Shown here: positions 1 to 33,229 of the stretch, in pieces
Layout of the letters: each line of letters opens with the position of its first letter
Position numbering within the stretch: position 1 is the stretch's first letter
Assembly: GCF_000519325.1 (NCBI RefSeq)
Contig: NZ_KI912613.1
Location: 3,693,126 to 3,726,354 of the forward strand
DNA length: 33,229 bases
Reading direction: 5' to 3'
Origin: Patulibacter minatonensis DSM 18081
GTDB lineage: Bacteria > Actinomycetota > Thermoleophilia > Solirubrobacterales > Solirubrobacteraceae
The notes under the pieces: generated by a model
What the model saw: only the letters and a program-made list of their open reading frames with translations
The model's database searches: none
Told to the model about the DNA's origin: nothing
Position numbers and translations under genes: made by a program

Positions 1-170
1 CGACCCACCGCGGCCCACCGCCCCGCCCCACCGGCCCCCACCCGCCGCGGGCACCGATCGCCCGAAGCGTCCCCACCGCGCACCACCACCGCGTCGGCCC
101 GGCGGACGAGACGTCGTCGCCGGCAGGGCCGGACCGCGTCGCCCACGAGCCCCCGGACGGCCCCGCCTGA
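1..170 (+). CDS. Possible 3' end of an upstream gene (partial, tentative)
   Basis: The frame beginning at base 3 is open from the window edge to a TGA at 168-170. Nearly all of its codons end in G or C, which is the coding signature of this genome; the other two plus frames are clearly weaker. The visible product is a proline- and histidine-rich tail ending in VAHEPPDGPA, with no recognisable domain. It could be the disordered C-terminus of the gene upstream of mraZ. Chance is possible because stop codons are rare at this base composition, so this is a weak call. Confidence 0.3.
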   Translation, partial: THRGPPPRPTGPHPPRAPIARSVPTAHHHRVGPADETSSPAGPDRVAHEPPDGPA

Positions 171-265
171 CCGGCGGAACCCCGACCTGACCAGGGATTT
201 CCGACAGGTACCTCCAATTGCGCGGACCGCGGACGGGCGGCGCCGGCCCGACGGCCCACCGCGAC

Positions 266-316
266 CCACCGAGAATCCCCACTTCGACCCACCGACCACC
301 GAAAATCCGCACTTTG
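266..316. repeat. Direct repeat pair, 30-bp period
   Basis: Two 21-bp copies, at 266-286 and 296-316, agree at 18 of 21 positions. Read on the minus strand, the copies begin with GAAGTGGGG and AAAGTGCGG. These resemble the GTG-core boxes at 533-562 but face the other way. Function is unknown. Confidence 0.5.
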
Positions 317-374
317 CGGGAACTCCGCCGACCCCTCCGAGATCGAACGTCATCGAACATGGGCCGGATGTCTA

Positions 375-388
375 CGAACGTCTGTTTC
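375..388. promoter_or_regulatory. LexA/SOS-like box 1 with adjacent -10-like element
   Basis: CGAACGTCTGTTTC resembles the CGAAC-N4-GTTC-type LexA operator of Gram-positive bacteria, with one half-site position off. It is followed directly by TATTTT (389-394), which fits a TANNNT -10 element. That placement is typical of a LexA-repressed promoter. No -35 hexamer is evident. Confidence 0.4.
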
Positions 389-412
389 TATTTTGACCTG
401 CAACGAATCCTG

Positions 413-426
413 CGCCAGGCCTGGCG
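413..426. promoter_or_regulatory. Perfect 14-bp palindrome
   Basis: CGCCAGGCCTGGCG is perfectly self-complementary and lies between the two SOS-like boxes. A second palindrome, GCTTTCAAAGC (454-464), follows. Either could be a protein-binding site or an RNA hairpin; nothing further identifies them. Confidence 0.3.
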
Positions 427-477
427 ATGCGCGTGCTTGCCAGGGAATGTCCAGCTTTCAAAGCGCGAACGACGACA

Positions 478-491
478 CGAACATCTGTTCC
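478..491. promoter_or_regulatory. LexA/SOS-like box 2
   Basis: CGAACATCTGTTCC contains a perfect GAAC-N4-GTTC inverted repeat. It shares the core GAACRTCTGTT with the box 103 bp upstream. It lies about 55 bp before the first MraZ-type box. Confidence 0.45.
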
Positions 492-532
492 GCCGGAGGG
501 CCGGGTACGGTCGAGTGGGGCGCTGGGTGAAC

Positions 533-562
533 TCGGTGGTGCGGAGTGTCATGAAGTGGGGT
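533..562 (+). promoter_or_regulatory. Putative MraZ operator: three GTG boxes at 10-bp period
   Basis: Three consecutive 10-bp units, TCGGTGGTGC, GGAGTGTCAT and GAAGTGGGGT, place GTG at 536, 546 and 556, exactly one helical turn apart. MraZ proteins are known to repress the dcw operon by binding three or four such GTG/TGGG-core direct repeats just upstream of mraZ. Location, orientation and spacing match. A further GAGTGGGG at 513-520 is about one base out of phase. Confidence 0.6.
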
Positions 563-567
563 AGGTT
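562..567 (+). promoter_or_regulatory. Probable -10 element of the mraZ/dcw promoter
   Basis: TAGGTT fits the actinobacterial TANNNT -10 pattern and touches the last MraZ-type box. Bound MraZ would therefore cover the -35/-10 region. Transcription would start near 574, leaving a leader of about 78 nt before mraZ. No good -35 hexamer is visible. Confidence 0.4.
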
Positions 568-651
568 CTTCCCAGCGAGTCGGGCCGGGTCGCGGTACCT
601 CCCACTGCTCCCGGCCCGGCTCGCACCGGTCATCTCCCCGGCTCCGCCGCC

Positions 652-1122
652 TTGCCGGACTTCCAGCTCCAGTCCCAGTTCGAGCTCACCCTCGACGCGA
701 AGAACCGCCTGACGATCCCGGCGAAGTTCCGCGAGCCCTTCAAGGCCGGACTGGTCCTCGTCAAGTCCTTCGACGTCCCCGCGATCGGCATCGAGCCGGC
801 CGAGGACTACGCCGCGTTCGTCGAGGCCTCCCTGCGCGGCCGGCACCCGCTGGACCCCGCCACCCGGCGCATCGAGCGCTGGCTGAACTCCGCCGCGCTC
901 CCCGGCGACCTCGACGGCCAGGGCCGCATCACGCTCCCGGCCGACTTCCTCGCCCACGGGAAGATCGCGGCCAACCAGGTCCTCCTCGTCGGCTCCGGCC
1001 GGCGCTTCGAGCTCTGGGACCGCGAGGGCTGGAGCTCCTACGCGCCCGAGCTCGAGAGCGCCATGCTCGACATCGCGAACCAGATCGGCGGCCAGCAGCC
1101 GCCGTTCGACCCCTCCACGTAG
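652..1122 (+). CDS. mraZ: Transcriptional regulator MraZ
   Basis: MraZ is an AbrB-fold DNA-binding protein that autoregulates the dcw cluster. The 156-aa product has the two family repeats with their DxxxR signatures: D15-R19 (DAKNR, followed by LTIPAKFR) and D88-R92 (DGQGR, followed by ITLPADF). The length is slightly above the usual 140-150. TTG at 652 is the only usable start after the in-frame stop at 562-564, and it begins just before the conserved first repeat. No clear Shine-Dalgarno sequence precedes it. It is the first dcw gene, 27 bp before rsmH. The upstream GTG boxes make autorepression likely. Confidence 0.92.
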   Translation: MPDFQLQSQFELTLDAKNRLTIPAKFREPFKAGLVLVKSFDVPAIGIEPAEDYAAFVEASLRGRHPLDPATRRIERWLNSAALPGDLDGQGRITLPADFLAHGKIAANQVLLVGSGRRFELWDREGWSSYAPELESAMLDIANQIGGQQPPFDPST

Positions 1123-1149
1123 GCCCGTCGCTCCGGGCCCGCCGACGCG

Positions 1150-2313
1150 GTGGGCCACGATGGGGGAATCGCCCCGCCGACGTCGAAGGCCCCACACGTG
1201 CCGCCCCCCGGATCCGACCCGGTGGAGCCCGGGACCCCTGCCCCGGGGGCCGTGCCCACCGACGCGCCCCACCTGCCCGTCCTCTGGCGGGAGACCGTCG
1301 ACATGGTCGACCCCCGGCCCGGGCAGACCGTGGTCGACGGGACCTTCGGCGCCGGCGGCCACGCGCGGCTCGTGGCGGAGCGGCTCGGTCCGGACGGGAC
1401 CCTGGTCGTCGTCGACCGCGATCCGGTGGCGCTCGCGATCGCCGCGCGGTTCGCGGACGAGGTCCCCTGCCACGTGCGGATCGTGGCCGCGCCCTTCGCC
1501 GAGGGGCTCGAGGCGTTGGCCGCGGAAGGATTCCGGGCCGACGGGGCGTACTTCGACCTCGGCATGTCCTCGATGCAGATCGATCAGGCGGAGCGCGGCT
1601 TCGCGTACACGCGCGACGCGCCCCTCGACATGCGCATGGGCTCCGGGCACGAGGCCGACCCGGTCGTGGCCGCACCCGCGTCGTCCGGCGCGTCGGCCAC
1701 CCAGCGCCCGGCCGCGGCCGACCGGGCCACGTCCGGGACCACCGCCGGCGCTCCCGACGCCCCGCTGTCCGCCGCGGACGTCGTCGCCACCTGGGACGTC
1801 CCGTCGCTGACGCGCGCCCTCCGCGACTACGGCGAGGAGCGCTACGCCCTGAAGATCGCCAAGGCGATCGTCCGCGAGCGCGAGAAGGCCCCGATCGACA
1901 CCACCGGGCGGCTCGTCGACGTCGTCACGAACGCCATCCCGACGCCGGCCCGCCACGTCGGCGGCCACCCCGCCAAGCGGACGTTCCAGGCGCTCCGGAT
2001 CGTCGTCAACGACGAGCTCGGTCAGATCGACCGCGCCCTGCCCGCCGCCTGGAGCCTCCTCGGCGTCGGCGGCCGCCTGGCCGTGATCAGCTTCCACTCG
2101 CTCGAGGACCGGCGCGTCAAGCGCTTCGTCTCGAGCCTGCTGCAGGGCTGCGTCTGCCCGCCGGACCTGCCGGTCTGCGCGTGCGGGCAGGAGCCCGAGG
2201 CAACGGTGCTCGGCAAGGGCGGCGTCGTGCCGACGCCGGAGGAGCAGGAGCAGAACCCCCGTTCGCGTTCCGCGCGCCTGCGCGGCGCCCTGCGGACCGC
2301 GGTGCCCGCATGA
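1150..2313 (+). CDS. rsmH: 16S rRNA (cytosine(1402)-N4)-methyltransferase RsmH (MraW)
   Basis: RsmH uses S-adenosylmethionine to methylate N4 of C1402 in the ribosomal P site. Family motifs seen are the SAM loop VVDGTFGAGGHA (about 61-72), FDLGMSS (135-141), HPAKRTFQALRI (273-284), ISFHSLEDR (313-321), Cys pairs near 334-345 and NPRSRSARLR near the C-terminus. At 387 aa it is longer than the usual 300-330. Part of this is a Pro-rich N-terminal stretch of about 38 residues, which depends on the start: GTG at 1150 is taken, but GTG at 1198, 1222 or 1252 is possible. The rest is an Ala/Ser/Thr-rich insertion at about 165-205, after LDMRM. The stop overlaps the ftsL start as ATGA, so the two are probably translationally coupled. 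Confidence 0.93.
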   Translation: MGHDGGIAPPTSKAPHVPPPGSDPVEPGTPAPGAVPTDAPHLPVLWRETVDMVDPRPGQTVVDGTFGAGGHARLVAERLGPDGTLVVVDRDPVALAIAARFADEVPCHVRIVAAPFAEGLEALAAEGFRADGAYFDLGMSSMQIDQAERGFAYTRDAPLDMRMGSGHEADPVVAAPASSGASATQRPAAADRATSGTTAGAPDAPLSAADVVATWDVPSLTRALRDYGEERYALKIAKAIVREREKAPIDTTGRLVDVVTNAIPTPARHVGGHPAKRTFQALRIVVNDELGQIDRALPAAWSLLGVGGRLAVISFHSLEDRRVKRFVSSLLQGCVCPPDLPVCACGQEPEATVLGKGGVVPTPEEQEQNPRSRSARLRGALRTAVPA

Positions 2314-3335
2314 GCGCCGCACCCGCACCGAAGCAGCGCCCCGGTCGCCCGGCGCCGCAGCGCCCGCCGCTGCGCTCGGTCCCGAAGCCCCGCCCGGCCC
2401 GTCCGCGGCCCGCGCCCCGGCCGGGAAGCCCCGCGACGACCCCGCTGGGCGTCCGGCTCGCCCTCGTCCCCGTCCGCCTGGCGCTCGTCCCGGTCCGCCT
2501 GCTGGCGGGGCTCCTGGCGCGCGCCACCGGCGGCCGCCCGTGGCTGCTCCTGATCCTCGCGCTCGGGTGCGGCGTCATCGCCCTGCACGCCGCGACGCTG
2601 CAGACGAACCAGGTGGTGGCGGCCCGGGACCTCGAGATCAACAAGCTGGAGCGCGAGACCGCGACGATGCGCAACGAGGTCGCGACGCTCGGCTCCACCG
2701 ACCGCGTGTCCGAGTTCGGGCGCGGCGCCGGGATGGTCATCGCGGACCCCGAGGGCGTCGGCTACCTGGACGCCCGCCGGGACGACGCCGCCCGCGCCGC
2801 CGCGATGCTCGCGCCGCCGAACCCCGACTGGAAGCCCGCCCCGAACCCGTCCGAGCAGAACGGCGACGTCGCGCCCGACGAGTCCGCGGGCGCGGCCCCC
2901 GGCACCGACGGCGCCCCGGGCACCGGGGCGGTCGCCGGCCAGGCGGCCACCACGGACCAGGCGGGCAACGGGGCCGGAACCGGCGCGGCGACCGGGACGC
3001 AGATCGCGGCCGGGACCACGTCCGGTCAGGGCACGTCCACCGCGGGGGCGGCCGCCGGCACCTCGTCGGGCGCCACCGGGGCCGGCACCGCGTCGGGCTC
3101 CTCGACCGGCGGCGGCACGTCGACCGGCACCGGGGCCACCGGCACGGGCGCCGCGTCCGGCGCGGCGTCGACGGGCGGCACGGGCACCGGGACCGGGACC
3201 ACCGGGTCCGGGTCGACGGGCGGCGCGGGCGCGACCGGGACGTCGTCCGGCACGGCCGGCACGACGGGGACGGCCGGCACGACCGGCACCCAGGGCTCCA
3301 CGGGCGGGGCGTCGGCCGGGGGCACCACCCCGTAG
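2310..3335 (+). CDS. ftsL: FtsL-like divisome membrane protein with long Gly/Thr-rich tail
   Basis: FtsL is a bitopic divisome protein that works with FtsQ/DivIB and activates FtsWI. Identification rests on position (rsmH-ftsL-ftsI) and layout. There is a basic Pro/Arg-rich cytoplasmic region (1-75) with a short internal repeat of LVPVRLA, one membrane span (about 77-97) and a short coiled-coil-like segment (about 100-128). A region with GMVIADPEGVGYL (141-153) follows. The remaining 145 residues or so are low-complexity Gly/Thr/Ala/Ser ending in GGTTP. FtsL proteins are normally about 100-180 aa, so this 341-aa form is unusual. A similar tail ends FtsQ in this cluster. The start overlaps the rsmH stop. 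Confidence 0.75.
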   Translation: MSAAPAPKQRPGRPAPQRPPLRSVPKPRPARPRPAPRPGSPATTPLGVRLALVPVRLALVPVRLLAGLLARATGGRPWLLLILALGCGVIALHAATLQTNQVVAARDLEINKLERETATMRNEVATLGSTDRVSEFGRGAGMVIADPEGVGYLDARRDDAARAAAMLAPPNPDWKPAPNPSEQNGDVAPDESAGAAPGTDGAPGTGAVAGQAATTDQAGNGAGTGAATGTQIAAGTTSGQGTSTAGAAAGTSSGATGAGTASGSSTGGGTSTGTGATGTGAASGAASTGGTGTGTGTTGSGSTGGAGATGTSSGTAGTTGTAGTTGTQGSTGGASAGGTTP

Positions 3336-3407
3336 GACCCCGTCCCGCGGATCGACCCGTCGACCACCCGGGAGGGGGCGGGGCACCACCAGTCATCCCG
3401 TCCCTGC

Positions 3408-3424
3408 GGGTTCCATAAAACCGG
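3408..3424 (+). promoter_or_regulatory. Motif shared by the ftsI and ftsW upstream regions (copy 1)
   Basis: GGGTTCCATAAAACCGG lies 45 bp before ftsI. A near copy, GGGTTCATAAGACCGG (9180-9195), lies 17 bp before ftsW. The AT-containing core TTC(C)ATAA is rare at this base composition. It may be a promoter -10 region or an operator for the two septal synthase genes. Confidence 0.3.
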
Positions 3425-3469
3425 CCGCGACCCGGCAGGAGCCACCGCGCCCGCGGCGAACGACCCGGC

Positions 3470-5179
3470 ATGTACGCAGATCGCCGCCTGCGCGTGCTCT
3501 TCGCCATCTCGATGACCCTGGTCGCCCTCGCCGGGCTCCGCTCGGTCTGGTTCGCGCTCGCCAAGGCCGACACCCTGAGCGTCCGCGCCGCCGGCCAGCA
3601 GCTCCAGGGCCGCGACGTGCTCGCGCTGCGCGGCGAGATCGCGGACCGCAACGGCGACCCGCTCGCCGTCTCCGAGCCCGCGGCCGACGTCGCGGTCTCC
3701 TCGAAGCAGGTGCTCGAGATGAAGGCCCAGACGCCGCCGCAGCAGCCGGCGGCGATGGCGGCCGTGATCGCGAAGTCGCTGGAGCTGCCCGAGGACGAGG
3801 TCCTCGCGAAGCTGAGCTCCGGCAAGGGCTTCGAGTACCTGGGCCGCACGGTGCCCGACACGAAGATCCAGGCGATGAAGGACCGCGCCAAGCGCCTGAA
3901 GATCCGGCTCAACGGCATCACGTACACGCCGCGGAACCGCCGCGTGTACCCGAACAACGCGCTGGCGGGCCAGGTCCTCGGCACCTTCGGCATCGACGAC
4001 AAGGCCGGGTCGGGCCTGGAGTACGCGCTGGACTCGCGGCTCCGCGGCGTCAACGGCCGGACGGTCGACACGAACGCCGGCTCCGGCAGCGCCCTGCGCC
4101 GGAAGATCGAGAAGCCGATGGTCCCCGGCAAGGACGTCGGCCTGACGCTCGACACGCGGATCCAGCAGATGACGGAGGACGCCCTCCAGGAGCTCGGGCA
4201 GACGTACCGTCCCAAGCGCGCCACCGCGATCGTCATGCAGCCCGACGGGCAGGTCCTCTCGATGGCCAACTGGCCGCGCGTGAACCCGAACCACCTCGAC
4301 GCCGCCTCCGCGCCGTACACGAACAACCTGGCGCTGAACTTCAACTACGAGCCGGGATCGACGTTCAAGGCGGTCGCCGTCTCCGGCGCGCTGCAGGACC
4401 ACGTCGTCACCCCGGAGACGCCGTTCACGGTGCCGTACTCGATCCAGGTCGCCGACCGGACGATCTCCGACGCCCACGGCCACGGCACCGAGGTCATGAC
4501 CCCCGGCCGGATCCTGGCGGAGAGCTCCAACGTCGGCGCGATCAAGATCGGCCTGAAGCTCAACCAGGACAAGGGCAAGGGCGCGTTCGACGGCTGGATG
4601 CGGAAGTTCGGCTTCGGCAGGCCCACCGGCATCGGGATGCCCGAGCAGCAGGGCCTGCTCCTGCCGGTCGACAAGTACTCCGGCTCGACGATGGGCAACC
4701 TGCCGATCGGCCAGGGGCAGTTCGTCACCCCGATGCAGATCGCGAACCTCTACGCGACGGTCGCCAACGGGGGCATCCTCCGGAAGCCGACCGTCGTCCG
4801 CACCGTCGGCGGCGACCTCGTCGAGCGGCCGAAGGGCACCCGCGTGCTCCGCCCCGAGGTCGCGAAGGAGGTCCAGGGGATGCTGACGGGCGTCTTCGAG
4901 GCAGGCGGCACCGCATCGGGCGTCAAGGTCCCCGGCTACTCGCTCGCCGGCAAGACCGGCACGACCGAGATCTTCGACGAGAAGCTCGGCGAGTACTCGA
5001 AGACGCGGAACGTCGCCTCCATCGCCGGGTTCGCGCCGGCGAAGGACCCCCGCGTGATCATCGTGGTGGTCGCCGACGAGCCCGCGGGCGGTGGCTACGG
5101 CGCGACCGTCGCCGGCCCCGCGTTCGCCCAGATCGCCCGCTACGCGATGCAGTACCTGAAGGTCCCGACCAACAAGTAG
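3470..5179 (+). CDS. ftsI: Septal peptidoglycan transpeptidase FtsI (class B PBP)
   Basis: FtsI is the penicillin-binding protein that cross-links septal peptidoglycan together with FtsW. The 569-aa protein has a short cytoplasmic N-terminus and a membrane anchor at about 8-30. A PBP dimerisation domain follows, with RGEIADRNGDPLA near 54-66. The transpeptidase domain has all three active-site motifs: S297-TFK (nucleophile Ser297, Lys300), S352-S-N and K495-TGT. It ends soon after the catalytic domain, so there is no PASTA extension. It starts 134 bp after ftsL; the gap holds a GGGTTCCATAAAACCGG motif that may be a local promoter. No strong Shine-Dalgarno precedes the ATG. Confidence 0.93.
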   Translation: MYADRRLRVLFAISMTLVALAGLRSVWFALAKADTLSVRAAGQQLQGRDVLALRGEIADRNGDPLAVSEPAADVAVSSKQVLEMKAQTPPQQPAAMAAVIAKSLELPEDEVLAKLSSGKGFEYLGRTVPDTKIQAMKDRAKRLKIRLNGITYTPRNRRVYPNNALAGQVLGTFGIDDKAGSGLEYALDSRLRGVNGRTVDTNAGSGSALRRKIEKPMVPGKDVGLTLDTRIQQMTEDALQELGQTYRPKRATAIVMQPDGQVLSMANWPRVNPNHLDAASAPYTNNLALNFNYEPGSTFKAVAVSGALQDHVVTPETPFTVPYSIQVADRTISDAHGHGTEVMTPGRILAESSNVGAIKIGLKLNQDKGKGAFDGWMRKFGFGRPTGIGMPEQQGLLLPVDKYSGSTMGNLPIGQGQFVTPMQIANLYATVANGGILRKPTVVRTVGGDLVERPKGTRVLRPEVAKEVQGMLTGVFEAGGTASGVKVPGYSLAGKTGTTEIFDEKLGEYSKTRNVASIAGFAPAKDPRVIIVVVADEPAGGGYGATVAGPAFAQIARYAMQYLKVPTNK

Positions 5180-5209
5180 GGCGCCGGGGGTCGGGCGGCG
5201 GTCCTCCTC

Positions 5210-5215
5210 TAGGCT
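5210..5215 (+). promoter_or_regulatory. Probable -10 element for a near-leaderless murE transcript
   Basis: TAGGCT ends 9 nt before the murE ATG, and no Shine-Dalgarno sequence lies between. Transcription would start within a few bases of the start codon. No -35 is apparent. Confidence 0.4.
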
Positions 5216-5224
5216 CCCCTGCGG

Positions 5225-6739
5225 ATGACCTTGGGGGACCTGTTCGAAGAGACGCCCGCGGGGGCGGGGGCCGTCGAGGTCGCCTCCCTGGCCTACGACG
5301 ACCGTCAGGTCGGTCCGGGCACCGTCTTCTTCTGCGTCCGCGGGCTGACCCGGGACGGCCACGAGTTCGCCGCCGGGGCGGTGGAGCGCGGTGCCGCGGC
5401 GCTCGTCGTCGACCACCCGCTCGGCACCGGGATCCCGGAGGTCGTGGTCGAGGACGTCCGCGCCGCGATGGCCCCGGCCGCCGCGCGCCTCGCCGGCGAC
5501 CCGACCGCCCGCCTCACGACGGTCGGGATCACCGGTACCAACGGCAAGACGACGACCGCGTTCCTCGTCCGCTCGCTGCTCGAGGCCGCGGGTCGTCCCA
5601 CCGGCCTCCTGGGCACCGTCGCCCAGATCGTCGGCGGGCGCGAGCTCGAGGCCGGCCGCACGACGCCCGAGGCGATCGACCTGCAGCCGCGCTTCGCCGC
5701 GATGCTCGAGCAGGGCGACGAGGCCTGCGTGATGGAGGTCTCCTCCCACGCGCTCTCGCTCGGCCGCGCCGACGCGATCCACTGGTCCGCCGCGATCTTC
5801 ACGAACCTCACGCAGGACCACCTCGACTTCCATCCCACGATGGAGGACTACTTCCTCGCGAAGGCGCGGCTGTTCGCCGACGCGGGGGACGCCCCGAAGG
5901 TCGTCGACGTCGACGACCCCTACGGTCGGCGACTGGCCGGCATGCACCCCGACGCCCTCACCGTCGGCCTGACCTCCGACGACGCCCGCTTCCGCGCCTC
6001 CGACGTCCGCACGGGGCTCCGCGGCAGCTCGTTCGTCGTCGACGGGCGCCGGCTGACCACTCCGTTGCCCGGGCGCTTCAACGTCATGAACGCCCTGCAG
6101 GCGTACGTCACGGCCGTCGCGCTGGGCGTGGGGGAGGACGTCGCCGCCGCGGCCCTGGCCGACGCCGGGCGCGTGCCCGGGCGCCTGGAGCCGATCGACG
6201 GCGGCCAGCCGTTCGCGGTCCTCGTCGACTACGCCCACACGCCGGACTCGCTCCACAACGTCCTGCAGGCCGCCGCGGGCGTGCTGGACGCCGACGCTCG
6301 GATCCGGCGCACCGACGGCGACGGCGACGCCGACCCCGGCCGCGGCCGGTCGATCTGCGTCTTCGGCTGCGGGGGCGACCGCGACCGCGGCAAGCGGCCG
6401 CTGATGGGCGGGATCGCCGCGACCGAGGCCGACGTCGCGATCGCGACGTCCGACAACCCGCGCTCCGAGGACCCGGCCGCCATCCTCGACGAGGTGATGG
6501 CCGGCGTCGACGCCACCGCGACCGCCGTCGTCGAGCGCATCGAGGACCGCCGCGCCGCGATCGACCGCGCCGTCGCGCTCGCGGGGCCGCGGGACATCGT
6601 GCTGATCACCGGCAAGGGCCACGAGCAGGGACAGCAGTTCGCCGACCGGACCGTCCCGTTCGACGACCGGGTCGCCGCCCGCGAGGCGCTCGCCGCGCTC
6701 GCCGCTGGTCCAGCCGACGGGGAGGCCGCGCATGCGTAG
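5225..6739 (+). CDS. murE: UDP-MurNAc-L-Ala-D-Glu:meso-diaminopimelate ligase MurE
   Basis: MurE adds the third residue to the peptidoglycan stem peptide in an ATP-dependent cytoplasmic reaction. The 504-aa protein has the ATP-binding loop GTNGKTT (104-110), TTPEAIDLQ, MEVSSHAL and FTNLTQDHLDFH. The specificity motif DNPRSEDP is the DNPR form that selects meso-diaminopimelate rather than lysine. A short charged insertion rich in Asp/Gly/Arg follows VLDADARIR, before SICVFGCGGDRD. ATG at 5225 lies 45 bp after ftsI. The end overlaps murF by 8 bp, consistent with one operon. Confidence 0.95.
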   Translation: MTLGDLFEETPAGAGAVEVASLAYDDRQVGPGTVFFCVRGLTRDGHEFAAGAVERGAAALVVDHPLGTGIPEVVVEDVRAAMAPAAARLAGDPTARLTTVGITGTNGKTTTAFLVRSLLEAAGRPTGLLGTVAQIVGGRELEAGRTTPEAIDLQPRFAAMLEQGDEACVMEVSSHALSLGRADAIHWSAAIFTNLTQDHLDFHPTMEDYFLAKARLFADAGDAPKVVDVDDPYGRRLAGMHPDALTVGLTSDDARFRASDVRTGLRGSSFVVDGRRLTTPLPGRFNVMNALQAYVTAVALGVGEDVAAAALADAGRVPGRLEPIDGGQPFAVLVDYAHTPDSLHNVLQAAAGVLDADARIRRTDGDGDADPGRGRSICVFGCGGDRDRGKRPLMGGIAATEADVAIATSDNPRSEDPAAILDEVMAGVDATATAVVERIEDRRAAIDRAVALAGPRDIVLITGKGHEQGQQFADRTVPFDDRVAAREALAALAAGPADGEAAHA

Positions 6740-8159
6740 CCGGGACGCCGTCTGGGTGGCGAAGGCCGCGGGCGCGACGCTCGTCCGCGACGCACCGCCG
6801 GCCGCGGTCGCGCCGGACCTCGACCTCGCCGCGCCGCCGGAGGCCGGGACCGACGCGTCCGCACCGGGCTCCGACGCCGCCCCGCCGTCCGCGGGGGATG
6901 CTCCCGCCGGTCAGGACGGGGCCCCGGCCGGCACCGGCCCGACCCGCGCGGTCATCGACACGCACGACGCCCGCCTGCCCGGCGCGCTGTTCGTCGGGAT
7001 CCCCGGCGCGCGCGTGGACGGCGGCTCGTTCGCCCCGCAGGTGCTGCAGGGCGGCGCCTGGGGCGTCCTCGTCCGTCCCGAGCACGCCGAGGCCGCCGCC
7101 GCGGTCGGCCACGGCGTCGTCCTCACGCACGAGGACCCCGCCAGGGCGCTCGGCCTGCTCGCCCGCGCCTGGCGGTGGCACCTGGCCGCCACCGTCGTCG
7201 GGATCACCGGCTCGGTCGGCAAGACGTCGACGAAGGACCTGCTCCTCTCCGTCGTCGCGCCGCACAAGCGAGCCGTCGCGACCGCCGCGAACCTCAACAC
7301 CGAGATCGGGCTCCCCCTGACCGTGCTGGGCGCCGAGGAGGGGACCGAGGTCCTGATCCTCGAGATGGCGATGCGCGGCGCCGGCCAGATCGCCGAGCTC
7401 GCCGAGATCGCCGAGCCCGACGTCGGCGTCATCACCAACGTCGCCCCGGTCCACGTCGAGCTGCTCGGCTCGCTGCAGGCCGTCGCCGACGCCAAGGCCG
7501 AGATCCTCTACGGCCTCGTCCCCGGCGGCACCGCGATCGTCCCCGCCGACGAACCGCTGCTCGCGGGCCACCGGCCCCCGGGCGCCAAGCTCGTCGAGGT
7601 CCACCCCGACGACCCGCTCCCCGCCGACCTGCACGTCGCCGGCGACGTCTCGGCCACGGTCCTGCGCAACCTGCCGGCCGTCGTGGCCGCCGCGCGCGCC
7701 ATCGGGATCGAGCCGGCGGGCGAGGTCCGGCCCGAGATCTCCGCGATGCGCGGACAGCGACTGCACCTGGCCCGTGACATCGTCGTCGTGGTCGACTGCT
7801 ACAACGCGAACCCGATGTCCACGACCGCCGCGCTCGACGACCTGGCCACCGCCGCCACCGGGCGCCGCGTCGCCGTCCTCGGCGACATGCTGGAGCTCGG
7901 GCCCGACGAGAAGCGGCTCCACGCCGAGCTCGGGGCCCACGCGAAGCTCACGGGCGTCGAGGTCCTCGTCGCCGTCGGCCCGCTCAGCCGCCACACCGGC
8001 ACCGGGTTCGGGTCGGGGGTCCAGTGGGTCCCCGACGCCGAGGCCGCCGCGGCGCTGGTCCCCAAGCTGCTCGAGCCGGGCGACACCGTGCTCCTGAAGG
8101 CGTCCCGCGGGATCGGCCTCGAGCGCGTCGCGGACGCCCTGCAGGGTCAGGACGGCTGA
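6732..8159 (+). CDS. murF: UDP-MurNAc-tripeptide:D-Ala-D-Ala ligase MurF
   Basis: MurF adds D-alanyl-D-alanine to complete the pentapeptide precursor. The 475-aa protein has the P-loop GITGSVGKTS (157-166), NLNTEIGLPLT, EMAMRGAGQI, ITNVAPVHVE and DCYNANPMS, all typical of the family. Residues about 25-71 are an Ala/Pro/Gly/Asp-rich low-complexity stretch interrupting the N-terminal UDP-substrate domain, between the opening helix and RAVIDTHDARLPGALFVGI. It is probably a disordered surface loop. The start overlaps murE by 8 bp, and mraY follows after 3 bp. Confidence 0.94.
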   Translation: MRSRDAVWVAKAAGATLVRDAPPAAVAPDLDLAAPPEAGTDASAPGSDAAPPSAGDAPAGQDGAPAGTGPTRAVIDTHDARLPGALFVGIPGARVDGGSFAPQVLQGGAWGVLVRPEHAEAAAAVGHGVVLTHEDPARALGLLARAWRWHLAATVVGITGSVGKTSTKDLLLSVVAPHKRAVATAANLNTEIGLPLTVLGAEEGTEVLILEMAMRGAGQIAELAEIAEPDVGVITNVAPVHVELLGSLQAVADAKAEILYGLVPGGTAIVPADEPLLAGHRPPGAKLVEVHPDDPLPADLHVAGDVSATVLRNLPAVVAAARAIGIEPAGEVRPEISAMRGQRLHLARDIVVVVDCYNANPMSTTAALDDLATAATGRRVAVLGDMLELGPDEKRLHAELGAHAKLTGVEVLVAVGPLSRHTGTGFGSGVQWVPDAEAAAALVPKLLEPGDTVLLKASRGIGLERVADALQGQDG

Positions 8160-8162
8160 GCC

Positions 8163-9140
8163 GTGACCCGCATCCTCATCGGCGGCACCTCCGCCATGCT
8201 CATCTGCATCTTCCTGGCGCCACGCTTCATCGAGTGGCTCCGGCAGAAGTCCTTCGGGCAGTACATCCGCGAGGAAGGCCCGACGGGGCACCAGAAGAAG
8301 GCCGGGACGCCCACCATGGGCGGCCTGATCATCTTCGTGGCGATCTCCGTGCCGTTCCTGCTCCTGTGGGACCCGGGCGACTGGAAGGCGATGGGGGTCT
8401 ACGTCACCGGCGCGGGCCTCGCGCTCGTCGGTTTCGTCGACGACTGGACGAAGGTCGTCCGAAAACGGTCGCTCGGCCTGAGCGGCAAGGGCAAGCTCCT
8501 GGCGATGGTCGTCGTCTCGGGCGTGCTCTGGTACATCGTCACCGGGCCCGCGGAGCTCGACCCGACCGTCAAGGTCCGCACGCTCGACGTGACGATCGAC
8601 CTCGGCCCGCTATACCCGATCTGGATCTACCTCGTCGTCGCGTTCATGAGCAACGCGGTGAACCTCACCGACGGGCTCGACGGGCTCGCCGCCGGGGTCA
8701 CCGCGATCGTGATGACGGCGTACCTCGGCATCATCTTCGTCGGCATCGGGCCCAGCGACCTGGCGCTCCTGACGGCCTGCGCGGTCGGCGGCTGCGTCGG
8801 CTTCCTCTGGTACAACGCGCACCCGGCCACGGTGTTCATGGGGGACACCGGGTCCCTCGGGCTCGGCGGCCTCGTCGCCGGCGTGGCGATCATGACGAAG
8901 ACCGAGGAGCTGCTGCTCATCATCGGCGGCGTCTTCGTGATCGAGGCCGTCTCGGTGATCATCCAGGTCTTCTCGTTCAAGACCTTCCGCAAGCGCGTCT
9001 TCCTGATGGCCCCGCTGCACCACCACTTCGAGATGAAGGCGTGGTCGGAGACGAAGGTCATCCTGCGCTTCTGGATCGTCGCGATCGCGTTCTCGGCGAT
9101 CGGCTTCGCGCTCTATTACCAGTCGATCCGCCCGAACTGA
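8163..9140 (+). CDS. mraY: Phospho-MurNAc-pentapeptide-transferase MraY
   Basis: MraY is the integral membrane enzyme that makes lipid I by joining phospho-MurNAc-pentapeptide to undecaprenyl phosphate. The 325-aa protein is polytopic with about ten hydrophobic segments. Family motifs seen are GTPTMGG near 46, the FVDDW Asp pair, NAVNLTDGLDGLA, MGDTGSLGLGG and the His cluster MAPLHHHFE near the C-terminus. The GTG start at 8163 is 3 bp after the murF stop. In many dcw clusters murD comes next; here there are only 72 non-coding bases before ftsW. Confidence 0.95.
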   Translation: MTRILIGGTSAMLICIFLAPRFIEWLRQKSFGQYIREEGPTGHQKKAGTPTMGGLIIFVAISVPFLLLWDPGDWKAMGVYVTGAGLALVGFVDDWTKVVRKRSLGLSGKGKLLAMVVVSGVLWYIVTGPAELDPTVKVRTLDVTIDLGPLYPIWIYLVVAFMSNAVNLTDGLDGLAAGVTAIVMTAYLGIIFVGIGPSDLALLTACAVGGCVGFLWYNAHPATVFMGDTGSLGLGGLVAGVAIMTKTEELLLIIGGVFVIEAVSVIIQVFSFKTFRKRVFLMAPLHHHFEMKAWSETKVILRFWIVAIAFSAIGFALYYQSIRPN

Positions 9141-9179
9141 TCGACGAGCGTCGGCGCGCCCGATGCGCCGGCGGCGGAA

Positions 9180-9195
9180 GGGTTCATAAGACCGG
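9180..9195 (+). promoter_or_regulatory. Motif shared by the ftsI and ftsW upstream regions (copy 2)
   Basis: GGGTTCATAAGACCGG lies 17 bp before the ftsW ATG and matches the 3408-3424 motif apart from one inserted base and one A/G change. The mraY-ftsW gap is one of the few breaks in the otherwise tightly packed murE-murG stretch, which fits an internal promoter. Confidence 0.3.
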
Positions 9196-9212
9196 GGACG
9201 AACACGCTCCTG

Positions 9213-10628
9213 ATGAAGCGTGCCGCCGCCCGTGCCCCCGAGCTCAAGCGCGAGTACGAGCGCCTGCTCGGCCTCGTGCTCGCCCTGTGCGTCCTCGGGG
9301 CGATCTGGGTCTACAGCGCGTCCAGCTCGGAGCAGATCCTCAAGAACGGCAGCAACGGCACGACGTTCCTGTTCCGCTACGCGCTGTTCGCCGCGCTCGG
9401 GTTCCTCGTGCTCGCCGTCGCGTCCCGCGGGGGCGTGGCGGTCATCCGCAAGCTGACCTACCCCGTGCTGATCGCGTCGATCGTGCTCTGCATGATGGTC
9501 GTGCTCCCCGGCATCGGCGTGCGGGTCAACGGCGCCAACCGCTGGCTCGGCGCCGGGGCGATCACCTTCCAGCCGTCGGAGCTCGCGAAGTTCGCGCTGA
9601 TCGCGTTCCTGGCGCTCAGGATGTCGACGCGGACGACCCCGATGCGCAAGCTGGGCGACCTCCGCATCGAGCTGGCGGTGATCATGATCCTCGTCGCGCT
9701 CGTCGCCGGGGTCCAGCGGGACATCGGCACCACGATCGTGATCGTCGGCGCCGCGGTCTGCGTGCTGATCATGGGAGGCATGCCCGGCCGGTTCTTCCTG
9801 CCGATCGGGGCCGTCGGCGCGTTCGGGCTGACCGTCATGGTCGCGATGCACCCGTACCGCATCGCCCGCCTGGCGTCGTTCCTCGCCCCGGGCTCCGACT
9901 CGGCCGGCACCGGGTACCAGGCCCTCCAGGGACAGCTCGCGATCGGGACCGGCGGCCTCACCGGCAGCGGCCTGGGCAACTCCGTCCAGAAGGCCGACTG
10001 GCTGCCAGAGGCCCACACCGACTTCATCCTCGCGGTCGTCGGCGAGGAGCTCGGCGCGATCGGCATCATCATGCTGCTCGTCCTCTACGGCCTGATCGCC
10101 TACACCGGGCTGAAGATCGCCGACAAGACCGAGGGGCAGTACCAGAAGCTCCTGGCCGTCGGGATCACCGCGGTGATCATCGTCCAGGCGATGCTGAACG
10201 TCTGGGTCGTCCTCGGCATCTTCCCGCTGACCGGCGTCCCGCTGCCCTTCATCTCGTACGGCGGCACGAGCCTCGCGGTGCTCCTCGGCGCCGTCGGCGT
10301 GCTCCTGAACATCGCCCGCGGCAGCACCGTGTACGCCCCGGCCCCCGGCATGCTCGGCGCCGAGCCCGCCGACGACCCGCGGCCGCCCCGCCCGCGCGGC
10401 CGGGCGCCGCGGCCCGCGCCGAAGAAGCGGGCCCCCGCGGCACGCCCGCGCCGGCAGCCGAACGTGCGGCCCGCCCCCAGCCTCGGCCTGGCGTCGGCCC
10501 GGGTGGAGGCCCGGCGCATGCCGAGTGCGCGAGGATCCGCCCGTGACGCAGAAGACGTTCGTGATCGCAGCGGGTGGGACCGCGGGGCACGTGGTGCCGG
10601 CGCTGGCGGTCGCCGACGCGCTTCGTGA
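9213..10628 (+). CDS. ftsW: SEDS peptidoglycan glycosyltransferase FtsW
   Basis: FtsW polymerises lipid II at the septum as partner of FtsI. The 471-aa protein has about ten membrane spans and the SEDS motifs NGANRWLG, FQPSELAKFA, LPEAHTDFILAVVGEE and GVPLPFISYGGTS. Position between mraY and murG supports FtsW over RodA. After the last span it has a basic tail of about 115 residues rich in Arg/Pro/Ala. The reading frame runs on to 10628, overlapping the murG start by 86 bp, far more than the 1-8 bp overlaps elsewhere in the cluster. The tail end is therefore encoded in the same DNA as the MurG N-terminus. Confidence 0.93.
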   Translation: MKRAAARAPELKREYERLLGLVLALCVLGAIWVYSASSSEQILKNGSNGTTFLFRYALFAALGFLVLAVASRGGVAVIRKLTYPVLIASIVLCMMVVLPGIGVRVNGANRWLGAGAITFQPSELAKFALIAFLALRMSTRTTPMRKLGDLRIELAVIMILVALVAGVQRDIGTTIVIVGAAVCVLIMGGMPGRFFLPIGAVGAFGLTVMVAMHPYRIARLASFLAPGSDSAGTGYQALQGQLAIGTGGLTGSGLGNSVQKADWLPEAHTDFILAVVGEELGAIGIIMLLVLYGLIAYTGLKIADKTEGQYQKLLAVGITAVIIVQAMLNVWVVLGIFPLTGVPLPFISYGGTSLAVLLGAVGVLLNIARGSTVYAPAPGMLGAEPADDPRPPRPRGRAPRPAPKKRAPAARPRRQPNVRPAPSLGLASARVEARRMPSARGSARDAEDVRDRSGWDRGARGAGAGGRRRAS

Positions 10629-11802
10629 CGACGGCCACCGGGTCGTCTTCGTCGGCGGCGACCGCGAGGAGCGGCGGCTCGTGCCCGAGGCCGGCTACGA
10701 GCTGCGCCAGATCTCCGTCGAGGGCTTCAGCCGCACCAACCCGCTGAAGGCCGCCCGCGCCGGCGGCCGCGCGGTCGGCGCGGTCCGCGCCGCCCGGAAG
10801 GTCCTCAAGGAGCTCGCCCCCGACGCCGTCATGGGCGGCGGCGGGTACGTGGCCGGCGTCGTCGGTGCCGCGGCGGTGTCGCGGAAGGTGCCGCTGGTCC
10901 TGACGGAGGCCGACTCGCACCTCGGGGTCTCCAACCGGATGCTCCACGGCAGGGCCCACCGCGTCTGCCTCGGCTTCCCGATCGCCGGGCGCGACGCGCC
11001 GACGTTCCTCGTGACCGGCCGCCCCGTGCCGGAGCCGTTCACCGACCACGCCGGCGCCCGCGCGCGATTCGGCCTGGACGAGCGCACACCGACGGTCCTC
11101 GTCTTCGGCGGGTCCCTCGGCGCCCGCAGCGTCAACGAGGCGGCCGTCGACGGCCTGGCCGGCCTCACGGCGCCGGCGCTCGACGGCTCGGGGGAGACCG
11201 GGGTGGCCGTGATCCACGCCTCCGGGCGTCGCGACTTCGCGTCGCTCGCGCCGCGCGTCCTGTCGGCCGGTGGCCTGGCGATCGGCGGCGACGACGCCGC
11301 GACGGTGGCCGGGGAGGACGACCGGGGCGGCACGACCCCCGCCGACGTGCGGGTCGCGGCCGAGAACGCCGGGGCCGCGTCGAGTCCGGTCGCAGCCGCG
11401 AACGCGGGGACCGCCGCGGACGCGGACGCGTCGGCGGCCGGCTACGTCCTCTACGACTACCTCTCGCCGCTCAGCCCCGCCCTCGCGGCGTGCGACCTCG
11501 TCGTCGCCCGGTCGGGTGGCTCGATCGCCGAGGTCACCGCCCACGGGCGCCCCGCGGTCCTCGTGCCGTACCCGCACGCGGCCGCCGACCACCAGACGGC
11601 CAACGCCCGGTGGATGGCCGACGCCGGGGCCGCCGTGGTGATCGCCGACGGCGACCTGACGACCCAGGGCCTCCGGGCGACCGTCGCCGGCCTGCTCGGC
11701 GACCCGGAGCGGCTGCGGGCGATGGCGGAGGTCTCCGCCGGCCTGGCGCGCCCGGACGCGGCGCGGGCGATCGCGGACGAGGTGCTCGCCGCCGCGGGGT
11801 GA
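10543..11802 (+). CDS. murG: UDP-GlcNAc:lipid I N-acetylglucosaminyltransferase MurG
   Basis: MurG converts lipid I to lipid II at the inner face of the membrane. The 419-aa protein has the N-terminal Gly-rich loop GGTAGH (11-16), a second Gly-rich loop MGGGGYVAG near 97-105, FGGSLGARSVNE (188-199) and the donor-site segment RSGGSIAEV (323-331). A low-complexity Ala/Gly/Asp/Thr insertion of about 60 residues (about 241-299) lies between RDFASLAPRV and YVLYDYLSPLS in the C-terminal Rossmann domain. The GTG at 10543 is chosen because GAGGA lies 7-8 bases upstream; GTG at 10525 is an alternative. It overlaps the end of ftsW. Confidence 0.93.
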   Translation: MTQKTFVIAAGGTAGHVVPALAVADALRDDGHRVVFVGGDREERRLVPEAGYELRQISVEGFSRTNPLKAARAGGRAVGAVRAARKVLKELAPDAVMGGGGYVAGVVGAAAVSRKVPLVLTEADSHLGVSNRMLHGRAHRVCLGFPIAGRDAPTFLVTGRPVPEPFTDHAGARARFGLDERTPTVLVFGGSLGARSVNEAAVDGLAGLTAPALDGSGETGVAVIHASGRRDFASLAPRVLSAGGLAIGGDDAATVAGEDDRGGTTPADVRVAAENAGAASSPVAAANAGTAADADASAAGYVLYDYLSPLSPALAACDLVVARSGGSIAEVTAHGRPAVLVPYPHAAADHQTANARWMADAGAAVVIADGDLTTQGLRATVAGLLGDPERLRAMAEVSAGLARPDAARAIADEVLAAAG

Positions 11803-11828
11803 GGCCCCGGCGGGCACGGACGGCCGGA

Positions 11829-11834
11829 TACCCT
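11829..11834 (+). promoter_or_regulatory. Probable -10 element for a leaderless murC transcript
   Basis: TACCCT ends 8 nt before the murC ATG, with no Shine-Dalgarno in between. This suggests a separate promoter within the cluster. Confidence 0.4.
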
Positions 11835-11842
11835 CCGCCGCG

Positions 11843-13192
11843 ATGTCGCCTGCGCCCTGGTCCGGTCGTCGCCTCCACGTGCTCGGCATCGCCGGGGCGG
11901 GGATGAGCGCCCTCGCCGTGCTCGCCGAGGGCCTCGGCGCCGAGGTCACCGGCTCCGACCGCGGCGAGAGCCGGTACCTCGCCGGGGTCCGCGAGGCCGG
12001 GATCCCCGTCGCGATCGGTCACGACGCCGCGAACCTGCCGGACGGCGACGACCTGGTCGTCGTGTCGTCGACCGCGATCCCCGAGGACAACCCCGAGCGC
12101 GTCGAGGCCCGGCGCCGCGGGCTGCCGGACCGCTCGCGGCACCAGCTCCTGCGCGAGGTCTGCGCCGAGCACCGCGTGATCGCCGTCGCCGGCGCCCACG
12201 GCAAGACGACGACCTCCGCGATGACCGTCCATGCGCTGCAGGGCGCGGGGGAGGACCCGAGCTACCTCGTCGGCGGGATCCTCCGCTCGACCGGGCACAA
12301 CGTGCACGTCGGGACGTCCGGCTGGCTCGTCGTCGAGGCCGACGAGTCGGACCGCTCGTTCCTCGAGACGCACCCCGAGATCGCCGTCGTCACGAGCATC
12401 GAGCTCGATCACCACGGCACCTACGCCGGGCGGGCCGACCTCGACGACGCCTTCCGCACCTTCCTCGCCGGGGCGGACGAGCGCGTCGTCTGGGACCGGC
12501 GGGAGCTCGACCGCGTCCTGCCCGCCGACGTCGACCACGTCCACCGCTACGACGTCGACGGCTCCGAGGCCGGCGACGGCGCGCAGCGCTTCGCGTGGGG
12601 GGACCGGACCGTCGGCCTGCGCCAGCCGGGGCTCCACAACGCGTGGAACGCCGTCGCCGCGCTGACCGCCGCCTCCCTGGCCGGCGCCGACCCCGACCGC
12701 GCGGCCGCGGCGATGCTCGACTTCCCGGGCACCGGCCGCCGGTTCGAGCAGACGGGTCTCGGGCCGCACGACGTCGTGGTGATCGACGACTACGCGCACC
12801 ATCCGACCGAGGTCGCGGCGACGATCCGGGCCGCCCGGACCCTGGAGCCGGACCGGGTCGTGGCGGTCTTCCAGCCGCACCTGTTCTCGCGCACCCAGAT
12901 GCTCGCGACGGCGTTCGGCGCCGCACTCGCGGAGGCCGACCTCGTCTGCCTGCTCGACGTCTACCCGGCCCGCGAGCGCGCCGAGGACTTCCCGGGCGTC
13001 GACGGACTGACGCTGGCGCGGACCGCCGCCGACGCCGCGGACGGGCGCACCGTGCTCCTGCTGCCGACGATCGCCGACGCGGTCGAGCGGCTCCCGGCGC
13101 TGCTGCGCGCCGGCGACATCTGCCTCTGCATGGGCGCGGGCGACGTCGACGCGGTCGCGCGTGGGCTCGTCGCCGCGGCCGGCCGAGGCTGA
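11843..13192 (+). CDS. murC: UDP-N-acetylmuramate:L-alanine ligase MurC
   Basis: MurC adds the first stem-peptide residue to UDP-MurNAc. The 449-aa protein begins with the Rossmann motif GIAGAGMSA (15-23) and has the ATP loop GAHGKTT (117-123). EADESDRSF, which is typical of MurC, TSIELDHHGTY and DDYAHHPTEV follow. It starts 40 bp after murG with its own apparent -10 element. It is followed by a convergent gene on the other strand, and a hairpin at 13212-13228 probably ends the transcript. The usual dcw partner murB does not follow. Confidence 0.95.
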   Translation: MSPAPWSGRRLHVLGIAGAGMSALAVLAEGLGAEVTGSDRGESRYLAGVREAGIPVAIGHDAANLPDGDDLVVVSSTAIPEDNPERVEARRRGLPDRSRHQLLREVCAEHRVIAVAGAHGKTTTSAMTVHALQGAGEDPSYLVGGILRSTGHNVHVGTSGWLVVEADESDRSFLETHPEIAVVTSIELDHHGTYAGRADLDDAFRTFLAGADERVVWDRRELDRVLPADVDHVHRYDVDGSEAGDGAQRFAWGDRTVGLRQPGLHNAWNAVAALTAASLAGADPDRAAAAMLDFPGTGRRFEQTGLGPHDVVVIDDYAHHPTEVAATIRAARTLEPDRVVAVFQPHLFSRTQMLATAFGAALAEADLVCLLDVYPARERAEDFPGVDGLTLARTAADAADGRTVLLLPTIADAVERLPALLRAGDICLCMGAGDVDAVARGLVAAAGRG

Positions 13193-13211
13193 TCCACCGG
13201 TCCCGGGGTCG

Positions 13212-13228
13212 CCGCCGGTGGTCGGCGG
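13212..13228. terminator. Hairpin between murC and the convergent secreted-protein gene
   Basis: CCGCCG-GTGGT-CGGCGG forms a 6-bp GC stem with a 5-nt loop. It overlaps a longer alternative stem, CCACCGG (13194-13200) with CCGGTGG (13215-13221). There is no T-run, as is common at this base composition. It could serve both converging genes. Confidence 0.5.
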
Positions 13229-13241
13229 ATGCTGCCGCTGA

Positions 13242-13829
13242 TCACGGCAGCCCGACGCGCTGCTCCGCCATCGCGCGGCCCCGCGGGGACAGCGCCTCGA
13301 CCGTCAGCGGCTGGCGATCGTTCGGGAAGAACCGCACGAAGAACCGGTACCGCGCGAGCTGCGGGTACCTCCGGATCGCGGCGCGCGGGGCACGGCGGGG
13401 GCGGAACGTCGTGGTCCGGCCGTCGATCGTCGTCACCCGGACGCGCGCGACCGTCCGGTAGACGACGCCGTCGACCTCCCACTCGTCCGCCGTCCCGAAG
13501 CCGCTGCCCTGCGAGACCGCGAGCCGGGCGTGCGACCGCCACGGGACCGACAGGAAGCCGCCGCCGTCGCCGTGCCGGCCCATCGGGAAGGACGTCTCGA
13601 GCTGGAGCGTCGGGCCGTCGATCGCGGCCCGCTGTCTCCAGGCCTGCCCGCTCGCCGACACGCCGGAGGCGATCGACGGTCCGACGACGGGGTCCGCCGC
13701 GGCGGTCGCCGGGACCGCGGCGGCGGCGATCCCGGCCGCGAGCGCCAGGACACCGGCGGGCCGCCCGGGCCCCCGGCGTCCGACGGACGTCGTGGAGGAG
13801 CCGCACCGGTGGGCGGACGATCCGGGCAT
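13242..13829 (-). CDS. Small secreted protein of unknown function, opposite strand within the dcw cluster
   Basis: I do not recognise this 195-aa protein. It has a basic N-region with RRGPGR, a hydrophobic stretch (about 25-41) and a likely signal peptidase site near ATAAA-DP (42-47). The mature part has alternating charged and hydrophobic residues suggesting beta strands, with FLSVPWRSHARLAV, WEVDGVVYRTVARV and YRFFVRFFPNDRQP. It has no cysteine after the signal peptide and no repeats. ATG at 13829 is chosen because AGGA lies 8 nt upstream. It sits between murC and ftsQ, where many dcw clusters have murB, and runs against all neighbours. It ends 49 bp from murC and is divergent from ftsQ. 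Confidence 0.7.
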   Translation of the reverse strand: MPGSSAHRCGSSTTSVGRRGPGRPAGVLALAAGIAAAAVPATAAADPVVGPSIASGVSASGQAWRQRAAIDGPTLQLETSFPMGRHGDGGGFLSVPWRSHARLAVSQGSGFGTADEWEVDGVVYRTVARVRVTTIDGRTTTFRPRRAPRAAIRRYPQLARYRFFVRFFPNDRQPLTVEALSPRGRAMAEQRVGLP

Positions 13830-14005
13830 ACGTGGGTTCCTGGTGCTCGAGGACGGGACGGCCCGCGGAACGCACCGCGGGCGGGATCCGCCGATCCTGC
13901 CGCACGCACCGGACGCCGTCGAGCGTCCGGGGCGGAAGGACGCGGTCCGCCCCGGGCACCCGGACGGTCCCGCGCGCGGCGGCATCGGCGGCGGACCTTC
14001 GTCGG

Positions 14006-14027
14006 CGGGCGGGGAGGGACCCGCCCG
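14006..14027. promoter_or_regulatory. GC hairpin upstream of ftsQ
   Basis: CGGGCGGG and CCCGCCCG form an 8-bp perfect stem around the loop GAGGGA, 22 bp before the ftsQ ATG. The purine loop resembles a Shine-Dalgarno sequence but is too far upstream to serve this start. It may be an RNA structure in the ftsQ leader. Confidence 0.3.
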
Positions 14028-14049
14028 GCCGCGGCGAACCCGTCGGGTG

Positions 14050-15255
14050 ATGCCGACCCCGTCGCTCTCCGGGCGCCTGCTCGACGCAGGTGCCGCCCTC
14101 CGCACGTCCCGCCCGACGTGGAGCATCCCGCGGGGCACGGGCCCCGCGGCCTCGCGACGGCTGGGCCTGCTCGTCGCGATCGGGATCCTCGGCACGATCG
14201 CGATCGTCTACCTCGCCCTCCGCCTGACGCCGCTCTCGACGGTCCAGCGGGTCACCGTCGTGGGGGCCCAGGGCCCCGACGCCGCGAAGATCCGCCACGA
14301 GATCGAGCAGGCCGCCCTCGGGCAGAGCACGCTCGGCTTCGGGGAGGGCGCCGTGCACCGCGCCGTCGCCGGCACCTCGAGCATCACCGGGCTCACGATC
14401 CACACGAACTTCCCGCACGCCGTCCAGGTCGAGGTCCACCAGCGCCTCGCCGTCGCGGCGGTCGAGGACGGCGGCAAGCGGGTCGCGGTCGCGACCGACG
14501 GCAAGCTCCTCCCCGACTGGGAGGTCGGCAAGCTGCCGTTGATCCGCGGAGGGCGCACCGCCGACGGGAAGGTCGTCGGCGGAGCGCTCCTGGCCGCGAC
14601 CGTGCTGTCGAAGGCCCCGCCCGAGCTCCTCGCCCACGTGGCGCGCGTCGACAGCGGCACGGTCGTCCGGATCGCGAACGGCCCGGCGCTGCTCTTCCGC
14701 GACACCGAGCGGGTCGCCGCGAAATGGGCGGCGGCGGTGGCGGTCCTCAGCGACCGCGGGACGGCCGGCGCGACGTGGATCGATCTCCGCGTCCCCGAGC
14801 AGCCGGTCGCCGGGAAGGGCGCGCCTCCCGGGCTCCCGTCGCGAACCGCGAAGGCCGGGAAGATCACGTCGAGCACGGATGCGCTCGCGACCGCCGAGGA
14901 CCGACCGACCGACCCGACGGCGTCGCCGGGCGACGCGACCTCCGGCGACGGTCAGGGCACCGGCACCGGGACGCCGGCGGCCGCGACGACGTCGCCCTCG
15001 ACGGCCGGGGCGACGACGGCCGGGACCGCGGCGAGCGCCCCCACCGGGACGACCGGAGCCGGAGCCCAGGCCACGGGCACGGGCGGCACCGGGGCGGCGG
15101 CCGGCACCACCGGGACGTCGACCGGGGCCTCCGGCGGCGCGTCGGGGACCACGGATTCGGGCGCCGCGAGCACCGGCGCGGCAGGCACCGGGACGAGCGG
15201 CACCCCCGGCACGTCCGGCGGCGCCACGGCACCCACGAGCCAGACCACACCCTGA
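14050..15255 (+). CDS. ftsQ: Divisome protein FtsQ/DivIB with long Thr/Gly-rich tail
   Basis: FtsQ is a bitopic scaffold that holds FtsL and the septal synthase at midcell. The 401-aa protein has a cytoplasmic N-terminus, one membrane span (about 38-58) and a POTRA-like domain opening with VQRVTVVGAQG (65-75). The FtsQ beta domain runs to about 252, with LPDWEVGKLPLIRG and ATWIDLRVPEQP. From about 290 it is low-complexity Gly/Thr/Ser/Ala ending in SQTTP, similar in composition and last residues to the FtsL tail. ATG at 14050 gives a normal start. The frame is open further upstream, but that would overlap the opposite-strand gene. No clear Shine-Dalgarno is seen. Confidence 0.85.
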   Translation: MPTPSLSGRLLDAGAALRTSRPTWSIPRGTGPAASRRLGLLVAIGILGTIAIVYLALRLTPLSTVQRVTVVGAQGPDAAKIRHEIEQAALGQSTLGFGEGAVHRAVAGTSSITGLTIHTNFPHAVQVEVHQRLAVAAVEDGGKRVAVATDGKLLPDWEVGKLPLIRGGRTADGKVVGGALLAATVLSKAPPELLAHVARVDSGTVVRIANGPALLFRDTERVAAKWAAAVAVLSDRGTAGATWIDLRVPEQPVAGKGAPPGLPSRTAKAGKITSSTDALATAEDRPTDPTASPGDATSGDGQGTGTGTPAAATTSPSTAGATTAGTAASAPTGTTGAGAQATGTGGTGAAAGTTGTSTGASGGASGTTDSGAASTGAAGTGTSGTPGTSGGATAPTSQTTP

Positions 15256-15340
15256 ACCACAGCCTGAGGCTCGGCTACTTGAGGCTTCAGTCGACGTCTA
15301 GAGAAGGCGTGCAATCCCCGTTGCGTGCCTATGATCGACG

Positions 15341-15370
15341 TTGACAACACCGGCTGAGCACACCTAGCTT
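15341..15370 (+). promoter_or_regulatory. Strong ftsZ promoter
   Basis: TTGACA (15341-15346), an 18-bp spacer and TAGCTT (15365-15370) form the best -35/-10 pair in the window. Transcription would begin near 15377, giving ftsZ a leader of about 78 nt. TATGAT at 15330-15335 may be a second -10. ftsZ is thus likely expressed from its own strong promoter as well as by read-through. Confidence 0.65.
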
Positions 15371-15454
15371 GGCTGTCTGGGCGCTCGCGGTCGGGACCAC
15401 CCGCACGTTCCCTCAACCCCCAGCGCACCCCCAGGACCGGAGATACACGCTTTT

Positions 15455-16645
15455 ATGGACGCCACCGGCAGTTACCTCGCCGTCATCAAGGTCGTCGGCG
15501 TCGGCGGCGGCGGCACCAACGCCGTCAACCGCATGATCGACGCGGGCCTGCGCGGCGTGGAGTTCGTCGCGTGCAACACCGATGCCCAGGCGCTGCAGAT
15601 GTGCGACGCCGACATCAAGATCAACATCGGTGGTGAGGTCACGCGCGGCCTGGGGGCCGGCGCCAACCCGGAGGTCGGCCACGCAGCCGCCTCGGAGTCG
15701 CGCGACGAGATCCGCGACGCCCTGAAGGGCGCCGACATGGTGTTCGTCACCGCGGGCGAGGGCGGCGGCACCGGCACCGGTGCGGCCCCCGTCATCGCGG
15801 AGATCGCCAAGGGCGAGATCGGCGCGCTGACCGTCGGCGTCGTCACCCGGCCGTTCTCGTTCGAGGGCAGCCAGCGCATGCGCCAGGCCGAGGACGGCAT
15901 CAACCGCCTCCGCGAGGTCGTCGACACGCTCGTCGTGATCCCGAACGACCGCCTGCTCGGCCTCGTCGAGAAGCGCACGTCGATCCTCGACGCCTTCCGC
16001 TCCGCCGACAACGTGCTGCGCCAGGGCGTCCAGGGCATCACGGACCTGATCACGATCCCGGGCCTCATCAACCTCGACTTCGCGGACGTCCGGACCGTCA
16101 TGCACGACGCCGGCACCGCGCTCATGGGCATCGGCCAGTCCGGCGGCGAGACCCGCGCCGGCGAGGCCGCCAAGCAGGCGATCGCCAGCCCGCTGCTCGA
16201 GGACTCCGTCGAGGGCGCCACCGGCATCCTGCTGAACATCACCGGCGGCCGCGAGCTCGGCCTCTTCGAGGTCAACGAGGCCGCCGAGATCGTCCAGCAG
16301 GCCGCCGACGGCGACGCGAACATCATCTTCGGCGCCGTCATCGACGAGGACATGGGCGACGAGATCCGCGTCACCGTCATCGCCACCGGCTTCGACAAGA
16401 CCCGCGCGGCCCGCCAGGCCGCCACGAGCAGCTCGTCCTCGTCCTCGTCGGCCTCCCGGCCCGGCCGTGGCACCGAGCGGGACGACCGGGACCGCGATCG
16501 CGACCGCGGCGGCCGGAGCGAGCGCTCCGAGCGGCCACGCCGCGGCAGCCGCGAGGACGACCGCGCCCCGCGCCCCGGTCGTCAGACCGGCTCGTCGCTC
16601 GAGATCGGCGACGACGACATCGACATCCCGGCCTTCCTCCGGTAG
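15455..16645 (+). CDS. ftsZ: Cell division GTPase FtsZ
   Basis: FtsZ is the tubulin homologue that polymerises into the Z ring. The 396-aa protein has [13 protein letters not shown] (15-27), the tubulin signature GGGTGTG (103-109) and the T7 loop NLDFAD (206-211) that completes the GTPase site of the next subunit. The linker (about 323-383) starts with eight serines and continues with Arg/Asp/Glu/Ser-rich sequence. It ends in the conserved tail [10 protein letters not shown], which binds partners such as SepF or FtsA. No ftsA precedes it and no sepF follows it here. A weak CGGAGA lies 11 nt before the ATG. Confidence 0.98.
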
Positions 16646-16865
16646 GGGGCCGGGCCCCGACCCGAGCTTCTCGGGTATGGGGCGCGCAGGACTCCGGCGG
16701 GGCTCGGGCCACCCGGAGTGGGGCCGGGCCCCGACCCGAGCTTCTCGGGTATGGGGCGCGCAGGACTCCGGCGGGGCTCGGGCCACCCGGAGTGGGGCCG
16801 GGCCCCGACCCGAGCTTCTCGGGTACGGGGCGCGCAGGACTCCGGCGGGGCTCGGGCCACCCGGA
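16646..16865. repeat. Three tandem copies of a 74-bp hairpin-forming repeat
   Basis: Copies occupy 16646-16719, 16720-16793 and 16794-16865. The third ends two bases early and has one T-to-C change; otherwise they look identical. Each unit contains ACCCGAG-CTT-CTCGGGT, a 7-bp stem that can extend through flanking CCCC/GGGG. It also contains ACTCCGG/CCGGAGT, a second 7-bp inverted repeat. The period is not a multiple of three, so it is unlikely to encode a repeat protein. It fills nearly the whole ftsZ-gcvT gap, begins right after the ftsZ stop and may act as its terminator or mRNA-stabilising element. REP-like elements are an analogy only. Confidence 0.9.
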
Positions 16866-16911
16866 CAGCCGATCCTGTCCGACGGGACCGGGGCGTGCCC
16901 GGACCCGTTGG

Positions 16912-16917
16912 TAGGCT
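16912..16917 (+). promoter_or_regulatory. Probable -10 element for a leaderless gcv operon transcript
   Basis: TAGGCT ends 6 nt before the gcvT GTG, so transcription should start at or next to the start codon. No glycine riboswitch could be recognised between the repeats and gcvT, and there is little room for one. Confidence 0.5.
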
Positions 16918-16923
16918 GGCGCA

Positions 16924-18003
16924 GTGAGTTCGACGACGGATCTGCGGCGCACGCCGCTGTACGAGCGGCACCTCGCCGCCGGTGCCCGCGTGGTGCCGTT
17001 CGCCGGCTGGGAGATGCCCGTGCAGTACGTGGGCGTCAAGGAGGAGCACCTTGCGGTCCGCTCCGCGGCGGGCGTCTTCGACGTCTCGCACATGGGCGAG
17101 ATCCGCACCGTCGGCCCGCAGGCCGCGGCGTTCCTGCAGCGGATCCTCTCCAACGACGTCGAGAAGATCGCCGTCGGCGGCTCGCAGTACTCGGTCCTCT
17201 GCACCGAGGACGGCGGCGTCCTGGACGACCTCTTCACCTACCGCCTCGCCGACGACGTCTACCTGACGGTCACCAACGCGAGCAACCACGCCAAGGACCT
17301 CGCCTGGTTCCAGCGCTGGGCCGAGGGCTTCGACGTCACCGTCGAGGACGCCTTCGACGAGTTCGCGATGCTCGCCGTGCAGGGCCCCGACGCCCGCCGC
17401 ATCACCTCGCAGGTCCTCGGCTACGAGCTGCCCGGCCCGTTCCGGACCGGCGGCGCGATCTGGAACGACGCCGACGTCCTCGTCGCCGGCACCGGCTACA
17501 CGGGGGAGGACGGCGTCGAGCTGCTCGTCCCGCCGGCCGTCGCCCCGGACCTCTGGGACGCCCTGCTGGCCGCCGGCGTCCAGCCCGCCGGTCTCGGCGC
17601 GCGGGACACCCTGCGGATGGAGGCCTGCTTCCACCTGTACGGCAACGATCTCTCCGAGGACCGCGACCCGATCGGCGCCGGCCTCGGCTGGGCGTGCAAG
17701 GAGGCCACGGGCTTCGTGGGCTCCGAGGCCGTCGCCGCGGCCCGCGCGGGCGGCTCGCCGCACGGCGAGAAGCTCGTGCCGTTCCGGTTCACCGACAAGG
17801 GCATCCCGCGCGGCGGCAACGACGTCGTCGGTGGCGGCACCGTCACGAGCGGCACGTTCTCCCCGAGCCTCGGCATCGGGATCGGCCTGGCCTACGTCCC
17901 GGTGGCGAGCGCCGAGGTCGGCACGCCGCTGACGATCGACGTCCGCGGCCGCGAGCGCCCCGCCGAGGTCGCGACCAAGCCGCTCTACAAGCGTCCCAAC
18001 TGA
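16924..18003 (+). CDS. gcvT: Glycine cleavage system T protein (aminomethyltransferase)
   Basis: T-protein takes the aminomethyl group from lipoylated H-protein, releases ammonia and passes the one-carbon unit to tetrahydrofolate. The 359-aa protein has a typical length and motifs: RTPLYERHLAAGARVVPFAGWEMPVQY, divided here as RTPLYERH and FAGWEMPVQY (about 9-38). GVFDVSHMGE (50-59), AVQGPDA, TGYTGEDGVEL and GLGARDTLRMEA follow. The GTG start immediately follows a -10 element and has no Shine-Dalgarno, so translation is probably leaderless. It is first in gcvT-gcvH-gcvPA-gcvPB. Confidence 0.96.
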   Translation: MSSTTDLRRTPLYERHLAAGARVVPFAGWEMPVQYVGVKEEHLAVRSAAGVFDVSHMGEIRTVGPQAAAFLQRILSNDVEKIAVGGSQYSVLCTEDGGVLDDLFTYRLADDVYLTVTNASNHAKDLAWFQRWAEGFDVTVEDAFDEFAMLAVQGPDARRITSQVLGYELPGPFRTGGAIWNDADVLVAGTGYTGEDGVELLVPPAVAPDLWDALLAAGVQPAGLGARDTLRMEACFHLYGNDLSEDRDPIGAGLGWACKEATGFVGSEAVAAARAGGSPHGEKLVPFRFTDKGIPRGGNDVVGGGTVTSGTFSPSLGIGIGLAYVPVASAEVGTPLTIDVRGRERPAEVATKPLYKRPN

Positions 18004-18151
18004 CCCGGATGCCCCGCTCCCGACGCCGCCCGACCATCAGGCCGCGCGTGCACGGGAGCGCCGCCCGGCCACGCCGACGCGCCCGCAGGGCCGTCGCGGC
18101 CGGGCCCCGAACTCAACCGTCCCTCACCTCGACCCCGTACCTGGAGCAGCA

Positions 18152-18538
18152 ATGGCCGACGCGTCGTACCCCGAAGACCTGAAGTACCACCCCGAGCACG
18201 ACTGGGCCCGCATCGACGGCGACGTCGCGACGTTCGGCATCACCTGGTTCGCCCAGGACGCCCTGGGCGAGGTCGTCTTCTTCGACGCCCCCGAGGTCGG
18301 GGCGACGGTCACCAAGGACGAGAGCTACGCCGAGGTCGAGTCGGTCAAGGCCGTCTCCGACGTCATCGCGCCGCTGTCGGGCGAGGTCGTCGAGGTCAAC
18401 CCGGCGCTCGAGGACAGCCCCGAGTCCATCAACGAGTCGTCCTACGAGGACGGCTGGATGGTCAAGGTCAGGCTCTCGGACCCGTCGCAGGTCGACCAGC
18501 TCCTCGACCAGGCCGCCTACGTGGCGTCGCTCGACTGA
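18152..18538 (+). CDS. gcvH: Glycine cleavage system H protein
   Basis: H-protein is the small lipoyl carrier that shuttles the aminomethyl intermediate between P, T and L proteins. The 128-aa product has the usual length and the lipoylation site VESVKAVSD, with Lys66 as the attachment residue. YHPEHDWAR near the N-terminus is also typical. GGAG lies 7 nt before the ATG. It is 148 bp after gcvT; that gap shows nothing I recognise. No lipoate synthesis or L-protein gene is nearby. Confidence 0.96.
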   Translation: MADASYPEDLKYHPEHDWARIDGDVATFGITWFAQDALGEVVFFDAPEVGATVTKDESYAEVESVKAVSDVIAPLSGEVVEVNPALEDSPESINESSYEDGWMVKVRLSDPSQVDQLLDQAAYVASLD

Positions 18539-18660
18539 CGGACGGGCCACCCGCCCGCCACCCCGCTTCCTCCCCGCCCGTCCGGCGGCCCGTGTCGCAC
18601 CCACCGGGTGCGGTCCGCGGCCCGGACGGCCCGGGGCACCTTCGTCCCCTTCCGGAAGGG
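18539..18660 (+). promoter_or_regulatory. Structured gcvH-gcvPA spacer with palindrome over the gcvPA ribosome site
   Basis: Three inverted repeats fill this spacer: CGGACGGGC (18539-18547) with GCCCGTCCG (18576-18584); CGCACCC-ACC-GGGTGCG (18596-18612); and the perfect 14-bp palindrome CCCTTCCGGAAGGG (18647-18660). The last contains the gcvPA Shine-Dalgarno GGAAGGG in its 3' half. Folding could hide the ribosome site, or the palindrome could bind a repressor. The first hairpin could also lower expression of downstream genes. Confidence 0.45.
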
Positions 18661-18666
18661 CATCCC

Positions 18667-20076
18667 GTGACCCGCTACACCACCGCCACCGACGCCGACC
18701 GCGAGGCCATGCTGGCCGCCGTCGGCGTCGCCTCGATCGACGAGCTCCTCGCGGAGCAGATCCCGCAGGCGCTGCTGCTGGACCGGCCGCTCGACATCCC
18801 GGAGGGGCTGTCGGAGCAGGAGGTCAACGCCGAGCTCGGACGCCTCGCGGCGAAGAACACCTCCGCGGAGGACGAGGTCACGTTCCTCGGCGCCGGGATG
18901 TACGACCACTACGTGCCGTCGATCATCGACATGCTGCTCGGCCGGTCGGAGTTCCTGACGCCGTACACGCCGTACCAGCCCGAGGTCTCCCAGGGCGGCC
19001 TCCAGGTCATGTTCGAGTACCAGACCGCGATCTCGGAGCTCACGGCGCTGCCGGTCTCCAACGCGTCGGTCTACGAGGGCCCGTCCGCCGTCGCGGCCGC
19101 CGCCTACCTCGCGAAGCTCGTCAACTCGAAGACGGGGATCGTCGTCTCCGCCGGCGTGCACCCGCACACGATCCAGACGCTCGAGACGCTGGCCGTCGGC
19201 TACGGCAGCACGGTCACCGTCGTCCCGCTGAAGGACGGCGTCACCGACCTCGACGCCTGGTCCGCCGCGGTCGACGGCGACACCTCCGCCGCGATCCTCC
19301 AGCAGCCGAACTTCCTCGGCGCCGTCGAGGACGTCCAGGCGCTCTCCGACGCCGCGAAGGACGACTCCCCGGCCGTCGTCATCGGCGCGTACGACCCGAT
19401 CACCCTCGGCGTCCTGGCGCCCCCCGGCGAGACCGACGTCGACGTCGCCGTCGGCGAGGGCCAGACTCTCGGCAACCGCCTGGACTTCGGCGGTCCGTCG
19501 TTCGGCTTCTTCGCGGCGCGCGAGGCCTTCCTCCGCCGCATGCCGGGCCGGATCGCGGGGGAGACCGTCGACGTCGACGGCCGCCGCGGCTTCGTCCTGA
19601 CGCTCCAGACCCGCGAGCAGCACATCCGCCGCGAGAAGGCGACGTCGAACATCTGCACGTCGCAGGCGCTGAACGCGCTGGCCGGCGTCGTCTACCTCGG
19701 CTGGCTCGGCCGCGAGGGCCTCCCGGAGCTCGCGAACCTGCTCGTCCAGCGCACGCACTACGCGCGCACCACCCTGGCCGCCGTCGACGGCGTCGAGCTC
19801 CTGCACGACCAGCCGGTCGTCCGCGAGTTCGCGCTCCGCCTCCCGGGCGTCGACGTGCCGCAGCTCGTGGCCTACGTCCAGGACCACGGCGTCAACCCGG
19901 GCCTCGCGCTGAGCCGCACCCACGCGGGCGTCCACGACGACGGCCTCCTCGTCGCGCTCACCGAGCAGCGCACGAAGGAGCAGATCGACGAGCTCGCCCG
20001 CCTCGTCGGCGAGGCGATCCAGTCCCAGCGGAGCGGCACGACGGATGCCGCCGCCCGGACGGAGGTCTCCGCATGA
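18667..20076 (+). CDS. gcvPA: Glycine dehydrogenase (decarboxylating) subunit 1
   Basis: This is the N-terminal half-equivalent of P-protein. With GcvPB it decarboxylates glycine and transfers the aminomethyl group to H-protein lipoate. The 469-aa product has YDHYVPSIIDMLLGRSEFLTPYTPYQPE-type sequence; key parts are DHYVPSII, FLTPYTPYQPE, FEYQTAISELT and REQHIRREKATSNICT. GTG at 18667 is chosen because GGAAGGG lies 6 nt upstream and conserved sequence begins there; the frame also has a GTG at 18592. It ends with a 4-bp ATGA overlap with gcvPB, consistent with coupled production of the two subunits. Confidence 0.95.
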   Translation: MTRYTTATDADREAMLAAVGVASIDELLAEQIPQALLLDRPLDIPEGLSEQEVNAELGRLAAKNTSAEDEVTFLGAGMYDHYVPSIIDMLLGRSEFLTPYTPYQPEVSQGGLQVMFEYQTAISELTALPVSNASVYEGPSAVAAAAYLAKLVNSKTGIVVSAGVHPHTIQTLETLAVGYGSTVTVVPLKDGVTDLDAWSAAVDGDTSAAILQQPNFLGAVEDVQALSDAAKDDSPAVVIGAYDPITLGVLAPPGETDVDVAVGEGQTLGNRLDFGGPSFGFFAAREAFLRRMPGRIAGETVDVDGRRGFVLTLQTREQHIRREKATSNICTSQALNALAGVVYLGWLGREGLPELANLLVQRTHYARTTLAAVDGVELLHDQPVVREFALRLPGVDVPQLVAYVQDHGVNPGLALSRTHAGVHDDGLLVALTEQRTKEQIDELARLVGEAIQSQRSGTTDAAARTEVSA

Positions 20077-21764
20077 GCACGACCGAGAACACCACCGGCC
20101 GCGGCACGAAGGACGTCCACATCGGCGACGACAGCGCCATCGCCCGCGAGGCCGTGCTGCCCGCCGCCGGCGGCTCCGACCCGCGCCCGCTCGCCGCGCC
20201 GACGACGTCGGTCAACCCGATCCAGCGCGACCACGCGACGACGATCTTCGAGAAGGGCGTCGAGGGCCGCCGCGCGTTCGTCGCCCCGGCCACCGGGGTC
20301 CCGGAGGTCGCGCTCGACGAGATCCTCCCGGCGAAGCTGCGTCGCACGACGCCGGCGCGCCTGCCGCAGGTCACCGAGCCCGAGCTCGTCCGCCACTACG
20401 TGCGCCTGAGCCGCCGGAACTTCGACCTCGACACCGGCTTCTACCCGCTCGGGTCGTGCACGATGAAGTACAACCCGCGCCTGCACGAGCGGGTCGGCGC
20501 GCTGCCCGGCCACTCCCGGCTGCACCCGTTCCAGACGCAGGACCACGCCCAGGGCGCGCTCGAGGTCATGTACGGCCTGGAGCGCCAGCTGGCCGAGGTC
20601 TCGGGCCTGCCGCACGTCTGCCTGCAGCCGTCCGCCGGGTCGCACGGGGAGCTCGCCGGCGTGCTCCTGGCCCGGGCCTACCACGAGGCCCGCGGCGAGA
20701 ACCGCCGCAAGGTCCTGACCCCGGACACCGCGCATGGGACGAACCCCGCCACGGTGACGATGGCCGGCCTCGAGGTCGTGAAGGTCGCGACGAACCCCGA
20801 CGGCGGCGTCGACATCGACGACCTGCGGGCGAAGGCCGACGACGACGTCGCGCTGATCATGCTCACGAACCCCAACACGCTGGGGATCTTCGACCCGAAC
20901 ATCGAGGAGATCGCCTCGATCGTCCACGGCGTCGGCGGCGTGCTCTACTACGACGGCGCGAACCTCAACGCCATCATGGGCATCACGCGCCCCGGCGACA
21001 TGGGCTTCGACATCGTGCACTTCAACCTGCACAAGTCGTTCACGCAGCCGCACGGCGGCGGCGGTCCGGGCTCCGGTCCGATCGCGGTCTCCGACCGCAT
21101 CGCGCCCTACGTGCCCGTGCCGGTGATCCGCCGCGAGGAGCTCGCGCCCGCCAACGGTGCGGCCGCCGAGCACCGCTTCGAGCTGATCTCCGACCCGGCG
21201 GACCTGCCCGGCGGCGTCGACGGCGGCGAGCCCGGCTCCCGGTCGATCGGCAAGCTCCGCGGCTTCCAGGGCAACTACGGCGTCTTCGTCCGCTGCTACG
21301 CCTACATCCTCAGCCTCGGCGGCTCGGGGCTGAAGGACGCGTCCGAGGTCGCCGTCCTGAACGCGAACTACCTGCTGGCGAAGCTCGAGGAGCTCGGGGT
21401 CCGGGAGCACCTGCCGCTCGCGTTCGGCACCCGTTGCATGCACGAGTTCGTGATCTCCGGCGGCCCGATGAAGCGCGACCTCGGGATCAAGACCCTGGAC
21501 CTCGCCAAGCGGCTGCTCGACCACGGGTTCCACCCGCCGACGGTCTACTTCCCGCTGCTGGTCGAGGAGGCGCTCCTGATCGAGCCCGTCGAGACCGAGG
21601 CCCGCGAGACCCTCGACGCGTTCGCCGAGGCGCTGGCGGAGATCCTCCGCGAGGCCGCCGAGGACCCGACGATCGCGCAGAACGCCCCGTACTCGACGCC
21701 CGTGCGGCGCCTGGACGAGGCCGGCGCGGCGAAGAAGCCGCGCATCCGCCAGGCGATCGCCTGA
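20073..21764 (+). CDS. gcvPB: Glycine dehydrogenase (decarboxylating) subunit 2
   Basis: This PLP-dependent subunit forms the P-protein active site with GcvPA. The 563-aa product has the PLP motif FNLHKSFTQPHGGGGPGSGP, with Lys321 as the expected Schiff-base residue. FYPLGSCTMKYNPR (123-136), QPSAGSHGEL and HGTNPATVTM are also typical. Subunit 2 proteins are usually about 480-520 aa; the excess is an N-terminal extension of about 45 residues before NPIQRDHATTIFEKG. It overlaps gcvPA by 4 bp and is followed within 6 bp by a strong hairpin that closes the operon. Confidence 0.96.
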   Translation: MSTTENTTGRGTKDVHIGDDSAIAREAVLPAAGGSDPRPLAAPTTSVNPIQRDHATTIFEKGVEGRRAFVAPATGVPEVALDEILPAKLRRTTPARLPQVTEPELVRHYVRLSRRNFDLDTGFYPLGSCTMKYNPRLHERVGALPGHSRLHPFQTQDHAQGALEVMYGLERQLAEVSGLPHVCLQPSAGSHGELAGVLLARAYHEARGENRRKVLTPDTAHGTNPATVTMAGLEVVKVATNPDGGVDIDDLRAKADDDVALIMLTNPNTLGIFDPNIEEIASIVHGVGGVLYYDGANLNAIMGITRPGDMGFDIVHFNLHKSFTQPHGGGGPGSGPIAVSDRIAPYVPVPVIRREELAPANGAAAEHRFELISDPADLPGGVDGGEPGSRSIGKLRGFQGNYGVFVRCYAYILSLGGSGLKDASEVAVLNANYLLAKLEELGVREHLPLAFGTRCMHEFVISGGPMKRDLGIKTLDLAKRLLDHGFHPPTVYFPLLVEEALLIEPVETEARETLDAFAEALAEILREAAEDPTIAQNAPYSTPVRRLDEAGAAKKPRIRQAIA

Positions 21765-21769
21765 CGCGC

Positions 21770-21798
21770 GGCGGTCGCGGCGAGGAGCCGCGACCGCC
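21770..21798. terminator. Strong bidirectional terminator between gcvPB and the protease gene
   Basis: GGCGGTCGCGGC and GCCGCGACCGCC form a perfect 12-bp stem around the loop GAGGA. It lies 5 bp after the gcvPB stop and 9 bp beyond the stop of the convergent protease gene, so it can end both transcripts. It has no T-run. Confidence 0.8.
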
Positions 21799-21807
21799 CG
21801 TCCGCGA

Positions 21808-23520
21808 CTACGGCGCGCCGCAGGTGAGGTTCACGGTCTGGGCCGTGAACTCGGCGCCCGCCGCGAACTGCTTCAGCGTCGCCGCCAGACCCTTGGAGGC
21901 GAGGACCGTCTTCCAGTGGTTCAGGGCCTTCGCGTCCTCCGGGAGGCGACGCAGCCCACCGCTGTACATCCGCTTGACGACGTCGTCGGCCGACAGCTTC
22001 AGGCCCTCGAACTCCTGGCCCAGGAAGAACGCGTAGAAGACGTTCGTGACCTGCCCGCGGCAGTCGTTGACGATCTTGTCGTACCAGTGACGCCGGCCGC
22101 CGTCCTCGGCGGCTCGGCCCAGGACGTACGTGTAGAAGTGGTCGACGGTCTGGGTGATCCGGCTGTCGGGCGGGAGCACCGGCGGGGTGACCGTGCCGCC
22201 GACCGACGCCAGGGCCGCCGCGCCGTCGACGCGATGGCGGGAGACGCCCTCCCACGGGTCCTTGATGACCGGGCCCGTGCCCACGATCGCCTTGCGCACC
22301 TCGTCGACCTTGAGGCTGGGGCGGGCGCCGATGACGCTCGCCGCGATGCCCGCCACCGACGGGGTGGCGGCCGACGTGCCGTTGAAGCCGGCCGCCCCGG
22401 GGGTGTCCCAGTTGACCGTGCCCCACACGTCGAGCCGCGGGCTGATGTTCGTGTACGCGACGACGGAGGCCGGCACGTAGTCGAACGTCTTCGGTCCGTC
22501 CTCGAACGGGTAGACCTCGCTGAACGCCTGATCGACGGTCGCCCCGACGGCGACGACGCCCGGCAGGCACGCCGGGTACGAGACGACGTCCGAGAAGTCG
22601 TTGCCGGTCGCGGCGAACGGCAGGGCGCCCGCGGCGACGAGCTGCCGCATGCTCCCGGCCAGCGGCCCGCCGGCCTTGCACAGCCCGACGCTGCCCTCCG
22701 GGCCCAGCCCGAGGCTCATGTTGACGACGGTCGGGGTCTTCGCCGACCGTCGCTGCGCCGTCACGCGGTCCAGGGCGACGAGGAGGTCGCCCCAGTCGGC
22801 GCCCTGGTCGTCCCCGGCGCCGGACATCACGTCGTAGGCGTCGATCGTCGCGGCGGGCGCGACCTCGTGGACGATCGACGCGACGGCCGTGCCGTGACCA
22901 TGGTCCGTGTCGCCGCCGCCCGCGACGTCGGTGACACGCCGGACGCTGCAGCCGGAGGCGCCGGGCGCGGCGCACGTGCCGAACTCGGGGCCGAGGTTCA
23001 GGCCGCTGTCGAGGATCGCGACGGTGACGCCCTGCCCGTCCGCGGCCGCGGCGCGGAGCTGCGGCGCGCCGACGTACGCCGCGGACGCCGCGTCGGCCGG
23101 GCGCACCCGCTGGTCGACCGAGATCGACGCGACGGTCTTCGTCTGCACGAGGCGCTTCGCGGCGTCCGTGCTGCTCACGCGGGCCAGGACGTTCGGCAGG
23201 TGGTCGTACCGACGCGTGACCGTCACGCCCTTGACCCGCTCGACGCGATTGCCGACCGCCCGGACCGTCTTGGCCCGCGCGTCGAGCTTCTCCGCGGGCA
23301 CCGGGGCGAGGCTCATCGCGACGACGAGCGGCTTGCGCTGCGCGATCGCCCGGCGGACGGCCGCGGGGACGGCGGCGTCCGTCCGCGCGTAGGTGATCGG
23401 GGCGCCCTCGGTGACCGAGACGCGCGGCGGCGGGCCTGCGGCGCCGACGGGGGCGGCGAGGACGAGGGACGCTGCGATCGTCGCGGTGGCGACGACCGTG
23501 CGGGGGCCTGATGGGGGCAC
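21808..23520 (-). CDS. Secreted subtilisin-family (S8) serine protease with C-terminal DUF4214-like domain
   Basis: The 570-aa product starts with a signal peptide (about 1-28, ending APVGAAG). A region resembling an inhibitor I9 propeptide follows (about 95-140, PNVLARVSSTDAAKRL). The S8 catalytic domain has Asp171 in AILDSG, His209 in GHGTAVAS, the oxyanion Asn307 in TGN and Ser383 in GTSAATP, so it should be active. After a Pro-rich linker (about 445-453) comes HFYTYVLGRAAEDGGRRHWY (461-480), the pattern of DUF4214, running to the C-terminus with Cys near the end. DUF4214 is found on secreted and surface proteins. The GTG start has AGGAG 5 nt upstream. Confidence 0.9.
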   Translation of the reverse strand: MPPSGPRTVVATATIAASLVLAAPVGAAGPPPRVSVTEGAPITYARTDAAVPAAVRRAIAQRKPLVVAMSLAPVPAEKLDARAKTVRAVGNRVERVKGVTVTRRYDHLPNVLARVSSTDAAKRLVQTKTVASISVDQRVRPADAASAAYVGAPQLRAAAADGQGVTVAILDSGLNLGPEFGTCAAPGASGCSVRRVTDVAGGGDTDHGHGTAVASIVHEVAPAATIDAYDVMSGAGDDQGADWGDLLVALDRVTAQRRSAKTPTVVNMSLGLGPEGSVGLCKAGGPLAGSMRQLVAAGALPFAATGNDFSDVVSYPACLPGVVAVGATVDQAFSEVYPFEDGPKTFDYVPASVVAYTNISPRLDVWGTVNWDTPGAAGFNGTSAATPSVAGIAASVIGARPSLKVDEVRKAIVGTGPVIKDPWEGVSRHRVDGAAALASVGGTVTPPVLPPDSRITQTVDHFYTYVLGRAAEDGGRRHWYDKIVNDCRGQVTNVFYAFFLGQEFEGLKLSADDVVKRMYSGGLRRLPEDAKALNHWKTVLASKGLAATLKQFAAGAEFTAQTVNLTCGAP

Positions 23521-23552
23521 TGGGACTCCTGGGACGGCGACGGGGTGCGGCC

Positions 23553-23558
23553 ACCCTA
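23553..23558 (-). promoter_or_regulatory. Probable -10 element of the protease gene
   Basis: On the minus strand TAGGGT lies 32 nt before the GTG start. This gives a leader of about 26 nt that includes AGGAG. No -35 is evident. Confidence 0.35.
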
Positions 23559-23757
23559 CCCGTGCGCGGACACCGTACGACGTGGCGCGTCGGCATCCTC
23601 ACGATTCCCTCACGGGCAGCACGAGGCGGGACGGCCGATCGTCGCGCCATACTCGTCGGGACGTCCGGTGTCGCCGTGCCGGGTGGGCCCCGCGCCCCTC
23701 GGTCCCGCCCGCGAAGCGCCGGATCCCCGCCTCCCGACCTCCGACGGAGCCCACCGC

Positions 23758-24201
23758 ATGAGCCAGATCCACGTCCACACCGAAGCCCAGGTCCCCGCGT
23801 CCGTCGACGTCGTCCGCAGGGCCCTGCAGGACTACGCGACGATCCGCCCGCGGATCCTCACCGACGAGTACCGCGACTACCGGGTGCTCGAGGGCGGCGA
23901 GGGCGACGGCACCGTCGCCGCGTGGACGCTCCAGGCGACGAAGAAGCGCTCGCGCGACGTCATCGCGGACGTCGACGTCACCTCCGCGGGCGGCGTCGTC
24001 GAGCGCGACCGCAACTCGACGCTCGTCACGACGTGGACGGCCGAGCCGCTGACGGACAGCACGTCGACCGTCAAGGTCGAGACGACCTGGAAGGGCGCCG
24101 GCGGGGTCGGCGGGTTCTTCGAGCGCACGTTCGCGCCGGCCGGCCTGCGCGCGATCCAGGGCCGCGTCCTCGAGAAGCTCGCCGAGGAGCTCCGCGACTG
24201 A
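23758..24201 (+). CDS. SRPBCC (START-like / polyketide cyclase-type) family protein
   Basis: The 147-aa product matches the small SRPBCC layout. It starts with a strand then a helix (VHTEAQVPASVDVVRRALQ), continues with a run of beta strands and ends with a long helix (about 122-145, GLRAIQGRVLEKLAEELRD). These proteins bind hydrophobic ligands in a deep cavity; the ligand cannot be told from sequence. No catalytic residues stand out. GGAG lies 8 nt before the ATG. It is divergent from the protease gene and converges on tetR, with a terminator hairpin between. It may belong with the nearby oxygenase and dehydrogenase-like genes, but that is only proximity. Confidence 0.8.
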   Translation: MSQIHVHTEAQVPASVDVVRRALQDYATIRPRILTDEYRDYRVLEGGEGDGTVAAWTLQATKKRSRDVIADVDVTSAGGVVERDRNSTLVTTWTAEPLTDSTSTVKVETTWKGAGGVGGFFERTFAPAGLRAIQGRVLEKLAEELRD

Positions 24202-24203
24202 GG

Positions 24204-24220
24204 GACCCGCACCGCGGGTC
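24204..24220. terminator. Hairpin terminator between the SRPBCC gene and tetR
   Basis: GACCCGC-ACC-GCGGGTC is a perfect 7-bp stem with a 3-nt loop. It fills the 23-bp gap between two converging stop codons, so it is probably bidirectional. Confidence 0.7.
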
Positions 24221-24224
24221 GGGT

Positions 24225-24845
24225 TCAGGCGGCGTAGCGCGCGCGCAGCGCCGCGCGCCACGCGAGGAGGTGCGCGGGGTAGTCGACGTCGTCGGGCGCC
24301 AGCACCCAGCGGAAGCCGCCGCCGATCGCCTCGGTGAGCCAGCGGTCGGACTCGGCGTCGGCGTCGAGGTCCCTGCGGACGGAGCCGTCCGCCATCCCGG
24401 CGATCAGCCACGAGCGGCTCTGCGCGACGAGCACGTCGAGCCACCGCACGACGGTCGGGCGTGCGTCCTGCGCCGCACCGACCGACTCGAACGAGACGAC
24501 GAAGATCGCTCGCAGGAGCGTCGGGTGCTCGGTCGCGAACACGTGGAGCCGGTCGACGCCGTGGAGCGCCCGCCCGAGACCCGTCTCGTCGTCCGGGTGG
24601 TCATCGGAGAGGATCGACGCCTCGTACTCGGCGTGCAGCGACTGGAGCAGCGCGTCCTTGGACCCGAACCGCTCGCGCACCATCGCGCGGCTGTAGCCCG
24701 CGCGCTCGCCGATCTGTGCGGCCGTCGTGCGCTCGTAGCCCTGCTCGGCTATCAGCGCGGCGAGCGCCTCGCGGAGCCGGGACGCGGACTCGGCGGTGCG
24801 CTCGGCCTGGGTGCGACGGGCCGGCTGGGCTGACGGGGACGACAT
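24225..24845 (-). CDS. TetR/AcrR-family transcriptional regulator
   Basis: The 206-aa product has an N-terminal helix-turn-helix (about 40-67, AAQIGERAGYSRAMVRERFG) with the TetR pattern of GYERTTAAQI before it and F-G-SKDALL after it. A helical ligand-binding domain follows, with VVSFESVGAAQDARP and FRWVLAPDD. ATG at 24845 is chosen because it gives a normal N-terminus and follows TACGAT (24858-24853) by 7 nt, with GGAG directly upstream. It is divergent from the oxygenase gene across 67 bp holding a 16-bp imperfect palindrome. The usual inference is that it represses itself and the oxygenase. Confidence 0.92.
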   Translation of the reverse strand: MSSPSAQPARRTQAERTAESASRLREALAALIAEQGYERTTAAQIGERAGYSRAMVRERFGSKDALLQSLHAEYEASILSDDHPDDETGLGRALHGVDRLHVFATEHPTLLRAIFVVSFESVGAAQDARPTVVRWLDVLVAQSRSWLIAGMADGSVRRDLDADAESDRWLTEAIGGGFRWVLAPDDVDYPAHLLAWRAALRARYAA

Positions 24846-24852
24846 CTCCGCG

Positions 24853-24858
24853 ATCGTA
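24853..24858 (-). promoter_or_regulatory. -10 element of tetR
   Basis: TACGAT on the minus strand lies 7 nt before the tetR ATG. It is identical to the -10 hexamer of the divergent oxygenase promoter. Confidence 0.45.
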
Positions 24859-24877
24859 CCGCCACCCGCGCACCATG

Positions 24878-24906
24878 TTGCTTGCGCGCACGCAGGTATG
24901 TACGAT
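24878..24906 (+). promoter_or_regulatory. Promoter of the oxygenase gene
   Basis: TTGCTT (24878-24883), a 17-bp spacer and TACGAT (24901-24906) end 6 nt before ATG 24913. This predicts a leaderless transcript. The -35 and part of the spacer lie within the palindrome. Confidence 0.55.
24879..24894. promoter_or_regulatory. Candidate TetR operator
   Basis: TGCTTGCGCGCACGCA is palindromic at 14 of 16 positions and centres on TGCGCGCA. It overlaps the -35 region of the oxygenase promoter and lies upstream of the tetR -10, the usual arrangement for a divergent TetR-controlled pair. Confidence 0.5.
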
Positions 24907-24912
24907 CCGGGC

Positions 24913-25833
24913 ATGGCCCCGGACCGGAAGCACGCGCGGTGGGCGCGGGACGAGATCGCCGCGCTGGACCCCGTCGTAGACAACGAGCGCATCACCCACC
25001 TGAGCGCCGAGGTCCGCTTCGGCGACCCCGCGCTCGCCGCGGCGCTCTACACCGTGGCGTTCGCGCGGCAGATGGCCGTGCCGTCGATCGCGGCGGTCGT
25101 CCACCGCGGCGGGCGCAGCCCGATCATGGTCCGCACGCGGAAGCGCAACGACGACACGCTCGTCTTCTTCGGCGAGTTCATGCGGCACGGGCACTCGTCC
25201 CCGGAGGGGCGTGCGGCCATCGAGCGGCTGAACGAGATCCACGCGCAGTTCCCGATCCGGAACGACCAGAGCCTCTACACGCTGGCGTCCCTCACGTTCG
25301 AGGCGATCCGCATCCCCGCGCTCCTCGGCGCCGACCCGTTGACGCAGGCGGAGAAGGACGCCAACTTCTGGTTCTGGCGGGGCGTCGGCGCGCGCATGCA
25401 CCTGACGGACATGCCGGAGAGCCTCGACGCGTTCTGGTCCTGGATGCAGGTCTACGAGCGCGAGCACTGGGCCTGGTCCGCGGGCGGGGCGGCCGTCGCC
25501 CGCGCGATGATCGACGACTACGCGGCCCGCTGGTTCCCGCCGGAGCTGCAGCGCGTCGGCCGCGAGCTGACGCTGGCGCTGATGGAGGACGAGCTGCTCG
25601 ACGTCCTGCACCTCAAGCGCCCGAAGGCGCGGACGCGGGCGGTGACCGCCGCGATCGCCCGCACGTACTTCGCGGCGCGACAGGTCCTGCCGGACCCGGC
25701 CGAGCGCGGGTGGACCGGGTCGTTCGGCGGCGAGTACGGCGGCTGCCCGCACATGGCGGACGTCGGCTACCGGCCCGAGCGCGACCGGCCGGCGGCGCGC
25801 GTGCGCGGCTGTCCGGTCGGGCCCGCTCAGTAG
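24913..25833 (+). CDS. MpaB-type oxygenase (DUF2236 family)
   Basis: The 306-aa product resembles the MpaB/rubber-oxygenase-like DUF2236 family, predicted haem- or iron-dependent oxygenases. Supporting features are an N-terminal VVHRGGRSPIMVR region, EIHAQFPIRNDQSLYTLASL, ADPLTQAEKDANFWFWRGVG and MEDELLDVLHL, with conserved-looking His in HLTDMP and EREHW. Substrate is unknown. ATG at 24913 is preferred because it directly follows a -35/-10 pair; ATG at 24898 is possible. It has a highly charged, Arg-rich end and overlaps the convergent dehydrogenase-like gene by 7 bp at the stop codons. It is probably controlled by the divergent TetR protein. Confidence 0.75.
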   Translation: MAPDRKHARWARDEIAALDPVVDNERITHLSAEVRFGDPALAAALYTVAFARQMAVPSIAAVVHRGGRSPIMVRTRKRNDDTLVFFGEFMRHGHSSPEGRAAIERLNEIHAQFPIRNDQSLYTLASLTFEAIRIPALLGADPLTQAEKDANFWFWRGVGARMHLTDMPESLDAFWSWMQVYEREHWAWSAGGAAVARAMIDDYAARWFPPELQRVGRELTLALMEDELLDVLHLKRPKARTRAVTAAIARTYFAARQVLPDPAERGWTGSFGGEYGGCPHMADVGYRPERDRPAARVRGCPVGPAQ

Positions 25834-26627
25834 AAGATCGGCCCCGTCTGCCCGCCGCCCGCGGCGATCGCGTCGCCGTTGATCGCCACGCTCCGCGGCG
25901 ACGCGAGGAACGCGACGACGTCCGCGACCTCGGCGGCGTCGACGATCCGGCCGATCGAGACGTCGGCGGCCAGCGCGGCCTCGGCCTCCTCCTCGGTCGA
26001 GCCGTCCTGCTCGGCGCGGGCGGCGACCATCGCGGGGGTGCGCTCGGTCCGCGTCAGACCGGGGTGGACGACGGTGACGTTCACGCCGAGCGGGCCGAGC
26101 TCGTCGGCGAGGTTCTTCGTCAGCGCCGCGACGGCCACGTTGCGGACCGACCCGGCGACGGAGCCGGAGCGCCGGGCGTTCAGGCCGGAGACGTTGACGA
26201 TCCGGCCCCATCCGCGGTCGACCATCTGCGGCGCGACCGCCCGGGCGACCCGGAGGTAGCCGAGCAGCTTGACCTCGAGCTCCTCGCGGACGCGGTCGTC
26301 GGTCGTCCCGATCGCCGACATCGCCGGACCGCTGGACGCCGGACGCGCGGCGGCGTTGATCGCGATGTCGATCCCCCCGAAGGCCGCCGTGACCTCGTCG
26401 ACGGCGCGTCGCACGTCGGCGTCGCCGCCGGTGTCGGCCGAGACGCCGAGGGTCCGCGCCCCGGTCTCGGCGCCGAGCTCCTCGGCGGCCAGCGCGACCG
26501 CGGCCTCGTCGCGCGCCAGCAGTGCCACGGTGGCGCCCTCGCGGGCCAGCGCGCGGCCGATCGCGAGCCCGATCCCGCGGCTCCCGCCGGTCACGAGTGC
26601 GCGCTTGCCGGCCAGCTGGAGGTCCAT
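25827..26627 (-). CDS. Short-chain dehydrogenase/reductase-like protein lacking the catalytic Tyr-Lys pair
   Basis: The 266-aa product has the SDR Rossmann fold: TGGSRGIG (13-20), the cofactor-site Asp65 in SADT, NAAA (91-94) and the catalytic-type Ser147 in NVSGLN. ELGPLGVNVTVVHPG (176-190) follows. The YxxxK motif expected near 159-164 is missing: the aligned segment reads AGSVRNVAVAALTKNL, with Gly or Ser for Tyr and Asn or Val for Lys, and no Tyr lies between 125 and 265. It therefore belongs to an atypical subgroup or acts without normal SDR chemistry. ATG at 26627 fits the fold; GTG at 26645 would add six residues. No clear ribosome site is seen. Confidence 0.85.
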   Translation of the reverse strand: MDLQLAGKRALVTGGSRGIGLAIGRALAREGATVALLARDEAAVALAAEELGAETGARTLGVSADTGGDADVRRAVDEVTAAFGGIDIAINAAARPASSGPAMSAIGTTDDRVREELEVKLLGYLRVARAVAPQMVDRGWGRIVNVSGLNARRSGSVAGSVRNVAVAALTKNLADELGPLGVNVTVVHPGLTRTERTPAMVAARAEQDGSTEEEAEAALAADVSIGRIVDAAEVADVVAFLASPRSVAINGDAIAAGGGQTGPIFY

Positions 26628-26755
26628 CGGGCCATCGAACCACACGGCGCCCCGGACCTCGCCCGCACGGCCTGCGGCGGGCGGCCGACCGCGGAGCGGG
26701 TGGGGCGTGCCGTCGGCCCGGCCGTGCGCGTCCGCGATCCGGAGGCCGACCGGGC

Positions 26756-27676
26756 TCAGACGTCCGCGTGCCGCGGCACCACGATGATCGGGCAGCGGGC
26801 GTCGTCGAGCACCCGGCGCGAGACGCTGCCCAGCAGGACGTGGCCGACGGGTCCGTGGTCGCGGGAGCCCATGACGAGGAGGTGGAGCTCGGCGGAGCGG
26901 TCCGCCAGCTGCTCCGCCGCGTCACCGTGCAGGGTCACCGGCCGGCCGCGTGCGCCGTCGGGCAGGGTGGTCACGCGCTCCTCGAGCAGCGCCTGGACCT
27001 CGGCGTCGACGGTCTCCGGGTCGACGGGCGGCGGCTGGATCGGCGCGGGCCCGCCGAAGCCGTCGGTGGTGGGCACGGGGGGCAGGAAGTCCGCCACGCC
27101 GATGACGTCCAGCGGCCGGTCCTCGCGGACGGCCAAGCGGGCGGCGAAGTCGACGGCGCGGTCGGCGACGCGCGAGCCGTCGTAGCCCACGCCGATCGCG
27201 GCGATCGCGCGGGTGGCGTCGGCGCCGTGGGCGTGGCCCTCCGTGCGGGCCGGGATCGCGACCGGGCACGGCGCGCCGTGCAGGATGCCCGTCGAATCGC
27301 TGCCGAGCACGAGGCGCCCGACGGGACCGTGCTGCGCGGGCCCGATGACGATGAGGTCCGCGTCGCGGCCCTCGGCGAGGTCGTGCAGCGCGTAGGCGGC
27401 GGACGAGACCGGGAGCGACAGGAGCTCGATGCGCCCGTCGAGTTCCGCAGGGAGCCCGGCCCGGAGACGCTCGAGCAGCTGCATGCCCTCGCCGTGCAGC
27501 GCGTCGTCGAGCTCCTCGGCCTTCCCACGGCGCCCGAAGCGCGTCGCGTTGGGCGCGTAGGCGTGGACCAGGACCAGCTCGGTGTCGTCGCCCAGGGAGG
27601 CGAGCTCGGCCGCCAGGCGCAGCGCGTCGGTGGTGCCGGGGCCGTCGTCGCAACCGACGAGGATCTGCTGGAACAC
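26756..27676 (-). CDS. Tandem universal stress protein (two UspA domains)
   Basis: The 306-aa product holds two Usp domains in tandem, about 1-150 and 155-306. Domain 1 has ILVGCDDGPGTTDAL at the start and IGPAQHGPVGRLVLGSDS as ATP loop. Domain 2 has GVGYDGSRVADRAVDFAARLA and VMGSRDHGPVGHVLLGSVS, then CPIIVVPRH. Both loops are close to the G-2x-G-9x-G(S/T) nucleotide motif, but with Gln or Asp where the second Gly is expected. Such tandem proteins are common in actinobacteria and respond to stress or dormancy. The GTG start has GGAAGG about 6 nt upstream. It is divergent from trpS. Confidence 0.92.
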   Translation of the reverse strand: MFQQILVGCDDGPGTTDALRLAAELASLGDDTELVLVHAYAPNATRFGRRGKAEELDDALHGEGMQLLERLRAGLPAELDGRIELLSLPVSSAAYALHDLAEGRDADLIVIGPAQHGPVGRLVLGSDSTGILHGAPCPVAIPARTEGHAHGADATRAIAAIGVGYDGSRVADRAVDFAARLAVREDRPLDVIGVADFLPPVPTTDGFGGPAPIQPPPVDPETVDAEVQALLEERVTTLPDGARGRPVTLHGDAAEQLADRSAELHLLVMGSRDHGPVGHVLLGSVSRRVLDDARCPIIVVPRHADV

Positions 27677-27735
27677 GTGGGGCCTTCCGGGTGGGGTGCG
27701 GGCCCGCGCCTCCTGCGCGCGACGGGCCGCCTCCC

Positions 27736-27741
27736 ACGCTA
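27736..27741 (-). promoter_or_regulatory. Possible -10 element of the stress protein gene
   Basis: TAGCGT on the minus strand would give a leader of about 50 nt containing the GGAAGG ribosome site. No -35 is visible. Confidence 0.3.
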
Positions 27742-27830
27742 CCGGGCGCCGGGGTCCGCGCCGCCGGGGTCGAACCACGAGGCCCGCGGGGCGGACCGGA
27801 TCCGGGGGTCGGGCGCCCGGGGCGGCCCGG

Positions 27831-27836
27831 TACGCT
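27831..27836 (+). promoter_or_regulatory. Probable -10 element for a leaderless trpS transcript
   Basis: TACGCT ends 8 nt before the trpS GTG, with no Shine-Dalgarno. No T-box or tryptophan leader peptide could be seen in the short gap. Confidence 0.45.
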
Positions 27837-27844
27837 GCCGTGCC

Positions 27845-28885
27845 GTGCGCGTCTATTCCGGCATCCAGCCCACCGGTCGCAAGCACCTGGGCAACTACCT
27901 GGGGGCGATCCGGCACTTCGTGACGGGGCAGGAGGACGCCTCCGCCGCCGGGGACGACGCGATCTTCTGCGTCGTCGACCTCCACGCCACGACGGTCGCC
28001 TACGACCCGGCCGAGCTCCGCGACCGCACGTACGACACGATCGCGCTCCTGCTCGCCGCCGGGATCGACCCCGAGCGCTCGATCCTCTACCGCCAGGGCG
28101 ACGTGCCCGAGGTGCCCGAGCTGACGTGGCTCCTGACGGCCGTGACCGCGCACGGCGACCTGAACCGGATGCACCAGTTCAAGGAGAAGTCCGGGCAGCA
28201 GCGCGAGCTCGTCTCCGCCGGGCTCTTCCTGTACCCCGTGCTGATGGCCGCCGACGTCCTCGCGTTCCGCGCGGACCGCGTGCCGGTGGGCGACGACCAG
28301 CGCCAGCACGTCGAGCTGATGCGCGACATCGCGCTGCGCTTCAACGCGCGCTTCGGCGGGGCGGCCCCCGACGGCACGGGTGGGACCGAGATCCTCACCG
28401 TGCCCGAGGGGATCTACCCGACCTCGGGCGCGCGGATCATGGACCTCCAGGCACCCGAGAAGAAGATGTCGACGTCGTCGTCGACGCCCGAGGGGGCGCT
28501 GTACCTCCTCGACGAGCCGAAGGCGATGGAGAAGAAGTTCAAGCGCGCCGTCACCGACTCCGAGAACCCGCCGGTGCTGCGCCGCGGCCCGGAGAAGGCC
28601 GGCGTCTCGAACCTCATCGACATCCTCGCCGCCGCCAGCGACCGCACGCCCGACGAGGTCGAGGCCTCGCTCGTCGACGCCCGCGGCTACGGCGACCTGA
28701 AGGCCGCCACCGCCGACGCCGTGATCACGCTGCTCGCACCCGTCCAGGAGCGCTACGCGGCGCTGCGCGAGGACGAGGCCGCCATCGAGGCCGCCCTGGC
28801 GATCGGCGCCGAGAAGGCCCGCGCGATCGCCCGCCCGGTGGTCGCGGACGTCCGCGAGGCGATGGGCGTGGGCCCGCGGGCCTGA
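27845..28885 (+). CDS. trpS: Tryptophanyl-tRNA synthetase
   Basis: TrpRS charges tRNA-Trp. The 346-aa class I synthetase opens with VYSGIQPTGRKHLGNYLGA, where HLGN (14-17) is the HIGH-equivalent. It has the KMSKS loop as K207-M-S-T-S. DLHATT (46-51), NRMHQFKEKS and PVGDDQRQHVEL are also family-typical. The length is normal for bacterial TrpRS. GTG at 27845 gives the expected N-terminus and follows a -10 element by 8 nt, so the mRNA is probably leaderless. It is divergent from the stress protein gene and followed after 44 bp by a DUF6328 gene. Confidence 0.96.
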   Translation: MRVYSGIQPTGRKHLGNYLGAIRHFVTGQEDASAAGDDAIFCVVDLHATTVAYDPAELRDRTYDTIALLLAAGIDPERSILYRQGDVPEVPELTWLLTAVTAHGDLNRMHQFKEKSGQQRELVSAGLFLYPVLMAADVLAFRADRVPVGDDQRQHVELMRDIALRFNARFGGAAPDGTGGTEILTVPEGIYPTSGARIMDLQAPEKKMSTSSSTPEGALYLLDEPKAMEKKFKRAVTDSENPPVLRRGPEKAGVSNLIDILAAASDRTPDEVEASLVDARGYGDLKAATADAVITLLAPVQERYAALREDEAAIEAALAIGAEKARAIARPVVADVREAMGVGPRA

Positions 28886-28929
28886 TCCGGGTCACCGGTC
28901 CCGGGGTACCAGGAGCCCGTGACGCCCCG

Positions 28930-29466
28930 ATGACCGACCCACCGGCGGACCGCGACGCCGTCGACGAGCACCCCGGCCGCGCGGAGCACGGCGACCATCG
29001 CCACCCGCGCACGGGGGAGACCCCGTCGGAGCGCCACACCCGGCAGCTCAGCGAGCTCCTGATGGAGACCCGCGTGTCGGCGGTCGGGATCCAGGTGATC
29101 GTCGGGTTCCTGCTCGCCGTGCCGTTCCAGACGACCATCGACGGCACGCAGCGCACGGCCTACGTCGTGTCGATCATGGCCGGGATGCTCGCCGTGGCGC
29201 TGCTCCTGGCGCCGAGCGTCCTGCACCGCGCGCTGCTGCACCGCGGGCAGGCGGTCTGGATCGTCGCGGTCGGCACCCGGCTGCTCCTGGCCGGCGCGGC
29301 GGCGACGTCGGTCTCGCTCGTCGCCGCCACGGTGCTGGTCGGCGACCGCCTGTTCGACTCGTGGCTCGCGGTCCTGCCGGCCGGGTGGACGGCGGTGATC
29401 CTCGCCGGGTTCTGGCTCGCCCTGCCCGCGCTGCGGAGCCGGCGCCTGGACCGGACGCCGGACTGA
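28930..29466 (+). CDS. DUF6328 family membrane protein
   Basis: The 178-aa product has a His/Asp/Pro-rich N-terminus (1-35), then ERHTRQLSELLMETRVSAVG (37-56). It has four hydrophobic segments (roughly 54-70, 78-96, 108-134, 144-165), the first being VIVGFLLAVPFQTT. The E-TRV-x-GIQ...GFLL-PFQ pattern is characteristic of DUF6328. Function is unknown; the protein should lie in the cytoplasmic membrane. ATG at 28930 lacks a well-spaced ribosome site. It lies 44 bp after trpS, so may be co-transcribed. Its stop is 3 bp from the stop of the convergent large gene. Confidence 0.78.
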   Translation: MTDPPADRDAVDEHPGRAEHGDHRHPRTGETPSERHTRQLSELLMETRVSAVGIQVIVGFLLAVPFQTTIDGTQRTAYVVSIMAGMLAVALLLAPSVLHRALLHRGQAVWIVAVGTRLLLAGAAATSVSLVAATVLVGDRLFDSWLAVLPAGWTAVILAGFWLALPALRSRRLDRTPD

Positions 29467-29469
29467 CCC

Positions 29470-32400
29470 TCACCGCCGCAGGGTCGCCCGCGCCGGCCGC
29501 CCGAGCCGTCCCGACGCCGCGATCGCCCGCACGCTGACCGTCGTCCGGCCGGCGCGGACCGTGCGTCGCGGCGCCCGGACGCGCACCGACGCCCGACCGG
29601 ACGGCACGACCGTCGTCTCGCGGCCGCCGTCGCCGTAGCGGACGAGCACCGCGTGGCGGACGGGACCACCGGGGCGGAACCGGACCTCCAGCCGGGGGCC
29701 ACGGCGGCGGACGGCGACCCGCGTCGGCGTCCCGACCCGCAGGCGCGGCTGGACGAACGAGCCGACGGTGCGGACGTGCTTGACGATGCCGTCCTGGAGG
29801 ACCTCCGCCGTGATCGTGTGCCGCCCGGGGACGAGCGGGTTGGGGCGGAAGCGGACGGTGCCCTTCCGGCCGCCGCCCGGCAGCACGACCGCGCCACGGC
29901 TCGTGCGCTCGACGAAGCGCACGGTCTCGTCCGCGACCGCGTCGAGCCGGTAGGCGATCGGGCGCTCCGCTCCGCGGGCCCTCCCGAGCTTCGCGGTCAC
30001 CTTCGGCTCGCGGGCGGGCACGGAGGCGCGGACCCCCGTGAGGGCGGGCGAGCCGGCGCGGGCGACGACCTGCCACGTCCCGGGGGCCGGGTCGCCGAGC
30101 ACGACGGTCCGCGAGGCGCTCTGCTCGGTGCCGGCGGTCGCGATCCGGTCGCCGTCCGCCTCGGGCTGGATCGTCCGCCCCGACGGGTCGACCAGGTCGA
30201 CGACGGGGACCCCGCCGCTGCCGCCGACGTTGATCGTCGCGCGCTTCGTGCCCTTCGGGATGCCGAGGCGGGTGGGGCCGCCGCCGGCCTGGCGGGTCCC
30301 CGCGAGCGTGACGCTCGAGAGGTCGCAGCCCTGGCTGAGGTCCGGGAACGTGTCGCCCCAGCGGTAGGTCGCGCTGCCCTCGACGAGCTCGACGAACGGC
30401 GGGTCCCACGTCGGGAACGGGAGCTTCGCGCACGCCCCGAGGCCCTTCGTGGAGGCGACGACCTGCCCGATCGTCACGCATCTCCCGAGCGCGCAGGCCT
30501 CGCCCTTGCCGGTGCCCTGCACGCCGTGCTTCCCGGCGTAGACGTCGAGCGTCGCGCCGAGGTAGAGGAACGGCCTGGTCTGCTCGAACGCGCCGATCCG
30601 CGCGCCGATCTTCGCGTAGCCGGCCGTCGAGAACTCGAAGTCCGCGGACGCGACCTCGAGCGTCGAGGCGATGCTGAGCGCCCCGTGGGCGGAGAGCACG
30701 AACGGGTCGCCGAAGACGGCCTTCAGGGAGCCGTCGAGGTCGAACAGGTACGTGCCCGGCGCGCCGGCACCGGTCGGCGGCGCGAGCGCCTGGAACCCGA
30801 CCCCGGCGCCGCCGGAGATCGTCAGCGGACTCAGGCCGAACCCGGCGTCGATGCGGTGCAGGAAGACGTCCGGGTAGAGCACGACGCCCGGGAAGACGGG
30901 GACGTAGCTCGCCCGCACCGAGACGAGCTTCCCGTTCGCGACGATCACCTCGAACGAGAGCGAGGCACCTCCGGGCAGCCCGATCTTCGCGCCGCCGGTC
31001 CAGCGGTCGCCGTCGGCGGTCCACGAGAGGTGGAGGTCGTCGATGAGGACGGGCGGGACGACGATCCGGTCGGCCTTCAGGGAGAGGCTGTCCAGGCGCA
31101 GCCCGGTCTTCGCATCGATCCGCAGGGTCGCCTGGCCCGTGGCCTCGCCGAAGCCCGTCGGGAGCTTCAGGGCGACGGTGATGCTCGACCCGTCGCCGTC
31201 GATCCGCGGCTCCAGCGCGCCGACGAGCGGGAAGCCCTTCACCGTCACCGGGAACGCCTTCGTGTCGAACGCGAACAGCCGTCCGCCCTTGCCGGCCTCG
31301 AGCGTCTGCCGGAGTCCGCCCTGCCAGAGGACGATCGGATCGGATCCGGCGACGGGGATCTCGACGCGGGCGGTCCCGGTGCCGGCGGTGTAGAGCTGCT
31401 TCGCCTTCGGGTCGATCACCAGCTGGGTGCCGTTCAGCGGCACGACGCGGAGGCCGTTGACGCGGACGGGCCCCTCGGCGACCGCGACCGCGTGGCCGTC
31501 GCGCGTGCCGTTGAGGAAGCATCCCGTCTCGACGCGAGCCTTGACCTTCCCGAACTCGCGACGTTCGCAGTCCGCGGCGGTGACGTTGCCGCCGCCGGTG
31601 ACGCTGCCCGGCACCGTGGTCGGAAGTCCCGTGCCGGTGCTGCGGGCGAGCTGCCCGAAGAAGAGGCCCCGGACCTCGCCGGCACCCTGTTCGGCGCTCG
31701 GGACCCACGTGGCGAAGCCACCGCCGTCCGGCGCGGCGTCGAACGAGACGTCGTCGATCCCGGCGACGTCGGTCGTCAGTCGCTGCTCGCCGCCGAACGT
31801 GCCGTCGCCGCTGCCGCCGCGCCGGAGGAACAGGCCCTTGTGGCCCTTCGGGGCGTCGCGCGTGTCGCCGCGGTCGACGATCAGCGCGTTCAGCGCGCCG
31901 CCGCGGCCGAGGATGCGGGTCATCGCGGCGGACGTCGGCTGCACCGTCCCGCGCTTCCCGCCGCCGACCTCGGTCACGGCGTAGACGCCGACGTCGGACG
32001 ACGGGCGGGCTGCGACGAAGAGCCGTCCGCCCGCGCCGGTCGCGATCGACGGCTGGTACCCCTTGAACGTGCCGGCGACGGTCCAGCGCGCCGGGTCCTG
32101 TGGGTCGCCCTGGCCGTCGAAGCGGCGGACGGCGAACGCCCCGGGGCCGGTCACGACGACGGCCGCCACGCCACCACCGGGGAGCGCGGCCAGCTGGGAG
32201 CGCTCCCCGGACGCGTCGGGCGCACCGAGGTCGACGCGTCCGCCGACGAAGGTGCCGGGGGAGAGCGCCTGCACGAACGTCCCGCCCTCGCGCTGCGAGG
32301 ACAGCGCCGCGATCCGCGGGGACGTCGGGGTGCCGAACGCGATCGGCGGCGTGTCGATCGCGACGCCGGCCGCCGCCGGCCCGCCGGCGCTGAACGACGT

Positions 32401-33009
32401 GCCGCCGTCGAGCGAGAGGAAGAGGATCGTGGCGCGGTCCGTGGTGCCCGTGCCGTCGGGGAGCTCGTAGCGCGTCGGGTAGCGCGAGGAGAGGATCGCC
32501 AGCTGGTCTCCCACGATCACGGGGTACGGCCCGTCGCTGAGCTCCTTGTTCTGGGTCGGGTCGTCGCCGTCGCCGTACGCCTTCTGCGGGACGAGCAGCC
32601 GCGTGGCCGGCGGGTTGTCGCACGCGGAGGCCCCGCGCGGCAGCCGGCAGAAGCCGATCGCGTCCTCGCCGGCCGGGCCGCCGTCGGCGACCCGCCACGT
32701 GACGTACGCCGTCCCCGCGTCGTCGACGACCGCGTGCGGCAGGGCGCCGCCGGTGGCGAGCGTCAGGCGCTTGGGGAGCGGCTGCGCCGGGGCCTTCGTC
32801 GTCACGCGCTTCGTCGGGCCCCGGAACCCCGGCGTCGTCGCGGTGCGGCGGGCGTCGGCGGCGGACGGGAGGGCGAGCAGCGCGGCGACGGCGGCGAGCA
32901 CCGGGAGGCGGACGTGGGACGCGGCGCGTGGTCGGGCCGGTCGACGCCGGGCCGCCCCGGTGCGGTCGGGTGCCCCGGAGGGGCGGATGGGTCGTGGATG
33001 CGTGGACAC
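29470..33009 (-). CDS. Very large secreted protein of unknown function (beta-rich, Asp-box-like motif)
   Basis: I do not recognise this 1,179-aa protein as a whole. An Arg/Pro-rich start is followed by a hydrophobic signal segment (about 35-52, VLAAVAALLALPSAADA). The N-terminal third has short strands and ILFLSLDGGTSFSAGG, resembling a sialidase Asp-box, so a beta-propeller is possible. The middle is a long beta-rich region with few cysteines, including paired CALGRC. Near the C-terminus, VVDLVDPSGRTI through APGTWQVVARAG resembles a prepeptidase-type or jelly-roll domain. PGRHTITAEVLQDG resembles an Ig-like domain, and the end is very Arg-rich. GTG at 33009 has GGAG 6 nt upstream. ATG at 33069, overlapping the previous stop, is a plausible alternative adding 20 residues. 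Confidence 0.75.
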   Translation of the reverse strand: MSTHPRPIRPSGAPDRTGAARRRPARPRAASHVRLPVLAAVAALLALPSAADARRTATTPGFRGPTKRVTTKAPAQPLPKRLTLATGGALPHAVVDDAGTAYVTWRVADGGPAGEDAIGFCRLPRGASACDNPPATRLLVPQKAYGDGDDPTQNKELSDGPYPVIVGDQLAILSSRYPTRYELPDGTGTTDRATILFLSLDGGTSFSAGGPAAAGVAIDTPPIAFGTPTSPRIAALSSQREGGTFVQALSPGTFVGGRVDLGAPDASGERSQLAALPGGGVAAVVVTGPGAFAVRRFDGQGDPQDPARWTVAGTFKGYQPSIATGAGGRLFVAARPSSDVGVYAVTEVGGGKRGTVQPTSAAMTRILGRGGALNALIVDRGDTRDAPKGHKGLFLRRGGSGDGTFGGEQRLTTDVAGIDDVSFDAAPDGGGFATWVPSAEQGAGEVRGLFFGQLARSTGTGLPTTVPGSVTGGGNVTAADCERREFGKVKARVETGCFLNGTRDGHAVAVAEGPVRVNGLRVVPLNGTQLVIDPKAKQLYTAGTGTARVEIPVAGSDPIVLWQGGLRQTLEAGKGGRLFAFDTKAFPVTVKGFPLVGALEPRIDGDGSSITVALKLPTGFGEATGQATLRIDAKTGLRLDSLSLKADRIVVPPVLIDDLHLSWTADGDRWTGGAKIGLPGGASLSFEVIVANGKLVSVRASYVPVFPGVVLYPDVFLHRIDAGFGLSPLTISGGAGVGFQALAPPTGAGAPGTYLFDLDGSLKAVFGDPFVLSAHGALSIASTLEVASADFEFSTAGYAKIGARIGAFEQTRPFLYLGATLDVYAGKHGVQGTGKGEACALGRCVTIGQVVASTKGLGACAKLPFPTWDPPFVELVEGSATYRWGDTFPDLSQGCDLSSVTLAGTRQAGGGPTRLGIPKGTKRATINVGGSGGVPVVDLVDPSGRTIQPEADGDRIATAGTEQSASRTVVLGDPAPGTWQVVARAGSPALTGVRASVPAREPKVTAKLGRARGAERPIAYRLDAVADETVRFVERTSRGAVVLPGGGRKGTVRFRPNPLVPGRHTITAEVLQDGIVKHVRTVGSFVQPRLRVGTPTRVAVRRRGPRLEVRFRPGGPVRHAVLVRYGDGGRETTVVPSGRASVRVRAPRRTVRAGRTTVSVRAIAASGRLGRPARATLRR

Positions 33010-33065
33010 GTGGTGCTCCGGGACGGTGGGGATCGGGGCGCCCGGGGGCGCGGAGGGAGAGCGGG

Positions 33066-33229
33066 TCATCGGGCGGGGCCGGCGGCGGTCAGGCCCTCGG
33101 CGGCCAGCCGGTCGGGGGTCGCGTCCGCGGCGACGGCGCGGCGCAGGAGCTCGAGGAACGGGGCGTCGTGCTCGGCCAGGTGCGACGCGCGGCTCGCGAC
33201 GGCGAGGGCGGACGGCACGCCGGGCTCGA
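33066..33229 (-). CDS. 3' end of an unidentified gene (partial)
   Basis: On the minus strand one frame is open from the window edge to a TGA at 33068-33066. It reads as convincing protein with helical, Leu/Ala-rich sequence: ASRASHLAEHDAPFLELLRR, then AVAADATPDRLAAEGL. Codons end almost always in G or C. The stop overlaps ATG 33069 as ATGA, suggesting an operon with the large secreted protein. Too little is present to assign a family. Confidence 0.55.
   Translation of the reverse strand, partial: EPGVPSALAVASRASHLAEHDAPFLELLRRAVAADATPDRLAAEGLTAAGPAR

What the first reader, a model, noticed from the sequence alone, without database searches (positions are those of the whole stretch)
16646..16865. 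Triple tandem 74-bp repeat with two inverted repeats per unit after ftsZ
Three almost identical 74-bp units fill the gap between ftsZ and gcvT. Each can fold into two stems (ACCCGAG/CTCGGGT and ACTCCGG/CCGGAGT). Near-identity points to recent amplification or gene conversion. It may be a REP-like family, a transcription insulator, an mRNA 3' stabiliser or a protein-binding array next to a key division gene.
Basis: partly seen in the sequence, partly recalled or inferred. Interest (0 to 1): 0.65.

Follow-up and report, generated by a model that had tools for sequence, protein, structure and literature searches.

The report
Dispersed stem-loop repeats after stop codons
The three tandem copies after ftsZ belong to a family of about 75-nt repeats, found here only in the bacterial genus Patulibacter, that sit just after the stop codons of dozens of genes in the gene's own direction, fold as one conserved stem-loop, and probably mark or insulate the 3' ends of transcripts.

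Summary
In detail: three 74-bp units (99% alike) fill 16646-16865, directly after the ftsZ stop. They belong to a dispersed family. The complete own genome (one contig) has about 70-80 units in about 60 places, and 58 of 60 arrays follow a same-strand stop codon, 56 of them by 1-18 nt. Six of eight Patulibacter genomes carry clear copies (a seventh has one partial match, one none); other genera gave only weak hits. A blind covariation scan finds ONE long-range stem, CCGGG[CCCC]GNCCCGAGC-(33-39 nt loop)-GCTCGGGN'C[A]CCCGG; the local hairpin scores no better than shuffles. The arms are shared across carriers, but one species (G006) has an unrelated loop of its own. About 20 orthologous sites are shared between species (about 1 expected); within-array copies are 96-98% alike, different loci 75%. 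Sites avoid within-operon junctions and lie between convergent stops or before the next gene; at sepF and ftsZ, relatives without the element often have an unrelated strong hairpin there. Most likely a 3'-end/terminator-insulator hairpin with REPIN-like architecture and no RAYT transposase. Function is inferred, not shown.

The parts
16646..16719 (+). unit 1 (74 bp)
   Evidence: TRF; own-genome family match
16720..16793 (+). unit 2 (74 bp)
   Evidence: TRF
16794..16865 (+). unit 3 (72 of 74 bp, one substitution TATGGGG to TACGGGG)
16650..16654 (+). unit 1: 5' arm of outer helix P1 (CCGGG), pairs with 16712-16716; units 2 and 3 at +74 and +148
   Evidence: covariation (closing pair C-G/G-C/A-U exchange)
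16655..16658 (+). unit 1: conserved CCCC side of the asymmetric internal loop (A at 16711 opposite)
   Evidence: conserved in all carrier species
16659..16667 (+). unit 1: 5' arm of inner helix P2 (GACCCGAGC), pairs with 16702-16710
   Evidence: compensatory changes
16668..16701 (+). unit 1: apical loop (34 nt), replaced by an unrelated sequence in species G006
16702..16710 (+). unit 1: 3' arm of P2 (GCTCGGGCC)
16712..16716 (+). unit 1: 3' arm of P1 (CCCGG)
15455..16645 (+). ftsZ, the gene whose stop codon the array follows
   Evidence: Pfam FtsZ_C/Tubulin; ORF
   Evidence: ORF; identity of the product not tested here

Best explanation
The array is three tandem copies of a dispersed RNA-level 3'-end element of Patulibacter. 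Each unit is transcribed as the first part of the 3' UTR, just after the stop codon, and folds into one long stem with a conserved asymmetric internal loop (CCCC opposite A) and a 33-39 nt apical loop. The stem most likely ends or insulates the transcript: a U-tract-less terminator, or a hairpin barrier at the 3' end, that separates a gene from the next one or from a convergent gene. Tandem copies would act as a hairpin cluster. Shown here: sense orientation, stop-codon adjacency, transcription-unit-end placement, covarying stem, dispersal within the genus, shared sites, array homogenisation. Inferred: that the stem forms in RNA and that it ends or insulates transcription. Unknown: how copies reach new sites.
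For: Arrays follow a same-strand stop in 58 of 60 own loci (56 within 1-18 nt) and in 36 of 42 sampled relatives' arrays, against 7% of random positions within 70 nt; orientation binomial p 3e-15. Codirectional sites avoid operon-type junctions: 2 of 36 have under 40 nt to the next gene beyond the element, against 38 of 71 control junctions (p 5e-7). At 20 of the 24 convergent sites 34 nt or less remains to the opposing stop, so hardly any other terminator fits. Stem: the top MI pairs of a blind scan all lie in it; 91.8% of cells paired, covariation score 0.191 against 0.064 in shuffles (0/500), slid versions 0.041 or less. At sepF-proC the element is in G000, G001 and G002, while G004, G005 and G006 have sequence-unrelated simple hairpins (-19 to -23 kcal/mol) after the stop; at ftsZ, G001, G003 and G004 have hairpins of -32, -18 and -19 instead. 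Hairpin clusters without U-tracts, close to stop codons, are reported as intrinsic terminators (PMC8355165).
Against: There is no U-tract. At 10 of 34 codirectional sites another strong simple hairpin lies beyond the element (controls without the element 4 of 22), and at ftsZ2 the element precedes a hairpin that also follows ftsZ2 in G007, which lacks the element, so it is not always the sole terminator. Control gene ends are not clearly more or less structured. Single-sequence folding favours P2 in only 22 of 47 own units. At ffh, some relatives without the element have no strong hairpin close to the stop. No RNA data exist here.
Confidence: 0.5

Rival explanations
1. A REPIN-like non-autonomous mobile palindrome with no host function: two inverted conserved arms and a freely changing spacer, copied by an unidentified enzyme through a folded single strand and tolerated only just after genes at transcription-unit ends.
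For: Architecture equals the REPIN description (two inverted repeats separated by a highly diverse spacer, hairpins in ssDNA or RNA; PMC8049555). Copy number differs strongly between species (95 to 0). G006 copies share a loop of their own. A truncated remnant at sepF in G007. Stop codons beside elements are TAG in 31 of 58 against 15 of 70 controls (p 2e-4), which could be a target or boundary effect.
Against: No Y1/RAYT transposase in any of 8 genomes, a reverse transcriptase in only one. Mere tolerance does not predict 58 of 60 in one orientation or stop distances of 1-18 nt. About 20 shared sites between species against about 1 expected show long retention.
Confidence: 0.28
2. An mRNA 3' stabiliser: the stem blocks 3'-to-5' exonucleases after termination elsewhere, or marks where processing stops.
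For: Position inside the 3' UTR upstream of another strong hairpin at 10 of 34 codirectional sites, including ftsZ2; unit folding energy about -44 kcal/mol.
Against: At most convergent sites there is hardly room for a separate terminator. The genes are a mixed set.
Confidence: 0.15
3. A DNA-level site: a protein-binding or cruciform array, for example for nucleoid or chromosome organisation.
For: The stem is near-palindromic, so covariation could also serve DNA hairpins; tandem arrays.
Against: The strict sense orientation and adjacency to stop codons point to transcription; pair exchange with free change of letters is not expected of a sequence-read binding site.
Confidence: 0.06

Closest known systems
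REP / REPIN elements with RAYT transposases
   Same: Dispersed, extragenic, two inverted conserved arms with a diverse spacer, hairpin-forming, tandem clusters; REP sequences are reported to affect termination and mRNA half-life (PMC8049555).
   Different: No Y1/RAYT gene in any of 8 genomes; almost always in sense orientation 1-18 nt after a stop codon; conserved CCCC/A internal loop; no fixed tetranucleotide 5' of the arms in alignment A2.
MIRU of Mycobacterium tuberculosis
   Same: 40-100 bp tandem units scattered over about 41 places, copy-number variable (PMC2734929); from memory also oriented with the flanking genes and abutting stop codons.
   Different: Here a covarying stem-loop, placed at transcription-unit ends and not inside operons; the 74-bp unit is not a multiple of 3.
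Neisseria DNA uptake sequences in terminators
   Same: Repeats conserved within each species, with dialects between species, often as inverted pairs associated with terminators (PMC3630211).
   Different: DUS are short (about 10-12 bp, from memory) and number thousands per genome; here about 70-80 units of about 75 nt with a long loop; no link to DNA uptake tested.
U-tract-less clustered-hairpin terminators
   Same: Hairpins singly or in clusters close to the stop codon without poly-U (PMC8355165).
   Different: Those are not a sequence family; here the arms are conserved across dozens of genes.
Integron attC sites
   Same: Imperfect stem with unpaired bases directly after a stop codon in gene orientation (from memory).
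   Different: No GTT/AAC core sites in the arms; elements follow dispersed housekeeping genes and not a cassette array.

Membership tests
REPIN / REP (RAYT-mobilised) | two inverted conserved repeats with a diverse spacer, able to form a hairpin | tested here: met
   arms conserved and covarying, loop unrelated in G006
REPIN / REP (RAYT-mobilised) | RAYT (Y1_Tnp) gene in carrier genomes | tested here: not met
   PF01797: 0 of 8 genomes of the genus, controls ring in 5 of 14
REPIN / REP (RAYT-mobilised) | fixed tetranucleotide 5' of the hairpin (from memory GTAG/GGAG) | tested here: not met
   columns 5' of the arm are variable G-rich letters, though TAG stops are enriched nearby
Intrinsic terminator | GC-rich hairpin just after the gene at the end of a transcription unit | tested here: met
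Intrinsic terminator | U-tract after the hairpin | tested here: not met
   element passes a hairpin-plus-T detector in 1 of 60 arrays
Intrinsic terminator | transcripts end there | not testable with these tools
   needs RNA 3'-end mapping
Rfam family | match to a described RNA family | tested here: not met
   no match in the ftsZ array even at E up to 1
attC | GTT/AAC core sites in the arms (from memory) | tested here: not met
   arm consensus CCGGG..GNCCCGAGC
MIRU | located within operons, coupled to the flanking genes (from memory) | tested here: not met
   within-operon junctions avoided, p 5e-7; unit of 74 bp

The most novel reading that the evidence does not exclude
Patulibacter has a dispersal or homogenisation system without RAYT that places a structured element after stop codons in sense orientation and keeps a species-specific loop under conserved arms, so that orthologous genes of different species (for example rlmH in G001 and G006) carry the same stem with different species loops: a mobile or gene-converted 3'-end module with dialects.
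Probability: 0.3. Interest if true: 0.75.

Novelty: new variant of a known kind. Interest (0 to 1): 0.5.

Why it matters
Very GC-rich bacteria often lack U-tract terminators, and how their transcripts end is open. A genus with a sequence-recognisable, covarying 3'-end element on about 60 genes, in variable copy number and present or absent at the same gene in sister species, is a natural experiment for that question. It also raises the question of how a REPIN-like family can spread, in one orientation and at stop codons, without a known transposase.

Tried and rejected
Rfam: nothing relevant. RAYT and a general reverse-transcriptase route are not supported. Viral contigs: one exact-pattern scan, none. 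Weak hits outside the genus: two of three were read (L167, L168) and appear to lie inside coding sequence; the third (L169) was not read. A U-tract terminator detector finds almost nothing at any gene end here and general folding z-scores do not separate classes, so neither argues for or against. A first arms-only scanner was too permissive and was tightened. Literature: no description of such a family in Patulibacter was found among open-access papers.

Full report
Check of the observation. The three 74-bp units are at the stated place, 16646-16865, 99% alike, between ftsZ and the next gene. The own genome is one contig of 5,521,807 bases, so repeat collapse or false joins are unlikely, and a relative (G007) has its own array of 2.5 units at the same gene.

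A dispersed family. BLAST of the array against the own genome gave 18 other places at 75-89% identity. A sequence-only model built from 20 units gave about 79 units at E<0.01, grouped in 60 arrays; a structural model gave 70 matches at E<0.01. In 40 relatives only the own genus had matches: 17, 65, 1 (a partial match), 95, 0, 4 and 71 copies in G001 to G007. In a draw of 399 genomes of the class three genomes outside the genus gave weak single hits; two of these were read and appear to lie in coding sequence. A structural search of 232 genomes of the order found only the genus, with none in G003 and G005. The genus is Patulibacter by the titles of records with exact matches.

Where the copies sit. 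In the own genome 58 of 60 arrays lie downstream of a same-strand coding frame, 56 with the stop codon 1-18 nt before the conserved CGGG (median 10); random positions have such a gene end within 70 nt in 7%. Codirectional sites are not operon junctions (2 of 36 with under 40 nt beyond the element, against 38 of 71 controls, p 5e-7); at 20 of 24 convergent sites 34 nt or less remains to the opposing stop. Upstream genes examined are a mixed, largely housekeeping set: ftsZ, sepF, Lon, ffh, FKBP, pyruvate kinase, aminopeptidase and others.

The structure. A mutual-information scan over all column pairs of the sequence-only alignment put 9-95, 28-83, 19-88 and 22-85 on top, all nested in one stem. 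Counted on the alignment, that stem has 91.8% paired cells and a covariation score of 0.191 against 0.064 in shuffles and 0.041 or less in slid versions. The stem is CCGGG[CCCC]GNCCCGAGC-(loop)-GCTCGGGN'C[A]CCCGG. In single-sequence folding the local hairpin competes in part of the units. The covariation alone cannot tell RNA from folded single-stranded DNA, nor, in tandem arrays, pairing within a unit from pairing between neighbours; single-copy loci show the same pair exchanges, so there the within-unit form is the one available.

Evolution. Units within an array are 98.5% alike in the own genome and 95.7% in relatives, against 74.7% between own loci: local amplification and homogenisation. 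Twenty orthologous site pairs are shared among the sampled species, one of them between the ftsZ paralogues, where about one is expected; at shared sites the arms are more alike than in random pairs (0.91 against 0.85) but the loops are not (0.75 against 0.74). In G006 the arms are the family's but the loop is unrelated (identity 0.59-0.61 to other species, shuffled 0.55-0.57) and alike within the species (0.69). rlmH carries an element in both G001 and G006 with different loops (gene name from my reading of the protein, not from a family search). At sepF-proC three species have the element, G007 has what looks like a deletion remnant, and G004, G005 and G006 have unrelated strong hairpins at that place (proC is my reading of the start of the downstream protein).

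Reading. Placement, orientation and replacement by unrelated hairpins point to a 3'-end or insulator function at RNA level; the lack of a U-tract and a second strong hairpin beyond about a third of codirectional copies leave room for a stabiliser role. The architecture is that of REPINs (PMC8049555), but the defining transposase is absent from all 8 genomes searched. No description of the family was found in Rfam for the tested stretch or in the open-access papers searched.

Limits. Gene ends were called by a simple codon-usage model of my own. Sites in relatives were sampled from the best-scoring matches, and several genomes are fragmented or incomplete. The stop-codon, downstream-hairpin and shared-site statistics were chosen after seeing the data.

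Noticed in passing
own-genome element sites: The stop codon next to elements is TAG in 31 of 58 cases against 15 of 70 control genes (p 2e-4), most strongly at distances of 7 nt or less; no explanation.
   Followed up: partly
L021/L109, L018, window 16646-16865: Three of about 60 elements follow division genes: ftsZ, a second ftsZ-like gene and sepF. Seen after the fact, may be coincidence.
   Followed up: partly
L023:1002-1081: One copy does not follow a stop; it appears to lie in the N-terminal part of an opposite-strand reading frame, a possible insertion into a gene.
   Followed up: no
L242 (G007, after sepF): GGGGCCGGGCCCCGGAGGGG looks like a remnant left by deletion of an element between short repeats.
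   Followed up: partly
ends of arrays, e.g. L015, L070, L071, L072: Arrays often end in a partial next unit (about the first 10-20 nt), so the 3' arm and the following 5' arm could form an alternative tight hairpin at unit junctions.
   Followed up: partly
G004 contigs C2, C4, C5, C9, C17, C20: Several contigs of G004 begin or end within or close to element arrays, so arrays probably break assemblies and copy numbers there are lower bounds.
   Followed up: no
window 3053-3289: Other tandem repeats of 9, 27 and 63 bp, overlapping several predicted reading frames.
   Followed up: no
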